In this document: positions 1 through 53,223 of the stretch, one piece after another
How positions within the stretch are numbered: position 1 is the stretch's first letter
How the letters are laid out: each line of letters begins with the position of its first letter
Virus record (IMG/VR): IMGVR_UViG_3300024952_000001
Location: 1-53,223 of that record
From: a virus
DNA length: 53,223 bases
Reading direction: 5' to 3' (one strand)
Notes under the pieces: model-generated
Database searches by the model: none
The model's input: the letters and a program-made list of their open reading frames with translations, nothing else
What the model was told of the DNA's origin: nothing
Translations under genes and position numbers: made by a program

Positions 1-127
1 TAACTTGTCCAATGTAATCACGCGACCAGTTGCACTATCACGCTTTGCAATCAATGGCCCCCATTTTTGAACCTGCTTAACATTCTCAAGCGTAATTACA
101 CGAGGCTTTACTTGACCAGCCCAACGA
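1..127. repeat. Terminal direct repeat, copy 1 (assembly overlap)
   Basis: Bases 1-127 are identical to bases 53097-53223. The length equals a k-mer size often used by short-read assemblers, and the repeat lies inside one open reading frame that reads through without a break. It is best read as the overlap of a circular contig, not a biological terminal repeat. The unique genome is then 53,096 bp. Confidence 0.9.
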
Positions 128-459
128 ACAACCACCCATGACAATGCACGGCGCTTTTCATTACGAGGCTGACCGCCTGCAGCTTGGCTATGATGCGTAC
201 AATCTGGACTTGCGTGAAGGTGTCCAACTGGGCGACCATGCACTACTGAATCTGGGCACACTTCAAATACATCTGCTACAAAGTGGCGTGTTTGAGGGTG
301 ATTGGCGCGATGCATACTCAATGCATCGTCATTGTGGTTAATCGCAATATCAGGATGGCGACCTAGTGCCATGTAGATTGCCTTTGACATACCGCCGCCA
401 CCTGCAAACAGGTCAACGATAAGCTCTCTATGTATGTCTAATAATTGTTGTCGTGCCAT
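1..459 (-). CDS. DNA (cytosine-5) methyltransferase, N-terminal part (continues at 53096)
   Basis: This is the first part of a gene that crosses the contig join; joined to 51813..53096 it encodes about 580 residues. It transfers a methyl group to cytosine C5 in DNA. Visible C5-methyltransferase motifs are motif I (FAGGGG, residues 18-23, S-adenosylmethionine site), motif IV (SPDCTH, catalytic Cys87) and motif VI (LENV, residues 124-127). The SPDC form of motif IV is common in phage enzymes. The start at 459 follows GAGAGG ten bases upstream. An in-frame ATG at 525 would add 22 residues including a CPIC motif, so the start is not certain. It lies downstream of cro and two small DNA-binding genes on the leftward early transcript. 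Likely roles are protection from host restriction or marking phage DNA. Confidence 0.93.
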   Translation of the reverse strand, partial: MARQQLLDIHRELIVDLFAGGGGMSKAIYMALGRHPDIAINHNDDALSMHRANHPQTRHFVADVFEVCPDSVVHGRPVGHLHASPDCTHHSQAAGGQPRNEKRRALSWVVVRWAGQVKPRVITLENVKQVQKWGPLIAKRDSATGRVITLDKL

Positions 460-559
460 TTTTTTATTGCCTCTCATATTGCCGTTATTAGGTGCGCTGG
501 CGTGACAAATGGGGCAATAATCCATAAGTCGCTATGCCTAGCTGCCAGCGCGTAAACCA

Positions 560-853
560 TTAAGCTGCCGCCTTTGTATTGACGATCAGCTGATACTCAA
601 ACAAACCATTACCTTTGTGCTTTTTGTTAACCGTGTGCGAACCAAAGCGCGGCTTGCGCATATGTCTTAACTGCGCTGAAATGCTTGCTTCGTGGTGACC
701 GGTTAATGCCGCGATTTTGCTAAGGGATCTAAACTCACCATCAGCCATTAAATTGAATATGTCGATGTACTGATTGGTTAAGCGTTCGCTATCGCGGTCA
801 TGCTTGTAATCAGCACCGTTGAATCTTGAGGTTTTAGAGATTGAATTAATCAT
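560..853 (-). CDS. Small winged-helix DNA-binding protein (97 aa)
   Basis: No family is recognised with certainty. Residues about 27-85 look like a winged helix: a helix after LTNQYIDIFNLM, a helix-turn-helix at SLSKIAALTGHHEASISAQL, and a basic wing ending in FEYQLIV. It is the third gene of the leftward early operon (cro, 85-aa protein, this gene, methyltransferase) and lies two bases after the preceding gene. A role in early gene regulation or replication is plausible from this position, but that is inference. Confidence 0.75.
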   Translation of the reverse strand: MINSISKTSRFNGADYKHDRDSERLTNQYIDIFNLMADGEFRSLSKIAALTGHHEASISAQLRHMRKPRFGSHTVNKKHKGNGLFEYQLIVNTKAAA

Positions 854-856
854 TCC

Positions 857-1114
857 CTATTCCAGCACTGTTGGATTGTCTTGAAGCGCCTTACTAACTA
901 AACTGGCTTCATCAATCTTATGTTCAACAAAAATACCAAGGACGCGATTAACAATGTCAGTGCGAGAAACGTTTTTACCCGATGCTCTAGTTTCTGAAAT
1001 AGCCACCGAATCAATCACGGCCAAAATGTGCCGAGGGGAATTAACACGTAATTCAGCTAGATCTTCACCTGTGCGGCTAACTCTTGAGAATGCAGGTGTT
1101 TCATGTGCTTTCAT
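857..1114 (-). CDS. Small protein, possible ribbon-helix-helix fold (85 aa)
   Basis: The central part has a short strand (ELRVNSP) followed by two helices (HILAVIDSVAISE and SRTDIVNRVLGIFVEH). This is the layout of Arc/CopG-type ribbon-helix-helix DNA-binding proteins, although the middle is longer than usual. It follows cro by 13 bases and comes just before the winged-helix gene, so it is co-transcribed from the P_R-like promoter. The fold call rests only on pattern and residue spacing. The function is unknown. Confidence 0.75.
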   Translation of the reverse strand: MKAHETPAFSRVSRTGEDLAELRVNSPRHILAVIDSVAISETRASGKNVSRTDIVNRVLGIFVEHKIDEASLVSKALQDNPTVLE

Positions 1115-1127
1115 TTTTAATACCTTT

Positions 1128-1361
1128 CTAAGCGGCTTTTACCAATTCAGGCCAGTTGTCCTGCCAATCATTGGGGCGAAGGTCTTTGCGAGTAACTTGC
1201 ATGTTGCTGTGCTTCTCAATCAACACGCACAGCGCAGGGCTGAGCAAAGAGCCTTTAGATACGGCTTTTCTTAAATAGCCAATTGATGTTCCGCACTGGG
1301 TTGCAAAAGAATATTTAGCAGGACCAGCAAGGTTGTTAATGTATTTAAGTAATTTATCCAT
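1128..1361 (-). CDS. cro: Cro-like repressor, YdaS-antitoxin-type
   Basis: A 77-residue helix-turn-helix protein divergent from the CI-type repressor. The helix-turn-helix covers about residues 12-42 (GPAKYSFATQCGTSIGYLRK). The tail VTRKDLRPNDWQDNWPEL is typical of the YdaS/Cro-like family. It should bind the operators between itself and cI and favour lytic growth. The ATG lies only six bases beyond the -10 hexamer of its promoter and has no Shine-Dalgarno sequence, so the mRNA is probably leaderless. It is the first gene of the long leftward transcript. Confidence 0.88.
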   Translation of the reverse strand: MDKLLKYINNLAGPAKYSFATQCGTSIGYLRKAVSKGSLLSPALCVLIEKHSNMQVTRKDLRPNDWQDNWPELVKAA

Positions 1362-1367
1362 GGGGAG

Positions 1368-1396
1368 ATGTTACCCATAGGTAATGTTAATGTCAA
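1368..1396 (-). promoter_or_regulatory. P_R-like early leftward promoter
   Basis: On the minus strand TTGACA (1396-1391) and TAACAT (1373-1368) are separated by 17 bp. The -10 box and spacer are covered by operator 1371-1384 and the -35 box touches operator 1396-1409, so repressor binding would block it. Transcription should begin at or within a base or two of the cro ATG at 1361. Confidence 0.85.
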
Positions 1397-1424
1397 TACC
1401 TATGGGTTATTTACTTGCAGGTAA
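1371..1424. promoter_or_regulatory. Right operator region: three 14-bp operators
   Basis: Three near-palindromes of the form TTACC-N4-GGTAA lie between cro and cI: TTACCCATAGGTAA (1371-1384), ATACCTATGGGTTA (1396-1409) and TTACTTGCAGGTAA (1411-1424). The same motif recurs twice at 4147-4185. Graded matches to consensus suggest different affinities for CI and Cro, as in lambda. Confidence 0.88.
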
Positions 1425-1444
1425 TTGTTTGGGAATATCATCAG

Positions 1445-2113
1445 ATGGATAAATACGAAAAAAGACGATTAGCACTTATTAGATTAGTTGCCAAAGTCGG
1501 TGGACAAGCAAAGCTAGCGGATAAGCTTGAAGTAAATCCTAGCTACGTTTCACGCATGCTTTATGAAGAAGGTAAAGCAGCAAAAAAACGTATAGGCGAA
1601 GATATGGTTGAAAAACTGGATCATCTATATGAGGGTTGGTTAGATGATGTTGAAAATAATAAAAAACAAAATGATTTTAATAGTGATGAATTTACTATCA
1701 ACCAATATCACGATGTAAGAGGGGCAATGGGTCAAGGTTTGGTGTTACGTGGGGAATCAGGGCAAATAACAGGGTGGAAAGTTACGCGCGAGTGGTTAAG
1801 TAAAAATGTGCCTGCTAATACAGGAAACAATAACTTGACGATAGTTACCGGCTTTGGTGATTCAATGTGTGGAATGTATAACTCAGGAGATCCGCTGATT
1901 GTTGATGTTGGAGTTAAAACTTTAGAGTTTGACGGCGTTTACTTCTTTAGAGTTGGTGAAGAAGGATTTATCAAAACACTTCAACGAATACCTGGTGAAG
2001 GCATTAGGGTAATCTCTGAAAATAAAAAATACGAAACATGGACCATTACAAAAGAAATGGATTTTGAAGTGCTAGGCCGTGTGCTGAAAGCTTGGGAAAG
2101 CAAAGAATTTTAA
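1445..2113 (+). CDS. CI-like repressor with S24 peptidase domain
   Basis: A 222-residue lysogeny repressor. The N-terminal helix-turn-helix is at GGQAKLADKLEVNPSYVSRM. The C-terminal S24/LexA-type domain has Ser140 in GDSM and Lys177 in FIKTLQR, 37 residues apart, the same spacing as the LexA Ser-Lys dyad. RecA-stimulated self-cleavage is therefore expected, perhaps near the AMGQG stretch. The start is ATG 1445 after GGGAA; an earlier TTG at 1415 lies inside operator 1411-1424 and is less likely. It is divergent from cro and heads a rightward run of genes likely expressed in the lysogen. Confidence 0.93.
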   Translation: MDKYEKRRLALIRLVAKVGGQAKLADKLEVNPSYVSRMLYEEGKAAKKRIGEDMVEKLDHLYEGWLDDVENNKKQNDFNSDEFTINQYHDVRGAMGQGLVLRGESGQITGWKVTREWLSKNVPANTGNNNLTIVTGFGDSMCGMYNSGDPLIVDVGVKTLEFDGVYFFRVGEEGFIKTLQRIPGEGIRVISENKKYETWTITKEMDFEVLGRVLKAWESKEF

Positions 2114-2293
2114 ATGCCTAATCTGAATAGCAAACACTATATTGCATTAGCTATTTTTCTTTTTACTTTGGCTTGGTGGTTTAGGTATGACACGAATTGC
2201 GGTGGCAATTATGGGGTGGCGTGTGTTTCATATGATAGGTTTACTGGGAAATGGATTATTCCAGTAAAAGAAGCGCAAAATAATTACAGATAG
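2114..2293 (+). CDS. Small membrane protein (59 aa) coupled to cI
   Basis: The ATG follows the cI stop codon directly (TAAATG), so translation is probably coupled. Residues about 8-23 form one hydrophobic segment (YIALAIFLFTLAWW), followed by a polar tail with two cysteines (NCGGNYGVAC) that could form a disulphide if the tail is outside the cytoplasm. No family is recognised. Its position behind the repressor suggests expression from the prophage, for example in superinfection exclusion, which is inference. Confidence 0.7.
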   Translation: MPNLNSKHYIALAIFLFTLAWWFRYDTNCGGNYGVACVSYDRFTGKWIIPVKEAQNNYR

Positions 2294-2306
2294 AGGGGGG
2301 GGGTGT

Positions 2307-2696
2307 ATGAAGTTCATTTTAATTTTAGTTACATTGTTGATGATTGGTTGCGCAACCAGCTATCAGAAAAAAGGCATCTCAGGCGGCTACTCAGATGCGC
2401 AGATTGATGAAAACTCTTATCGAGTGACATTTGTAGGCAATGGTTATAGCTCAAAAGACCAAGTAGAAAACATGCTTTTGTATAGATCAGCAGAACTTAC
2501 AAATGAGAAAGGCTACGATTGGTTTAGCGTCAATGAACGCGAAAGCAATGAGCAATCACATGCCAAGTATGGAAAGCTTGGATTAGATTCAACCGCTATT
2601 ATCAAGATGTATAAAGGCGTAAAGCCTGAATCTGCATTTAGGAGCTACTCTGCCAAGTCGGTGATCGAGCATCTCGGAAAATCCATAAATCGCTAA
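2307..2696 (+). CDS. Lipoprotein, CC0125/CC1285-like
   Basis: A 129-residue lipoprotein. The signal peptide (MKFILILVTLLMIGC) ends in a lipobox with Cys15. The mature part (GGYSDAQIDENSYRVTFVGNGYSS, then a helix RSAELTNEKGYDWF) matches the pattern of the CC0125/CC1285 lipoprotein family as I remember it. It would be anchored to a membrane facing the periplasm. The ribosome-binding site contains a run of nine G (2295-2303) ending three bases before the ATG. It lies between the cI-coupled membrane protein and a secreted nuclease, probably a lysogenic cassette. Confidence 0.85.
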   Translation: MKFILILVTLLMIGCATSYQKKGISGGYSDAQIDENSYRVTFVGNGYSSKDQVENMLLYRSAELTNEKGYDWFSVNERESNEQSHAKYGKLGLDSTAIIKMYKGVKPESAFRSYSAKSVIEHLGKSINR

Positions 2697-2697
2697 A

Positions 2698-2967
2698 ATG
2701 CTATTAAAGTATTTGTTGATATTTCTGCTAACAATCACATCCCTTTCAGCACAAGCAGAATACAGACGCAGCTACAAGGCCAAGAGCCAGTTTAAACAAT
2801 CGCACCCCTGCCCTGCTACTGGACGCAGCAAAGGCTCATGCCCTGGCTACATAATAGACCATGTTCAAGCGCTTGCTTGTGGCGGTGCAGATCATCCAAG
2901 CAATATGCAATGGCAGACTAAAGCTGATGCTAAAGCTAAAGATAAGTGGGAGCGTAGAGGGTGTTAA
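2698..2967 (+). CDS. Secreted HNH nuclease-like protein
   Basis: An 89-residue protein that overlaps the lipoprotein stop region (TAAAATG). Residues 1-20 are a signal peptide (hydrophobic core LLKYLLIFLLTITSL, likely cut after SAQA). The mature part has the HNH pattern: D54-H55 in IIDHVQALACGG, N69 in HPSNMQW and basic KAKDKWERR. Cysteines at 38, 48, 61 and 89 suggest disulphides or metal binding. A nuclease sent to the periplasm by a lysogen could attack incoming DNA. That role is inference; the HNH and signal peptide are visible. Confidence 0.82.
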   Translation: MLLKYLLIFLLTITSLSAQAEYRRSYKAKSQFKQSHPCPATGRSKGSCPGYIIDHVQALACGGADHPSNMQWQTKADAKAKDKWERRGC

Positions 2968-3048
2968 TACTAAGATGAAGCAACCATTAGCAAATTTACT
3001 AGTCACATATGCGTACCAATCAAGGTAATAAATACTATTGATTATTAG

Positions 3049-3068
3049 TAGTTACTACCTAGTAACTA
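3049..3068. repeat. Perfect 9-bp inverted repeat in an AT-rich gap
   Basis: TAGTTACTA, two bases, then TAGTAACTA. It lies in the 281-bp AT-rich gap 2968-3248, which holds no gene I can support. It could be an operator for the two-gene unit that follows, since it is too AT-rich and lacks a T-run to be a terminator. Nothing else clear is seen in this gap apart from the promoter at 3188. Confidence 0.5.
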
Positions 3069-3187
3069 AGTGCGGTAGTTGGCAGTAATTAAATAATTAT
3101 GTTTAATAAATTAAACGTTTACGTATATCTAGCTATTTACTAAGAGGTAATTATTGTTTACTATACCAATTAATGCTGTTGGCAAAG

Positions 3188-3216
3188 TTGTCAATAGCTA
3201 TTTTTGTTTTTTATAC
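3188..3216 (+). promoter_or_regulatory. Probable promoter of the 3249-4016 gene pair
   Basis: TTGTCA (3188-3193) and TTATAC (3211-3216) are separated by 17 bp, with a start expected near 3223, about 25 bases before the ATG at 3249. The -10 box is a modest match. Confidence 0.5.
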
Positions 3217-3248
3217 GTTAGTTATAAGCGTAATTGAGAGGAAGTAAA

Positions 3249-3428
3249 ATGAGTCAAAATATTGAATTTCTTCAGAAGAGAATATTTGATAAAGATTCTC
3301 TAGCGGCCACCAATTTTAAAATGTTCCCTGGCAGTAACAGAGATGTTAGTGCTGAACAATTTGCTGAAGAAATTAATAAGTCTTTATCAAGATTAGAATC
3401 AGGTGATTTTGAGGTTTTAGATATATAA
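3249..3428 (+). CDS. Hypothetical small protein (59 aa), partner of the ImmA-like gene
   Basis: The start is ATG 3249 with a strong GAGAGGAAG ribosome-binding site; an in-frame TTG at 3234 is less likely. The protein is charged and mostly helical in appearance (FAEEINKSLSRLESGDFEVL). No family is recognised. It lies 15 bases before the ImmA/IrrE-like gene, in an AT-rich unit with its own promoter and two terminators. That layout resembles accessory two-gene modules such as toxin-antitoxin pairs, but no toxin is identified. Confidence 0.7.
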   Translation: MSQNIEFLQKRIFDKDSLAATNFKMFPGSNRDVSAEQFAEEINKSLSRLESGDFEVLDI

Positions 3429-3443
3429 GAAAATTGTTAAATT

Positions 3444-4016
3444 TTGGAAAAATTTAAAGAGCTATACGAACATTGTCAAAAAATACAAATCCCAGTTAGT
3501 AGAAAAGATATACAACCAAAAGCTCTTTCAATAACAGGAGCAACAAGAATTGCTGCAGTAAAAAGTACTTTAGATACTGATATTATTAGAGGATATTTTT
3601 TATCCGCTAGCAATACCGAGGCAAGACTTGTTCAACAGTTTGGATGTAATGTAATAGTGTTAGCTCGCTCCCTGAATTATTGTTGGGAAAGATTTGTTTT
3701 CACAAAAGAGCTAATGCATCTTTTTGACCTTGATGACGAAAAAACATCAAATACATTAGAGCTAGAAACTTTACTATCTAACTTTGAAATACCTGACACC
3801 AATGGCAGTAAACAATTTAAGTCCGATATTAAGGGGCTTTGGATGGCATTGGCTTGCCTCTGCCCTGAATCGGAAAGACTTAAGTTCAAAGATGGCATTG
3901 AAAAGGGGCACATCGATTACTATGGAATTGCTCTCCAGATAAAAATACCAGAGAAATATGTAAAATATTATTTTACAGATGCATACGAAAGAATAATCAA
4001 GACACTTCTAGCTTAA
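3444..4016 (+). CDS. ImmA/IrrE-like protein with altered zinc motif
   Basis: A 190-residue protein resembling ImmA/IrrE (DUF955) metallopeptidases, which often cleave phage-type repressors. At residues 88-92 the expected HExxH reads KELMH (in FVFTKELMHLFD), so the first zinc-binding histidine is replaced by lysine; activity is doubtful unless another residue substitutes. The start is TTG 3444 and no ribosome-binding site is clear. The next in-frame ATG is far downstream. It may be translationally coupled to the 59-aa gene before it. Base composition is AT-rich compared with the rest of the genome, suggesting separate acquisition. Confidence 0.65.
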   Translation: MEKFKELYEHCQKIQIPVSRKDIQPKALSITGATRIAAVKSTLDTDIIRGYFLSASNTEARLVQQFGCNVIVLARSLNYCWERFVFTKELMHLFDLDDEKTSNTLELETLLSNFEIPDTNGSKQFKSDIKGLWMALACLCPESERLKFKDGIEKGHIDYYGIALQIKIPEKYVKYYFTDAYERIIKTLLA

Positions 4017-4022
4017 AACACT

Positions 4023-4045
4023 AACCTGCTTCGGCAGGTTTTTTT
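4023..4045 (+). terminator. Rho-independent terminator
   Basis: The stem AACCTGC/GCAGGTT has a TTCG loop and is followed by T5-T7. It lies just after the ImmA-like gene. Confidence 0.92.
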
Positions 4046-4083
4046 ACGCCCATTCAACTGTAAGCCTATAGCTAACAGTTCAC

Positions 4084-4107
4084 AAACCGCTTAAGTGCGG
4101 TTTTTTT
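4084..4107 (+). terminator. Second rho-independent terminator
   Basis: The stem AAACCGC/GCGGTTT has loop TTAAGT and a T-run. Both terminators are followed by ACGCCCA, suggesting a local duplication. Together they isolate the accessory pair from the P_L-like promoter 50 bp downstream. Confidence 0.92.
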
Positions 4108-4146
4108 ACGCCCAAATTTCCTCACTATAAAAATAATTAAAATAAA

Positions 4147-4185
4147 TTACCTATGGGTATTGACACATACATTACCTATGGGTAA
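4147..4185. promoter_or_regulatory. Left operator region: two 14-bp operators
   Basis: TTACCTATGGGTAT (4147-4160) and TTACCTATGGGTAA (4172-4185) match the three cI-cro operators. The second is a perfect 5-bp-arm palindrome. They overlap the -35 and the spacer/-10 of the rightward promoter, so CI and Cro should control both early operons together. Confidence 0.88.
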
Positions 4186-4188
4186 TAT
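4160..4188 (+). promoter_or_regulatory. P_L-like early rightward promoter
   Basis: TTGACA (4160-4165), a 17-bp spacer, then TAATAT (4183-4188): a near-consensus sigma-70 promoter. Spacing and operator placement match the P_R-like promoter at 1368-1396. The start is expected near 4195. Confidence 0.9.
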
Positions 4189-4234
4189 TCACACATCGCA
4201 GCAAAATACCGTTTCGATACTTTCTCCCAGGTTA

Positions 4235-4276
4235 GCGAGTGGGAAATTTTAGGAAGAGTACCACTCGCATTTTTTT
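4235..4276 (+). terminator. Leader terminator / attenuator before the early right operon
   Basis: GCGAGTGG (4235-4242) pairs with CCACTCGC (4261-4268) and is followed by A and seven T. It stands between the P_L-like promoter and the first gene at 4288. TCCCA just upstream can pair with TGGGA, which overlaps the terminator's left arm, so an alternative antiterminator fold is possible. This suggests control by attenuation or antitermination. No N-like gene was recognised. Confidence 0.75.
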
Positions 4277-4287
4277 AGGTGAATGAA

Positions 4288-4512
4288 ATGAACATATTGC
4301 AATCAGGTTTAGCGATGCAAGCCATGCAGGTTAAGGCGAAAAAAGTAGCTGTTATCGGCACAGATAAGACCGTGGAAGCTTTCAAATCACAAGGCAAGGT
4401 GTTGGTACATAAGCCAGCCAGTTTAGATGCCTTACGTGCTGAGAAAGAAGCTAAGAAAGCGCGTGAAGCACAGCGCCAGATGATGGCACATACATCGCCA
4501 GAGGCGGCTTAA
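4288..4512 (+). CDS. Hypothetical protein (74 aa), first gene of the early right operon
   Basis: The start is ATG 4288 after AGGTGAATGA; GTG 4279 overlaps this ribosome-binding site. No family is recognised. The middle looks beta/alpha (KKVAVIGTDKTVEAFKSQGK) and the C-terminal third is a charged helix (LRAEKEAKKAREAQRQMM). It lies directly behind the leader terminator, the place where an antiterminator might be encoded, but it has no arginine-rich RNA-binding motif. Confidence 0.75.
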   Translation: MNILQSGLAMQAMQVKAKKVAVIGTDKTVEAFKSQGKVLVHKPASLDALRAEKEAKKAREAQRQMMAHTSPEAA

Positions 4513-4514
4513 TC

Positions 4515-4940
4515 ATGACTGAGCATACAAAAGAGCCGTGGTGCGTAGCGGAAAAGACTTCTGTAAGGCTAGACATAGCCTACTTAGTGCGACCTGTTTA
4601 CCACAACAATTATGAATACGGCGCAACTGTAGCTGCTATCAGCGAACGTGACGCTAGGCGCATCGTAGCTTGTGTAAATGCTTGTTCTCGCATTAGTGAT
4701 GAAGAACTGCACGAAGCAGACTTGTGGCAAAGATTTCACTCGCAATCTAATGTGATTGTTAACGTAACTCAACAACGTGATGAATTGCTTGAGGCTTTGA
4801 AAAAAGTACAAAGCTTTATAAGCGAAATTAACAACGCTGGCGGCAAGTATGCAGGTTTGCATGGTGATGTTGTACGTGATTCTTATGCGGAAAACACAGC
4901 GGCCATTGAGGTTATTGAGAGTATTGAAGGTAAGTTTTAA
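4515..4940 (+). CDS. Hypothetical phage protein (141 aa)
   Basis: It lies two bases after the previous gene. The N-terminus (TKEPWCV) and the segment ERDARRIVACVNACSRISDEEL are of a type often seen in small unknown genes of temperate phages. The C-terminal half contains a helical stretch (QQRDELLEALKKVQSFISEI) that could form a short coiled coil. The function is unknown. Confidence 0.8.
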   Translation: MTEHTKEPWCVAEKTSVRLDIAYLVRPVYHNNYEYGATVAAISERDARRIVACVNACSRISDEELHEADLWQRFHSQSNVIVNVTQQRDELLEALKKVQSFISEINNAGGKYAGLHGDVVRDSYAENTAAIEVIESIEGKF

Positions 4941-4942
4941 CC

Positions 4943-5125
4943 ATGCCCTCACTAGAGCAATACATCATTGACCAAGACGGCGTTAAGCGTGTGGTGTTTG
5001 AGGAATCTGAAAACAAGCACGCCAACGAGTTTGCAGAGTACCAAGCAGGCTATGAAGCCGCACCAAACAAGCTTGATTACAACATGCAACTGATGAAACA
5101 GATTAGAGCGAGGCATCCACTATGA
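4943..5125 (+). CDS. Hypothetical protein (60 aa)
   Basis: A small charged soluble protein (YQAGYEAAPNKLDYNMQLMKQ). It overlaps the next gene by four bases (ATGA), fitting the tightly packed early operon. No family or motif is recognised. Confidence 0.65.
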   Translation: MPSLEQYIIDQDGVKRVVFEESENKHANEFAEYQAGYEAAPNKLDYNMQLMKQIRARHPL

Positions 5126-5322
5126 AAAAACTTTACACAGCCTTATGGGTAGTTATCGGTTCACTAGCCTTCTTTGCCCTACTCGCTCTAGTTGCTTACG
5201 TGGAACAGAAAGCGATTAACGAAGAAAAAGCAAAGTACAAATCAAGCTGGTGCAACGTAGATTTTGGCAGTAGCAAGGCAACGATTGAGTGCAGCAAGGT
5301 TTCAAGACTGGAAAGAGAATGA
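5122..5322 (+). CDS. Small single-pass membrane protein (66 aa)
   Basis: Residues about 4-26 form one hydrophobic helix (LYTALWVVIGSLAFFALLALVA), followed by a charged region and a tail with two cysteines (SWCNVDF, TIECSK). The positive N-terminus suggests the tail is periplasmic. It overlaps the genes on both sides by four bases. The function is unknown. Confidence 0.7.
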   Translation: MKKLYTALWVVIGSLAFFALLALVAYVEQKAINEEKAKYKSSWCNVDFGSSKATIECSKVSRLERE

Positions 5323-5408
5323 GTTTTACGCAGTATTACAGCTATTGCCGCAGGCATGGAAGCGGAATAGTTAAGAGTTTTTTGAGAGCAATAAAAGTAA
5401 GTATTTAG
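5319..5408 (+). CDS. Very small basic peptide (29 aa)
   Basis: The ATG overlaps the preceding stop (ATGA) and is preceded by GAAAGAGA. The peptide is basic, with two tyrosines, one cysteine and RRHG. It fits the gene chain between the membrane protein and recT, but its size makes the call uncertain. Confidence 0.45.
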   Translation: MSFTQYYSYCRRHGSGIVKSFLRAIKVSI

Positions 5409-5451
5409 GATTTTCAACTATCGGCATAGTCCCGATTAAGAAAGGTATCAA

Positions 5452-6387
5452 ATGGAAGCATCAACCGCAGTAGTCCAGCAGGACGCGCCAGAGCTTAACG
5501 TGATTCAAAGTGATCGCGCTAACTCAATGGCACTTATCACCAACGATGAAAATATGGCACGAGCTACAGCACTGGCTAAAACAATGGCAAGCAGCAAAGT
5601 AACTGTACCTAAACACTTGCAAGGTAATGAAGGTGATTGTTTAGCCATCATTATTCAAGCGTCAAATTGGGGCATGAACCCTTTTGCAGTAGCCCAGAAA
5701 ACACACTTAGTTAATGGCGTGCTTGGTTATGAGGCGCAGTTAGTAAATGCTGCAGTAACTTCAAGCAATGCGATTTGCAGCCCATTTAGCTATGAATATA
5801 AAGATGAAGTCGGCAGCGGTGCAAGTATGTCGGTTAGCTGCCGAGTTGGTGCAGTACTTCGCGGCCAGAGTGAGATCACTTGGGGCGAGTGGCTTAACAG
5901 TAATTCAGTGACTACTAAAAATAGCCCACTTTGGAAAACCAACGTAAAGCAACAGATGGGCTACTTGCAGGTAAAGAACTGGTCAAGACTTTATACCCCG
6001 TCAGCAATTTTAGGTGTTTACACACCAGATGAAATTGAATTGAACGAGAAGCCAGCACAGACGCGCCCACGTAACGGCGCTGAATATGGCCGCCAAGCTC
6101 AAGAGCAGCAGCAAGGCCGTGTAATTGATGCAGAACAGGAAAGCCGCCGTACCGGCTTGATTACCGCGCTAGAGGCGTTCGCTGCAAAAGGTTCAGCAGC
6201 CTTCTTAACGCAATGGAAATCCATTGGTAAGGCTAACCGCGCAGATGCAGTTCTAGTAGGGGAACAAGAGTACTTGCGTATTTTAGAGATTGCCAAAGAA
6301 GCAGACTTTAACCATGCGCCTACCGTGCAAGATTCATTTGTCAGTGAAATGGACCAGGCAGAAGCGCAGCAACAAGGCCAAGCGTAA
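5452..6387 (+). CDS. recT: RecT-type single-strand annealing protein
   Basis: A 311-residue protein with the RecT core GDCLAIIIQASNWGMNPFAV followed by QKTHLVNGVLGYEAQLV. RecT proteins bind single-stranded DNA and anneal complementary strands, acting with the 5'-3' exonuclease encoded directly downstream; the stop and start overlap at 6387. The C-terminal third is Gln/Glu-rich and probably flexible. The start ATG has AAAGG upstream. The pair would repair or concatenate phage DNA early in infection. Confidence 0.92.
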   Translation: MEASTAVVQQDAPELNVIQSDRANSMALITNDENMARATALAKTMASSKVTVPKHLQGNEGDCLAIIIQASNWGMNPFAVAQKTHLVNGVLGYEAQLVNAAVTSSNAICSPFSYEYKDEVGSGASMSVSCRVGAVLRGQSEITWGEWLNSNSVTTKNSPLWKTNVKQQMGYLQVKNWSRLYTPSAILGVYTPDEIELNEKPAQTRPRNGAEYGRQAQEQQQGRVIDAEQESRRTGLITALEAFAAKGSAAFLTQWKSIGKANRADAVLVGEQEYLRILEIAKEADFNHAPTVQDSFVSEMDQAEAQQQGQA

Positions 6388-7061
6388 TGTTTGAAAACGA
6401 GAACCTATTAAGCCCAGAGCAGCGTACCCAACAGTGGTATGCAGATCGCGCAGGCAAGTTCACTGGTTCTCGATTTGTTGATTTGTTGGCAGAGGGCACG
6501 AAGGCTTATAGCGATTTAATCAATCAAATCGTAGTAGAGCGATTAACGAATGATTTTATTGATACTGGCATGGATTCTTACGCTCTCAAATGGGGGCGTG
6601 ATACAGAACCTTTTGCAAGAACGGCATACAGCTTTCGCACAGGCAACATTGTGGAACAAGCATCATTTATTAAACACCCGAAATACGGGGATATTACAGG
6701 CGTATCACCAGATGGCCTTGTAGGTAGAAATGGCGGTACAGAGTTTAAGTGTCCTAAAGACCCGAAAATTCACATAGACCGATTCATTAACGGCATGAAC
6801 GAAAAAGAGTTTATGCCGCAGGTTCAAGGCTGTATCTGGGTATGTGGTGCGGATTGGTGGGATTGGGTGAGCTTCGATCCGCGAATGCCAGAACACATGC
6901 GCTTATATATCCAGCGTGTATGGCGTGATGACGATTACATCAACAAGTTAGAGAAAGCAGTATTTGTAGCAGAAGGCAAAGTAAGAGAAAAGCTAGAGAA
7001 GTTCAAGCCAGAACACATCGAAGCACTTTTAGAAAATTACGATCAAAGGAAAACATCATGA
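6387..7061 (+). CDS. Lambda-type (YqaJ) exonuclease
   Basis: A 224-residue member of the lambda exonuclease / YqaJ family, which digests the 5' strand of double-stranded DNA ends. Catalytic residues are visible as Asp109 (SPDG), Glu119 and Lys121 (EFKCP); the 10- and 2-residue spacings equal those of lambda Exo (D119, E129, K131). An upstream GRDTEPFAR helix is also typical. It overlaps recT by one base and the next gene by four bases, which supports translation as a unit with the annealing protein. Confidence 0.93.
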   Translation: MFENENLLSPEQRTQQWYADRAGKFTGSRFVDLLAEGTKAYSDLINQIVVERLTNDFIDTGMDSYALKWGRDTEPFARTAYSFRTGNIVEQASFIKHPKYGDITGVSPDGLVGRNGGTEFKCPKDPKIHIDRFINGMNEKEFMPQVQGCIWVCGADWWDWVSFDPRMPEHMRLYIQRVWRDDDYINKLEKAVFVAEGKVREKLEKFKPEHIEALLENYDQRKTS

Positions 7062-7255
7062 GTAACTTAATGGGCAATGACTTGTATCTGCGCATTACCA
7101 AGAACAACGGTGAATCACACGTTCAACATCATCGCGTTTGGGATGCTGCAAGATTTACAGAAAGCATGACAAAGCAGCACAGCGAAGCAAAGAACCCTAA
7201 TGATCGTTGCAAAGTTTCAGTTGCAACAAAACAAGATTACCAAAAAGGACACTAG
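7058..7255 (+). CDS. Hypothetical protein (65 aa)
   Basis: A small soluble protein (LYLRITKNNGESHVQHHRVWD at the N-terminus) translated from an ATG overlapping the exonuclease stop. No family is recognised. Its position between exonuclease and the coiled-coil protein suggests a link to recombination, which is inference only. Confidence 0.7.
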   Translation: MSNLMGNDLYLRITKNNGESHVQHHRVWDAARFTESMTKQHSEAKNPNDRCKVSVATKQDYQKGH

Positions 7256-7257
7256 CC

Positions 7258-8550
7258 ATGAACAAGCCATTACAAACAGTAGAAGCCGCCAGCATTGCAA
7301 ATCAAGCACTGGTTACGTTAGACCCAGAAACTTACGCAGCAGCAGTTTACGAACCGTTTAAAGCGCGCCTAGAAACGGCGATTGCAAATAGCACAGGCAT
7401 TGAATACAACATTCAAACTAAAGAAGGCATGGCCGTAGCAAAAGAGCATCGCGCTGTCTTACGTGCTATCCGTATTGATGCAGATAAAGAGCGTGCAGCA
7501 CGTAAAGCGCCAATTACAGCTATCGGCAAATTGCTTGAAAGCAAATATACGGAACTTGAAAGCGCCGTAACTCCTCACGAAGATAAGTTTCACGCTGATA
7601 TTAAAGCCGAAGAAGAGCGCATCGAAACTGAGAAAGCAGCCAAGCTAAAAGCAGAAGAAGATGCAAAAGCCGCTATTCAAAACAAGATTGACGCTATCAA
7701 AAACAAGCCACTGGAAGTTATGAATAAATCAGTGGCCGATATTGAAGAGGCTATCGCGGAATTATCCCCGTTAATTCCTACGCCTGCCGAGTTTGGCGAA
7801 CGCTTTATAGAAGCCGAGTACGCATTAAAAGCTACGCTTGATACGCTTGCATCAATTGTATCTGGCAAGAAGGCGCAAGAGCAGCTGGAAGCCCAGAACC
7901 GCGCATTACAGGCAGAGCAGGAAGCGAGAGAAGCCGAAGCGCAGCTGGCCGCTAAAGAGCAGGCGCGTGTTGATGGTATTAAGGCAAATATTCAGAACAT
8001 TAAGAACTTCATCATCGAAGGCTCTGAGTGTGAAACATCTGCGCAACTAGATAAGTTAATTGTCAACCTGCAAGCAATGGAAATCACAGAGGTTATATTC
8101 GCTGAGTTTCTAGAAGATGCATTAAGCGCTGCGTCTAAAACTTTGCAAGTACTTGATCGCCAGCATGCAGCAATGGTCAACGCCGAGCTAGCAGAATTAG
8201 AAGCTCGTAAAGCCAAAGAAGCCGCTGAAATCAAAGCACGCCAAGAGCTTGAAGCGCAAATCATTGCAGAGGCTAAGAACGATGACGGTGCTGTTGTTGA
8301 CGCGACATTTAACGAATCTGACTTTAACAAAGTTTTTGCTGATGCAATAAAAACTGGAACTGGCGTAATGAGTGTTTCAGTAAATGAGCAAAGTGAAGTT
8401 AAGGCAAATCACATACCTGCAGTACAAGTCGGAAGTGTGCGCCCTACTGCTCAATCAATCATCAACCTAGTAGCAAAGACATACAACGTTGATACAGCTA
8501 CAGCTAATCGCTGGTTGGCTCAATCGTTTGGCGAGTTGAAAGCGGCTTAA
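7258..8550 (+). CDS. Long coiled-coil protein (430 aa) in the recombination operon
   Basis: The start is ATG 7258 with AAGGA upstream; the frame is open from 7207. The N-terminal 90 residues are predicted helical. Residues about 95-380 are rich in Ala, Glu and Lys in heptad-like order (EEERIETEKAAKLKAEEDAK; EQEAREAEAQLAAKEQARVD), giving two long coiled coils. The last 60 residues look like a small folded domain (SVRPTAQSIINLVAKTY...ANRWLAQSF). Similar proteins accompany recT/exonuclease pairs in other phages (DUF1351-like). A Gam-like or scaffold role is inference. Confidence 0.8.
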   Translation: MNKPLQTVEAASIANQALVTLDPETYAAAVYEPFKARLETAIANSTGIEYNIQTKEGMAVAKEHRAVLRAIRIDADKERAARKAPITAIGKLLESKYTELESAVTPHEDKFHADIKAEEERIETEKAAKLKAEEDAKAAIQNKIDAIKNKPLEVMNKSVADIEEAIAELSPLIPTPAEFGERFIEAEYALKATLDTLASIVSGKKAQEQLEAQNRALQAEQEAREAEAQLAAKEQARVDGIKANIQNIKNFIIEGSECETSAQLDKLIVNLQAMEITEVIFAEFLEDALSAASKTLQVLDRQHAAMVNAELAELEARKAKEAAEIKARQELEAQIIAEAKNDDGAVVDATFNESDFNKVFADAIKTGTGVMSVSVNEQSEVKANHIPAVQVGSVRPTAQSIINLVAKTYNVDTATANRWLAQSFGELKAA

Positions 8551-8580
8551 GAAAACGGCTGGCTCACGTAACGAGCCACC

Positions 8581-8705
8581 ACACGACTTGCTATTACCGA
8601 AATATGAATTAGTAGTGAACTTGATTTGGTACGGAAAAATAACCCAAGCTCGCAACTTGGATGCGCAAAAGTTCGATCAAGGTAACTGGTAGTAGTAAGC
8701 CGTGT
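8581..8705 (+). ncRNA. Candidate folded RNA segment, possible decayed tRNA
   Basis: ACACG (8581-8585) pairs with CGTGT (8701-8705), CTT (8587-8589) with AAG (8697-8699), TTACC (8594-8598) with GGTAA (8681-8685), and GAACTT (8617-8622) with AAGTTC (8669-8674). Inside is a perfect 5-bp hairpin with loop CTCGCAA (8644-8660) that looks exactly like an anticodon arm, reading CGC. No T-arm or acceptor fits, so it is not a normal tRNA. It may be a remnant or an RNA domain of the same cluster. Confidence 0.4.
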
Positions 8706-8715
8706 AGTAAATAAA

Positions 8716-8793
8716 GCGCCTCTAGCTTAATAGGTAAAAGCAATCCGCTCATAACGGATAGATAGATAGGTTCAAATCCTACGAGGCGCACCA
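8716..8793 (+). tRNA. tRNA with anticodon CAU (Met or Ile2)
   Basis: The acceptor stem GCGCCTC/GAGGCGC is perfect, the D-arm is GCTT/AAGC, and the anticodon arm ATCCG-CTCATAA-CGGAT is perfect. The T-arm has loop TTCAAAT and one A-C mismatch, and CCA is encoded. The anticodon stem lacks the three G-C pairs of initiator tRNA, so it is an elongator Met or, after lysidine modification, an Ile tRNA for AUA codons. It could supplement the host pool. Confidence 0.92.
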
Positions 8794-8797
8794 TGAA

Positions 8798-8873
8798 TTA
8801 AGCCGACTTTATGATGTGGCGCATCACTAAAGCCAATGCGTAGGCTACCTCTAGTGGGGTTAAGTCGGTTTAA
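8798..8873 (+). ncRNA. Candidate structured RNA, 76-nt three-arm fold
   Basis: TTAAGCCGACTT (8798-8809) pairs with AAGTCGGTTTAA (8862-8873) over 12 bp with one G-U. Inside are hairpins TGATG/CATCA, AGCC/GGCT and ACCTC/GGGGT. The loops do not fit tRNA rules (a 4-base loop where a T-loop should be). It starts five bases after the tRNA and ends just before the next folded domain. It contains CAATGCGTAGGC, also found in the RNA at 44097. Confidence 0.55.
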
Positions 8874-8874
8874 T

Positions 8875-9039
8875 TGATGGTGTAGCAGCACTGTTTAGAA
8901 GTGCGAGAAGTGAGGGAACAAGCTCACACAATGAGGCCGAAAGGTTTTGAAGTTCTGCGGTTAGCCACAATTAGGCCAGATGGCTCGTTATCGAGAAGAG
9001 AAGCTAACCGAATGTAGGCGAAAGCTTACCGCACCATCA
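8875..9039 (+). ncRNA. Candidate structured RNA with two GAAA tetraloops
   Basis: TGATGGTG (8875-8882) pairs with CACCATCA (9032-9039). Within it are GCAC/GTGC (8888-8904), GTGAG/CTCAC (8910-8927), AGGCC-GAAA-GGTTT (8934-8947), CGGTTAGC/GCTAACCG (8958-8965/9003-9010) enclosing CTCG-TTAT-CGAG, and GTAGGC-GAAA-GCTTAC (9014-9029). Two GNRA loops on the plus strand indicate that this strand is the RNA. No open reading frame fits. The class is not recognised. Confidence 0.65.
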
Positions 9040-9061
9040 CCAATTTTATGAAAGGTAGATC

Positions 9062-9145
9062 ATGGCAAAACATAAAAATGCAAAAGGCAGTAAACGAAAC
9101 TCAAGGCGTGATCGTGCAGAACAAAAACGGACACCGTGGCTATGA
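9062..9145 (+). CDS. Very small basic protein (27 aa)
   Basis: The ATG has AAAGG at the right distance. The peptide is strongly basic (KHKNAKGSKRNSRRDRAEQK), suggesting RNA or DNA binding. Its stop overlaps the next start (ATGA). It lies 22 bases after the structured RNA segments. An association with those RNAs is inference. Confidence 0.6.
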   Translation: MAKHKNAKGSKRNSRRDRAEQKRTPWL

Positions 9146-9633
9146 AAAAACAAAAGAAACGCACCAAGGCATTTAACCCTAGCAAACATCGTGTAGTGAT
9201 TAATGCAGTGTATCAAACCGTAAGACTAGCCAAGCCAGTAAGCGATGAAGCAAAGGTTAAGCTAAACGAGCAAATACATGGCGCACTTGAAGCTATTACA
9301 AAGGGCGTAGGCACACCAGAGCACTTTGATGTTTTAGCGTCAACGGTTGATGTTGTTTTCATGATGGCAATGAACCTATTTAACGATGCCTATAAAGATG
9401 AAATAGCCAACGCACGCCAAGCAATGTTTAGGCTTAAAGATAGGTTTCACAAGTTCGGCTCTTTTGGCTTTGACGGTGTAGGTTACAACGCGATTAAAGA
9501 GCTTGTAGCAATTCACGATGAAATGATGAATCACGTAACTGGCGCAGAAGTTTTGCAGTTTATGAATGCCAGGGCAAATGCAATTAAAGGCGGTAATTAT
9601 TACAGAAGTGAAAGTGAAAGGTTGGCGGCATGA
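9142..9633 (+). CDS. Hypothetical helical protein (163 aa)
   Basis: The start is ATG 9142, coupled to the 27-aa gene; GTG 9136 is in frame but less likely. The N-terminus is basic (MKKQKKRTKAFNPSKHR) and the rest looks all-helical (VKLNEQIHGALEAITKGVG; NARQAMFRLKDRFHKF). The family is not recognised. It is often seen as an unknown early gene in related phages, as far as I recall. Confidence 0.8.
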   Translation: MKKQKKRTKAFNPSKHRVVINAVYQTVRLAKPVSDEAKVKLNEQIHGALEAITKGVGTPEHFDVLASTVDVVFMMAMNLFNDAYKDEIANARQAMFRLKDRFHKFGSFGFDGVGYNAIKELVAIHDEMMNHVTGAEVLQFMNARANAIKGGNYYRSESERLAA

Positions 9634-10055
9634 GTGATTTGATTAGCAGGGAAGCTTTAATGCAAGAGATTGGGAAACGTAGAGCATGTTCACATTCTAT
9701 GACCTTATCTGACGCAGAATTTATAGACCTAATCACCAACGCACCAGCAGTGAGCGATGAGCCTGCGGCTAGGTTTGTATCTAAGCGAGCAACGCCAGAA
9801 GGCACACAAGAATTTTTTGGTCTTATGCTAACAGATAATATTGAACCGTTATCTTTGCTATACACCACCCCACAACAACCTCAATCTGTTGCTGATGCGC
9901 TGGAAGAGGCGGCTAAGGCTATCTCAGAACGAAAACAAAGCACTATTTATTCTGACGAATCAGTTAGCGGCTTGATGTGCTACAACGAAGGTTTAGATGT
10001 AGCAATTCAGATTATCCGCACCCTTATCAAACGTAATGAGGTGAATCATGGATAA
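9630..10055 (+). CDS. Hypothetical protein (141 aa)
   Basis: It begins MSDLISREALMQEIGKR, a start common in unknown phage proteins. The middle has PQQPQSVADALEEAAKAISE, a phrase with variants in the neighbouring gene at 10697 (DNVAEALERALSAL), so these accessory proteins appear to share a C-terminal module. It overlaps its neighbours by four and eight bases. The function is unknown. Confidence 0.75.
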   Translation: MSDLISREALMQEIGKRRACSHSMTLSDAEFIDLITNAPAVSDEPAARFVSKRATPEGTQEFFGLMLTDNIEPLSLLYTTPQQPQSVADALEEAAKAISERKQSTIYSDESVSGLMCYNEGLDVAIQIIRTLIKRNEVNHG

Positions 10056-10536
10056 AACAATTATTGAAGATGCTAAAGCGGCAGGGTTCATAATTACAGA
10101 AAACGGCACGATATTTAGAAGCGCTAATACTAGCTGTAACAATCTATTAACTAAATTCGCCCAACTCCGCGAAGCTAGGCAATCCAGCCAGAGTGAGCCA
10201 GTAGCCGGATATGTTTCAAAGTTGCCGATTACCAATCCGCAATCAATCAGAGCGGATGACAATGACGTTTTCAAGATTCCTGTTTACGCCGCACCACAAC
10301 AGGCGATACCTAGCGTATGGCAACCGATTGAAACAGCGCCTAAAGATGGCACCGAGATAGATGTTTGGTGTTTTGATTCTGAAAACGAAGGCTATCGGGT
10401 TGCTAATGCTTGGTACTGCAACGCTTTAAATAAATGGCGTAGCTATGGCGATAATGAATTGATTTGGGCAAATATGCCTAGTTATTGGATGCCATTGCCA
10501 GCCTCACCTACCGCACCTATAGAAAGAGATAAATGA
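10048..10536 (+). CDS. DUF551-like phage protein (162 aa)
   Basis: The C-terminal half has WQPIETAPKDGTEIDVWC followed by NAWYCNALNKWRSYGDNELI and ANMPSYWMPLP, the hallmark of DUF551-type phage proteins with many tryptophans. The N-terminal half is a different, helical region. The function of the family is unknown. It sits in the chain of overlapping small genes of the early right operon. Confidence 0.82.
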   Translation: MDKTIIEDAKAAGFIITENGTIFRSANTSCNNLLTKFAQLREARQSSQSEPVAGYVSKLPITNPQSIRADDNDVFKIPVYAAPQQAIPSVWQPIETAPKDGTEIDVWCFDSENEGYRVANAWYCNALNKWRSYGDNELIWANMPSYWMPLPASPTAPIERDK

Positions 10537-10700
10537 TGAGTAACTACACTGTAGATTATTCAGAACAGCGAGCCTCATGGTGCATTTTTAAAAACGATAA
10601 GAACGGATTAACAAGAGAATTTATACATGGCGGCTATAACTCAAAATCCGAAGCGGAACTGCATTTGCCGCTAGTTGAAAAGAAAAGGTTTAAATCATGA
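10536..10700 (+). CDS. Hypothetical small protein (54 aa)
   Basis: Two tandem ATGs (10533 and 10536) follow AAAGAGATAA; either can be the start. The peptide (NYTVDYSEQRASWCIFKNDK; GGYNSKSEAELHLPL) looks like one small alpha/beta domain. Stop and next start overlap (ATGA at 10697). It was added because it fills an otherwise empty 160-base slot in a chain of overlapping genes. Confidence 0.65.
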   Translation: MSNYTVDYSEQRASWCIFKNDKNGLTREFIHGGYNSKSEAELHLPLVEKKRFKS

Positions 10701-11020
10701 GTAAAGAACTAATAGAGCAGTTGGCTAAAGATAGTGGTGCTGAAAGTTCAACTTGGCGAAATGGCACAACTTACCATTACTTTACAAGCGAGCAACTAGA
10801 AGCCTTCGCTAAAGCCTACCAAGCCGCCGCGCCTATAGACAATGTAGCGGAAGCGTTAGAAAGAGCGCTTAGTGCACTATCTAATGCTGAATTTTTATTA
10901 CGGAAATATTGCCCTAACCATAATTGGCTAAATGGGTTTATGCGTGATAAGGAATCGGTTCGCGCACTAATCCCAGACACGCAAGCTAGTGCACAGAGTA
11001 ATGCAGAGTGGGTGGAGTGA
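10697..11020 (+). CDS. Hypothetical protein (107 aa)
   Basis: The N-terminal part carries LAKDSGAESSTWRNGTTYHY and FTSEQLEAFAKAYQAA, a pattern frequent in small phage genes. The middle repeats the VAEALERALSAL module seen in the gene at 9630. No function is known. Confidence 0.72.
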   Translation: MSKELIEQLAKDSGAESSTWRNGTTYHYFTSEQLEAFAKAYQAAAPIDNVAEALERALSALSNAEFLLRKYCPNHNWLNGFMRDKESVRALIPDTQASAQSNAEWVE

Positions 11021-11340
11021 TGCTTAAGAACCCTATTGATAAATCAGACATAGATTATCCAAGAGATATTTTTATGGAGTTGTTTTTAGGTAGTAGCCCT
11101 TACGCTTTTTATTTATTCCAGTGGGTTGACTATAAAAATGATGCAAAAAGATACAGGCTTAAGTTAAATCACGATGTTAAGTTGTTTGACGGAACAGTAA
11201 TCGAAAATTGCTACCCTAATGCTAATAGTTTTCACGGAAAAGTAAGAGTTAATGATGATGATGTTGAATTTATCCGCATTAGTAAACAGCAATTTGGCAC
11301 TGAATTTAAAGACCCACGCACACCAAAGAAAGGTGAATGA
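11020..11340 (+). CDS. Hypothetical protein (106 aa)
   Basis: The start is ATG 11020, overlapping the preceding stop (TGATG), with GGAG upstream; a GTG at 11008 is the other in-frame option. Aromatic N-terminal half (FYLFQWVDYKND), then a beta-rich segment (YRLKLNHDVKLFDGTVIENC). The end RISKQQFGTEFKDPRTPKKGE looks unstructured. No family is recognised. Confidence 0.7.
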   Translation: MLKNPIDKSDIDYPRDIFMELFLGSSPYAFYLFQWVDYKNDAKRYRLKLNHDVKLFDGTVIENCYPNANSFHGKVRVNDDDVEFIRISKQQFGTEFKDPRTPKKGE

Positions 11341-11525
11341 TTATGGCTTGGAGAGGACTCACAGTAGAAAGCAAAGATTTCTGTTCTTATGATAAAAAAT
11401 CTTTAAAAGGCAAAATATATTGGTGGTTTGAATATATTTTCAACGCGGCACCTAAGTTTTGGTGGTACACAGTTATTGATAAGCTAAATGTATTCATACA
11501 TAAAATTAGAGATATAGGTGAATGA
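11337..11525 (+). CDS. Hypothetical small protein (62 aa)
   Basis: Rich in aromatic residues (IYWWFEYIFNAAPKFWWYTVID), possibly a membrane-surface helix, though too polar for a clear membrane span. It overlaps its neighbours by four bases on each side; both overlaps have the form GGTGAATGATTATG, so this gene boundary looks duplicated. Confidence 0.6.
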   Translation: MIMAWRGLTVESKDFCSYDKKSLKGKIYWWFEYIFNAAPKFWWYTVIDKLNVFIHKIRDIGE

Positions 11526-11851
11526 TTATGAAATGTGCAAATTGTTATGATTCAGTTGCATCAATGCTGGCTGAGAAAATAAATGTTATAGAAGCAATTA
11601 CTAAGACAGCGGAAGAAGCTAGCGCCAGAGCAATTGCTGACCATGCAGAAATCCAAACACTACGCGCCAAAGTAGCATCGGCAGATGTGTTGGTGGAGGC
11701 TTTGACTATGCTACTCACAACTAGAGAATACAAAGAGGTTAACGGTAAAGATTATGTATATGACGCTATGAGGATAACGGCTTGGGATATGGCAGAAAAA
11801 GCCCTAGCCACCTACGACAAACTTAGTGAGGTTAAACATGACACAAAATAA
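11522..11851 (+). CDS. Hypothetical coiled-coil protein (109 aa)
   Basis: The N-terminus has CANC, a possible half zinc knuckle. Residues about 17-65 form a helix with heptad-like order (AITKTAEEASARAIADHAEI; LRAKVASADVLVEAL). It overlaps the next gene by 14 bases. The function is unknown. Confidence 0.68.
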   Translation: MIMKCANCYDSVASMLAEKINVIEAITKTAEEASARAIADHAEIQTLRAKVASADVLVEALTMLLTTREYKEVNGKDYVYDAMRITAWDMAEKALATYDKLSEVKHDTK

Positions 11852-12290
11852 TGAGCACGAGAAGTTAGACGTTAGATATTTTAACGAGAAACTTAGATTA
11901 GTTCTTGAAGGATTGCCGAATTACACAAGAAGCGAACTTGCTAGAGAGTTGCAACGTTTATCAAATACGGCATCACCAATATCGCAGAACGAACAGCAAG
12001 AGGCGGTAGCTTACGCCGATGCATCATTAGTATGTACCATATCAACATACATGATTAAAGAGCTTGAATCTAGGAATGAAAATAACAAGTTCCCTTACCA
12101 TTTGTGGCCTACAAAACTCTACACCTCACCACCTAAGCAAATACCTGAGTGGATTGATGTAAGTTATGAAGAGCGTAGGGTTTTATATAAATCATTAGCA
12201 AAAGGTAACGTTGATAATTTTGCAAATTTATTAAGTGCTAGATTGCGTGAACTAAACACAGCACCAACCAATACTGAGGTGGTGGAATGA
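11838..12290 (+). CDS. Hypothetical protein (150 aa)
   Basis: The start is ATG 11838 with GTGAGG upstream; an in-frame start at 11826 would lengthen the overlap. Two regions are seen: a helical N-terminal half (VRYFNEKLRLVLEGLPNYTR) and a C-terminal half (WIDVSYEERRVLYKSLAKGN). The PHLWPTKLYTSPPKQ-like linker recalls the modular architecture of the neighbouring genes. No family is recognised. Confidence 0.7.
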   Translation: MTQNNEHEKLDVRYFNEKLRLVLEGLPNYTRSELARELQRLSNTASPISQNEQQEAVAYADASLVCTISTYMIKELESRNENNKFPYHLWPTKLYTSPPKQIPEWIDVSYEERRVLYKSLAKGNVDNFANLLSARLRELNTAPTNTEVVE

Positions 12291-12754
12291 CTAACCAAGT
12301 AAATCAAGCGTTTGAGAAGTGGTATTTAATACATAGTGATGGGTATTCGCACAATGGGTTAAAGAAAGCATGGCAAGCCGCCACCAAATCCAGCGAGAGT
12401 GAAATAAATTCACTTAAGCAACGTGTGGAGGAACTCCAAGCAGATAACTCGCGATTGAGGGATGCTTTGGAGAGAATAGTTAAAGCAGATGACAATGTTT
12501 ACAACTGCGAAGATGATTACCAAGGTGACGTAATAGGTAAATTGTCAGACATTCACTTTAAAGCATATAACAAAGCTCGCAAAGTCCTATCCTCAACCCC
12601 TACGCAATCATTAGCATCGCATGATAATGAGGTGATTGAACGCTGTAAAAACATTGTGGCCAATGACGCACTAGCGATTACGTTTCAAAGCATGGGCGCA
12701 TATAGAAGCGCCATCATCAAACAAATAGGCGAACTGAAAGCCGAGCATGACTAG
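12287..12754 (+). CDS. Hypothetical protein with coiled coil (155 aa)
   Basis: The N-terminus (NQAFEKWYLIHSDGYSHNGL, KKAWQAA) matches a small domain common in phage accessory proteins. A coiled coil follows (SEINSLKQRVEELQADNSRL, RDALERIV). The C-terminal 50 residues form a second helical unit. It is the last intact gene before the xis region. Confidence 0.72.
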   Translation: MTNQVNQAFEKWYLIHSDGYSHNGLKKAWQAATKSSESEINSLKQRVEELQADNSRLRDALERIVKADDNVYNCEDDYQGDVIGKLSDIHFKAYNKARKVLSSTPTQSLASHDNEVIERCKNIVANDALAITFQSMGAYRSAIIKQIGELKAEHD

Positions 12755-12851
12755 ATAGTTCTACGTTATATGGCTGGGCGGCACCAAAGAAGCAAAAGGC
12801 TTCTCAGTGGCATCGCAACTGGCAAGCGATTTATTCAAGCAAGGCTTTTAG
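12747..12851 (+). pseudogene. Broken small gene with amber codon 4
   Basis: An ATG overlapping the previous stop reads M-T-R-stop and then continues open as FYVIWLGGTKEAKGFSVASQ and LASDLFKQGF to a stop at 12849-12851. The open part reads like real protein, and one base change (TAG to TGG) would restore a 34-residue gene. No alternative start is in frame. It may be a recent nonsense mutation or a remnant. Confidence 0.4.
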
Positions 12852-12901
12852 TCTGAAATTAAAGTTAAGTACAAACAAGAAAAGTTAGAAGGGAAATAGC
12901 A

Positions 12902-13117
12902 ATGAGTGAGTTTGAAATAGCATTAAAAGCAGTGCAGACTTATGCAGAAATGCACCCAAGGCCGCTACAAGTTACGCAGAAACAAGCAGCGGAGATATTA
13001 GGCATTAGTCAAAATACACTTAGAAAGATTGTATCTCGTGGCGATATTAAGCTGAATAAAATTGGCATGATTTCAATTACTGAGATAGATAATGCCTTAC
13101 TTAGTCGAGCAGCTTAG
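12902..13117 (+). CDS. xis: Excisionase-like DNA-binding protein
   Basis: A 71-residue protein with an AlpA/MerR-like helix-turn-helix (LQVTQKQAAEILGISQNTLR, KIVSRGDI), the form used by many phage excisionases to recognise att-site DNA. The ribosome-binding site is GAAGGGAAATAGCA. Its 3' end overlaps the 3' end of the convergent integrase gene by 17 bases, the usual neighbour of xis. It is at the end of the early right operon, so it would be made only when the repressor is lifted. A regulator role cannot be excluded. Confidence 0.75.
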   Translation: MSEFEIALKAVQTYAEMHPRPLQVTQKQAAEILGISQNTLRKIVSRGDIKLNKIGMISITEIDNALLSRAA

Positions 13118-14072
13118 AAATGTCGCTTGCTTTCGGGTTGTAGTAAGTGAGCGCCATTTTAGTGTCTGACCAGCCAAATATCTTACATAGAGTCAAAGCA
13201 TCAACCTTACGGCTGATCCACGTTGCTGCAGTATGTCTTGCATCGTGAAAAGTAAAGCCTTCTAGCCCGGCTTTATCCCTAGCCTTTCTGAATAGCACAT
13301 CACGCACGGTATCAGTTAAATTAAATACCAGCGCATCATCGTAGCCTCGCATTCGCTCTATCAGCCTGATTGCTTTCTTTGATAACGGCACATTGCGCGG
13401 AATGGTTTTTGTCATCGGCAGAATACAATAATTTGACTTAACATTAACCCAAGTTAAATCACACAACTCACCTGCCCTCATGCCAGTTCTAAGTGCTACT
13501 AAAAAGCATACCGCAACTGACTGTGATTTGTTTTTAATCTCACCTCTGGTTAAACCAAACGCTTTCAGCATTTTCTTAATCTGCCAGCGTGTTATTGTCA
13601 CTTCTCTATGCCTTGGTGCCGGCGGCTTTCGCACATCTTTGAGCGGATTTTCAGAAACCCACTTTAACTCGCGCCTGGCGAACTCAAATATAGATCGCAA
13701 CATACCAAGCTCACGGATAATAGAGCCAGCACTAAGCGTCTGTTTATCGCGCCATTGGCCTATTATTTCGGTAGTACATTTTGACAAAGGCTTATCTATT
13801 GGCAGGGCGCTCTTTAAAAACTTATTGATACGCACCACTTCCCAACGCGATCCGCGCTTTGTGATTGAAACTTCATCACGGTATTTTTCTAATAGATCGC
13901 GCAAGGTATGCTTATCCGATACAGGCAGCTTATCGCTGGCACGTAATTCTGTTTCACGCGCACTTGCCCAAGCGTTAGCTTCACGCATTGTACGGAATGT
14001 TTGGCTGTCTCGTACGCCTTTGACATAGACAAAAGCTCGATAGCCCTTGGCTGATGGCTTAATTGAGGCCAT
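13101..14072 (-). CDS. int: Tyrosine-type integrase
   Basis: A 323-residue site-specific recombinase that joins phage attP and host attB. N-terminal arm-binding region (residues 1-55, RAFVYVKGVRDSQTFRTMRE), core-binding helices (55-155), then the catalytic domain with Arg199 (TGMRAGEL), His276 and Arg279 (HDARHT), Trp301 in the second histidine position and nucleophile Tyr310, nine residues later as in other family members. It is leftward and convergent with xis, with the attP-like region directly upstream. No strong promoter is seen in front. Confidence 0.95.
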   Translation of the reverse strand: MASIKPSAKGYRAFVYVKGVRDSQTFRTMREANAWASARETELRASDKLPVSDKHTLRDLLEKYRDEVSITKRGSRWEVVRINKFLKSALPIDKPLSKCTTEIIGQWRDKQTLSAGSIIRELGMLRSIFEFARRELKWVSENPLKDVRKPPAPRHREVTITRWQIKKMLKAFGLTRGEIKNKSQSVAVCFLVALRTGMRAGELCDLTWVNVKSNYCILPMTKTIPRNVPLSKKAIRLIERMRGYDDALVFNLTDTVRDVLFRKARDKAGLEGFTFHDARHTAATWISRKVDALTLCKIFGWSDTKMALTYYNPKASDISKLLD

Positions 14073-14080
14073 GACTTTGT

Positions 14081-14280
14081 GTGTAATTTATGTGTAATTT
14101 CATTGATATTATATGCGCTTTACAGTTTCAACAAAACGCATTGTAATACAATAAGTGATTGAATTTGATACTATTTGAAAGTTTTGATGTTAAACAATAT
14201 CAGATAAATGTGCTTCTTCTGGGCACCAAATAACAAGCAAATAAGCGGCTTTCAGACCATCTAGTGTAATTTATGTGTAA
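14081..14280. other. attP-like region with integrase arm-type repeats
   Basis: GTGTAATTTATGTGTAA occurs at 14081-14097 and again at 14264-14280 in direct orientation, and an inverted TGTGTAAC-type site lies near 14329. Between them is CTTCTTCTGGGCACCA (14213-14228), which looks like a tRNA 3' end with CCA. A host tRNA with acceptor GCCCAGA (tRNA-Phe in several Betaproteobacteria, from memory) could be the attB. The rest of the 437-base gap 14073-14509 is AT-rich and holds one late-type motif and a doubtful 29-codon frame. Confidence 0.6.
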
Positions 14281-14365
14281 CTAGGTTAAACATAGTATTA
14301 AATCACTACCTTTAACACTTAAAAAACGTTACACACATCAAGCTAACTAGAATCGATTATAAACG

Positions 14366-14376
14366 TAATTGCATTT
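14366..14376 (-). promoter_or_regulatory. 11-bp repeated motif AAATGCAATTA, copy 4
   Basis: Minus-strand AAATGCAATTA in the intergenic region downstream of the giant gene. Other copies are at 24638, 39950 and 44063 in the same orientation. The role is unknown; a protein-binding site or promoter element is likely. Confidence 0.5.
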
Positions 14377-14451
14377 ATATTCAGAACTATTGGATTTAAG
14401 TAATCGATGCAAATAAATACACACGCTCAACCAATGAGCTTATTATATCGC

Positions 14452-14541
14452 ATGGATAAAATATTATTGCTCGCTGGTTGGGTGGTTTTAGCTGGCTGTG
14501 CTTTATTTTCTATTGGGCGACTGCTTCTTTCTTTTTTCTAA
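14452..14541 (+). CDS. Possible small hydrophobic peptide (29 aa)
   Basis: An open frame MDKILLLAGWVVLAGCALFS continues with GRLLLSFF, one complete membrane helix. Its last 32 bases overlap the 3' end of the giant gene on the other strand. There is no clear ribosome-binding site, so it may be chance, but a fully hydrophobic reading with a lysine near the start is suggestive. Confidence 0.25.
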   Translation: MDKILLLAGWVVLAGCALFSIGRLLLSFF

Positions 14542-17500
14542 CCAGCTCGTTTAGTTTTTGCATTTGCTTGGTGATTCGCTCATCAACTGCTTTAACCTCT
14601 GATGCTGGTGCTCCTGCCTCTACCTTGCTTTCTTTAAGTTTGCGAAGGTTGCGTACAATCTTATCTGATTGCTTTGCGTGAGCGATTAACGCAGCCTCTG
14701 GGTTTTCTTTACGATATTCCTGAGTGCCAATATTATCAGCGCGGCGACCTTTAATCTCAGTTTCATGTTTACCTAGCATGCGCAAGTTATTGTAAAACTC
14801 TGAGCTTTGCGCAGCCTGCCCTTTAGCATCGCCATAGAAACGTCCTACAAGCGGTACTTTATAAGGCGGCAATTCTTCACCTGTCAACAAAGCTTCTGCT
14901 GTTGTGCCAGCTTTGCTTAACTCTCTACCCACGCCACCGAAAGCCTGCCCAACAAGGTAATCAATCGCATCGCCTGTTGGGCTAATATTTCCTGCTGTAT
15001 ATTCCGTGCCGCCGGTTAGTTTATTAATAAATCTTGCAATCTCAACATAGCCAGACCAAGTTTTATCTTTAGTCCGTGTAAAGCCTGCAGTTTGCGCGTT
15101 CTGGTTAATATCCTCGCGTGAAATCTGGTTATTCGTCCAATCCTTGTTTTGTGATAAATCATTAACCGGATCAAGTGCCGTTGGAGTAACAATACTCATA
15201 ATGCTACCGTTACCGCCAATCGGGTTAAACACCTCTGCAGACATACTTAATATATGTGTGAATCTGTCGTTAGTTTTCTCAAATCCAGACAAGGCCCATT
15301 CAGTTAAGATGCGGCCTAAATTTGGGATAGCGTTGTAGCCCAATGGCATTGGGATTGTTGCGTAACGTTTGTCGCCTAGCGGTATTATGATATTTCTATC
15401 ACGCACAAACTCTCGCGGCTCTTCATCACCAAAGCCAGCCAGCATTAATGCGACTGCCTGCATCGCACCAAACAGCAAGCCGCCTGCAACAATCTGTTGA
15501 CCACGTTTCCCTGTCAGGGTTTCAGCAATACGTGCGGTACCCTGAACGGATGCATTAAAGAAGGCATATAGCGCGCCTAAGTTCTGCCCCATGTTGCCCT
15601 TGCGGTTAAAGTTAACGCTAATATTTTTAGCTATACTTGCCGCCTGCTGCTTAGTCTGTCCGTTATCAACCGCCACTTTATAAACTGCCAGGCGCACAGA
15701 GTTCTCAAGCGTTTCGTTATAATCAGATAACCAATCAAAGATAGGTTTGATGGTCTTATCTTTAATCATTTCTTCTGGCACTGTTAGCAGTCCATTTGCA
15801 GAAACAACCTTACCTAATTTTGTTTTAGCCCACCAAGTCGGATCAATTGATTTTTGTATGGCTTCGCTACGTTCTGCGGCATTGGCAAACATATCACGGT
15901 AGCCTGTCTTGCCGCCTTCGCGCTGGAACTCTTCCCAGAGTGTGCGCATGGCTTGTGCTTGTTGCTTCTGGGATTGTGTGTAGCTAAAAAACTGTAAAGG
16001 TTTTTTAATTCCGTTGGCCGTTCTAGTGTCGGCATATATGCCGCGCAATGCAGGCGTAAGCAGCTTCAATACACCTTTCTGCTTACCTGCAATCGGCGTT
16101 GTACTTAAGTTCAGTAAAGCGCCTTGCACATCTCGAATGATATTTAATGTGCCAAATATAGGATTGTATTGCGTGTTTACACTGGCAAAGTATCTGGTGA
16201 TAGGCGCAACCCAATCGCGTAGCCAGCCCTCCATCTGATCTACGTCCAGATTTTTCATGCTAGCAGACAGCTGCATAGCACGCTCATTTGATTTATTAAA
16301 TACGACTGAGCGCTCTTCAACCTCACCACGCTTATTAAGAATGCGTGCAACAATTACATTAGGATGGTTTTTGTAAGTAGGGTCTGTGTACTCTTCAACA
16401 AGCCCACTCTCTTTACCAATCATTCTAATACGCGGTGGATTATCTACTTCCCAGAAATCTTCATTTGGATTTGTTTTTGCCAAACCAACTAGCGCAGTAG
16501 CAACGCGATTCTTTTCACCTCTAATAATGTACTGCTCACGTTGTTGAGCAATATTAGCGATAATATCCACGACCTGCTTGCTTGAACCCATCGCACGTTT
16601 GGCCGCGCCGCCTTTCACTGAAAATCCTTGACCTGTACCCATGCCAAAGCCTAAGTCCATTTCATCACGCTTTAATGGTACATAGCTTTTGTATGTATTA
16701 TTCCATGTGGAAATCGTACCGGCTGATTCAAGGCCGTAATCTACTAGCGTTTGGCGTGAGCCTGCATTTATTGCATAAACTCTAGCAGCTAATGCCTCAT
16801 AGTTTGATTTATCTTCTGGTGTTAGAGCTGATAGATAGTCTTTGGCATCCTGAGTTGTTATACCTGAGCCACCATCTTTCATATCTGGATTGACTTTTGC
16901 TATTTGAATATTGCGCTCTTCAGCGTGTCTATTCCATAGATATTGTTGCAAATCATCAATGCTGACTTTACGTGCGCGCATATCTTCAATTAGCGGATTA
17001 AGCTCATTGTCCAAGAAGTCTTTTACACGCTTAGCAGCTCTGCCGTGATACAACTCTTCTTGAAGGTAAGCATCCCAACGATCTGCTAGGTTAACGCCTG
17101 CAGCTTTAATGTTCTGCGTTACGCGCTTAAGGTCAATATTCTTGTCTTGAAGTGTGCGGCGTAGATTTTCAGACCAAGTGCTGTTTTCTAGCGCATCCCA
17201 TTTAGGTGTTAAGCTTGATTGTGATGGGTTAGACGTACTGCGTGAGTAGAATGTACCTTTTAAACTGTCTGCCAGTCCGCGATTCTGTAACTCACGCACA
17301 TACGAACCCAATACTTCACTCCTTCTTTCGCCGCTCTTTTCGCGTAGAAAGGTATTGAAGAGTGCTGCTCTTTTTGCCGTTCGCACTCCTGCGCGATAAG
17401 GATTGCTCTTTTTAGGTTCGTTATCCCCCAATGATCGTGTATTTCCATCATCGTTTCGTGATCCACTTCCGCTATCTGTTCTGGCGTAATAGTCGGAAAC

Positions 17501-20500
17501 AACTCGAGCAAAGTCCTTGTCGGTGAATTGCTCACCGTCAATGGTTGTGAAGCCTTGTGTTGTAGGGTTGAAGATAACATTTTTAAGTTCAGGTATATTG
17601 GTTATTGCACCGTGATAAACAGTATAAATCAGTTCTTTAATGTTGTGTGCATCGTCGCCTTTTTTCCAGTTAATTTTACGCACTGATTCGCCAAAGTCTT
17701 TTGTTTTTTCATCGAATGAATAATACAAATCTGGGTCAGTTTGCGCCACATGCGGCTCAATGTGTTTGGTGGTGCCGTACTTCAACGCGCTTGACAACAT
17801 ATTCTCTGCACGGCGGTAGAATGCCTTATCAGTTAATCCAAGCGGATCACCAATAAACACCTTGTCATTGTTATAGGCATAAGCCGCTGCAAGCGAGTAA
17901 ATTTCATTCCCTTGATTCTCGCCAGACTGTAATCTAGATACGTTTATCCAAACCTCATTGCCTTTTTCATAAATCACCGCAGATCTGTACTTATAATTTG
18001 GCATGAAAACTTCCCACGCTTTTTCGGCACCATCAAGCTTCGTTTGAGATTTACCAAATGGCTCAACACGGAATTGCGTGTTCATATCTTTGGCAATATC
18101 AGCAATATCTTTTGAATCGGAAGGTGCATTTTCAAATAAATCTTCGTTTCTAGCGGTGAACTCAAGCGCTGCGGTCAGGAATGTATCGCCGCTCTCTTTG
18201 GATGGCTCGCGGTTGTTGCGGCTGTAATACATGTTATTGCTTGAGATAAGGCTAACAACATCCTCGCCCTTAGCATAGCGTGATGCCATTGAAACAATAT
18301 CTCTCACATCAACATCCGTCATCTCAACATTGAATACCAGTTTTGCGAATGCCTTGATGCCGTCAATCAAGCGCTGCCATATTGACCTGACAACAGGTGA
18401 CATTTCAACATCTTGGTCGCCACGCTCAGCAATAAAGGCTAAGACTTCGCCAGCCATTGCGGTATCGTCAATATCTGGCTGTGATTCTTTAACATCATCC
18501 CAAATAGCGCGAATGTACTTATTGCCTGCTTTATTTAATGTTTTAACCTGCGTTAGCAATTTAGGGAATAAAGTTTTATCAACTTCATTCAGCATGCTCG
18601 CAACCGACATATGCCCGATTGCCTCATGCGCAAACACTTCTCTTAAGCGCTCCTCACTGTTAATGGCATTGGTATTAATCCATATTTCACCATTTGAATA
18701 CAGCCCTTCCACGTCATTGATTCTTACGCTCAATGCGGCCTGAATGTTTTGTTCGCTAGGCAGTTGAGTGACCAACTCTAAGCGCTCAATTAGTAGTTGT
18801 TCACTTCCGTTAATTTCCTCAATAAGATTTGAAGATATTGGCAATTTAGAATGATGGTCAACTAGCTTTACCTTGGGGATGCCTTTGTGTGACTTCTGCA
18901 GTTCATCGATAATCGACTGTGCTTTATCTTTGTCCATGCCTCGGTATGGGGTGGCATTGGCATTGCTACGGCTAAACATCACCACATTGCCGCTGTCGGT
19001 TTCTTTAGTCTGAATCTCAGAGAATAAGTTATCAAACGCCTCTGCTACTGGCGCAACCTCCTCATCCAACAAATAGGGGAATCTTGAACTATCACGGTTA
19101 AATGAATCCACGCGCACTACGTTTGCAAGGTAGTCATTGTCGTAACCATTCAACTGCATCTTATGGATAACGTAGTTTTCAAATGCTCTCGCGCCAAGCT
19201 CAATAATTCTTGACCAATAGCCATCTGTGCCCTCTTTTACACTGTCAATACTTCTGGCACGTTGCTTCATTGGTGAAGTGTTAAGTGCATCCACCAAGTC
19301 AGCAAATCTAACCTCAACCTCAGGCCTTACGCCTTGAGGATGTTTCGGATCGAGAATCCAATTCTCTTCGCTCCAATACTTGCTATTAGGGCTTTGTTTG
19401 CGATAACGCTCAAGCTCTGCTTTTGTGATTCCTTTATTGCCATAATTTTTATTTATGTATAAAGCTTCTGGCTTGTAAGTAATGTAGTTACCTTCACGGT
19501 AGGCTTGCTGGCTTTTGACCTCTGCCATTGACTTTTCACCACCACGCTTACGTGAAAAGTAATTATCCAAAGCATGGAACCACTCATGAGCTAAAGTACC
19601 AGCACCTTGCGTTTTTGTAAGATTGATAACTAAATTGCCTGGCTCAAAATGCGCGGCAGCACTACCCTTGCCTCGCGCACCGAATGAAAGCCCCAGTGTG
19701 CCTTCTAATGACATTGCTTTAGGCGGTACACCTACTATGTTAGCCAGGTCCATTAAAGCATCGTAGGCGGCGTTTAGCGCACCTTGTCGGTCATTATCTT
19801 TACCGCCCTGCTTTACCCATTCGCCAAATTGAATGCCCCTAAAGCCAAACGTAGTTGCGAACTCTTCTGAGCTTACATCTTTACCTTTGCGATAATCTTC
19901 ACCTGTGCGCGGTCTGTTTTCTTTACCTCGAACATCTGATTCTTTAACATTCAATCGGTCTTTTGTAGCATCCCATGCGGCAACTACTTCATCGTAGTTA
20001 TTGCGTAAAAATTCAAATGCCTCTTTTGAGCTATCAAAGGTCTTAAGCTTGGTGTAGTTTTTATCGCCTTTCTTGTTGATAAAGTAACCGCCTTTTGATG
20101 AGCCACGCACCTCAAACGCCATGCGCTTCTCTTGCTTTTCCTTGCCAAGTTTCTCGTTTACATTATCAATTACATCGGCAACACTTGAGGCTTCGTAGGT
20201 TGTAGTTACGCCATCAACATCAATACGCACCATCGGTTTAATTTGTTTTACACCATCAACGTAACTGTAAGCATTAGGGTACTCTTCAACCTTACCAATG
20301 CGCTTCCATGCGTCACGATCAATCGCCTCAAGCAATGCAACTTTAGATTTAAACTGGCCTAGTTGAGCATCTTTGAGCTTCTGCAACATTAGCTCTGGAT
20401 TTACTTCAAGCGCCTTGCTTACTATCCTGCCTATATCACGAAGTATTTTAACCTTGCCTACCCAAACTTTAAGCGCATAAGGCTTACGTGGTTTAGATGG

Positions 20501-23500
20501 GATTTCCTCTCTGGCTGTCCATGCAATTGCTGCGGCAGTTTTATTCTCGATTAAATTAACATCGGTAATGGGCCATATCTTACTAAGTGGCAATGAGGCT
20601 AGTTCATCATCTGAGTATTCCTTAGCCATTGCGCGCACCATATCTTTACGTGCACCTTCTAGCTTCTCGCCAAAGTCATCTACATTGCCTTTAGGTTTCT
20701 GTGTAGCTGGTTCGCCATAAGCATCAGCCACCTCATCAGCTGTGACTTTACCTTCGCGCACATCCTTGATAGTGTCGAGCTTCTCTTTGCCTCTAACGCC
20801 TGCGGCGGTGAGCGCTTCTGCGGCTTTGGCTACTTCGTTTTGAGGTTTTGTTTCAGATTTAGGCGCTGCAAACAAATCTTGCGCCCCTGCTGCGGCGGCC
20901 TGATCTGCTTCACTGTTTGAACCAGTTAGTGTGAATGTGTCTTGATTGTCATTTCCTGAATTGCGCTTAGCGTCTTTCGCACGCTCGGCATCAGCAACGG
21001 CTTGTTTGGCGGTAGTGTTGTCGCCTAGTAGGTCGGATTTATTATCTTTGCTGTCTGATAATAAAGATTTATCCTGCTCAGCATCCTTGATTGATGCGGT
21101 CTTATTGGCACTTTTGTTATCTACTTCCGCTTGCTGACTGGCGTTAGTTTCTGTTGCTGCTGTACCTCTTTCGCCGCTTCCAGTATCGCCACTCTCGCTG
21201 TCGGGCTTAAAGACCTGAACATCTGCAAACGCTTCTCTTTCGTTTGTTCCTGCAATTTGGAGTTCTGCATTTATTTCATCCTCATTAAAGTTTTTTGCAA
21301 AGTCATCTAAAACATCCTGAGCGGTTGCTTCAACCTCTTGATAGTATTGATTAGCTTTAACCTCTTCTTCTACCGCATACGGCAATACTGATTCACCGTT
21401 TCGGATTTTGTCCGCAAGGTAATCATACGCCTCTGTTGAATCAAAAGCATCATCATTAGCGCCGTTAGATTCAAGGCGCATGTTGTATGGTAGGTAATCG
21501 TCTAAATCACCTGATTCAATCAAGCCCTTGAGTGAACGTGTTGTATTTGATTTGAATACTTGGTTATAACCGCCAGGCGCAAAGCCTTTAACTTCACCGG
21601 TAACATCTCGTTTTTCAGTTAAGGCAATGCCGCCTAAGTCGCGCAGTGTTGCTAGTAGCGTTTTAGGTTTGGCTGGTTTACTTGTTTTTGGTTTTGATGC
21701 TTTGGCTGGTTGTTCAGAAGCTTCTACTGGTAAGGCTTCCGTAACCTTTCCGTTTCCAGATGTAATAGGCTTTGTTTTGAATAAGCGCTCAAACAACTCT
21801 GGGGCATCACGGCCCGCGTAACTTTCTGCACGCTCACGCATAGCATCAAGCACATCTGATTCTTTCCACCCTTGTTCTTTAGAGTAGGCAAGCGCGTTTC
21901 TGATTGTCACGAACTCTGGTGACCCAACAAAATCAGGCTTATCAATATCACGCATTTTTAGCGCAATTGATGAACCTAATGCTTGTGGTGATGTTTCATC
22001 AAAGTTATTAAATGCTTGTGAATATGCATCGATTTTATCTACATCAACACCTTTGAAAGCAGATGATTCGTTTTCGATTTCAGCAGTAGCGTTCTGTTCA
22101 AACCATTTATCAATGGATCTTTGGCTCCATGACTTTGCTTCATTTGCAAGCTTATCGCCTGCATACTTTCTTATAACGGCCAAATCCAAAGCTTTATTCT
22201 TTGCACGCCCCTCTTCTCTTGCTTGCTGTAGCTTATCGTAGCTCATCGTTGAGTAATCAACGTCATCAGACACCTTCACCTGTCCGCTTTTTTCGGACGG
22301 CTCAATTGTTGTAGCACCACTCTCAACGGTTGAACTTGGGAACTCTTTAACATCATTAAGCAACTGAGCAATAGGCGCATTCAAACGGATTACATCAACA
22401 TCGCCACCTTTGTTTAATTTAGATAGCCATTGATGATGGCCGTCTAATACATGGTTATCAGATGAAACCAAGATTGAACGGTCACCGCCTGCATACTTGC
22501 TTGCCTTCTTAACCTTGGCTTCTGAAAACTCTTGCTGCGTTGGTTTAAGTGATGATGCTGATACCGTTTCTTGAGTATGGTCCACGCCTCTAGCATTAAG
22601 AAAGTTAACCATCGCGCCACGGTGCTCTGCTTTCACTTGCGGCATTTCTGAGCGTGGAATGTTTAGCGTGCCAGATTCAGGACTAAATGCAGTCCACTCT
22701 TTGTTAATTTTCTCACCAACATGTACGCCTTTTTCTGTTTCATCGACACGTACCGCTGGTGTGTTTACGGTATCGACATTAGCAATGCCACGTAGCTTCA
22801 ACTCTTCATCAATCTGCGCCTTGACCTTATCATCAGTGGTCATGCTGCGCATCTTCGGCAAGAAGTCGTCTGTGGCTTGGGCGAATGGACGTGATACTGC
22901 ATCTTCGCCATTAAGTATAGCTATTGCATCGTTCCCTTGTATTCCATTTCCATTAAGTTGATCGCTTCCGCTGCCTTGTGCAGATGCTTCGGTAGAGTTA
23001 TCAATTGGTCCTGTATCGCTCCGTCCTGCAAGCTGATTAGGTAAATCTCCCAAGCTTCCTTGAACGTAATTACCTTCTTCTTGAGTGGGGTCTGCAACCA
23101 CATTGGTAACTCCATCATTCGGTAGGTCGCTGACATTTTCGGCCTCTAATAAATCTGCGGCATCAATTGCCTCGTTGTTTACAGGAATAGCAGGCGCAAC
23201 TACTGGCTGCGTTGCCAATGGATCAACTTGTTGTGCTATCTCTGCTGCGCGTGTGAGAGTGCCTAAATTGGCGCGGCGCTCAATCTCTGCATCAATCATT
23301 GGCACATCAGCAGGGGTTAAGGTTTGCGCTGTCTTGCGTAGATTTTGTAAGTTTTTATCTGGCAGCGTTTTGAACTTCTCTGCTTTTTGTTCTGATAGCT
23401 TTGCTTCTGCGGCATCATACTCGGCCTGCTTTTGTGCGGCCAGTGCATCATCGGCAAACTCACCGCCTTGTGAGATAGTTAGTAACTGTCCGTTACTTTC

Positions 23501-24589
23501 CTGTACAGGGGCGTTAGAGGCTGGTGCTAAATCTTCTTTGCCAGGCTCTTTATTCTTACCACTTAATAAAGCAGAAGCACCGCCACCCATTGCAGTGCCA
23601 GATAACAAGCCCATTGCCGCGGCTTCGTCCACGCCTTCTGTTAGTGGTTTATCAAGTGCAATGTTAGATAAAATTTGCTCTTGGATTGATTGCGGCATTT
23701 CCTCGAAAACACCCTCTGACATACCACCTAACACCAGTCGTTTAGCTAGTGACTTTTTAACCTCTTCGGTTACACCGCCAGCAATAACGGTATCAATATC
23801 GGCAATGCTTAGCTTCTGTGCAAGCTTGCCACCAAACACGCTAGTTAACGCAGTCCCCAAGCCTGATGCAACCGACAAGCCAGACTGTTTGCCAGTAAGC
23901 AATCCATCTTTAGTTTGCTGGCGCGTGCCTTCCGCTGCGGAACCTGCACTTATCACACCCTCACCAACTGCACCGGCAATCACTGGATTTGCGCCTAATG
24001 CAACTGCGCCACGGCCTACCACGCCGCCAGCGCCCATCAAAGGTGCTGATTGCGTGACAGCGGAAACGATACTTCTAGGGTTTTGAATGGCAGCAATAGA
24101 CTTATCTATAAATCCATCTGCATCAGACACAGCTTGATTAGCTGCTTTTTGTTCGTCAGAGAACTTTTCTGTTAAGAACTGCTTAGCCTCGTTTGGTTTA
24201 TAGCCAACCTCTTCTAGCGCCTTACCTACACGGCCACCAGTTGGAATGTCTGCTAACCCTACTACGGCTTCTGGAACCGAAATAGCGCCTTGCACTAAAT
24301 CGTTTGCACGATCAAGGCCGAATATACCTGTCTCAACTGTTTTTCTTAAAGCAGCTTTGCCTAAATCTTTAAGGCCAGTTAAGCCCTCTTTATAGACATT
24401 GCTTAACTTGTCGCTTGCGCTTGGCGTGCTAAAACTATCAAACTCAGAGCGTGCTTTTTCTAAATCTTCATCTGGAACATTGGGCTTTACAACAAATTCA
24501 AAGTATTCGTTTCGTGCCGCCTCTTTTTGCGATGCATTTAACTTCTGATACTCTGGGTTGTTGACAACATCATTCCATTTTTTTGCCAT
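14510..24589 (-). CDS. Giant polyvalent internal virion protein (3359 aa)
   Basis: The largest gene, one fifth of the genome, at the end of the late operon. The N-terminus (KKWNDVVNNPEYQKLNASQK) resembles internal virion proteins of podophages. Further on are Gly/Ala-rich membrane-active-looking stretches (residues 160-260), a ParB-like motif (HVLDGHHQWL, near 711), a zinc-peptidase motif in LAHEWFHALD (near 1665) and a second in FAHEAIGHM (near 1985), and a C-terminal region near 2795 (RYFASVNTQYNPIFGTLNII) that recalls large polyvalent protein-associated domain 38. Such proteins are thought to enter the host with the DNA and act against host systems. It is not N4 virion RNA polymerase as far as visible. 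One uninterrupted frame. Confidence 0.9.
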   Translation of the reverse strand: MAKKWNDVVNNPEYQKLNASQKEAARNEYFEFVVKPNVPDEDLEKARSEFDSFSTPSASDKLSNVYKEGLTGLKDLGKAALRKTVETGIFGLDRANDLVQGAISVPEAVVGLADIPTGGRVGKALEEVGYKPNEAKQFLTEKFSDEQKAANQAVSDADGFIDKSIAAIQNPRSIVSAVTQSAPLMGAGGVVGRGAVALGANPVIAGAVGEGVISAGSAAEGTRQQTKDGLLTGKQSGLSVASGLGTALTSVFGGKLAQKLSIADIDTVIAGGVTEEVKKSLAKRLVLGGMSEGVFEEMPQSIQEQILSNIALDKPLTEGVDEAAAMGLLSGTAMGGGASALLSGKNKEPGKEDLAPASNAPVQESNGQLLTISQGGEFADDALAAQKQAEYDAAEAKLSEQKAEKFKTLPDKNLQNLRKTAQTLTPADVPMIDAEIERRANLGTLTRAAEIAQQVDPLATQPVVAPAIPVNNEAIDAADLLEAENVSDLPNDGVTNVVADPTQEEGNYVQGSLGDLPNQLAGRSDTGPIDNSTEASAQGSGSDQLNGNGIQGNDAIAILNGEDAVSRPFAQATDDFLPKMRSMTTDDKVKAQIDEELKLRGIANVDTVNTPAVRVDETEKGVHVGEKINKEWTAFSPESGTLNIPRSEMPQVKAEHRGAMVNFLNARGVDHTQETVSASSLKPTQQEFSEAKVKKASKYAGGDRSILVSSDNHVLDGHHQWLSKLNKGGDVDVIRLNAPIAQLLNDVKEFPSSTVESGATTIEPSEKSGQVKVSDDVDYSTMSYDKLQQAREEGRAKNKALDLAVIRKYAGDKLANEAKSWSQRSIDKWFEQNATAEIENESSAFKGVDVDKIDAYSQAFNNFDETSPQALGSSIALKMRDIDKPDFVGSPEFVTIRNALAYSKEQGWKESDVLDAMRERAESYAGRDAPELFERLFKTKPITSGNGKVTEALPVEASEQPAKASKPKTSKPAKPKTLLATLRDLGGIALTEKRDVTGEVKGFAPGGYNQVFKSNTTRSLKGLIESGDLDDYLPYNMRLESNGANDDAFDSTEAYDYLADKIRNGESVLPYAVEEEVKANQYYQEVEATAQDVLDDFAKNFNEDEINAELQIAGTNEREAFADVQVFKPDSESGDTGSGERGTAATETNASQQAEVDNKSANKTASIKDAEQDKSLLSDSKDNKSDLLGDNTTAKQAVADAERAKDAKRNSGNDNQDTFTLTGSNSEADQAAAAGAQDLFAAPKSETKPQNEVAKAAEALTAAGVRGKEKLDTIKDVREGKVTADEVADAYGEPATQKPKGNVDDFGEKLEGARKDMVRAMAKEYSDDELASLPLSKIWPITDVNLIENKTAAAIAWTAREEIPSKPRKPYALKVWVGKVKILRDIGRIVSKALEVNPELMLQKLKDAQLGQFKSKVALLEAIDRDAWKRIGKVEEYPNAYSYVDGVKQIKPMVRIDVDGVTTTYEASSVADVIDNVNEKLGKEKQEKRMAFEVRGSSKGGYFINKKGDKNYTKLKTFDSSKEAFEFLRNNYDEVVAAWDATKDRLNVKESDVRGKENRPRTGEDYRKGKDVSSEEFATTFGFRGIQFGEWVKQGGKDNDRQGALNAAYDALMDLANIVGVPPKAMSLEGTLGLSFGARGKGSAAAHFEPGNLVINLTKTQGAGTLAHEWFHALDNYFSRKRGGEKSMAEVKSQQAYREGNYITYKPEALYINKNYGNKGITKAELERYRKQSPNSKYWSEENWILDPKHPQGVRPEVEVRFADLVDALNTSPMKQRARSIDSVKEGTDGYWSRIIELGARAFENYVIHKMQLNGYDNDYLANVVRVDSFNRDSSRFPYLLDEEVAPVAEAFDNLFSEIQTKETDSGNVVMFSRSNANATPYRGMDKDKAQSIIDELQKSHKGIPKVKLVDHHSKLPISSNLIEEINGSEQLLIERLELVTQLPSEQNIQAALSVRINDVEGLYSNGEIWINTNAINSEERLREVFAHEAIGHMSVASMLNEVDKTLFPKLLTQVKTLNKAGNKYIRAIWDDVKESQPDIDDTAMAGEVLAFIAERGDQDVEMSPVVRSIWQRLIDGIKAFAKLVFNVEMTDVDVRDIVSMASRYAKGEDVVSLISSNNMYYSRNNREPSKESGDTFLTAALEFTARNEDLFENAPSDSKDIADIAKDMNTQFRVEPFGKSQTKLDGAEKAWEVFMPNYKYRSAVIYEKGNEVWINVSRLQSGENQGNEIYSLAAAYAYNNDKVFIGDPLGLTDKAFYRRAENMLSSALKYGTTKHIEPHVAQTDPDLYYSFDEKTKDFGESVRKINWKKGDDAHNIKELIYTVYHGAITNIPELKNVIFNPTTQGFTTIDGEQFTDKDFARVVSDYYARTDSGSGSRNDDGNTRSLGDNEPKKSNPYRAGVRTAKRAALFNTFLREKSGERRSEVLGSYVRELQNRGLADSLKGTFYSRSTSNPSQSSLTPKWDALENSTWSENLRRTLQDKNIDLKRVTQNIKAAGVNLADRWDAYLQEELYHGRAAKRVKDFLDNELNPLIEDMRARKVSIDDLQQYLWNRHAEERNIQIAKVNPDMKDGGSGITTQDAKDYLSALTPEDKSNYEALAARVYAINAGSRQTLVDYGLESAGTISTWNNTYKSYVPLKRDEMDLGFGMGTGQGFSVKGGAAKRAMGSSKQVVDIIANIAQQREQYIIRGEKNRVATALVGLAKTNPNEDFWEVDNPPRIRMIGKESGLVEEYTDPTYKNHPNVIVARILNKRGEVEERSVVFNKSNERAMQLSASMKNLDVDQMEGWLRDWVAPITRYFASVNTQYNPIFGTLNIIRDVQGALLNLSTTPIAGKQKGVLKLLTPALRGIYADTRTANGIKKPLQFFSYTQSQKQQAQAMRTLWEEFQREGGKTGYRDMFANAAERSEAIQKSIDPTWWAKTKLGKVVSANGLLTVPEEMIKDKTIKPIFDWLSDYNETLENSVRLAVYKVAVDNGQTKQQAASIAKNISVNFNRKGNMGQNLGALYAFFNASVQGTARIAETLTGKRGQQIVAGGLLFGAMQAVALMLAGFGDEEPREFVRDRNIIIPLGDKRYATIPMPLGYNAIPNLGRILTEWALSGFEKTNDRFTHILSMSAEVFNPIGGNGSIMSIVTPTALDPVNDLSQNKDWTNNQISREDINQNAQTAGFTRTKDKTWSGYVEIARFINKLTGGTEYTAGNISPTGDAIDYLVGQAFGGVGRELSKAGTTAEALLTGEELPPYKVPLVGRFYGDAKGQAAQSSEFYNNLRMLGKHETEIKGRRADNIGTQEYRKENPEAALIAHAKQSDKIVRNLRKLKESKVEAGAPASEVKAVDERITKQMQKLNELVRKKKEAVAQ

Positions 24590-24637
24590 GAGATACGATT
24601 CCAGTAGATTGATTTTCTGCTGAAATCGTACTCGTTA

Positions 24638-24648
24638 TAATTGCATTT
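24638..24648 (-). promoter_or_regulatory. 11-bp repeated motif AAATGCAATTA, copy 3
   Basis: It overlaps the stop codon of the 584-aa gene and ends 49 bases before the ATG of the giant gene. The distance is similar to that at 44063, where the motif ends 43 bases before the next start. Confidence 0.55.
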
Positions 24649-26401
24649 ACCGCCAAAGGTCATTGTATGTAGGCTTCTTGGCAGGCTGAGGTTTACCCTT
24701 GCCGTCTAGTCCTTCAACCTTTGTAACCTTGCCAGCATCATCCATGCGGAACATGCCAGATTTGTTGTTAATCATAAAGCCACCAACGCCATCAGATGTT
24801 ACTTTAGCGCTCTTGTCATTCATCTGGTCAAAGATAGCTTGCTGTTCTGGCGTTGCGCTCTTGTACCACATTGCTTCACGTACAGAAGTAGGCAATTTGT
24901 CATTGCCAGCGCCAGATTTTACAATATTGGTTTCTTCTCTGGTTTTTTCAGTATTGGCTATGCTGGCCTCGGTTGCTGCGTTGCTTTGGTTAATGTTGGC
25001 ACGCTTGCCTTGAAGGTCAAGTTTAATGCTTTCCGGCAGGCTTTCAAGCTTAATCTTGCCCTCTTGAATATCCTGATCAAGTTTTCTGAGTTGCCCATCC
25101 GTGAGCTTGTCTTTACGTGATTCTTCACGGTTAAGGCGTGCGGTTTCAATCTTGCGTGCAATACCATTAAGCATCATGGTAGGTGAAGCAAGGTTAGATA
25201 AGTCTTGCGTGATTTGATCTTCAATGCTGCCATCCTTCAAGTCATACACTTTCTCAAATGGCTTGCCAGTGCTTGAATCAACACCAGCTAACCTGGCCTT
25301 GCCGTCAGATGTTGGCTCCACTTTCAAATCGGTGTACGGCAATTCATCATTAGAGTGGCCGTTAGCAAGTGCAAGTAGCGCAGGCAACCCACCCTTACGC
25401 GCCTCAACAATCTTCTGCATGTACTCTTCTGACTTCATTTCAGTAGCCTGTTTAATCATTTGGAACGCTTGCGATTGATACTCTGGTTTGCTGTTCTCGC
25501 TGGTTAAGTAGGTCATGGCGCGATCTTGCATGGTTTGCCACATTGGCTTAGCCTGTGTTTGCGTTTTATCAGCTACGGCTAGGCCGCCATTGCTGCCTTT
25601 GGTGAACACCTCGTTACCAGTTGCGGATAAGCCTTGTTGTGCATAAAAGTTGCTGAAACGCTCTTGCTGCTCTGGTGTGGAGTTAGCCATGAAGTGTTTG
25701 GCTTTATCTAAACTAGTCAGGCCTTGTGCCGCAGGGTTCTTTTCGTCAAACGCCACTTTCCCATCTTTAGCTACTAACTGATCTTTTTCATTCCATGCTG
25801 GCGCATCTGCACTTGCATACTTTGATTCATTTGAGAATGATTGATGATATGGTGTTTTGTAAGTATCTGGAAAATGCATCTGTCCATCATTAGCATTAAC
25901 CTGTGTTCCGTTTTGGCCTTGTGATGCTACATCTTTCCAATAGCCGCGCATGTCATAATCTGCTTTTTCTGACGGATCAAACGGCACATTATTGTCTTTA
26001 ACCCATGAATTAAACTTTGATTCATCTTCGGCAGATAGTGATGTAGTGTAGTTTTTATTGTTTGGGTATTTAACATATTGGCTATTACGGCTTTCTGCAT
26101 CATCTCCACTAAATACTTTCGGCAAAGCCATTGTTAAGCCTTCTGCTGCAATATTAGTTTTATTTTTGTATTCAGGCTTAGAGTTTGCCGCAAGCTCCTC
26201 GTTAAGTCGCTTTTCCTTACGCCGCGCTTCTTGCTTCTCTTCAAAGTCTGCACGCGCACGCTCGTTTTCCTCCATACGGATTTTATCTAGCTCATCCTGA
26301 CGCTTTTTATCTTCCTTCTGCTTTTCACCAGCAAGGTAACCGTTACCAAAGCCAGCGGCAAAGCTAACCAAGCCACCTGCACCTCTATTACCTCTAGCCA
26401 T
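24647..26401 (-). CDS. Internal virion / structural protein (584 aa)
   Basis: The N-terminus is Gly-rich (MARGNRGAGGLVSFAAGFGN) and followed by a long charged coiled coil (residues about 25-75, EKQKEDKKRQDELDKIRMEE). The middle is rich in Gln, Asn and Ser. The C-terminal third has another helical region (NRIARKIETARLNREESRK-like) and ends in a basic tail. No family is named with certainty. Its place between the S74-tipped protein and the giant internal protein, with a one-base overlap upstream, suggests an ejected or internal core protein of a podovirus. Confidence 0.75.
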   Translation of the reverse strand: MARGNRGAGGLVSFAAGFGNGYLAGEKQKEDKKRQDELDKIRMEENERARADFEEKQEARRKEKRLNEELAANSKPEYKNKTNIAAEGLTMALPKVFSGDDAESRNSQYVKYPNNKNYTTSLSAEDESKFNSWVKDNNVPFDPSEKADYDMRGYWKDVASQGQNGTQVNANDGQMHFPDTYKTPYHQSFSNESKYASADAPAWNEKDQLVAKDGKVAFDEKNPAAQGLTSLDKAKHFMANSTPEQQERFSNFYAQQGLSATGNEVFTKGSNGGLAVADKTQTQAKPMWQTMQDRAMTYLTSENSKPEYQSQAFQMIKQATEMKSEEYMQKIVEARKGGLPALLALANGHSNDELPYTDLKVEPTSDGKARLAGVDSSTGKPFEKVYDLKDGSIEDQITQDLSNLASPTMMLNGIARKIETARLNREESRKDKLTDGQLRKLDQDIQEGKIKLESLPESIKLDLQGKRANINQSNAATEASIANTEKTREETNIVKSGAGNDKLPTSVREAMWYKSATPEQQAIFDQMNDKSAKVTSDGVGGFMINNKSGMFRMDDAGKVTKVEGLDGKGKPQPAKKPTYNDLWR

Positions 26402-28191
26402 TATTTACTGTCCTTTGCTAATTTATCCACTTTTTTAGCCAATGCTTTAGTCGCGGCCATTGTTACGCCTACTGCTGAAATTAAATCTACCATCTTGCCA
26501 TCAGACACTTGCTTGCCTAGGTTTTTGTGTAGATCCTGCGCCATTGCTCCGATGTGCTCTTTATTGTCAATATCCTTGAATTCTGCATCAGTTACCTTGT
26601 TAGGATCATATTTCCATTTAGAGATACCTGTTTTTTTGATACCTTCAAGCGCCTCATCTTCATTGATAGGTTTAATATCTTTTTTCATGCGCTTGTCAGA
26701 GTATTTGGCAAGCGCAGCTCCACCAACCTGCCCTAGCGCACCCCAAACTGCATCACCGCTGCCGCTGTTCGCATAGCCAGTTTGTGCGCCGACCATGCTA
26801 CTTAGGCCGCTTACTGCGGTTTGTTGGCCTTGCATAATTAAGCCGTTTGCTTGGTTGATCCCCTGCATGTATTGGTTGCTAGTCTGGTTTTGGTTGTTAA
26901 CTGCTGAATTACCTGCATTAGTGGCAAGGCTATATGAGCCTTGTGATGCCGCTGGCAAGTTACGGTACAAGCCTGCAACGTCCTGTTTCTTAGCTGTAGC
27001 AATCGCACTATCTTGAATTTTATAGTTACGATCAGCGGTCATGCCTTTTAGCTCTTCACTTACTTGGCCCACACCACGGCCATACATAGTTTGTGTTGCT
27101 GCCTTGCGCGTTTGATTTGCAGCCCCTGCCTGCGCCCCTGCCTGCTGTACTGCTTGTGCATTAGCATTAGTTAGCAACTTGTTAGGCGAGAATCCGTAAC
27201 GAATGCCTTGGCGAATTGCTGAGTTAACGGCATTGGTATAACCTGCGCGAGAATCTGCAACGGCCTGCCCTGCTTCGGCTTCAATGTCATCTGCATAGCG
27301 GTTATAAACCTGCGTATCTGTTTCACCAATACGCCCAGCAAGCTCATTATTCTTGTTAAGTATCTTATCGCGGCCAGCCTGATCTAGTGCGTCCATGCGA
27401 GCTTTGGCCTGCATTGCAAGCTTGGTCGTTAGCGCGTTAGTTTCAGGGGTATCATAAACGCTAGAAACTTCTGCAGCAGGCGTTGTATATTCAAAACTCT
27501 GAGTGCCTTGCTTAAGTTCTGGGCTAGTTTTTACCCATTGATTATTTTCATTAAGAACGTAGTAAGCGTTTTTATCTACAGCATCCCCAAAACTAACAGG
27601 CTGTGCGACCAGTGAATCTATGGTAGCCATGCCCCTTGTGTCTGGCATTGCGGTACCACTTCCGTAAAGTTTTGCACCGGATGGTAGGTCTGAACCTTTC
27701 TTTGCACCATCAGGGATGGCAAAAGATGATGTAGGAATTTCAAAAGACTTTGTTACAGCAGATGCAGCAGCTTTTTCTTGCGCCGCTGTTTTTTGAGTTG
27801 CCGTTTCAGAGGTTCTTAGCGCCTCAATTTGCTCTACCTCTTCCGGAGTAAAGCCCATCGCTTCATAGTAAAGTTGCTGCTCAACAGGTCTAGCGTATTG
27901 CTTCATGTAGTTGAAGTAATCATCGCCTTGCTCTTTGGTCATGTTCATTAAGCCAAGTTGCGCATTGACAACCGGCGTAGTGACAGACATATTCTGATCG
28001 TACTGGCGCTTGTTTTCAGCTAACTGAGCATCGCCTAGTTGCTTACCTAACACCGCTGCTTTATCGGCAGCTGCGGCTAATGCCGTAAAGTCCGGGGCAT
28101 CACCGCCACCCTTGCCGCCATCACCATAAAAGGTGAAAAAATCCGTCACCAAAAGGTGAGGACATAAAAATAATTTGAGCAAGCTAAACAT
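26401..28191 (-). CDS. Tail/internal protein with C-terminal S74 self-cleaving chaperone
   Basis: A 596-residue protein. The last about 100 residues (from SDKRMKKDIKPI near residue 493 to the end) match the intramolecular chaperone of endosialidases and other S74 proteins, which helps trimers fold and then cuts itself off. The serine of the SDKR motif is the expected cleavage residue. The Gly-rich start (YGDGGKGGGDAPDF) follows a hydrophobic leader. The middle is Ala/Gln-rich and helical. ATG 28191 has AAGGGG six bases upstream. It may be a tail spike-associated or internal protein. Confidence 0.82.
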   Translation of the reverse strand: MFSLLKLFLCPHLLVTDFFTFYGDGGKGGGDAPDFTALAAAADKAAVLGKQLGDAQLAENKRQYDQNMSVTTPVVNAQLGLMNMTKEQGDDYFNYMKQYARPVEQQLYYEAMGFTPEEVEQIEALRTSETATQKTAAQEKAAASAVTKSFEIPTSSFAIPDGAKKGSDLPSGAKLYGSGTAMPDTRGMATIDSLVAQPVSFGDAVDKNAYYVLNENNQWVKTSPELKQGTQSFEYTTPAAEVSSVYDTPETNALTTKLAMQAKARMDALDQAGRDKILNKNNELAGRIGETDTQVYNRYADDIEAEAGQAVADSRAGYTNAVNSAIRQGIRYGFSPNKLLTNANAQAVQQAGAQAGAANQTRKAATQTMYGRGVGQVSEELKGMTADRNYKIQDSAIATAKKQDVAGLYRNLPAASQGSYSLATNAGNSAVNNQNQTSNQYMQGINQANGLIMQGQQTAVSGLSSMVGAQTGYANSGSGDAVWGALGQVGGAALAKYSDKRMKKDIKPINEDEALEGIKKTGISKWKYDPNKVTDAEFKDIDNKEHIGAMAQDLHKNLGKQVSDGKMVDLISAVGVTMAATKALAKKVDKLAKDSK

Positions 28192-28193
28192 TA

Positions 28194-28622
28194 CTACCCC
28201 TTAATCCATCTGCATTCATCACGATGCATTGTCAAAACAACTAGGTCACCATCAGATGCACCGTCTTTAATGCGTGTTGATTCTGTAAAGCCAATATGCT
28301 TAGTAAATTCTATTGAGCGCTGATTGCTTGAAGCTACGACATTGATAATTACCTTGCACTTAGCAACCTTGAAAACATACTCAAAACAAAACTTGAGTAA
28401 CTTTCTACTGCACCAATTCACGGCCTCGCCTGCGCAGTGCATTGAGCATCTAACCTCTGGGCTAAATGCATCAAACGCCACGCCTGCAATTAAATTGCCG
28501 TGCTCATCTTCTACACCAACGGCGTTATAAGTGTTGGCAGGAGCGAAGGGGGACGCTCTGCCTACACGTTTATAAAGCCATTGGTTAACACGCTCTTTAT
28601 CATCAGTTACTAAGCGCCTCAT
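28194..28622 (-). CDS. GNAT-family N-acetyltransferase
   Basis: A 142-residue protein with the GNAT pattern: a beta strand AVGVEDEHGNLIAGVAFDAF, an acetyl-CoA-binding region, VIINVVASSNQRSIEFTKHI (motif B, with the N and S that often contact CoA), and GFTESTRIKDG. Acetyltransferases of this size are found inside tail modules of other podophages. The substrate is unknown; it may modify a virion protein or a host protein. Overlaps the next gene upstream by four bases. Confidence 0.85.
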   Translation of the reverse strand: MRRLVTDDKERVNQWLYKRVGRASPFAPANTYNAVGVEDEHGNLIAGVAFDAFSPEVRCSMHCAGEAVNWCSRKLLKFCFEYVFKVAKCKVIINVVASSNQRSIEFTKHIGFTESTRIKDGASDGDLVVLTMHRDECRWIKG

Positions 28623-28804
28623 TGCAGCCTTTCAATAATTTCATTGATTTTGGCTATTACATCACTACTACTTGCATCTGCATTTAGTGGTTTAATCGGC
28701 TCACCACGCCTACCCATAATGATCTCTAAGCATTCTTTGACAGGCTTGTTAAACCTCTCATTGGCACTGTCTTTTGGTAATGATGGAATGGCAGGCTTAC
28801 GCAT
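28619..28804 (-). CDS. Hypothetical small protein (61 aa)
   Basis: A proline-rich N-terminus (MRKPAIPSLPKDSANERFNK) and a short C-terminal helix (SSSDVIAKINEIIERLQ). It overlaps the genes on both sides, so it belongs to the tail operon. It may be a small accessory of the large protein encoded just upstream. No family is recognised. Confidence 0.7.
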   Translation of the reverse strand: MRKPAIPSLPKDSANERFNKPVKECLEIIMGRRGEPIKPLNADASSSDVIAKINEIIERLQ

Positions 28805-30827
28805 TTCTTAATGCATCCATGCTATCGGCTATGCGTATTTCTTTAACTTTGCACTGGCTAAACACCTCTACTGAAAATACATCTGACTTGTAACCGTCTG
28901 GCAACCGGAAAGCTTTGTTGTTTTCGACTACGCGAGAAATCACAATTTCATCTTGATTCTTACGAAGTACAAACGTCACTCGGTTAGCTGGTGGGTTATC
29001 TGGAACTTTCTGTAACGATGTTGCATGCAGTCCATTTTCATTAAATCCATAGAAGTTAATGCTTCCTTTAATGTTTCCAGTAAGCAATAGTGCCGCATTG
29101 GCCGCTTCTGCTGAGGCAATCGCAGCGTTAATTGAGGCTTGTGTAGCAACGTCAATCGCCGCATCAAATTCAATCTTTGCCGCTGCCATATTTGCTGGAG
29201 TAGGTAATACAAAGTCTTTACTACGCCATGACGCATTTAATGGGTACGTGTCTGCACTATCCCATGCCTTAATGCCATCAACATCAGATATAAAAAGCTC
29301 GCTGGTAGATTCATCTGCATACAGTTCATGCGCCTGCACGTCTGCCGTAACTAATAAGTCACCGTCTAATATCAACATTGCACGTGAATCATCCTCACGC
29401 TGATAGCTAATATACAGTCTGCCGTAAGCCGTGGCACTTACCATTGATGCAGGATTGAGTAGTTGCCATTCGTCTTTAGTGTAAAAGCGATCTGACAGCA
29501 GACTAACGCCAGAAGAGCCGGCATAGACAAGTCCATGAGCCGAAGCATAAACAAGCCCATCGCCGTACTCAATCATGCTACGTTTTGATAAGCATGGATA
29601 AAGTGAATTGATTTTTTCCATACTCATTGAAGTCGGGTCAACACCAGAGGCCATATAGGGGATGCCTTTAGTGCCTACTCCTATTTCACTGCCAAATGTG
29701 CCGATTGCTACAATGTCGCTATCAGTGCTCATCTGGTAACCGATAGGCCATGCGTGCGGTTGATAAGGTTCTGAAAGGCACAGTAGGTTACCAACAAAGG
29801 CAATGACTGAACCAGAGGAGTGAACCTTAAACCCTTTCAATCCTACTGGCGGCTGTTCCCATCCACTTGATATTAGTTCGTCACCAAGAATATTGGCATC
29901 TGATATATTGTCATTGAATGAAGTGCCTACATCATCACTTACTAACTGGACGGTACCGGTCAACCCAGTAGAACGGTAAAGTCGGCGCTTCATTCCTGAT
30001 AGGTTGAGGGGTACTGTTCTTGTCCATGTGTCTGCCGTATCTGTTGCGTTGTTGTAGGCGCCGGTTGGCGTGTTTTTAACGGTAAACTTCATCGTCTTGG
30101 CTGTTAAGTTAGCCTCGGTAAGTGTCCATGTTCCATTAACGTTAGTAGCAGTAGTAACGCCTGCAATCGTAACCTGCTCACCTGCTCGATTAAAATGCTG
30201 CGCTGTAGTGGTGATAGTTACATTTTTGCCACTGTACGAGATTGCGCTTATGTCACCGCTATTGATTGGCAACTCCCCTATACCAGTAATCGCCCAAGTA
30301 TCATCAACCTTACCGGTAACCAAGTCAGATACAGGCGCTGGTGCAGATTCTTCACCAAGGTTTGAAAAGTATGTAAATGTGTAAATGCGAGTAGTTGCGG
30401 CACCAACGCCGCCAGATGGCGCAACACTAACCTTTGCGATTGGTGTAGGGATGCCTAGCGCATATTCAGTTGCAGGGTAGTCATTGTTGCCACTAGATAT
30501 AATCTGAGAGTAAGTCGCAATCTTTGGAATGCCATCACCAGACCAAACAAAGCGCGGCTCAACGTCAGACGATAACGGCACGCGCACCGCATCAACATCA
30601 ATCGGCCATGTTAACCAAGCATTCTGGTCTAAATACCATGCTCTAAATATTGATAGTGCTGGTAGTGACTTATTTGGTTCATTGATAAGCTTTGGCGCAC
30701 GCAATGGCACCATGTTGCCGGATTGCAACTTGATGTTATTAGCTACAACAGAATTACTGTCGCCTATAAGGCGTTCACCGGTGCGCGGAATGATGCCGCC
30801 AAATGGCGATATTCTTAGCATAACCAT
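28797..30827 (-). CDS. Large beta-rich tail protein (676 aa)
   Basis: It begins MLRISPFGGIIPRTGERLIG, continues SNSVVANNIKLQSGNMVPLR, and has many short strands (TRIYTFTYFSNLGEESAPAP). The pattern fits the virion tail-hub or gp10-like propeller proteins of short-tailed phages, where a Gly-rich start and SNxxVANN are common. Residues 180-290 include an inserted Ig-like segment (VTIAGVTTATNVNGTWTLTE). ATG 30827 overlaps the Rz stop (TAATG); a second ATG lies at 30821. Probably part of the tail tube or its plug. Confidence 0.75.
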   Translation of the reverse strand: MVMLRISPFGGIIPRTGERLIGDSNSVVANNIKLQSGNMVPLRAPKLINEPNKSLPALSIFRAWYLDQNAWLTWPIDVDAVRVPLSSDVEPRFVWSGDGIPKIATYSQIISSGNNDYPATEYALGIPTPIAKVSVAPSGGVGAATTRIYTFTYFSNLGEESAPAPVSDLVTGKVDDTWAITGIGELPINSGDISAISYSGKNVTITTTAQHFNRAGEQVTIAGVTTATNVNGTWTLTEANLTAKTMKFTVKNTPTGAYNNATDTADTWTRTVPLNLSGMKRRLYRSTGLTGTVQLVSDDVGTSFNDNISDANILGDELISSGWEQPPVGLKGFKVHSSGSVIAFVGNLLCLSEPYQPHAWPIGYQMSTDSDIVAIGTFGSEIGVGTKGIPYMASGVDPTSMSMEKINSLYPCLSKRSMIEYGDGLVYASAHGLVYAGSSGVSLLSDRFYTKDEWQLLNPASMVSATAYGRLYISYQREDDSRAMLILDGDLLVTADVQAHELYADESTSELFISDVDGIKAWDSADTYPLNASWRSKDFVLPTPANMAAAKIEFDAAIDVATQASINAAIASAEAANAALLLTGNIKGSINFYGFNENGLHATSLQKVPDNPPANRVTFVLRKNQDEIVISRVVENNKAFRLPDGYKSDVFSVEVFSQCKVKEIRIADSMDALRNA

Positions 30828-31411
30828 TACTGGCTGCCCTCACCGCCGCATTTACGATTGCTACACACACCATCAATCCAACCACGCGCCAGGTTGAAGT
30901 CGGCGGTAGTTACTGCGCACGCTTCTTCGACAATTGATAATCGAGTATCGGCTGCGTCAAGCTTTCGCCTGCAGCTGGCAGATTGCTCGGTATCGCTGGT
31001 AGCTTCGCCTGAGGCACTGCGACTACCTGCTTCGAGCAACATGCGGTCAGCATAAGAAGCAAGCCTAAAATCAGCATTGGTTTTGTTAGCATATAAATTA
31101 CTCACTTTCTTTTGAAGTTGCGACCTATCTACATTTAAAGCGGCAATGGTTGATTTGTGCTTATTGACTTCCAGCGCCACTGCCTTTTGCGTATTGGCTT
31201 CTATGATCTGATTCTTTTGTGCTTGTAGCTCGGCCTCTTGCTTTACCAGAGCAATGTATTCTTTGAAGTCTTGCTTCTCCTGCTCAAACGAGCTTTTGTA
31301 GTGCCAGATAGCTACCAGCATGAGCACCACCAGCACAATGCGCCAGTGCGTGATTAGTAACTGGGATAGGGATTTAAACTTACCTAGTAACCACAAGCCA
31401 AAAGTAATCAT
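30827..31411 (-). CDS. Rz: Rz-like inner-membrane spanin
   Basis: A 194-residue protein with one N-terminal membrane helix (residues 22-42, WRIVLVVLMLVAIWHY) followed by a long periplasmic coiled coil (FEQEKQDFKEYIALVKQEAE). This is the i-spanin plan: with Rz1 it bridges inner and outer membranes and fuses them at the end of lysis. The o-spanin gene is embedded inside it in another frame. Its start overlaps the endolysin stop. Confidence 0.88.
   Translation of the reverse strand: MITFGLWLLGKFKSLSQLLITHWRIVLVVLMLVAIWHYKSSFEQEKQDFKEYIALVKQEAELQAQKNQIIEANTQKAVALEVNKHKSTIAALNVDRSQLQKKVSNLYANKTNADFRLASYADRMLLEAGSRSASGEATSDTEQSASCRRKLDAADTRLSIVEEACAVTTADFNLARGWIDGVCSNRKCGGEGSQ
30910..31092 (-). 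CDS. Rz1: Rz1-like outer-membrane spanin, embedded in Rz
   Basis: A 60-residue lipoprotein wholly inside the Rz gene in a different frame. The signal MLTKPMLILGLLLMLTACC has lipobox LTAC with Cys18. The mature part is proline-rich (VAVPQAKLPAIPSNLPAAGE), the mark of Rz1 proteins. Embedded Rz1 genes are known from lambda, so the overlap is real and not a shadow frame. Confidence 0.88.
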   Translation of the reverse strand: MLTKPMLILGLLLMLTACCSKQVVAVPQAKLPAIPSNLPAAGESLTQPILDYQLSKKRAQ

Positions 31412-31875
31412 TAATCTAACTCCACAAATTCCAACGGATCTAATCTGTTAGCCGTACCTAATCCACACACTTGCTTGGTGCGTATCTCAAAATGCAAGTG
31501 GCCGCCTTTAGCAATAGTTTCCATACCAGCGGCATTGCCGGTGCTGCCAGTTTTGCCAATCCAGCCGCCTGCATTAATCTTGTCGCCTACTTTTACCGCG
31601 ACTAGGCTTAGGTGCGCATAGAATGCATATAGTGGTTTGCCTTCGTGCTCAAATTGAAGCGTGACTGTGTAGCCGTAGCCGTCATGCCCCATGTTTACGC
31701 CAACGATAGTGCCGTCAGCAACCGCAAGTACCATATCGCCCTTGTTGGCTTGTAAATCAATACCCTGGTGCGCACGCTTTGAGCCGTCCGCATTTCTACG
31801 CACTAGCCCAAACTTAGCGCTATTCACACTAGCCAAGCCTGCTGTGCGTAACTTACAAATCTTTAGTGGTTTCAT
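31411..31875 (-). CDS. M23 (LytM-type) endolysin
   Basis: A 154-residue zinc endopeptidase expected to cut cell-wall peptide bridges. The zinc and catalytic residues are visible: His36 and Asp40 (HQGID), His88 (YAHLS) and His126-x-His128 (HLHFE). There is no signal peptide, so it needs the holin for export. It overlaps the genes on both sides by one base within the lysis cassette. M23 endolysins are less common in phages than lysozymes or amidases. Confidence 0.92.
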   Translation of the reverse strand: MKPLKICKLRTAGLASVNSAKFGLVRRNADGSKRAHQGIDLQANKGDMVLAVADGTIVGVNMGHDGYGYTVTLQFEHEGKPLYAFYAHLSLVAVKVGDKINAGGWIGKTGSTGNAAGMETIAKGGHLHFEIRTKQVCGLGTANRLDPLEFVELD

Positions 31876-32102
31876 TACGCCCTACTTTCTGAATAAACCT
31901 TAAATACAAAACCTTGCAATACTGAGATAGGCGCTGTCACCGCTGCTATAATCAAAGCTACATCCGCACCGGTCTTTTCTGTTGCTGTTGCAAATATTGC
32001 AGCCCATGCGAATGCTTCCCAAGTCATCCAGACGGTCACATAAAGAACAAATGAGCGAACTGAAATAAAGTTCTTTGCATCTGCCCACCTGATGAATTTC
32101 AC
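31875..32102 (-). CDS. Holin-like membrane protein (75 aa)
   Basis: Two likely membrane helices (residues about 16-38, FVLYVTVWMTWEAFAWAAIF, and 45-65, GADVALIIAAVTAPISVLQG) with a charged N-terminus. Size, topology and position directly before the endolysin fit a class II-type holin that would release the endolysin. It overlaps the endolysin by one base. No sequence family is recognised, so the call rests on context. Confidence 0.72.
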   Translation of the reverse strand: MKFIRWADAKNFISVRSFVLYVTVWMTWEAFAWAAIFATATEKTGADVALIIAAVTAPISVLQGFVFKVYSESRA

Positions 32103-32353
32103 TTGTCAGCCTTTCCATCAAGCTTTGCTTCTATCTTGTCTAGCTTTGCAAATAGCGCAGAACCTAGCTTGTCCATATCGTCACGCTTAACGTAAGTACC
32201 AGCTACTAGCACTTCAATATGCTGCACCTTGTCAGCAAGTAATGAGTCCTGTTTTCTCAACTCATCAATAGATGACTTCAAGTTATTCAAAACCCACCCC
32301 CCTAAAGCACCAACTAAGCCAATAGATATGTTGATAATTGTCTGCGCTTCCAT
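32099..32353 (-). CDS. Small membrane-anchored coiled-coil protein (84 aa)
   Basis: The N-terminal helix (TIINISIGLVGALGGWVLNN) is hydrophobic, followed by a coiled coil (LRKQDSLLADKVQHIEVLVA, KLDKIEAKLDGK). The plan resembles XhlA/DUF-type lysis accessories that work with a holin. It overlaps the holin-like gene by four bases. A role in lysis timing or anchoring is inference. Confidence 0.65.
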   Translation of the reverse strand: MEAQTIINISIGLVGALGGWVLNNLKSSIDELRKQDSLLADKVQHIEVLVAGTYVKRDDMDKLGSALFAKLDKIEAKLDGKADK

Positions 32354-32371
32354 CTACAACCTTTCTTATTT

Positions 32372-32815
32372 TTATTTAACTCTTATCTTTTCAAAATTCA
32401 GCATTAGCAACTGCTGGGGTGTAATCCGGTGATAAAACTTACTATCAAACGGCCGCTGCCCTCCTGCCGCTAAAATACTTGCAACCAATTCAGCGCATGA
32501 CCACTTATCATCTTCTTGCCAGTTACGTTTTAGCCCAATGCCAATCACACCCAACCAATCGTATTGCTTGCCTAGCTGACCAATTGCAAAGGCCTCACTA
32601 GCTGCAATATCACTTACCGGCACATGCATCACGACTGCCTTAGAAGATATAGCCAAACGCTCATTCACTTTATTCAGTACAACGCCATCCCCTGCGATTG
32701 CACCGATAAGCTGCGTGTTATCAAGAATCAAATCAACATGGCTATACTCAGACCAAGTAACAAAACGGATAAGCCAAGAGCCTATGTGATGCCTGCGGCT
32801 GAATAAGAGCTTCAT
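32372..32815 (-). CDS. NlpC/P60-superfamily peptidase, YiiX/C92-like
   Basis: A 147-residue protein of the permuted papain-like type. His26 lies in YSHVDLIL and Cys107 in WSCAELVA; together they form the expected catalytic pair, in the His-before-Cys order of permuted enzymes. YDWLGVIG between them is also typical. These enzymes cleave cell-wall peptides or amide/ester bonds. The place between fibre and lysis genes suggests either a tail-borne wall hydrolase or a lysis factor. Confidence 0.78.
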   Translation of the reverse strand: MKLLFSRRHHIGSWLIRFVTWSEYSHVDLILDNTQLIGAIAGDGVVLNKVNERLAISSKAVVMHVPVSDIAASEAFAIGQLGKQYDWLGVIGIGLKRNWQEDDKWSCAELVASILAAGGQRPFDSKFYHRITPQQLLMLNFEKIRVK

Positions 32816-32819
32816 GGCT

Positions 32820-33335
32820 TTACCAAGTAATTGCCGCTACTTGCTCGGCGGTAGTTGCAGAGGCGAGCTGAGATTTCAAAGATTGGCTTTTTGTAAAGTT
32901 AGCCTGCCCCTGAGCAATCATGCTGTCGTAAAACGCATTCCAAGTTGCAACGTCTTGAATTGGTAGTATGCTGTTATCGACGGCTTTCCATCCACCTACC
33001 CAATTTGGTGGCAACGCTTGTCTTGTCGCAACATGACCATTTATCGCATCAATGTCGCTTCTGCTTAACTGATCGCACGCGAAGAATTTACCAAGGTGCG
33101 AGAATGTTGTTTGATTAGCTGCTAATCTCTCTTTGTTGATTTCATCATTCTTATCAGCTTTAAGATCAGCTAAACTCTTACTTTGCGGCTGAACATTAAC
33201 CACGGTAATGCCATAGCCCAACAAATCAGATTCAGGCATCGCAGATAACCAGCCAATAGGGTAAGACGCGCCTAGCTCGTCCTTGAACCCTGTCTTATCC
33301 GAAATTTCCACTCCGTTTAGAAAAAATCTTTTCAT
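32820..33335 (-). CDS. DUF4376-like tail fibre accessory (171 aa)
   Basis: The C-terminal half (LADLKADKNDEINKERLAAN, followed by FACDQLSRSDIDAINGHVAT) matches the DUF4376 pattern, commonly found in tail-fibre-linked or fibre-assembly proteins. The N-terminal half (FFLNGVEISDKTGFKDELGA) resembles a short fibre-assembly module. It overlaps the glycine-rich tip gene by one base, so a chaperone or fibre-tip partner role is likely. Confidence 0.75.
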   Translation of the reverse strand: MKRFFLNGVEISDKTGFKDELGASYPIGWLSAMPESDLLGYGITVVNVQPQSKSLADLKADKNDEINKERLAANQTTFSHLGKFFACDQLSRSDIDAINGHVATRQALPPNWVGGWKAVDNSILPIQDVATWNAFYDSMIAQGQANFTKSQSLKSQLASATTAEQVAAITW

Positions 33336-34057
33336 TAAATTACCGCTCCGTTTCTAGTCCCTGTGTTCAACCAAGTAACAAAAGAGTTTCCTGAGATATA
33401 TGCACCGCGCGCACCACCAGCTCCACCAGCGGCACCGCCACAAAATGGGTAAGTAGCCGGACAGCCAATAGGCTCTGTGGAAGTAGCACCACTACCAGCA
33501 GAGCCATTTGAACCATTAACACCAGTAGTACCGCCAGATGCACCAGCAGCACCATTTGCTGTTACGCTGCAAAAGTAGGTATTAGATGTTGTGCCTCCGT
33601 AGGAGCTGCAATAGGAAGCGCCTCCACTCCCAAGTGGTTTATAGGAAGCCCCATTACCGCCATTACCTCCACTACCAGCGTTGATTGTTCCTTGGTTGTC
33701 AATTGTCACTGCGCTAGATGCTAAGAAAGCGTTACCACCATTACCACCAACTCCACTATTGGAGGCTCCACCAGCACCGCCTTTGCCAAGTATTGAACCG
33801 TAATTAATTACCTTAACAATTGAGCCTGTTGGGAACGTAGAACCTGTTTGAAGCGCTGGTGTAGATGTTGAGGTGGATGTAACGGAAATGCCAGAATTGA
33901 TGGTCAGAGTTAAATTGACTGGCGATACACCATCCCATCCAGCAGCTACCGCAAGTGTTCTTATATTAAGATCGGATGCATTTGCTGAAACCACAAGATT
34001 GAGTGTCAGCATCCCTCCAGTAACAAGTTGTGCTATTAAGCCAGCAGGAATTGTCAT
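33335..34057 (-). CDS. Glycine-rich tail tip / receptor-binding protein (240 aa)
   Basis: The N-terminal 90 residues are beta-rich (GGMLTLNLVVSANASDLNIR). The rest is rich in Gly and Asn with several GGxGG blocks (SILGKGGAGGASNSGVGG, GSGGNGGNGASY, GGAAGGAGGARGAY). Such blocks form layered polyglycine helices in gp38-type adhesins of T-even-like phages. It is therefore a good receptor-recognition candidate. Cysteines lie only in the variable loops. It overlaps the long fibre gene upstream by one base. Confidence 0.75.
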   Translation of the reverse strand: MTIPAGLIAQLVTGGMLTLNLVVSANASDLNIRTLAVAAGWDGVSPVNLTLTINSGISVTSTSTSTPALQTGSTFPTGSIVKVINYGSILGKGGAGGASNSGVGGNGGNAFLASSAVTIDNQGTINAGSGGNGGNGASYKPLGSGGASYCSSYGGTTSNTYFCSVTANGAAGASGGTTGVNGSNGSAGSGATSTEPIGCPATYPFCGGAAGGAGGARGAYISGNSFVTWLNTGTRNGAVI

Positions 34058-35091
34058 TACTTCACATCCTTGGCTGGGCTAATAAAGATACGTGTAGATG
34101 TTTCTACGTAATATGCTAAGTAATCTACTGCATTAGCTGCGGTAGATAGAGATGGAGCTGTACCACTTGTAAATTTGTAATTGGCTGCGTAAGTGAGTAA
34201 CCGGCTGCCTGTTGCATCTTGAGTGACCGCAATAATTCCTGATTGACCAGCCACGGCATTTGTTGGATTTGCTAATTGTCTTGTTGCGCCAACCGCTGAG
34301 GTCATGAGCAATGAAAAATTGTTAGAAAGCGCCAAATTCAAGGCTACTGGTGAAGCATCTGTAAGCGCAGTAACCTTACCTCGCTGTCCAGCATCCCACT
34401 GTTGGGCCACATTTAATTTGGCCGTTAGTGCATCGTATGCCTGTATGGTTGTGCCAATTGCGGCAGTTAATGCAGCGTTTATAGCTGTTGTAGTAGCCGA
34501 AGCAGTGGTGTATATCCCATCAAAGTAAGTCTTAAGCGTTGCCTTTACGTTTGCCCACGTAACTTTTTTGAGTGCATTGGATTGCGCGCTGTCAATAAGC
34601 CCCATCGTGTCCGCATCTACTGGTGTAGCTTTTGCGGTCGCGGCATTGATTGATAACTCTTTGCCGTTTAGCTCAGTTTGCAACTCATCGAGGGCCGCTT
34701 GCACCGTTGTTGCAGTTAGGTTGCCAGAAGGTGTGTTGCTAATAGCAGACGCTGCATGCGCACCGGATGTATCGTCTATATGGTCAAATAACGGTTGAGC
34801 CTCGCCTGCTGTCATTCGTAATTCAACGCTATCAGCTGCCGCCCATGCGCGTGCGGTTGTCCCCTCTTGCCCACGAACAATAGTCATTGAATCAGATGCG
34901 CCAACTCGAGCCGTGACTTTTATTATTTCTCGATTGCCGCTGGCATCTTCAAGAGTTAGTATTGTATGGTTTGGTGCTGTAACTACAGGGAACCTATCCC
35001 CATGCCCTGTTTGCACCGTTAAAGTTGTTGCTACATTGGTAAGTGAACCTGCCAATGTGCTGAATGCGTTATTCTTTGCCTGATATGTCAT
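34057..35091 (-). CDS. Tail fibre protein (344 aa)
   Basis: The first 95 residues look like a phage-tail attachment domain (YQAKNNAFSTLAGSLTNVAT, LTLEDASGNREIIKVTARVG, and GQEGTTARAWAAADSVELRM). Then comes an Ala/Thr-rich helical stalk (TATTVQAALDELQTELNGKE), and a beta-rich C-terminal tip. The gene is directly before the glycine-rich tip gene with a one-base overlap, so together they likely form the host-binding fibre. Confidence 0.8.
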   Translation of the reverse strand: MTYQAKNNAFSTLAGSLTNVATTLTVQTGHGDRFPVVTAPNHTILTLEDASGNREIIKVTARVGASDSMTIVRGQEGTTARAWAAADSVELRMTAGEAQPLFDHIDDTSGAHAASAISNTPSGNLTATTVQAALDELQTELNGKELSINAATAKATPVDADTMGLIDSAQSNALKKVTWANVKATLKTYFDGIYTTASATTTAINAALTAAIGTTIQAYDALTAKLNVAQQWDAGQRGKVTALTDASPVALNLALSNNFSLLMTSAVGATRQLANPTNAVAGQSGIIAVTQDATGSRLLTYAANYKFTSGTAPSLSTAANAVDYLAYYVETSTRIFISPAKDVK

Positions 35092-35094
35092 CTG

Positions 35095-35715
35095 TTATGC
35101 CCCTTGCGCACCCTGCGGCGCACTTACTTTTCCACCTAGCTTTTGAACAAATGCCTGGTAATGTGAAACCGCCCTGCCAGAATTGCTATGTTCGTCATCG
35201 CGTGATTCGGAACGGTAAATAACATAGTCAGCTAAAGCAGGCGCTACACTTTCTGGTACTTCGGTTATTGCATCATTCAGTGCGTAGGTCTGTGGATTCC
35301 TGATGTAGATTACTTCTAATAATTGCATATCAGGTGCTTTGGGGTAGATGTAGAAACGTAGCGGATCGCCTGCGAATCTTGTCCAATTTTGCGCTGGTCC
35401 TGCCGTGTCACTAGCCCAATCCGGATTAAATGCAGACATAGCCATCAAATCCATTGGTAAAATCGCCTTGCCGTCTTTAATTCTTATTACCTGTTCAATT
35501 GCCTGAGCGTTTAAAAATGTAATAGCCTGCTCTGTCTGGCCTTCGGTGCAGCTGAAATCGCCAGATGTTTTGAAGTATTGCGGCGCTATGGTTGAGCACT
35601 CTTTCAGTCCGTCATTTACATACCCCAATAACTCAGGGTCGCTAATACGCAAAGATACGGTGTCCTTATCGTTATAAATACTGCGTGCAATGTTAATAAT
35701 GCTTTGCGGTGTCAT
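35095..35715 (-). CDS. Head-tail adaptor, DUF6682-like (206 aa)
   Basis: An alpha-helical N-terminus (TPQSIINIARSIYNDKDTVS, then ELLGYVNDGLKECSTIAPQ), a beta-rich middle (ITFLNAQAIEQVIRIKDGKA; PLRFYIYPKAPDMQLLEVIY), and a C-terminal helical tail (HYQAFVQKLGGKVSAP). This order is that of phage adaptor proteins that attach to the portal. A second adaptor of similar length and layout lies at 36843. The two may be paralogues acting in the head-tail joint. Confidence 0.72.
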   Translation of the reverse strand: MTPQSIINIARSIYNDKDTVSLRISDPELLGYVNDGLKECSTIAPQYFKTSGDFSCTEGQTEQAITFLNAQAIEQVIRIKDGKAILPMDLMAMSAFNPDWASDTAGPAQNWTRFAGDPLRFYIYPKAPDMQLLEVIYIRNPQTYALNDAITEVPESVAPALADYVIYRSESRDDEHSNSGRAVSHYQAFVQKLGGKVSAPQGAQGA

Positions 35716-35733
35716 GGTGCATATCCCTTGCTG

Positions 35734-36414
35734 CTAAGTTTGAATAATGTTGATAGGCGTAACGCTTGCTGTATGAGGTCTTGGCGTTAAACTTCCAGAA
35801 AAATCATTTATGGAAATACTGCCTAAATCTGGTCTATTTCTTATGCCGTGTATTCTTACGATTGAAGAAAGCAAGTTGTCGTCAGCGTTAATTGATGCCT
35901 CGGCCACTATTGCTAATGCACCATTACTGGTTAGGCTATCGTCCTGAGCAATAAAGATCAGATCAGCTAAAACAACCAATGCCGCGCTTGATGTAAGCTG
36001 ATTAGCATCTTGCGTGATTGTTAATGTGGCAGAAGTGCCGTTTTCAGCGTCTGATTCAAGCGTGTCGTCTGCTTGAGTGAATGTAACGTCTGCAGCAATG
36101 GGTAATGATGCGTCAGTTACAAGCCCGTCATTCTGCTGTGAATATGCAGCATCAGCAACGATTGGCAGCACTGATTGAGCATCAATGGCGTTGTCATCTT
36201 GCGTGATTGTTAGAGTAGCCTGTATTAATCCGCGCGCATCAGATGAAAGTAAGTTTTCATCCTGATTGGCGGTTAATGTTGCCTGAACACTAACCGCTGT
36301 AGTTGACGTTAATGTATTATCATCTTGTGTTTGCGATAAGTCGGCGCGTATAAAATCTTCACCACCATTAAAGGCGGCAATGTTATAAGCCTGGCTGTTA
36401 TACGCCCATGACAT
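35734..36414 (-). CDS. Tandem-repeat structural protein (226 aa)
   Basis: After a short start (MSWAYNSQAYNIAAFNGGED) the protein consists of about eight units of about 21 residues with the pattern TQDDNxLxSxAxLxIxAxLT, for example TQDDNTLTSTTAVSVQATLT, NQDENLLSSDARGLIQATLT and TQDANQLTSSAALVVLADLI. The repeats suggest a beta-solenoid or fibre shaft. It lies between two adaptor genes, so it is probably a small virion fibre or decoration. The family is not recognised. Confidence 0.75.
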   Translation of the reverse strand: MSWAYNSQAYNIAAFNGGEDFIRADLSQTQDDNTLTSTTAVSVQATLTANQDENLLSSDARGLIQATLTITQDDNAIDAQSVLPIVADAAYSQQNDGLVTDASLPIAADVTFTQADDTLESDAENGTSATLTITQDANQLTSSAALVVLADLIFIAQDDSLTSNGALAIVAEASINADDNLLSSIVRIHGIRNRPDLGSISINDFSGSLTPRPHTASVTPINIIQT

Positions 36415-36431
36415 TATCCACTAGCGCGTTA

Positions 36432-36830
36432 TTACGCATTACCTGCATTGATGGTAAATGTGTTTACAGTAATTGATTGACCTACTGCAGTATTGGTGTT
36501 GTCAACGGACATATCACCGCCGCCGCCTGTAAGCGTTACAGATCCTTGCACATGGCAAGTTGAGCCTGCTGAGTTTTTAATGCGAAAATGCCCGATTACA
36601 CCAGCGGCTATTCCTGCAACTGTCCATGTGCCAGCTTTCGCTTTAGAGCCTGCAGAAGCTGCCGCCATCCAATCACTAGGTAATGTTATTTCAGCTAACA
36701 AGGTGCCGCTATCTGCTGCGGCACAATTGGCTGGTGCAGCACCACTTCTAAATTGAAGCTTTGCCGACACGCCTGCTGTAGATTCCATTTGGTCTAACTG
36801 GTTATTACGCAAAGTAACTGAATATTGCAT
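36432..36830 (-). CDS. Small beta-rich structural protein (132 aa)
   Basis: Strand-rich sequence (MQYSVTLRNNQLDQMESTAG, VSAKLQFRSGAAP) with two cysteines and a Gly-rich C-terminal half (VQGSVTLTGGGGDMSVDNTN). Proteins of this type occur in tail-fibre or head-decoration modules. It lies between the adaptor at 36843 and the repeat protein. The exact role is unknown. Confidence 0.7.
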   Translation of the reverse strand: MQYSVTLRNNQLDQMESTAGVSAKLQFRSGAAPANCAAADSGTLLAEITLPSDWMAAASAGSKAKAGTWTVAGIAAGVIGHFRIKNSAGSTCHVQGSVTLTGGGGDMSVDNTNTAVGQSITVNTFTINAGNA

Positions 36831-36842
36831 GTTTGTTTTCCC

Positions 36843-37463
36843 TTAAAATGAATGCATCTTTACGCGCAATGGCTTGGAGCCGCCGCCTTTTGAATAACGT
36901 AAGCTCTCTTTTGCAATAGCTGAATCAAATGTGTTTTTGTAAATGGCCGCCTGTTGCAAGTTAGTCCAAGGTTGATTAGCCTGCATCATCAGAAATGACT
37001 TAGCACCTGCGGCTACTTCTGAGTTGTAGCGTTGATACAAGTCATCTGGCAAAGTGGTTGCAGTTTCTGATGGCCTTGTTTTTATGGTAACGACTAACGC
37101 TTCTGCCGCGTCTGGCGTGCGGATAAGGTGAAGGCTTCTACCACTTAGGTAATAGTAGTAAGGCGTGCCTGTTTCCGTGTCCTCTTCGCTTCGTAGTGCA
37201 TCATGCTGTGATGATGGGTCAAGCTCACGACCATCACGGCGAACTGAAATAACATCATCAGGCTCGGTATCGTCTAGCATTAAAGTGGTTAGGTCATAAC
37301 TAGGCGTGTTAGCAATTGTGTTAAGTGTTACCACCTCTTGCATAATCTTGGTGCGCTTACAAAACTCAATGCCAGCACGTAGGATTGCATCTAATATTTG
37401 AATCTCTGGACACATTGGCACCTCTGGCCGCACGTACTTAGCAAAATTAGCCAATGTCGCCAT
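36843..37463 (-). CDS. Head-tail adaptor / connector protein (206 aa)
   Basis: The helical N-terminus (PEIQILDAILRAGIEFCKRT), a beta middle with ISVRRDGRELDPSSQHDALR and TGTPYYYYLSGRSLHLIRTP, and a helical end (EVAAGAKSFLMMQANQPWTN). The order and the RxDGRELDP and YYYYLxG elements match DUF6682-type adaptor proteins. It stands three bases after the 213-aa gene in the head-completion block. Confidence 0.75.
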   Translation of the reverse strand: MATLANFAKYVRPEVPMCPEIQILDAILRAGIEFCKRTKIMQEVVTLNTIANTPSYDLTTLMLDDTEPDDVISVRRDGRELDPSSQHDALRSEEDTETGTPYYYYLSGRSLHLIRTPDAAEALVVTIKTRPSETATTLPDDLYQRYNSEVAAGAKSFLMMQANQPWTNLQQAAIYKNTFDSAIAKESLRYSKGGGSKPLRVKMHSF

Positions 37464-37465
37464 GA

Positions 37466-38107
37466 TTAAACGCTAGCCTTTGCTGCTGCGATTGCTGCCG
37501 CTAGCTTTTCATTGCCAAACAAGTGAGGGCTTTTAATCTTCAATGCTTTAGCTTCTGCCAGTAATGCATCACGGTTAAGCTCTTTCGTTTCAACTGCTGG
37601 ATTTTGCTCTGTAGCTGGTGCGCTTTCTGTTTCCTGCGCTACCGGCTCGGCTTGCTTGCCGCCTTCCGCTGTTTGCGGCTTTTGGCCTTCATCTGCTGGC
37701 GCTGCGTCAGTAAGTTTTGGAGTACGCAAAAACTCAATTTGAGCATTTAGTTCTGCTTCGCGCTCATCTTCATCTAGCGCATTCCATTCGCTGATAGTCA
37801 TGCCAGTGTACTCAAATGCACCACGCACAATATCGCCTAACGGCAGCTCTATACCTTCGGCAATAGTTACTACTGATGGAAACAATGAACTACCAAGCAG
37901 CACGGTACTTTCTTGGCTTGGGTTAACTTCCTCACCTTCCGGCACGCGATAACCATCTTTAATGCTAAGAAAGCGGTCAATGTGCGACTGGTTAGTTACT
38001 TCGCATAAATGGCGAGGCTCTGTATCAGTAGCGTTAAAGAAGTAGGTCATATCGCCTATTTCTACGGTTGTGCCTGCTTTACGTTTGATGATGGATTCAA
38101 TTTTCAT
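37466..38107 (-). CDS. Head-associated protein with C-terminal HeH/SAP-like domain (213 aa)
   Basis: The N-terminal 75 residues are beta-rich (TTVEIGDMTYFFNATDTEPR). A Pro/Glu/Ala-rich linker (residues about 135-175) leads to a C-terminal helix-extension-helix-like unit (NRDALLAEAKALKIKSPHLF, GNEKLAAAIAAAKA). This layout is frequent in proteins next to capsid and decoration genes. It may bind DNA or the portal vertex; this is inference. Confidence 0.7.
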   Translation of the reverse strand: MKIESIIKRKAGTTVEIGDMTYFFNATDTEPRHLCEVTNQSHIDRFLSIKDGYRVPEGEEVNPSQESTVLLGSSLFPSVVTIAEGIELPLGDIVRGAFEYTGMTISEWNALDEDEREAELNAQIEFLRTPKLTDAAPADEGQKPQTAEGGKQAEPVAQETESAPATEQNPAVETKELNRDALLAEAKALKIKSPHLFGNEKLAAAIAAAKASV

Positions 38108-38166
38108 TTGAAAACCTCGTAATAATTTTGGGTTGTGTGGGATGTTGGGTTAGTAGAAGGAACACG

Positions 38167-38188
38167 GCAGGACGGCGAACCGCCCTGC
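38167..38188 (-). promoter_or_regulatory. RNA hairpin with TTCG loop after the capsid-accessory gene
   Basis: On the minus strand GCAGGGCGG-TTCG-CCGTCCTGC forms a 9-bp stem with one G-U pair, about 22 bases beyond the stop of the 152-aa gene. There is no T-run, so it is probably an mRNA stabiliser or weak terminator that sets gene dosage. Confidence 0.6.
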
Positions 38189-38209
38189 TATATCCCCCAC
38201 CCCAAACTT

Positions 38210-38668
38210 TTATACTGCGCGATAACGCAGTTCTAACTGAACTGAACCTGCTGCGGCTGTTGCGGCACCTGTAGCGATCACAACACCTACAACACGGTCA
38301 TAATCTACTGCTGTAACCGCATCAAGTGCGTCATAAGTGGTCTTTGATGCGTGATGTAGCGCAATACCGCCTGCTTGACCGATGGTTGAACCTGCCAACA
38401 AAGATGTTTCAATCGCCGTTTCAGCAGCATTCAAGATGCCTAGGTTTAGCAAGATAGCTGGCGCACCGTTGCTATCAAGGTCGCTTGCATTAAGCGTGTA
38501 GCCAACTGGAATGCAATCAGCTGGTAATACAGCCAAAGCCAAGATATTGCCTGCAGCATTCTGTGCTGATGTTAATAACACCTTGCCCTTTACAGTCAAG
38601 TCCTCTTGGGCTACTGGACTAGGCGCTGGCAACTTGCCAGAACCATACAGTGAATCAATTTTAGCCAT
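38210..38668 (-). CDS. Capsid decoration / cement protein candidate (152 aa)
   Basis: A beta-rich, Ala-rich protein (GKVLLTSAQNAAGNILALAV; GGIALHHASKTTYDALDAVT) ending in QLELRYRAV. It is the next gene after the major capsid gene and is bracketed by two strong RNA hairpins. The BPP-1 group of podophages has a cement protein of similar size in this place. The match is by position and character, not by a recognised motif. Confidence 0.68.
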   Translation of the reverse strand: MAKIDSLYGSGKLPAPSPVAQEDLTVKGKVLLTSAQNAAGNILALAVLPADCIPVGYTLNASDLDSNGAPAILLNLGILNAAETAIETSLLAGSTIGQAGGIALHHASKTTYDALDAVTAVDYDRVVGVVIATGAATAAAGSVQLELRYRAV

Positions 38669-38704
38669 GCTTTTACTCCTTAAAATTCGTTTTCAAAGTA
38701 ACCG

Positions 38705-38726
38705 CTAGGCCGACTTAACGGCCTAG
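38705..38726 (-). promoter_or_regulatory. RNA hairpin directly after the major capsid gene
   Basis: CTAGGCCG and CGGCCTAG form a perfect 8-bp stem with a six-base loop, nine bases beyond the capsid stop codon. No T-run follows on the minus strand. It probably stabilises or processes the capsid mRNA. Confidence 0.6.
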
Positions 38727-38734
38727 TCAGTTAA

Positions 38735-39853
38735 TTAGCTTGGGTCAGCTACCGCAGTATCTAAGGCGATTACACCAAAGTCGCGTGAGGTGCCGTCCAC
38801 TGTGAAAGCGGTTTTCTTCACACCAAAGATAGAGCCGGTAGTAATCACAACTTGATTGCCGCGATCTTCCATTTCCTCGTTCCAATCAAAGCGCAAGCCT
38901 GTACCAGCGGAACCGAAGGCAACTACAGCGGCTTGACGGCCTAAGAACAATGCACGCGCTGCCGTTACGTTGTTACCTGCGCCGTAGTCATTGAAGCGGA
39001 TTACATTGCGGTGAGAATGCAGGATCACGTTGTTATACATGCCCAAATTGCCCTTGAATAATGGGTTATTACGACCTTCTGCCGTAGCTGCTGCTTTCTG
39101 AATATCCATCCAGCCACCAGCGCCAGCATCGCGGCGTAAGTCATACTCTTGCCAAGGGTGCATTACGATAACGTAGTGCTCTTCACCATCAATCATCACT
39201 GGTTGAATAGATGGAACGCCACCTGTACCGCCGCCCATCGTTGCAGCACGCGCAACAGTACGGTCAATCAAAGCAAGATCAAGCTTGTCTGCTGAATCAA
39301 TCGTGCCTTTACTGGTTGCGTTGCCGCCATGCAATAAGTGCTTGTCATCTGGCGCAACTAAAGCATTGCCTGCGTAGCCGGCGAAGTCGGTATCTTCAAT
39401 GAAATCATCATTGATACCACGAGCACCAGAAAGGTAAGTGAATAGCGTTTCGTCAAACAAACGTGACCACCATTCAGCTTGACGTGTTTTCGCAATCTTA
39501 CGAATGTCGTGAATCGTGCGCTTGTTACTCATTTTGCCGCCGCCGTTAACGCCGCCGCGGAATTGGTCAATCAAAAGACTATCGGTATAGAACTTCAAGT
39601 CCTCTTCTTTGCCACGCAAGGTTTTGTCGCCACGAACAGGCTTCATCTTGAGTTGCATTACCAGGTCATACGAAATTTTGTCGCCTGAATCTTGCTCAAG
39701 ATCGGTAAGAGTTTGAATAGGTGTTTGTGCATCTTCGCCAACACCCATCATCTTTTTGTTGAAATATGAAGTGCGGCTTACATCAACCGCTAATAATGCC
39801 GAATATTTCTGTACGGCTTTTGGATCGCCAACGCCAACTACTGACTTTGCCAT
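38735..39853 (-). CDS. Major capsid protein, N4-gp56 type
   Basis: A 372-residue protein of the N4-gp56 capsid family (HK97-like fold). Typical elements are QTLTDLEQDSGDKISYDLVM, MKPVRGDKTLRGKEEDLKF, GGKMSNKRTIHDIRKIAKTR near residue 115 (family hallmark), and VMIDGEEHYVIVMHPWQEYDL. The ribosome-binding site is AGAGGAG. It is preceded by scaffold and a CsrA-like small gene and followed by the cement candidate, as expected in a head module. One AAATGCAATTA motif lies about 100 bases upstream and may drive high expression. Confidence 0.92.
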   Translation of the reverse strand: MAKSVVGVGDPKAVQKYSALLAVDVSRTSYFNKKMMGVGEDAQTPIQTLTDLEQDSGDKISYDLVMQLKMKPVRGDKTLRGKEEDLKFYTDSLLIDQFRGGVNGGGKMSNKRTIHDIRKIAKTRQAEWWSRLFDETLFTYLSGARGINDDFIEDTDFAGYAGNALVAPDDKHLLHGGNATSKGTIDSADKLDLALIDRTVARAATMGGGTGGVPSIQPVMIDGEEHYVIVMHPWQEYDLRRDAGAGGWMDIQKAAATAEGRNNPLFKGNLGMYNNVILHSHRNVIRFNDYGAGNNVTAARALFLGRQAAVVAFGSAGTGLRFDWNEEMEDRGNQVVITTGSIFGVKKTAFTVDGTSRDFGVIALDTAVADPS

Positions 39854-39949
39854 AGTGTTACTCCTCTAAAAGTTAAAATTCACTCCGAGGCACTCATGCG
39901 CGTCAGTTTTGTTACGTTCTTGCTATTACAAATGCATTTATACGTCCAA

Positions 39950-39960
39950 TAATTGCATTT
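39950..39960 (-). promoter_or_regulatory. 11-bp repeated motif AAATGCAATTA, copy 2
   Basis: It lies in the 110-base gap between the CsrA-like gene and the major capsid gene, 97 bases upstream of the capsid start. It is followed on the minus strand by TTGGACGTATAAATG, which has promoter-like elements with poor spacing. Confidence 0.55.
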
Positions 39961-39963
39961 GCA

Positions 39964-40170
39964 TTAAGGCTTATTCATTGTTAAACCATTTTTAGCGATT
40001 GCCGAAGCGCTGCCGCCAGCCTTACTTACCGCCAAAACAACATCGCTATCTGCTTTAATGTCAAGCCTAGCAATCTGTCCAGACTTCTTAAGAATAGTGA
40101 TCTCAATACGTCCATTATCAAACGTGATTGATTCGCCTACTTTTAAATCTTGCTTTATGGTTTTACTCAA
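39964..40170 (-). CDS. CsrA-like small protein in the head operon (68 aa)
   Basis: The stretch VGESITFDNGRIEITILKKS, then GQIARLDIKADSDVV, can be aligned without gaps of more than one residue to the CsrA/RsmA core ([30 protein letters not shown]). CsrA binds GGA motifs in mRNA. The first CsrA strand (MLILTRR) and the VHREE motif with the key arginine are not conserved here, so RNA binding is uncertain. It lies between scaffold and capsid genes; it may be a small head protein with a CsrA-like fold. Confidence 0.6.
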   Translation of the reverse strand: MSKTIKQDLKVGESITFDNGRIEITILKKSGQIARLDIKADSDVVLAVSKAGGSASAIAKNGLTMNKP

Positions 40171-40191
40171 AATAAGCCTTCAATGCTTTTA

Positions 40192-41037
40192 TTAGCTTGT
40201 TAAATAACGTTGCACTTGCTCTGGGTTAAGCTTGGCTACCGCACGTTCCAAGTCCATGCCAGTTAGTTTTTCCAAGTGCGCAAACTCACCGCCATTTTCT
40301 GAATCGGTATCAGCTGCAGGTAGATTGCTTAACGTTTTTGGAATCTTGCTAAGGTCTGGCTTACGGACTGTGCGCTTCTGTTCTGTATTAGAAGCAGTAC
40401 CAAAGCGCTCACGCACAATCTTGTCAGCTTCATTTAAAAAGAATGTGCCTTTTTGATTGACGTATTTAGGGTCATTAGCCAGGTCAATCACCGCGGCATT
40501 AAGTGCGGCCATTACGATTTTGTCTTTGTAGATAGCATTACGTTTATCGCCAAAGAATTGTTCCTGCTCCCACTTCCAGCGCTCATTATCAATATGAGCA
40601 TTTTGCTTAGCGGCATTCTCTGCGCTTGCTTGCTTGATGCGCAGTGCGGTTTCTTCATCAGAAATTTCATCTTTCTTAGCCTCATACTGGTCAAGATCAA
40701 TGTCGCCGTTGTTTAACTGATCACGCAACTCAGCCTTAGCGGCTTTAATGTCAGCCATGCGCTTATCAAAATCATCAACAAACTCAGCCGTTTGTTTTGG
40801 GATAAATGCATCTACGGCCTCGGCTTCATCAGACAAGGCATCGTCTGCGGCATCGTCAGCATTAACATCGTTGCCATCGCCACTTGTGGCATCAGCATCA
40901 TCTTCGGAATCATCATCGCCAGCGACTGCACGCAATGCGTCCGCATCATCCGCGCCGTCATCTTCGCTATCATTAAGCGCAGCCAACTCTTCTGGTGAAA
41001 GCCCTGCTAGTGATTGGTCGTCATCTTCTACTGCCAT
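40192..41037 (-). CDS. Capsid scaffolding protein (281 aa)
   Basis: A strongly acidic N-terminal 80 residues (DDDQSLAGLSPEELAALNDS; DDADALRAVAGDDDSEDDAD), then long helices (FDKRMADIKAAKAELRDQLN; EKRNAIYKDKIVMAALNAAV-like) and a basic C-terminal segment (KRTVRKPDLSKIPKTL). This charge pattern and the location between portal and capsid genes are those of scaffolding proteins, which guide capsid assembly and leave before DNA packaging. Confidence 0.82.
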   Translation of the reverse strand: MAVEDDDQSLAGLSPEELAALNDSEDDGADDADALRAVAGDDDSEDDADATSGDGNDVNADDAADDALSDEAEAVDAFIPKQTAEFVDDFDKRMADIKAAKAELRDQLNNGDIDLDQYEAKKDEISDEETALRIKQASAENAAKQNAHIDNERWKWEQEQFFGDKRNAIYKDKIVMAALNAAVIDLANDPKYVNQKGTFFLNEADKIVRERFGTASNTEQKRTVRKPDLSKIPKTLSNLPAADTDSENGGEFAHLEKLTGMDLERAVAKLNPEQVQRYLTS

Positions 41038-41086
41038 AATATTTACTCCTGTTTCTTGGGTTGTGGTTGGTAAAACTGGTTACTGC

Positions 41087-41317
41087 TTAATCGTCACTAT
41101 CACCGTCAGGCTCTTTTCTGTCTTTCTTACCAGCAAGGCCGGATGCTTCCATCGCGTCATACTGTTTCTTGGCACAGGCCCGGGCAGCTGCAAAGCGCTT
41201 CGGGTCTTTTTTGATCTTCTCAGCTTCTACCAATGTGCGCATATCTTCCTGCGCCTGCCATTCGTTCATGTTTGAATCTTCTGCAATTTGCACTTTCCCT
41301 GCATTTGTTTTAGCCAT
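41087..41317 (-). CDS. Hypothetical head-module protein (76 aa)
   Basis: A small, highly charged helical protein (EWQAQEDMRTLVEAEKIKKD, PKRFAAARACAKKQYDAMEA) with an acidic tail. It overlaps the portal gene by eight bases and precedes scaffold. No family is recognised; a scaffold helper is possible. Confidence 0.72.
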   Translation of the reverse strand: MAKTNAGKVQIAEDSNMNEWQAQEDMRTLVEAEKIKKDPKRFAAARACAKKQYDAMEASGLAGKKDRKEPDGDSDD

Positions 41318-43601
41318 TTCTCACCCCGTCATTTTCGATAGTTTCAATACCTTGATTTACCCCTTGCATGGCACTTTGAGCTGCAGCGCCATTCATTGGG
41401 TCTTGGTCTAATGGTTGTACTGGCGCAACTTCTGCCGCCTGATTGACTGCTGCTTGCTCTTGATTGGTTGGTTTAAAGCCTGCGCCTTTCATGATTTCAT
41501 CAGCTACGGCTGCGGCATTAGGTACCGTTGCAACTACTTGACCTGCTTGTAATGCTGCATACATCGCTTTAATGCGCTCAGTTAATGCCTGTGCATCTAG
41601 CTTGTCAGTTTCAGCAATTAACTTAGATAATTGGTTGCGCATCGTTTCTATTGCCATTTCCTGCTGCATTGATTGCACTTTTGCGGCCTGAGCCTTTGCC
41701 TGTGCTGCTTCTGGCGTTTCTTCTGCTTCTGGATCTGATTGTCCATTGATTGAACGAATGCGATCCACTAACTGCTGCTTATTAGGCAGGTCTGCCATCT
41801 CAATCACTAAATCCAGCAAGTTCAACGCTACTTGTGGGTTCATCTGGGCTAGGCGACCAACAATATCAAACAAGCTTTCAAACATTGCTTGTCTTAAGCT
41901 GCTGCGGTAGTCCTGTTCGCTTACTACAAAATCGGTTTGGAATTGTGTAATGTCATTGATGATGTTGCCTTCTTCATCCGGCACATTGATTTCTTCATAC
42001 TTAGGCTGGCCTTTTTCACCAGTAATTCGCACTACCTTTTGCTCGGTATAAAACTGCTCTACGTTAGATAGTTCGATTTCGCCCACTAACTGCACTGAAT
42101 AGCGTAGGTTGTCAAAAATCTGTGTAGTTGATACGCTGCCCTGCTCTTGGCGTGCTGTAATCGCTACGCCACTATTAGCGTTCGTTTGGCGGCCTAAGTT
42201 CTCTGCTGTGATGCCTGAAACGTTACGAATATGCTGCACGTTTCTGTCCATCAGCTTCAATTGCTCCTCTGCAAGCTGAATATCACGGTTGAATGATAAC
42301 TCTGCACCTTTTTTCTTTACAATTAAGAAGTCCGGACGCGATGCCTCTTCTCGCAATTCATCCCAATCTTCTACCGCACCCTCTTCGGCAATAATGCCGT
42401 TGGCTGAAAGAATCCATAGCGCTTTTGATTGGCGCTTGTTTAAATCATCTTGTGGGTCACGTAAACCACGAATCACGCCATAAGGTGCTTTGTCGCGTCT
42501 GCGGCGATAGCACCACACCGGAACAAATGGGAAACGGTTATGCTCGTAGGGCGATTCACTGTCTGCAACTAATCCACCGTCACAGAAAATAGCGCAGCGC
42601 ACTTGCATTTCCAGCTTGTCATACAAGCTGAATTGATTGCGTAAAGCTTCTATGTGCTCAGGGTTCTCTTTATCAAACACCTGGTTATCAAAGTCACCGC
42701 CGCTAAACTTTCTGACTAACACAGGTACTTTGTACCAGCACTCAGTCATTTTCACGCGCTCTCTGGCATTTAAGCCTTTTGCGCTGCCGTCATACGGCAT
42801 GTATTTGCCAATGCTTGCGGTTGGTTGATAATCAAATCCTGCTTGAGTAACTCGCGCACCAAGGTAATAAGATTCTTCGTCCTCTTCATATCGCTGGTTT
42901 GTGCTAATGCTAGATTTGATAATGTCCGAACGCTCAGGAAAATAAGCCACAGCAATGTCGGCATCAAGCCAGCGGTTACGGAAAATGTAACGCCCATCGC
43001 TCAAATCCATTTCATTAGCGTTGCTGTCATAAAGAACATTGAGCCAATCTTCATTGCGCGTATAAATAAGCTCTTCTGTTGGGTCACCGCGAACGCCTGA
43101 TTCAATCCAGCCAACACCAGCCTTTACTGCTGATTCAAATGCAAAGCTACGGCTAAATGGCGTTTTATTAACGTCTGACAAATACTTAAGCAGCATTGTC
43201 TTAATTTCTGCATCTTTGCGACTGCCTTCGTCTTTACGTCTAGCCAATACTTTATGGTCAATGCGCGTGCGGCGCTCCGTGCCTATAATCCAATCAATGG
43301 TTGGCTTGACCTCATTGAACACCAGTGGTGCTTGTCCGCGCTCCATAAGCACCTGTGCATCTTCAACCGACCATTGCATTGAATCGTAATAATCTTCATC
43401 TAGCGCCATTTGATAGCGGTTAGCAGATTGCAAGCGCATTTCTTGGTCGTACCATTCACGAATCTGGCTTAAGCGCTTTTGGCTGGCCTGATTATCTAGT
43501 GGGTTTTCTGGCTGCTCATCCGGTTCAACTTCACTCGTTACATTGGCGAATGGATCATGCGAACTGCTGCCGCGCACATTGGTAAATCCGTTCTGGCTCA
43601 T
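41310..43601 (-). CDS. Portal protein, P22 gp1-like
   Basis: A 763-residue portal of the P22/podovirus type, forming the dodecameric ring where DNA enters and leaves. Recognisable parts: the N-terminal helical region (YYDSMQWSVEDAQVLMERGQ), APLVFNEVKPTIDWIIGTER (family signature near residue 90), a core with PYEHNRFPFVPVWCYRRRRD and GVIRGLRDPQDDLNKRQSKA, and a long C-terminal helical barrel region rich in Gln and Ala. Length fits the P22 family (about 725). It overlaps its neighbours on both sides. Confidence 0.93.
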   Translation of the reverse strand: MSQNGFTNVRGSSSHDPFANVTSEVEPDEQPENPLDNQASQKRLSQIREWYDQEMRLQSANRYQMALDEDYYDSMQWSVEDAQVLMERGQAPLVFNEVKPTIDWIIGTERRTRIDHKVLARRKDEGSRKDAEIKTMLLKYLSDVNKTPFSRSFAFESAVKAGVGWIESGVRGDPTEELIYTRNEDWLNVLYDSNANEMDLSDGRYIFRNRWLDADIAVAYFPERSDIIKSSISTNQRYEEDEESYYLGARVTQAGFDYQPTASIGKYMPYDGSAKGLNARERVKMTECWYKVPVLVRKFSGGDFDNQVFDKENPEHIEALRNQFSLYDKLEMQVRCAIFCDGGLVADSESPYEHNRFPFVPVWCYRRRRDKAPYGVIRGLRDPQDDLNKRQSKALWILSANGIIAEEGAVEDWDELREEASRPDFLIVKKKGAELSFNRDIQLAEEQLKLMDRNVQHIRNVSGITAENLGRQTNANSGVAITARQEQGSVSTTQIFDNLRYSVQLVGEIELSNVEQFYTEQKVVRITGEKGQPKYEEINVPDEEGNIINDITQFQTDFVVSEQDYRSSLRQAMFESLFDIVGRLAQMNPQVALNLLDLVIEMADLPNKQQLVDRIRSINGQSDPEAEETPEAAQAKAQAAKVQSMQQEMAIETMRNQLSKLIAETDKLDAQALTERIKAMYAALQAGQVVATVPNAAAVADEIMKGAGFKPTNQEQAAVNQAAEVAPVQPLDQDPMNGAAAQSAMQGVNQGIETIENDGVRNG

Positions 43602-44020
43602 GCCATCTGCCCCATATCAGGCATTGATACCTCTTCGTGCCTAATGGTTTTGCCATCAACCTTGACTAGCATTTCACCAATGGCCTGCTCAACCTTTTGT
43701 TCTTGCGTAGGCTCTGGCGGCATTTCAATCAGGTCTGGTAAGCCTTCAATGATTACGTCTGCGATTTGATGTGCGGAAAACTTAGAAGCCTCAAAGCCCA
43801 TTTGTTTAGCTGCGGCGAAGGATTGGCTAACCAAGTAATTGATGTTTGTGTACTTGAACGCTGCTGATAGGCACAATACAAACGCGCCATTAGTAAGCGT
43901 GCGCTTAACCTTTGGAAATAGAACCATTGCTGGCTCTTCATTTACCCATTGAAACGAGCAAACAATGTCGCCAATCGTTCTGATTTTATAAGCTTTTTCG
44001 CCACCTAGAGTTACAGGCAT
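43598..44020 (-). CDS. Hypothetical protein between terL and portal (140 aa)
   Basis: The start is ATG 44020 (MPVTLGGEKAYKIRTIGDIV), which has AGGA nine bases upstream; an upstream ATG at 44071 lies inside the repeated AAATGCAATTA motif and lacks a ribosome-binding site. The protein looks mixed alpha/beta with a cysteine pair and a helical C-terminal third (TQEQKVEQAIGEMLVKVDGK). It overlaps the portal start by four bases. Role unknown; possibly a terminase or portal accessory. Confidence 0.72.
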   Translation of the reverse strand: MPVTLGGEKAYKIRTIGDIVCSFQWVNEEPAMVLFPKVKRTLTNGAFVLCLSAAFKYTNINYLVSQSFAAAKQMGFEASKFSAHQIADVIIEGLPDLIEMPPEPTQEQKVEQAIGEMLVKVDGKTIRHEEVSMPDMGQMA

Positions 44021-44062
44021 TTGTGAGAATCCTATGAGAATGTCCACAAATTCTGCCGTACA

Positions 44063-44073
44063 TAATTGCATTT
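44063..44073 (-). promoter_or_regulatory. 11-bp repeated motif AAATGCAATTA, copy 1
   Basis: It ends 43 bases before the ATG of the 140-aa gene and lies just upstream of the rightward RNA that starts near 44097, so it sits between two divergent units. Same orientation as the other three copies. Confidence 0.55.
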
Positions 44074-44084
44074 GATTCTAGGTG

Positions 44085-44090
44085 TATACT
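44085..44090 (+). promoter_or_regulatory. Possible -10 box of the rightward RNA
   Basis: TATACT ends seven bases before 44097, so transcription would begin exactly at the first paired base of the RNA. No good -35 box is seen at 16-18 bp upstream (the nearest, TTGCAT, is 13 bp away), so a second factor may be needed. Confidence 0.4.
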
Positions 44091-44096
44091 TAAACC

Positions 44097-44225
44097 TCTA
44101 GTGCAATGCGTAGGCGATACGCAGCGTGATGACTTAAGCAAAGTGAGAGAGCCTGCCCGTTAGGTTGCATACGTTACCGGAGCCACTTAGGTAATGCCAG
44201 GTTCGCATCTGGCGCACTAGAACCA
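44097..44225 (+). ncRNA. tRNA-like structured RNA of about 129 nt
   Basis: TCTAGTGC (44097-44104) pairs with GCACTAGA (44214-44221), followed by A and CCA (44223-44225). Directly inside is GCCAG-GTTCGCAT-CTGGC (44196-44213), a T-arm-like hairpin with an extra base in the loop. At the 5' side is a D-arm-like 6-bp hairpin TGCGTA-GGCGA-TACGCA (44107-44123). TTACC/GGTAA (44174-44194) sits where a long variable arm would be. In place of an anticodon arm there are about 50 bases with a bulged stem CGTGATG/CATACG and two hairpins. It is transcribed against all neighbouring genes and ends in its own terminator. Class unknown. Confidence 0.68.
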
Positions 44226-44245
44226 AGAGGCTTCGGCCTCTTTTT
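44225..44245 (+). terminator. Rho-independent terminator of the rightward RNA
   Basis: AAGAGGC-TTCG-GCCTCTT followed by T3 more gives a 7-bp stem and a T-run on the plus strand only. It ends at the base before the terL stop codon, which lies on the other strand, so it does not serve terL. It may also shield the RNA gene from antisense transcription. Confidence 0.88.
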
Positions 44246-45865
44246 CTATGCCGTGCGCCAGTTGCCTGATTTTCTGGCCTTCGGTCTATTTTGGCCAGCA
44301 ACCTTAATCAGACCCAATGCTTTAGCCTGTGCAAACTGTCTAAAGCTGTCTGCGCCCTCGCTGTTAATGTCATGCTTTGGTAACTCGCTCCATCGCTCTT
44401 GTTTCTCATTCCACTGCTTCTTGTAGTTATCCAGCCGAGTAATGCCAAGTGCGCACGATTCTTTATCAATATAAACCTCAGGCATAGCCTCGCGCGTTTG
44501 CTGGATGCCATCTTGAATGTTTGTTATGCGCGGTACAATTTCTATATTTAGAAGTCCTTTATCCTCAAACATTTCTTTGACGCTTTTGTTCTCCTCGCTC
44601 AATCTCTTATGGTCGGCGTCATGCGGCATGAAATGCTTACCCCAAATATAGTTTTTACTTTGAAGAAGCTTAACGTAATGGCCTATCGTTTCTCCATGCC
44701 CTTCTTCGTAATCAATAAATCGATACTCCATGCCAACCATCTGCATAAACCATACAGCACAGCCGTCACCATTGCCAATATCCCAAAAGGTAAACACTGG
44801 CAAATCGAGCTTTGGTATTTTTAGTATGCGGCCTTGCTTACGCATGATAGACATTTGTTTGTGATAGTAATTGCCTTCAATAGATACTTCAAAGGCCTCT
44901 TTAGGCGTACTTGGATATTCCCGATTCATCACTTCCTTTTCCCACGAAAAATCATTTTCTAAAGTCACGACATACCATGCACGCTGTTCTAAATCTATTT
45001 TTGTATTCATGAGCACTTCAATCTCATTAAAATACTCATGCTGCTTGTCAGTTATGTTCACACCATCTGGATTTATTCTGTATTCATCTGCAGCGAACCA
45101 TGGGTAGAAGTGCAATTTAAAATCTTTTCTATTTGCCTCCCTGCCAGCCTCTTCACGCTTTATAGAAGCCTGCACCTTGTCGTGGTAATCACCCTCTTTA
45201 CCTTCTGCAGTACTTTCGATAATGATGATTCCAGTTGTTGGCACAGCAGGGATTGAGCCTGTTTTAACTTCTTTTGCTTTGTCCGGGCTTTTTGCACAAA
45301 TTTTTCCGTACTCTGAAACGTGAAGCCTGTGGATTGTGCCGCCACGTAAAGATGTGGCAACGCGAACGCTTGAGTTATTGTGTGCAAACACAACTTCTGA
45401 CTTGTTTTGTGAGGCTGTTGGGAACATTGCCTTCAAAGATTCAGGCATGTTGTTATAAGCAAACATTACCTTATCTCTGAATATGATCTCAGCATTTTGT
45501 CTATCTTGAGCGATGATGCCGCAACGTGCGTTTGGATTGTATAACGCATGGTCCAGCCAAAGAATTGCAACTAATGTCGTAAACCCAAGCTGGCGAGCTT
45601 TTAGTATTAAGTTTCTATTCCACATGCGCTTCATAAAGCGCAGTTGGTGCCTATTAGGGATAAAAGGCAGCACAGTATCTTCTGTTAGCTGCTCACCGTC
45701 CTCTGACACTTCACCTTTAATGATGATTTTATAAATTTTGCCGGACGTAATCCTCCACCATGGATCCTTTAGGTTTTTAAACAGCTCTTTAATTTCAGAC
45801 TTTTGTTCGTCAGTTAAAGAATCGTCTAGCAATTCATCGTTAATACTAACTGCAGCTTCAATCAT
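44246..45865 (-). CDS. terL: Terminase large subunit
   Basis: A 539-residue packaging motor and nuclease. The ATPase part has a Walker-A-like KARQLGFTT (residues 89-97) and Walker B IIIIE (213-217). The RNase H-like nuclease has FWDIGNGDG (360-368) and HDADH (415-419). The start is ATG 45865 overlapping terS by eight bases; ATG 45874 and TTG 45877 are alternatives. Together with terS and the portal it fills the capsid. The stop codon is immediately next to the terminator of the opposite-strand RNA. Confidence 0.93.
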   Translation of the reverse strand: MIEAAVSINDELLDDSLTDEQKSEIKELFKNLKDPWWRITSGKIYKIIIKGEVSEDGEQLTEDTVLPFIPNRHQLRFMKRMWNRNLILKARQLGFTTLVAILWLDHALYNPNARCGIIAQDRQNAEIIFRDKVMFAYNNMPESLKAMFPTASQNKSEVVFAHNNSSVRVATSLRGGTIHRLHVSEYGKICAKSPDKAKEVKTGSIPAVPTTGIIIIESTAEGKEGDYHDKVQASIKREEAGREANRKDFKLHFYPWFAADEYRINPDGVNITDKQHEYFNEIEVLMNTKIDLEQRAWYVVTLENDFSWEKEVMNREYPSTPKEAFEVSIEGNYYHKQMSIMRKQGRILKIPKLDLPVFTFWDIGNGDGCAVWFMQMVGMEYRFIDYEEGHGETIGHYVKLLQSKNYIWGKHFMPHDADHKRLSEENKSVKEMFEDKGLLNIEIVPRITNIQDGIQQTREAMPEVYIDKESCALGITRLDNYKKQWNEKQERWSELPKHDINSEGADSFRQFAQAKALGLIKVAGQNRPKARKSGNWRTA

Positions 45866-46433
45866 CTTGCACATCAATCATATTTGAACTTGCAATAGGC
45901 AACGATGAACCCATTAGCTGCTGAACAAGCATTAGCATTGGGTTTGTTTTCTGCTTATTGTCCTTCTCATAAGCTCCTAAATGCTTCATGAGCCGGTCAA
46001 GTGCCGCGCCTTTTTCAACAAGCTTCACTTTCTTAAGGTAACCTACAAACACACGGTCTTTCCCTGAGCCTTCGTACTGCTCAAGAACTTCAATGCTTGA
46101 GATTGCTGCGCCTGCTTCTGGCGGCCATTCACTAATAGGCTTTACAGCACCATCATCATCAAGAATCGTGCGAATATCAAAGAAAGCCACATTCATGTTC
46201 TCTAATAGAACGCGCTCAAGGGTTAGCTGCGTCTTTTCAATTACTGGTTTTTTTAACTCCTCTAGCCTCGCTGCAATCTCGCTTCGCTTCAAAAGCATAT
46301 AAGCATTGTTATTTACAGTTTCTGGCTTCATCCTTTCGGTATTAAATGCAGACTTATACGCATCACTAGCATTACCTGTTTCAATGTAGGCGAGGCAGAA
46401 GTTTTCTTGTTTAAGAGTTAGGCCTTTAGCCAT
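45858..46433 (-). CDS. terS: Terminase small subunit
   Basis: A 191-residue Terminase_2-type protein. The N-terminal DNA-binding part (GLTLKQENFCLAYIETGNAS, DAYKSAFN) is the family hallmark, followed by VNNNAYMLLKRSEIAARLEE. The C-terminal part has a beta/helix oligomerisation region (LEQYEGSGKDRVFVGYLKKV) and a tail likely to bind the large subunit. It selects the packaging site. It overlaps terL and the gene before it. Confidence 0.92.
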   Translation of the reverse strand: MAKGLTLKQENFCLAYIETGNASDAYKSAFNTERMKPETVNNNAYMLLKRSEIAARLEELKKPVIEKTQLTLERVLLENMNVAFFDIRTILDDDGAVKPISEWPPEAGAAISSIEVLEQYEGSGKDRVFVGYLKKVKLVEKGAALDRLMKHLGAYEKDNKQKTNPMLMLVQQLMGSSLPIASSNMIDVQDD

Positions 46434-46654
46434 TACCGACCTCGTTTTACCGCTCTACGCTGAGCACGGTTATTCCGTTGGCGCGTAAAGCCATTGTTGA
46501 TAATTTGCGGATAGGCCTTTGATGGCTGACTTTTCTTATTGTCAGGCCATTGCCATTGATTCAAGCTGTAATCGTTCTCGTACCTTGCCACAGCCATGTT
46601 GGATGACGACAAAATAGAGATAGCAATTAATGCTGTTAGTCGCGGCGATCTCAT
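46433..46654 (-). CDS. Small basic protein before terS (up to 73 aa)
   Basis: The conserved-looking part starts at the internal Met20 (coordinate 46597): ARYENDYSLNQWQWPDNKKS and a very basic end (RQRNNRAQRRAVKRGR), which suggests nucleic-acid binding. With the upstream ATG 46654 the first 23 residues would look like a signal peptide (LTALIAISILSSSNMAVA). AAGG lies before 46654, none before 46597. Which start is used is open. It lies directly before terS, overlapping by one base. Confidence 0.6.
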   Translation of the reverse strand: MRSPRLTALIAISILSSSNMAVARYENDYSLNQWQWPDNKKSQPSKAYPQIINNGFTRQRNNRAQRRAVKRGR

Positions 46655-46656
46655 TA

Positions 46657-47037
46657 CTAAGCCCTTAGCTTTAGAAATAGATTTTGAAGGTAAACGCCGC
46701 TATCACTTGGCTCATTCCATGATTGTGCCTTGCGCTCTTCTGGGTCGTGCCTTACGCGAGATATGGGGGCTTGCTTGCCTGTGTATCGGTATAACCACAC
46801 TTTGTACGTTTGCGATGGCTTGCCGTCTGTTGGTGCTGACTTTCTAAACACTGGCTTTTCTGAACGCTCCAAGAAGTTAGCAAGAATCAACCAGGTAACT
46901 GATGCACGCACTGAACGCTCTGGAATAGTTCGCTCTGGCGTACTTAGTGCTGCAGCAATTTGATATGTGTCTAAGTTCCCCTCTGATTGTTTGATGTAAT
47001 CTAGTACGGCTTGGCGGTTTATACAGACTTGGCGCAT
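46657..47037 (-). CDS. Winged-helix regulator candidate (126 aa)
   Basis: The N-terminal 60 residues look like a winged helix (NRQAVLDYIKQSEGNLDTYQ, then IAAALSTPERTIPERSVRAS). The C-terminal part is basic. It stands between the early and late blocks with a three-copy TTTATTGCT repeat directly upstream, so it may regulate late genes. No family is recognised. Confidence 0.68.
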   Translation of the reverse strand: MRQVCINRQAVLDYIKQSEGNLDTYQIAAALSTPERTIPERSVRASVTWLILANFLERSEKPVFRKSAPTDGKPSQTYKVWLYRYTGKQAPISRVRHDPEERKAQSWNEPSDSGVYLQNLFLKLRA

Positions 47038-47046
47038 TGTTTTCCC

Positions 47047-47088
47047 TTTATTGCTATTGTTTTGTTTTATTGCTTATGCTTTATTGCT
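47047..47088 (-). repeat. Three copies of a 9-bp repeat upstream of the 126-aa gene
   Basis: AGCAATAAA on the minus strand (TTTATTGCT on the plus) occurs at 47047, 47066 and 47080 in the 63-base gap between two winged-helix candidates. Spacing is 19 and 14 bases. It could be a protein-binding cluster or a late control site. The gap has no clear promoter. Confidence 0.55.
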
Positions 47089-47100
47089 TGAATCTGCTTA

Positions 47101-47781
47101 CTAAAACATACCCATCGTTGAGCCGATATGCACCTTGCCGGTCCTGCTAGGCACTCTTGGTACATGTTGCATTTTTACTGTCATCACGCCGTTCACATAC
47201 TTTGGCTTATCTTGGGGCTCATCTTTTTTGATGCGCAAATCTTTAACATCTGGCTCTCTTAAACTACCTTGGTCATACAAAGGCTCAACTGTTCTATACA
47301 GCATTAAGCGCTGGCTTTCTTGTCCTGATATTTCTTCAAGGTAGCCTGCATCACGTAAGAATCTAAAGTGAGCGTAAAATGCGTTATCTGATTGCAGGCC
47401 TATTAACAGTCTGACTTCTGCCCCTCTCTTTCCATTAGCGCAAACATCCAAAATCTTCTGCCTAATCTCTGCTGTACTTAAGTTGGTTACTTGGCCTGCT
47501 TTAATGTACTTACTTTTTCTCAGCTCGTTTTTTACGCCTGATAAGCGCTTAACAAAGTTAACCTCACGATCAGTGAGCTCTGTTTTGAGTGATTGATATA
47601 AATTGCACCATCTACCGTTTTTGCTTGTGCCACGCGAAATAGTCATTAATCCTTGCGATACGAATAGATTGCACATTTGATTTAGTTTGATGTAATCAGA
47701 TTGGTGTTCTGATTTATCTTTTGCACCTGATGGCTCTTCAAACATTCTTAGCACTTTTTCATATTTTTGCTTTTCGTTCAT
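47101..47781 (-). CDS. Winged-helix protein, late-regulator candidate (226 aa)
   Basis: Residues about 103-150 form a clear winged helix (TAEIRQKILDVCANGKRGAE, VRLLIGLQSDNAFYAHFRFL). The N-terminal 90 residues are a second helical domain (YIKLNQMCNLFVSQGLMTIS) also like a winged helix. The C-terminus is basic and disordered. It overlaps ninG by four bases and is placed where phages often encode a late activator or Q-like antiterminator. That function is inference. Confidence 0.7.
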   Translation of the reverse strand: MNEKQKYEKVLRMFEEPSGAKDKSEHQSDYIKLNQMCNLFVSQGLMTISRGTSKNGRWCNLYQSLKTELTDREVNFVKRLSGVKNELRKSKYIKAGQVTNLSTAEIRQKILDVCANGKRGAEVRLLIGLQSDNAFYAHFRFLRDAGYLEEISGQESQRLMLYRTVEPLYDQGSLREPDVKDLRIKKDEPQDKPKYVNGVMTVKMQHVPRVPSRTGKVHIGSTMGMF

Positions 47782-48353
47782 GCTGCTAACCTTTCTTGTT
47801 CCAACTCTTTAATCATTGATTTAAACTTTGCGATCAATTCTTTACATTCATCAATCGTGTACCGATGTATCTCATGGTTGTTTTCTATCGCTTCAAATCT
47901 TTTCATGCCTATTTTTTTTATTAAGCGAGGCCGATAATGAAATGTGTTGCCGCTTAAATGAACATTGCAGTTGTTGCTACATTGCTTGTGTATGTTGTCT
48001 AGGTTAAATCTCAAGTGTGGTGCTGCCTTCACAGTGCGGTAATGCCCTGCATCGTATTTAATGTTTGGGTTGGTCGTTCCGCAGCTAATACACGGCTCGT
48101 AAAAATCTCTTAACTTCACATACTGGTTACAGTAGCGCTCTACAATCTTTAACCACTTTGATAGCGGCCTAATCTCTACAAGCTTCTGCTTAGTTTCTTT
48201 CCGTACTCGCTTGGCCTCACTCGCTTCACGTTTAATTCGTAGATTTTCAGCATGCTTTGCAGCACAACTCCAATCACATACCGATTGCATCTGCTTCTCT
48301 GGCTGAAAGTATTCTTTGCAGGCTTTGCAGCGTTTCTTCTTAGGTGGTTTCAT
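47778..48353 (-). CDS. ninG: NinG / Rap recombination protein
   Basis: A 191-residue NinG-family protein. Zinc-binding cysteines at CKACKEYF and CDWSC near the N-terminus, then ISCGTTNPNIKYDAGHYRTV, HLRFNLDNIHKQCSNNCNVH and YRPRLIKKIGMKRFEAIENN, all hallmarks of NinG (lambda Rap). Rap cuts branched DNA and supports RecBCD-independent recombination of phages. It is part of the leftward nin-like block before the late genes. Confidence 0.93.
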   Translation of the reverse strand: MKPPKKKRCKACKEYFQPEKQMQSVCDWSCAAKHAENLRIKREASEAKRVRKETKQKLVEIRPLSKWLKIVERYCNQYVKLRDFYEPCISCGTTNPNIKYDAGHYRTVKAAPHLRFNLDNIHKQCSNNCNVHLSGNTFHYRPRLIKKIGMKRFEAIENNHEIHRYTIDECKELIAKFKSMIKELEQERLAA

Positions 48354-48594
48354 CTTTTACAAACACTTGAGTTATGCGAACAACTTGCACAATCTTTGCT
48401 GTTGAAAGCTCTTTTACGTAAGGGCTGCCTTTGTAGGTGACGTCTGTTGGCTTCTTGCAACAACTAGCGTCAGTGATTCGCGCATTATTATTCTCTGGAT
48501 CAATCCAGCCATAGCTCGTTGCTTTCCCATCTGAATAGTTAACGCCCCACGCTTTGCCGTCTTTCATGACCATTACGCCTTGTTCAATCTTCAT
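48340..48594 (-). CDS. Hypothetical protein (84 aa)
   Basis: A small beta-rich protein (VMVMKDGKAWGVNYSDGKAT) with a CC pair (DASCCKKPTDVTYKGSPYVK). It overlaps ninG by 14 bases and the DUF1367 gene by four. It likely belongs to the nin-like block. No family is recognised. Confidence 0.72.
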   Translation of the reverse strand: MKIEQGVMVMKDGKAWGVNYSDGKATSYGWIDPENNNARITDASCCKKPTDVTYKGSPYVKELSTAKIVQVVRITQVFVKDETT

Positions 48595-49130
48595 AGAAAC
48601 CCCACCACCTTAGCCATCACATCATCCAACTCTTTGCGGCCTGCGTAGTTGGTGAGCACCTTTTCAAGCACTACCGTTGCTACTGCGCTATAAACCTGCT
48701 CAAACTGCACATCATCCATGCTGGCGAAGCTGATTGATTGCGCTTCTAGCCTCATATTTCCATCAAGGTCAAAGGTCTGATCGTAATAACCTGCCTGAAT
48801 CACTACATCTTTACGGAATCGCTCAAAGCTTTTTGCTACTGGCTGGCCTTTGTACTGTTTGTGTTTGCGCTCTGGGTGCCATGCCTCGAAAGCAAAGTTC
48901 AAAAGCGCAAAGAATTTGCGGTGAAACTTGCCGTTACGTGGGAATATCGCCTCAAAATCTACAATCTCACCTACTTCAAGGTTGTTGATACGCTTCCAAA
49001 ACTTGCGCCATGCTTTGTTATCCTGCTCACTTACACCGCCAAGCACGCTGAATAGGTACTGATATAGCGCCTCTTTGTGCGTTTCTGATAGCTCTACATC
49101 AGCGCGTTTGGTTATGGTGAAGTCGCTCAT
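48591..49130 (-). CDS. DUF1367 family protein (179 aa)
   Basis: The start is ATG 49130, overlapping the PAPS-reductase-like stop (ATGA); the frame is open up to 49157. Family elements are NGKFHRKFFALLNFAFEAWH and SFERFRKDVVIQAGYYDQTF. DUF1367 genes lie with ninG-like genes in many temperate phages. The function is unknown, likely in recombination or replication. Confidence 0.88.
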   Translation of the reverse strand: MSDFTITKRADVELSETHKEALYQYLFSVLGGVSEQDNKAWRKFWKRINNLEVGEIVDFEAIFPRNGKFHRKFFALLNFAFEAWHPERKHKQYKGQPVAKSFERFRKDVVIQAGYYDQTFDLDGNMRLEAQSISFASMDDVQFEQVYSAVATVVLEKVLTNYAGRKELDDVMAKVVGFL

Positions 49131-50098
49131 TCGCACAACCCATAAATTGAAGTGCACATAACGGCTTCACCTTGAATATCGCCAACTCTTAACAAGTCAA
49201 ACTGCTTGCCACCTCTACTTGTTTGTGACCACTGCACAACTTTGTCAATTGTTTGCATTGAAGACCATTCATGCTTTTGTTCATCGGTTAAATGAAGCAT
49301 TGATTTGTTTGGCGCTGGGAAGAATGTTGACGCGCCGCGTTTACTAGCCAACTTAACAGCTAATTCCCAATCTTGAATTCGCTCAATAACCTCTGGGAAT
49401 CGTTTGCTTATTTCTAGCAATTCGTCTTTACGGCAGTTAATGCAAGGCATGCACCCAACACGCCCCATCCCCATTTCATACAGTGGGTTGTGTTTTACGT
49501 TGTGCTTTCTGTGCATCGCAAAACAATCTTCTACAGTCCAATCTAAAATTGGTCTGTAATTCCATAGTTCAGCACCATTTTTACCTACAGACTTCAATTC
49601 ATTCTCTGGTAGATTTGCGCGCCTAATTGATTCATCGCGCCTTACACCTTGCCAGCTAATAACATCGTCACCAGCTTCAAGCAGTGGGTTTTGTACTTGA
49701 TTGATAATTGGATTGCGTTTTAACTCTTCTGAGCAAAAAGCGGCTTTACTTGATGGAAACCTGCCTTTCCAAAGGCATAAATCTAAAAATGGGTTACCTG
49801 TTGGGGTCATCGCGTTTGATGCGCGATCAATAGCCTCTTGGCTTACGCCTTTTTCTTTCCATTTGGTTAAAATGTAATCTTTTTTATGTGCAATTTGCTT
49901 TGTAAAGTCAGCCTTAACCACACGTATTGGAAACACGTTGTCCTGTAGATATTTGATGTAGTCATAAGTAATTTGATGCTCATTGCCAGTGTCGGCAAAT
50001 ACAGCTTGCAAGCCTTCTGGCTGGCGCTCTATAGCAAGTAAAAGCAATGCTGTACTATCTTTGCCGCCTGATACGCTAATTATGTTATGTTCGCTCAT
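49127..50098 (-). CDS. PAPS-reductase-like PP-loop protein
   Basis: A 323-residue protein of the phosphoadenosine-phosphosulfate reductase / DndC-like family. The PP-loop SGGKDS is at residues 10-15 and binds ATP. Cysteines at about 108, 122 (AAFCSEELKR), 216, 219 and 222 (CMPCINC) suggest an iron-sulfur cluster, as in DndC and related sulfur-transfer enzymes. Phage copies are common and of unproven function; DNA or tRNA sulfur modification or interference with host phosphorothioation is possible. ATG 50098 follows GGTAGGT; GTG 50107 is an alternative. Confidence 0.85.
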   Translation of the reverse strand: MSEHNIISVSGGKDSTALLLLAIERQPEGLQAVFADTGNEHQITYDYIKYLQDNVFPIRVVKADFTKQIAHKKDYILTKWKEKGVSQEAIDRASNAMTPTGNPFLDLCLWKGRFPSSKAAFCSEELKRNPIINQVQNPLLEAGDDVISWQGVRRDESIRRANLPENELKSVGKNGAELWNYRPILDWTVEDCFAMHRKHNVKHNPLYEMGMGRVGCMPCINCRKDELLEISKRFPEVIERIQDWELAVKLASKRGASTFFPAPNKSMLHLTDEQKHEWSSMQTIDKVVQWSQTSRGGKQFDLLRVGDIQGEAVMCTSIYGLCE

Positions 50099-50100
50099 AC

Positions 50101-50307
50101 CTACCACCCTAACTTTGCCGGCTCTTCTACAGCACGCTCTTTTGCCTCAAACTTAGGGCAAGCATTAGCCAGCCAAAAGTCTTTGAAGTTAGCGCGAACA
50201 GGGTTAGGCTCGAAGCGCTTGCAAAACTCACGGTCTGCGCATACGTGTGTGCCTACTGGTGATTGTCCACGGCAATTTTCGTAACTGTTGATTGGTAAAG
50301 GCTTCAT
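50101..50307 (-). CDS. Cysteine-containing small protein (68 aa)
   Basis: The start is ATG 50307 with GGAG upstream. Four cysteines with pattern CRGQSPVGTHVC and DREFCKRFEP, plus ANACPKF, suggest a small zinc- or cluster-binding fold. It ends three bases before the PAPS-reductase-like gene, so it may work with it. Function unknown. Confidence 0.7.
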   Translation of the reverse strand: MKPLPINSYENCRGQSPVGTHVCADREFCKRFEPNPVRANFKDFWLANACPKFEAKERAVEEPAKLGW

Positions 50308-50309
50308 GC

Positions 50310-50615
50310 TTAAGCTAACTCCGTTAATGTTGGTTGATAATCCCAATCAAACGCATCCTTTAGCGATGCCTGCTCTTCCTCAGCAAACAAATAGCTACCC
50401 TCTGGCAATGATTCATGCTCACCGTTAATGTCGTAAAACTTATCGCCAATTTGCGTAAACACATGGCCATCGATAGGCTCATACCAAGCCACTGCTTGTG
50501 GGTATAAATCAGCCAGCATCATGTAAAGCTGAAAGCATTTACCGTTGGTAAACATCACGTCTGCTTGTTTGATGTTTTTGCGCATCGCGTTTAATAAAAT
50601 GATTGGTGTAATCAT
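50310..50615 (-). CDS. Hypothetical protein (101 aa)
   Basis: The start is ATG 50615, two bases after the stop of the 59-aa gene; the longer frame from 50705 overlaps that gene and reads like non-coding sequence. The protein begins with a helix (MITPIILLNAMRKNIKQADV) and has a beta segment (HVFTQIGDKFYDINGEHESL). It resembles phage proteins of unknown role near NinG-type genes. Confidence 0.72.
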   Translation of the reverse strand: MITPIILLNAMRKNIKQADVMFTNGKCFQLYMMLADLYPQAVAWYEPIDGHVFTQIGDKFYDINGEHESLPEGSYLFAEEEQASLKDAFDWDYQPTLTELA

Positions 50616-50617
50616 GG

Positions 50618-50797
50618 TTACTTTTCTTTTGCCTGTTGAATTAACATCTTTCGTTTTTCTACTGCTTTTTCCATTCCAATTACTTTTGCATCCTCTGCCA
50701 TCCACCTATCAAGCATCGCTAGTGCATGTAGGCTGTATGAGTTCTTTAGCCAGCGCACCTTCTCTGAATCAAGGTTGAAGTCGTAAACCCCACTCAA
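50618..50797 (-). CDS. Small protein with TTG start (59 aa)
   Basis: TTG at 50797 overlaps the stop of the DUF1376 gene (TTGA), as ATGA does elsewhere in this genome. The peptide reads SGVYDFNLDSEKVRWLKNSY, SLHALAMLDRWMAEDAKVIG, and a basic helical tail. It fills an otherwise empty 180-base slot. It has no known family. Confidence 0.55.
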   Translation of the reverse strand: MSGVYDFNLDSEKVRWLKNSYSLHALAMLDRWMAEDAKVIGMEKAVEKRKMLIQQAKEK

Positions 50798-51813
50798 GCA
50801 GCCTTCCTTCCAAAGTCCTGATTGGCTGCGCGAATCATTTCGTTCGTAATGCCTGCGGCCTCGTAAACACGCTCTTTGAAGTAAGCAAAGTTTTCGTCTT
50901 TAAGCTGAACGATTCCCATCTCTTTTGCTTTAGCCTCAATGCCGGTTACGCTGATGTACCAAGGTTTGGTATTTGATGTGCTTTTGTTTTCACCAACAAA
51001 GATTTCATCTGACCAACGGCCTTGGTTGATGTAAGTCAATGGCGCTGGCTCAAAGCCATCTTGCCATTGCCTAGTGTTTTTCATTTGCGTTACGTGTTGG
51101 ATGATCTGGTCAGCAATCGCGTCTAGCTTCTTGGTTGCCCATTTCTTTTCACAATGATTCTTGGCTACCTTGCGAGGCGTTTTAGGCCATGCATCCCAAA
51201 ATTCTGCAAATCGTGCGGTCGAAGATCGCACAATGGGTTTAATGTTTTTAATATCTGTCTCTGTATCTGTATCCGTCTCTGTATCTGTTGGATGCTGTTT
51301 CTCATGAGACATTTGTGAGACATTAACCCCTTGTCTCATAGGACAACCTTTAACTGTCCTTTGAGACATGAACGTTTCAAAGTCAATTTCATGTTGCGCG
51401 TCATGTGGGTGTCTTTGGTTGTGCTTTCTAATGCGCGCAAGCTCTGTGCGGTGCTCTTGCTTGTACTTAGATTCCAATGCATCTAGCGCTTTTTCAGCAA
51501 TTACAGGGTGATATAGGCGGCCATCAGAGCAAAGCGTCCAGCCTCTAAGCGCACCATCTCTTACCTTCATCCACTCTTTAACCACGCGACCAAAGCCTGC
51601 AAGGTTTGCTAGCACTCTGTCATCATTTGGCAATGAAGCCGCTGGCATCTGGTGCCATGATGCGCACCAAAGCAATACAGCCGCCCAGCAAGCCTCTGGT
51701 GATTCCAATGCGGCTAAATCACTATCGCGCAACCTGACTACATCAAGCGGCATAAATGGAAAATTGCGAAGGTCGCAATCTATTGGGGTTAGTGGTTCAG
51801 GTAAGCTGCTCAT
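50794..51813 (-). CDS. DUF1376-type replication protein (339 aa)
   Basis: The N-terminal 100 residues (DLRNFPFMPLDVVRLRDSDL, AALESPEACWAAVLLWCASW) are the DUF1376 signature, and EKALDALESKYKQEHRTELA with RIRKHNQRHP is a following basic helix. A low-complexity Thr/Asp/Glu linker (residues about 176-187) joins a C-terminal helical part (FAEFWDAWPKTPRKVAKNHC) seen in phage replication initiators. It follows the methyltransferase with a one-base overlap. It probably recruits host replication factors; no helicase gene is found elsewhere. Confidence 0.83.
   Translation of the reverse strand: MSSLPEPLTPIDCDLRNFPFMPLDVVRLRDSDLAALESPEACWAAVLLWCASWHQMPAASLPNDDRVLANLAGFGRVVKEWMKVRDGALRGWTLCSDGRLYHPVIAEKALDALESKYKQEHRTELARIRKHNQRHPHDAQHEIDFETFMSQRTVKGCPMRQGVNVSQMSHEKQHPTDTETDTDTETDIKNIKPIVRSSTARFAEFWDAWPKTPRKVAKNHCEKKWATKKLDAIADQIIQHVTQMKNTRQWQDGFEPAPLTYINQGRWSDEIFVGENKSTSNTKPWYISVTGIEAKAKEMGIVQLKDENFAYFKERVYEAAGITNEMIRAANQDFGRKAA
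51253..51288 (-). repeat. Six-fold hexamer repeat inside the DUF1376 gene
   Basis: Minus-strand hexamers of the form ACRGAK run six times without a break and encode alternating Thr-Asp and Thr-Glu. It forms the flexible acidic linker of the protein. Such tracts can change length by slippage in steps of two residues. Confidence 0.8.
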
Positions 51814-53223
51814 TACGCGACCAATCTCATCTCATCACCTTCATGGCAAACTGCAACTAACGCAGCGCCCGGATAAGGTGAAACGCTATTGCCAACCATG
51901 CGCACTTGCTCTGCTACGGTAAAAGCACGTCCATCATGGCCATGTGTGAATTTGTAGTCTTTGTCAAAGCCTTGAGCTGAATAAAGTTCTTTAGGCTTGA
52001 GCATGCGCAACTTAATATCAACAATCAGATATGGCATGCCTTGATAGATTACTGTCACCAAGGCCAAGCGGTCTTTAGTTGTAATGGTTGGCACCGGCTC
52101 ATTAACGCTACTCATGTTGTCAGTGCCGTAGTAGCTCATTAAGAAAGCTGATACACGTAAAGCTTTCTCGGTAATAGCTTCTTCATTTATCTCAAGTAGG
52201 CTGGCAGAAACAAGGCCTTGAACAGTTCTTTGTGAAATGATGGTACTTACAGGCTCACGTACATCATGGCCAAGGTTTGGTTGACCGTTGCCAGTGTTGT
52301 TGTATTGAGCAAGAAACGTTGTGACTAATGCATGACGATTCTCTGTAGTGATCGTAGGCAATGAACCTTTTAAGCCTGAGCTTCTATCATTACCAGATTC
52401 TGTTTTGTCACCGTAGTATTGCTGCAGGTGTGCCATTGCCAAAGCTTGACCACCACCGTTTGCAGTAATTGTGCCTAATGGCTCTTGGCTTGATTTAGCA
52501 CCATCGCCCCATCGTTTAGTTTTGCCGCTACCTTCGCCGTGGCCTGCTTGCACCATGATTGGTGTTGCTAAGGCAAATTCACCACCTTTGGCTGTTGTGA
52601 TGGTGTTCAATGGTTGATTAATATCATGAATACCATTTGAGCTGCTTTGTGTTACTTGAACGATGAACGGATCAGCATTATTGATAACGTACTTCATCAT
52701 GCCTTTAGCGATACGGCGCATTGTGGCCTCTGCTAATGGCTTCTTACGGTCAAATATAGATTGAGATTCAATGCTGAAATCAATGTGTTCATGCGCAGCG
52801 CTCCAACGCTTCTGACCGCGCTTAGGATTTTTAAAGTGCGTAGGTGCAGGGAATCTTACTTGCTGCCCATCATTACGCGCATGCATAAATAATCTGTCGC
52901 GCGTAGTGCCTGCACCGTAATCAGCTGCAACAAGGTTTTGGCATTTAACGTCATAGCCCATGTTGTTAAGCATTTTTATAAAACGTTGCCAAGTTTGACC
53001 TGCACGCTTAGGGTCTGGAATTAGATATTGCTTTTCGCGCGGCACAACTTCACCAGGTGAGGCAATGCGGTTAGTAACCTTGCCGTTGGCATCAGTTAAC
53101 TTGTCCAATGTAATCACGCGACCAGTTGCACTATCACGCTTTGCAATCAATGGCCCCCATTTTTGAACCTGCTTAACATTCTCAAGCGTAATTACACGAG
53201 GCTTTACTTGACCAGCCCAACGA
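51813..53223 (-). CDS. DNA (cytosine-5) methyltransferase, C-terminal part (begins at 459 across the join)
   Basis: The second part of the gene that starts at 459. It carries five repeats with a P-x-x-TIT core (QPLNTITTAKGG, EPLGTITANGG, GSLPTITTENRHAL, EPVSTIISQ, EPVPTITTKDRLAL), which take the place of the usual target-recognition region in this phage subfamily. Motif IX follows (RMLKPKELYSAQGFD) and motif X (RMVGNSVSP). The apparent start at 53150 is an internal TTG (Leu136) produced by the linear cut. It overlaps the DUF1376 gene by one base. Confidence 0.93.
   Translation of the reverse strand, partial: RWAGQVKPRVITLENVKQVQKWGPLIAKRDSATGRVITLDKLTDANGKVTNRIASPGEVVPREKQYLIPDPKRAGQTWQRFIKMLNNMGYDVKCQNLVAADYGAGTTRDRLFMHARNDGQQVRFPAPTHFKNPKRGQKRWSAAHEHIDFSIESQSIFDRKKPLAEATMRRIAKGMMKYVINNADPFIVQVTQSSSNGIHDINQPLNTITTAKGGEFALATPIMVQAGHGEGSGKTKRWGDGAKSSQEPLGTITANGGGQALAMAHLQQYYGDKTESGNDRSSGLKGSLPTITTENRHALVTTFLAQYNNTGNGQPNLGHDVREPVSTIISQRTVQGLVSASLLEINEEAITEKALRVSAFLMSYYGTDNMSSVNEPVPTITTKDRLALVTVIYQGMPYLIVDIKLRMLKPKELYSAQGFDKDYKFTHGHDGRAFTVAEQVRMVGNSVSPYPGAALVAVCHEGDEMRLVA
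53097..53223. repeat. Terminal direct repeat, copy 2 (assembly overlap)
   Basis: Exact second copy of bases 1-127, inside the methyltransferase frame. Removing one copy closes the genome into a circle. Confidence 0.9.

Follow-up and report, generated by a model that had tools for sequence, protein, structure and literature searches.

RNAs in which a tRNA-like part carries another RNA are known from tmRNA, the bacterial Y RNA (YrlA) and engineered tRNA scaffolds. In bacteriophage T4, the tRNA cluster also yields two small stable RNAs, rnaC (species 1, 139 nt), which has a tRNA-like T-arm at its end, and rnaD (species 2, 119 nt); we know of no function for either. RNase P has been recorded to cleave phage RNAs, and phi80 M3 RNA and the C4 RNA of P1/P7 are described as phage non-tRNA RNAs processed by this enzyme (PMC11143913). 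GOLLD and ROOL are structured RNAs of phages and prophages that often lie near tRNA islands (PMC12286853), and the Pas sRNAs of lambdoid prophages are placed beside holin-lysozyme operons and end in intrinsic terminators (PMC13192938).

The window analysed here is the whole of positions 1-53,223 of IMG/VR record IMGVR_UViG_3300024952_000001, a 53 kb virus record. Its gene-free block at 8551-9061 is probably an array in which structured-RNA modules, each exchangeable on its own, surround a tRNA gene; the last module, E3, would be a tRNA-framed slot whose interior acts in trans.

Genomic setting of the array

The window encodes an integrase and an S24-type repressor-like protein, and the phage is therefore probably temperate. 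Upstream of the block lie genes resembling RecT and YqaJ, together with a 447-aa ORF whose family is unknown, and the array sits within a plus-strand gene cluster in the order leader hairpin, E1, tRNA(CAU), E2, E3, a ribosome-binding-site-like stretch and a basic 27-aa ORF (Table 1). The first-pass annotation had found no fitting reading frame in the block and had remarked that phages seldom leave some 500 bases unused. The first observation stands, as the longest ORFs listed across the block, of 61-62 aa on the minus and 34-38 aa on the plus strand, are not convincing. As to the second, a crude ORF map makes 8551-9135, at 585 nt, the largest gap of the window, but two others measure 559 and 511 nt, so that gap length alone is weak evidence. 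Searches of the block and its parts against the phage collection by BLAST returned tRNA matches and chance matches only, and the upstream protein had no match in that collection and no relative in genome_contigs. The Lys/Arg-rich 27-aa ORF, which had no match in Pfam or PHROGs, could encode an RNA-binding partner.

Table 1. Features of the window; z values are from dinucleotide shuffles, and the leader hairpin and the 27-aa ORF were read from the sequence.
Feature	Position	Strand	Description	Support
Leader hairpin	8560-8578	+	GGCTC-ACGTAAC-GAGCC, head of array	
Module E1	8579-8707	+	Long closed stem, directly before the tRNA	Fold -35.1 kcal/mol, z -3.27
tRNA-Met	8716-8793	+	Anticodon CAU	ARAGORN; Rfam RF00005, 59.5 bits; z -3.58
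Module E2	8793-8876	+	Cloverleaf-like; 14-pair closing stem 8796-8809/8862-8875	z -4.94
Module E3	8874-9042	+	Putative tRNA-framed slot	z -3.82; interior exchange; compensatory stems
27-aa ORF	9062-9145	+	Lys/Arg-rich, directly 3' of array	
Kissing-loop family RNA	44096-44222	+	Stand-alone	Model R1, 30.5 bits, E 8.9e-7 over 171,577 bases
Terminator-like hairpin	44225-44246	+	Carries a T run; 3' of the 44096-44222 element	One site, against 0.4 expected from shuffles

Within 8400-9200, neither promoter-like nor plus-strand terminator-like sites were found, and the array would thus depend on read-through and processing. An array placed between plus-strand genes with no such site of its own is also what would be expected if the modules were cis-acting, serving as processing signals, stabilisers or spacers that tune nearby genes in the same transcript and doing nothing in trans. 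We regard this as unlikely on account of the family described below, even though tRNA-like structures are processing sites and the basic ORF follows directly 3' of the array.

Folding of the block

ARAGORN and Rfam both called the tRNA and no other within the block, as the first-pass annotation had proposed, and the three segments that it had described as closed multi-helix folds (E1, E2 and E3) are indeed closed and stable, E1 over 8581-8705, E2 over 8796-8875 and E3 over 8875-9039 (Table 1). The block as a whole gives a z score of -4.88, and at most one in 200 dinucleotide shuffles was as stable as E1, E2, E3, the tRNA or the whole block. Ninety-nine control windows of 168 nt taken elsewhere had a mean z score of -0.34 (sd 1.08), with a lowest value of -4.41, so that one control window is as extreme as the modules. 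E2 contains the anticodon-like hairpin, AGCC-AAUGCGUA-GGCU, and the two GAAA tetraloops cap the E3 hairpins 8933-8948 and 9014-9029; the long perfect stems reported with them are likewise present, but as closing stems of 14 (E2) and 9 (E3) pairs and not of 8 and 12 bp. A search of 8401-9200 against all Rfam families, with E values up to 10, matched the tRNA alone, in agreement with the earlier view that the structured RNA is new and does not match GOLLD, ROOL, tmRNA or RNase P RNA.

Separate gain, loss and replacement of modules

Relatives of the site were IMG/VR contigs found through the upstream protein, the downstream protein or the E2 core pattern. Identical stretches were counted once (L007-L010 as one version, L005 as the window's own phage), leaving nine distinct array versions: the window, L006, L009, L011, L137, L138, L145, L147 and L151, of which the L145 contig ends within the last module. 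The leader hairpin is identical in L006 and L147 and is replaced by GACTGGCGTAAGCAGTC in L009, L011, L138, L145 and L151, and ORFs resembling the 27-aa ORF occur in L006, L009 and L138. E1 stands with a different tRNA in L011: in this relative (L011/L267) it precedes tRNA-Arg, and its inner helix is entirely different yet paired, a comparison that is weak because it involves only two distinct sequences.

E2 is present in seven of the nine versions, with or without E1 and the tRNA, and is missing from L006 and L011; the L009 group, L138, L145, L147 and L151 combine E2 and the terminal slot without E1 or the tRNA. The identity of E2 to the window copy is 96.4-98.8% in the four relatives measured, compared with 76.6-91.2% for the last 150 nt of the flanking gene in the same four. 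As the closing stem of E2 is invariant among the versions, no covariation can be drawn from this module. A D-arm-like hairpin within it is complete in four versions but disrupted in three others. E2 positions 8835-8846 read AATGCGTAGGCT, the first 12 letters of the 5' hairpin motif of the kissing-loop family defined below; in E2, AATGCGTAGGCT is folded differently from the family, as the loop of a GCC/GGC hairpin.

The modules are thus separately present, absent or replaced among the nine versions, which overturns the suggestion of the first-pass annotation that the block is one molecule cut beside the tRNA. The same separate loss and swapping makes it barely credible that the block is one large ornate RNA of the GOLLD/ROOL type with the tRNA inside and the three segments as its domains, even if the z score of the whole block, the long-range pairs in its minimum-energy fold, the location of GOLLD and ROOL near phage tRNA islands and the ability of GOLLD to contain tRNAs (PMC12286853) would all suit such a molecule. 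Rfam gave no match to it at E values up to 10, and although 10 nt of the leader (8569-8578) are complementary to E3 (8981-8990), nothing equivalent exists in L147, where the leader is the same and E3 is another. We therefore retain the array of individual modules.

E3 as an exchangeable slot

The closing stem of E3 comprises 9 pairs (8875-8883/9031-9039), with one hairpin at its 5' inner end (8888-8904) and another (9014-9029) beside its 3' strand, one base intervening. Within it, a 7-bp acceptor-like stem with G1-C72, as in a tRNA, can be written as GATGGTG/CACCATC-A-CCA (8876-8882/9032-9042), in which A9039 takes the discriminator position and CCA follows at 9040-9042. Neither ARAGORN nor Rfam recognised E3 as a tRNA with D-, anticodon and T-arm.

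Alignment of the window with L153 (same contig as L137) gives 97.6% identity over 8416-8880, none inside E3 and 97% from 9031 onwards. The breaks in homology (8880 and about 9031) are thus the two strands of the E3 closing stem, and they fall at the same places in other relatives. The sequence of E3 itself was found solely in the same phage. Members of a kissing-loop family occupy the slot in five of the nine versions (L006, L009 and L151 strongly, L137 and L145 weakly), and the slots of the remaining relatives hold tRNA-Arg or other RNAs, the tRNA-Arg of L011 ending in the same CACCAATTTTATG. The closing stems differ yet pair: TGATGGTG/CACCATCA in the window, TGATGGGT/ACCCATCA in L009 and L151, TGATGGGGC/GCCCCATCA in L147 and TTGATAGTGC/GCACTATCAA in L006, with compensatory changes of the form GGTG/CACC, GGGT/ACCC and GGGGC/GCCCC. 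L009 and L006, moreover, hold a nearly identical insert within two different closing stems. These two observations indicate that the stem is conserved as pairing and that the interior is cargo. Judged by sequence comparison, E3 is a slot, in which relatives retain the tRNA-like closing stem and exchange the entire inner RNA. Retention of the E2 module and of the pairing in the E3 closing stem among relatives supports the first-pass reading of the block as structured RNA.

The tRNA-like ends of the last module, the tRNA-Arg in the L011 slot and a feature marked as pseudo tRNA that adjoins the tRNA-Met of phage pYD6-A would each fit an origin of the block as functionless decayed tRNA genes and recombination debris. 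This is highly improbable, as stems in debris would not be maintained by compensatory change, nor would E2 be expected to stay 96-99% identical in the four relatives measured while the flanking gene falls to 77-91%.

A kissing-loop family with a tRNA-like frame

The slot occupants of L009, L006 and L151 have their 5' hairpin in common with ZC03, a Schitoviridae phage. A scan for this hairpin, allowing all four combinations at its last pair, gave at least 122 pattern matches, or 112 unique elements once 6 duplicates and 4 elements at contig edges had been dropped. A second hairpin is found in 96 of the 112 (among the matches listed); the 16 that failed this filter include several in which variant hairpins can be seen and at least two (L083, L103) that have none. 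The resulting architecture combines an acceptor-like stem, two hairpins (one D-arm-like, one T-arm-like) whose loops are complementary, and an insert that is hypervariable. Order and spacing of the parts are tRNA-like, with the closing stem followed by linking bases, the D-arm-like hairpin (GG in its loop), the insert, and a T-arm-like hairpin of 5 bp that sits flush on the closing stem.

Of the 96 elements (among the matches listed), 92 are closed by a stem of at least 6 bp, compared with a mean of 21.4 and a maximum of 30 for shuffled partners. For covariation, 37 of 40 chosen reference members were aligned, three being left out. The family stems of these 37 covary (score 0.354 versus 0.109 when shuffled, 0/500), with double changes at all eight closing-stem pairs and three of the five pairs of the 3' hairpin; the kissing helix provides no evidence in this test, as it was fixed by query and filter. 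The last pair of the 5' hairpin (n = 90, among the matches listed) is C-G in 75 elements, U-A in 13, U-G in 2 and C-A in none. A second scan, with other letters in the first loop, returned 80 matches (68 unique), of which 43 that lacked the combination of closing stem and flush hairpin were excluded; plainly coding sequence accounts for many of these, and a few (such as L180, L200 and L203) resemble missed members. In this second scan the loops change together, AGGCGAU occurring with UCGC in 14 of 14 elements and AGGCCGAU with UCGGC or CGGC in four of five, whereas six elements with other loops show no loop match of 4 or more. Overall, 18 of 25 elements show loop complementarity, compared with 11.9 on average and 16 at most after shuffling.

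E3 shares with the family a closing stem of at least 6 bp and a hairpin beside its 3' strand. It lacks the family 5' hairpin, AATGCG(C/T)-AGGC.., and the loop complementarity, having GCACT-GTTTAGA-AGTGC at this position and GAAA in its 3' loop, and the best score of covariance model R1, which was built from the family, in 8500-9100 was 6.9 bits (E 0.045 for 601 bases), off the stem of E3. Membership of E3 in the kissing-loop family was therefore rejected. Few family members carry CCA at the tRNA position (7/90, among the matches listed); it is present in E3 and, behind an 8-bp stem, in a second element of the window at 44096-44222.

A stand-alone element in the same window

This second element, whose closing stem (44097-44104/44214-44221) is followed by ACCA, is a plus-strand family member flanked by minus-strand genes and backed by its own terminator-like hairpin (Table 1). 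Folded alone, it is of moderate stability (z -2.01). The copy in L264 is identical over 127 nt, with flanking genes 75.5% and 80.7% identical, and L262 has the same gene order without the element. The element thus reads as a stand-alone RNA gene that has been selected or recently transferred. Such identity amid diverged genes is a further point against debris, although recent transfer could explain it too.

Inserts, orientation and spread of the family

Clustering of 94 inserts (among the matches listed; median 77.5 nt) gave 80 clusters, 71 of them with a single member. A single closing-stem sequence accompanies 21 insert clusters, and some inserts recur within several different closing stems. 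The inserts are barely more structured than their shuffles (mean z -0.52). A terminator lies within 80 nt of 17 of 92 members (among the matches listed), the corresponding figures being 2.8 for shuffles and, at a control distance, 6 of 88, and several members are oriented opposite to their neighbouring genes. Terminators of their own, opposite placement (that of 44096-44222 included) and a hypervariable insert, which a purely cis-acting role does not need, all speak against modules that merely tune the transcript in which they lie. Trans action is favoured by the opposite placement and these terminators, together with the tRNA-like ends and the tRNA neighbourhood in some phages. Two general rules of placement were considered and rejected: members are not mainly beside tRNAs, any ARAGORN tRNA being near in 9 of the 60 loci scanned, and a small basic protein is not always 3', as the downstream ORFs varied.

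Model R1 finds members in P1 (three matches), Klebsiella phages KP6 and 6991, Salmonella STGO-35-1, Shigella DS8, mEp460, PAJU2, Burkholderia CSP3, Aeromonas 2_D05, E. coli CU10EC and ZC03. The family also occurs in 14 genome contigs, most of them from gamma- and betaproteobacteria and including a Bradyrhizobium and a MAG of the Phycisphaerales. At least 80% of the length of the P1 element is present in 813 of 5426 complete E. coli genomes, and no annotation lies under the match in the ten E. coli matches listed. Searched for targets in the E. coli genomes, the P1 insert essentially matched the element itself only (944 places versus 943). The loci tested gave no Rfam match for family elements, and tmRNA matches beside the element of L042 were sub-threshold (26.3 bits, E 0.02).

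The P1 stretch between dmt and tciA (1592-3351 of L132, from OP279344) contains tRNA-Asn and tRNA-Thr, a series of closed stems and an annotated 58-aa hypothetical protein. Its model R1 matches lie at 2501-2635, 2930-3031 and 3191-3315, corresponding to about 65634-66448 in OP279344. In KP6 (L133), about 3 kb without annotated genes (1291-4318) precede tRNA-Met; here one model R1 match (2501-2596) is accompanied by many more self-complementary stretches seen by eye.

A possible role for the slot

The array would be transcribed through with the surrounding plus-strand cluster, and host tRNA-processing enzymes would free the tRNA and E3, with RNase P cutting before G8876 and 3' trimming proceeding to CCA. 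Such release fits the G1-C72 stem and CCA of E3 and the phage precedents. The frame of E3 (acceptor-like stem, discriminator A and CCA, hairpins at the inner ends, and a replaceable interior in place of the anticodon region) would then stabilise the RNA through its tRNA-like ends, and the variable interior would work in trans. Slot and family RNAs alike are most likely tRNA-framed stable RNAs that display a variable RNA. Counting against this are the position of E3 outside the family, the rarity of CCA, the array having no promoter-like or terminator-like site of its own, the finding of the E3 sequence in the same phage only, the location of most members away from tRNAs and the search of E. 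coli genomes that yielded no target for the P1 insert. Interior diversity under a constant frame suggests an arms race, and our first guess for the interior, made with real reserve, is accordingly that it serves as decoy or bait, drawing off a host factor that might be a defence enzyme acting on tRNA.

On a broader and still tentative reading, many proteobacterial phages, P1 included, may carry uncatalogued tRNA-framed RNAs, in which a constant acceptor and D/T-elbow frame locked by kissing loops holds nearly always different, cartridge-like inserts that pass between phages and serve as RNA counter-defence or targeting devices, E3 being another type of cartridge in the same socket. If the RNA is made and stable, phages would be using a natural 'tRNA scaffold' to present fast-changing RNAs, and the long-known stable RNAs of phage tRNA clusters would gain a testable role. 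P1 and those 813 E. coli genomes contain the constant, covarying frame with its hypervariable insert.

Comparison with known systems

No description of the kissing-loop family was found in the literature searched, which consisted mostly of openly accessible texts. Going by their description (PMC13192938), the Pas sRNAs were judged to differ from the family. A hammerhead was considered for the gene-free tRNA-array gap of ZC03 (L004, 3074-3399), where CTGATGAG...CGAAAC was noted by eye, and was rejected with no Rfam match at the gathering score. Two further phages carry features of related appearance. In Vibrio phage F86 (L003), the tRNA annotation includes two features each some 120 nt long (2368-2488 and 2502-2621), the second of which scores 57.6 bits with the Rfam tRNA model although it is much longer than a tRNA. 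In pYD6-A (L002), an unannotated acceptor-like stem, TGAAGCTTG/CAAGCTTCA, followed by CCA, lies at 3168-3245 behind the tRNA-Met and pseudo tRNA.

The likeness of phi80 M3 RNA and P1/P7 C4 RNA to the array is one of description only; the Rfam C4 match in L019 (2538-2625) is apart from its family element (5069-5203). Compared with GOLLD and ROOL, the modules of the window are far smaller, are exchanged separately and have no Rfam match. T4 rnaC and rnaD, set beside E1-E3 by description and annotation, resemble the array as small stable RNAs of a phage tRNA cluster, and the T4 stretch (L135), unlike the kissing-loop members, has no match of the family model. The block likewise differs from tmRNA and YrlA, having no Rfam match and a constant frame in which the insert is nearly always different.

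Follow-up and report, generated by a model that had tools for sequence, protein, structure and literature searches.

Does the rightward element beside the large terminase gene of this virus encode a discrete RNA and, if so, of what kind? The window analysed here is a 53,223-base IMG/VR virus record, in which the genes around the locus all run leftward and the RNA alone lies on the plus strand. A preliminary description had proposed a discrete, rightward, tRNA-like non-coding RNA, possibly with a role in packaging.

Layout of the locus

All structural elements named in that description were present: the closing stem, ACCA, the hairpins, an insert of about 50 nt, the TATACT box and the terminator. 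The neighbouring gene, said to encode 140 aa, exists as well, with a length of 157 aa from its first ATG. The features are as follows.

43598-44071 (-), 157-aa gene, separated from terL by the RNA and followed by the portal gene
44085-44090 (+), TATACT, putative -10 box, ending 6 nt before P1
44097-44104 (+), 5' strand of P1, TCTAGTGC, acceptor-like, pairing with 44214-44221 to form the 8-bp closing stem
44107-44123 (+), D-arm-like hairpin of 6 bp with loop GGCGA, window lineage only, absent from other members
44123-44193 (+), family core with P2, P2.1, P2.2 and P3, matched by covariance model R1
44125-44173 (+), P2 arm, strands 44125-44133 and 44167-44173
44138-44140 and 44154-44156 (+), P2.1, inner helix of the P2 arm
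44141-44153 (+), loop AAGTGAGAGAGCC in the P2 arm
44157-44164 (+), mini-hairpin CC-GTTA-GG in the P2 arm
44174-44194 (+), P3 hairpin TTACC/GGTAA with conserved loop GGAGCCACTTA, the "third arm" of the preliminary description
44196-44213 (+), T-arm-like hairpin GCCAG-GTTCGCAT-CTGGC, window lineage only, absent from other members
44214-44225 (+), 3' strand of P1, GCACTAGA (44214-44221), and ACCA (44222-44225)
44225-44245 (+), intrinsic terminator with a 7-bp stem, a TTCG loop and a T-run, -9.4 kcal/mol
44246-45877 (-), terL, convergent neighbour of the RNA, with its stop at 44246
45858-46433, small terminase gene (TerS)

The window TerL is approximately 53% identical to TerL of Burkholderia phages JC1 and DC1, and the portal is of the P22 type. 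Elsewhere in the window, 14510-24589 (-) encodes a 3359-aa protein with the large polyvalent-protein domains LPD1, LPD5, LPD37 and LPD38.

The promoter is weak, with a good -10 box and no good -35 element, and was not listed by a generic promoter scan. The terminator was found on the plus strand only. The fold of the RNA was more stable than that of dinucleotide shuffles (z = -2.7).

Family members and covariation

A 19-mer from the supposed anticodon region matched an unrelated phage contig, L021, in which TATACT likewise stands just 5' of P1 (9 of 12 consensus matches). Pattern scans found the family in about 20 other IMG/VR contigs, three further scans of IMG/VR having enlarged the set. Thirteen distinct cores align over 93 nt without gaps. 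In the family core, the arms P2 and P3 meet the closing helix P1 at a junction; the inner helix P2.1 was proposed by RNAalifold. The place of the anticodon arm in the window RNA, about 50 nt (44124-44173), holds the P2 arm of this core.

Both-sided base changes were found across the family at four pairs in P2 and three pairs in P2.1. In P3, the window has U-A and A-U where the other members have G-C and C-G, and the equivalent of P1 covaries in the other members. In the gapless alignment, which was not fitted to a model although the structure was partly drawn from the same sequences, the final structure including an unproven loop helix gave nine pairs with both-sided changes, against 3.1 in shuffles (0 of 500 reached it) and two at most in slid controls. 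Adding the window and leaving out the loop helix gave 11 such pairs and 27 cells, with 99% paired (0 of 500 shuffles), in an alignment biased towards the model to which it was fitted. Where only one side of a pair changes in P1 or in the outer pair of P3, the result is G-U and never A-C on the plus strand of the window; because of this, the RNA is assigned to that strand.

Covariance model R1, built without the window sequence, found the window core at 44123-44193 (42 bits, E = 7.5e-9) as its sole match in the window. The match spans model positions 13-82, P1 being replaced. A lack of compensatory changes in relatives had been named beforehand as what would speak against the RNA; such changes were found in the core, and the proposal of a discrete rightward non-coding RNA is supported by this structure. 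These comparisons show that, at the level of sequence, 44097-44225 encodes a member of a new family of phage RNAs.

A conserved core in variable frames

Conserved throughout are P1 as the closing helix, P2, P2.1, a CC-GNNA-GG mini-hairpin, P3 and both internal loops, AAGTGAGAGAGCC and GGAGCCRCTTA, which are the most conserved parts. The window departs from this plan by having another P1 helix and an additional hairpin at each of two places, between P1 and P2 and between P3 and P1'; these hairpins are the D-like and T-like arms. The other members are without tRNA-like arms, and most have a different, covarying flanking helix whose strands vary in concert (ACACGCATGGGGATTG/CAGTCTCCAGCCGTGT, ATCAAGCGTGTGGATTG/CAGTCCACACCCTTGAT, AAACGCATGCTGATTG/CAGTCAGCAGCCGTTT). 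Because the window has extra arms and other members a second covarying helix, the predicted RNA is a small core set in lineage-specific frames.

The flanking helix has the form xxxxxCATGxxGATTG ... CAGTCxxCAGCxxxxx and stands 5', and often also 3', of the core in L023, L025, L026, L029, L030, L058, L059, L061 and L068, and by eye also in L022, in RNAs of about 300 nt or more.

The loops of the two arms are complementary (AAGUG/CRCUU), with 89% of cells paired and one-sided changes only, over a length fairly likely to arise by chance. Our hypothesis is that these loops may pair, in one molecule or from one molecule to another, in the manner of pRNA loops.

Comparison with known RNA families

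None of the 4227 families of Rfam 15 gave a credible match to the window RNA, even at E <= 10, and none matched the core of the other members tested; known Rfam families were thus rejected for both. In L025, a sub-threshold match to Betaproteobacteria_toxic_sRNA falls on the terminator that follows the RNA, outside the core. By blastn, the family RNA had only chance matches among 50,697 phage records, and the window RNA only chance matches among 72,556 plasmid records. A strict exact pattern had no match in the GTDB species genomes, a search blind to members in which the AAGTGAGAG segment differs. The 14 matches of a loose pattern in GTDB (L031-L044) were all due to chance, as were L027 and L028. 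The sole R1 match in 369 Gammaproteobacteria, L071, was weak (28.6 bits), with the entire central part of the core missing, and is probably a chance match. By model R1, the RNA is absent from the named phages with a related TerL. No description of the family was found in the open-access literature, subscription papers and most preprints being outside this scope. The family appears to be new in having no relative that could be detected among known RNAs, although an earlier description may exist. If a function of a known RNA kind is shown later, the family would be a variant of that kind.

The core might bind the tRNA elbow, as RNase P and T-boxes do, via the pentamers UGAAA and UGAGA/UAAGA, which presumably resemble T-loops; this likeness serves as a lead only. 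All 13 aligned members conserve both pentamers, tRNA genes lie 0.4-0.7 kb from the RNA in L068, and L029 has a weak tRNA-like and glycine-riboswitch-like element. The first pentamer is, however, absent from the window core, and no RNase P or T-box match was obtained in Rfam, so that we regard elbow binding as very unlikely. The interdigitated T-loop motif of RNase P and T-boxes has been reviewed (PMC4919913).

The tRNA-like end

The description of the whole RNA as tRNA-like held for its end and failed for its middle: an acceptor stem abutting a T-arm, with a discriminator base and CCA, is present in the window RNA, but the conserved family part is its least tRNA-like stretch and no tRNA model matches it. 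We scanned 0.9 Mb for an acceptor stem with an abutting T-arm containing TTCR and followed by NCCA. The matches were the window RNA, its copy in L016, a genuine tRNA-Pro (two overlapping loci) and one match in a coding region. Mononucleotide shuffling gives an expected 0.67 matches per pass, so the tRNA-like half of the window RNA is unlikely to be chance.

An RNA of the tRNA or tmRNA type, with its anticodon arm replaced and used in translation, would account for the 8-bp acceptor, the 6-bp D-like stem with GG in its loop, the T-arm-like hairpin abutting the acceptor, and ACCA, in a pattern rarer than chance; its acceptor stem, abutting hairpin and CCA also liken the window member to tRNA and to the tRNA-like domain of tmRNA. 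Yet ARAGORN and the Rfam tRNA model (RF00005) had no match at the window RNA even at E <= 10, and tmRNA was called nowhere in the window (ARAGORN and Rfam, E <= 10); the only tRNA that tRNA models found in the window is a tRNA-Met at 8716. The window RNA has no anticodon arm with a 7-nt loop, position 58 of its T-loop is C, off consensus, and all other members have the family core without the arms. We accordingly reject a tRNA or tmRNA identity, and consider a role in translation extremely improbable.

Only the window and two near relatives have the acceptor, the D and T arms and CCA. Because their sequence is identical in all carriers, they lie beyond a covariation test. Most simply, the tRNA-like end would give a defined, CCA-protected 3' end; in this lineage, the only one to have it, the acceptor/T-arm/CCA end is probably for 3'-end maturation and stability. 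The window member is also a natural fusion, with a functional RNA core joined to a tRNA-like end.

Presence and absence in near relatives

L017 is identical to the window over 12,099 bases and represents the same virus. In L016, a diverged relative, the RNA is identical at 129 of 129 positions, against 376 of 474 (79%) in the 157-aa gene and 341 of 455 (75%) in the end of terL; the terminator carries a mutation there. In L009 and L010, relatives at 82% protein identity, the corresponding interval is short, lacks the RNA and carries hairpins resembling leftward terminators. Because of its identity in L016 and its absence from L009 and L010, the putative RNA gene is a unit that a genome either has or lacks; strong constraint on it and a recent exchange fit the data equally.

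Presence or absence at one site between close relatives, together with its own promoter and terminator, would also suit a small cargo gene (moron) encoding a decoy RNA for anti-defence or host targeting. The steady proximity to terminase seen across lineages would not be expected of a free cargo gene, and we consider a moron quite unlikely.

Position relative to terminase genes

The RNA lies beside or upstream of terminase genes in all lineages whose contig shows a terminase; the 8.3-kb contig of L023 has none. Of 13 distinct lineages with a terminase on the contig, eight have TerS or TerL no more than about 1.5 kb from the RNA, counts and distances having been taken by hand with an approximate grouping into lineages. 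In the others, the terminase lies 2.5-10.7 kb downstream of the RNA.

Within about 1.5 kb (TerS or TerL): window, L021, L022/L024, L025, L057, the L060/L066 group, L061, L029
At 2.5-4.2 kb: L059, L026, L058/L064
At 9-11 kb: L030, L062, L068

In L030, L062 and L068, the RNA heads early-type genes about 10 kb from the terminase. The TerLs of the carriers form two blastp groups and a third of L059 and L026 only, unlinked at 1e-5, and no protein family common to all carriers was found. Because the lineages are not fully independent and phage non-coding space clusters at such boundaries, the proximity may be read as suggestive only.

Outside the window, the RNA is always in the sense direction and upstream of terminase, whereas the window RNA is antisense and self-terminated. 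An intrinsic terminator follows the RNA in L025, L057, L029 and L058.

Proposed role

We tentatively favour, at somewhat below even confidence, a free-standing phage RNA that would act in trans, most likely in the late or packaging phase. The window RNA would be made from its own promoter and stop at its own terminator, and the free RNA of about 129-149 nt would act in trans, its conserved loops possibly binding terminase, portal or a late regulator, as the position of the gene suggests. The layout in the window stands alone, with a terminator on the plus strand only, all neighbours leftward and no sense gene downstream; because of this last feature, the arrangement would need a trans-acting RNA. 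Also in favour are the intrinsic terminators that follow the RNA in four other carriers, its full identity in L016, its absence from the slot in L009 and L010, and the proximity to terminase. In the leader-like copies elsewhere, the same RNA may be set free from the late transcript or be joined to it by readthrough, or may have a role in cis. Against the trans-acting reading, the promoter is weak, the sense position upstream of terminase in other members looks like that of a leader, early-type genes follow the RNA in L030, L062 and L068, no protein family was found in all carriers, and the complementary arm loops have one-sided changes only.

The main rival takes the RNA as a cis-acting leader of the terminase or late operon, either a put-like antiterminator that lets RNA polymerase into the late genes or a ligand- or protein-sensing leader, with the window copy as a displaced relic or decoy. 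The RNA lies directly 5' of the first gene, 15-70 nt before its start codon, in L021, L022, L059, L060, L066 and L061, just after a divergent region in three of these (L021, L059 and L060), and in L025 and L057 the intrinsic terminator stands between the RNA and TerS. But neither in the window nor in L023 is the copy directly followed by a sense gene, and the window copy is terminated at once, where readthrough would be antisense to terL. This copy is also perfectly conserved against a background of 75-79%, and no common expression platform was seen. In our judgement, a cis-acting leader is somewhat less likely than a trans-acting RNA.

The put antiterminator of phage HK022 is likewise a structured phage RNA, and many members of the family resemble it in heading a long operon. 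Such siting, 5' of and in sense with an operon, is found in most other members but not in the window, where the RNA is antisense to its neighbours and has its own terminator; the comparison with put is one of position.

The phi29 pRNA (PMC5340915) is a small trans-acting RNA with a three-way-junction fold and with loops in two arms that are able to pair, and it is encoded with packaging functions. The family is like it in its fold, in its place beside packaging genes and, as proposed here, in acting in trans, and its two complementary arm loops might pair. Its packaging setting is different: the carriers have large terminases in place of the phi29 ATPase, and portals of the P22 type or of other kinds. 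The Rfam phage pRNA model had no match to the window RNA at E <= 10. The packaging role suggested earlier gains circumstantial support from the position beside terminase in several unrelated packaging modules, and none from kinship with phi29-type pRNA.

To our knowledge, an RNA in DNA packaging has so far been known only for phi29-type phages. In the boldest form of the trans-acting reading, which we consider unlikely, the family would be an RNA component of large-terminase packaging or late-phase control common to unrelated phages, a second, independent packaging RNA beside phi29 pRNA, with the window copy fused to a tRNA-like acceptor end. A covarying RNA family with no Rfam counterpart, beside the packaging genes of different TerL lineages, would point to an unrecognised late-phase RNA step in tailed phages.

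GOLLD and ROOL are ornate phage RNAs (PMC12286853). The family is like them in being phage-encoded, with a conserved core and a variable, ornate periphery, and in sometimes lying near tRNA genes, but unlike them in that its core is only about 90 nt and it lies near terminase rather than in tRNA arrays. The GOLLD, ROOL and OLE models of Rfam had no match in the window or in any member tested.

Other candidate structured RNAs

Several further elements were noted in the carriers. In L029, just past the family RNA and the terminator behind it, an element at 11095-11182 (-) that is followed by CCACCA scored below threshold both as a glycine riboswitch (24.9 bits) and as a tRNA (18 bits). A sub-threshold match to int-alpA RNA (26 of 35.8 bits) was found in L026 at 10191-10265 (-), and L030 carries at 9177-9227 (-) a candidate Hammerhead type I ribozyme just under the gathering score (30.5 of 34 bits).

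In the window itself, the long intergenic stretch at 8796-9045 (+), directly after the tRNA-Met (8716-8793), has a second RNA fold, intricate and multi-branched (z = -4.3, none of the shuffles being as stable). It had no meaningful Rfam match beyond tRNA and no match in the phage database. The 12-mer CAATGCGTAGGC and the 10-mer ACCTCTAGTG are adjacent both at 8834-8857 and at 44094-44115, in swapped order; their arrangement in the two putative structured RNAs is like a circular permutation.
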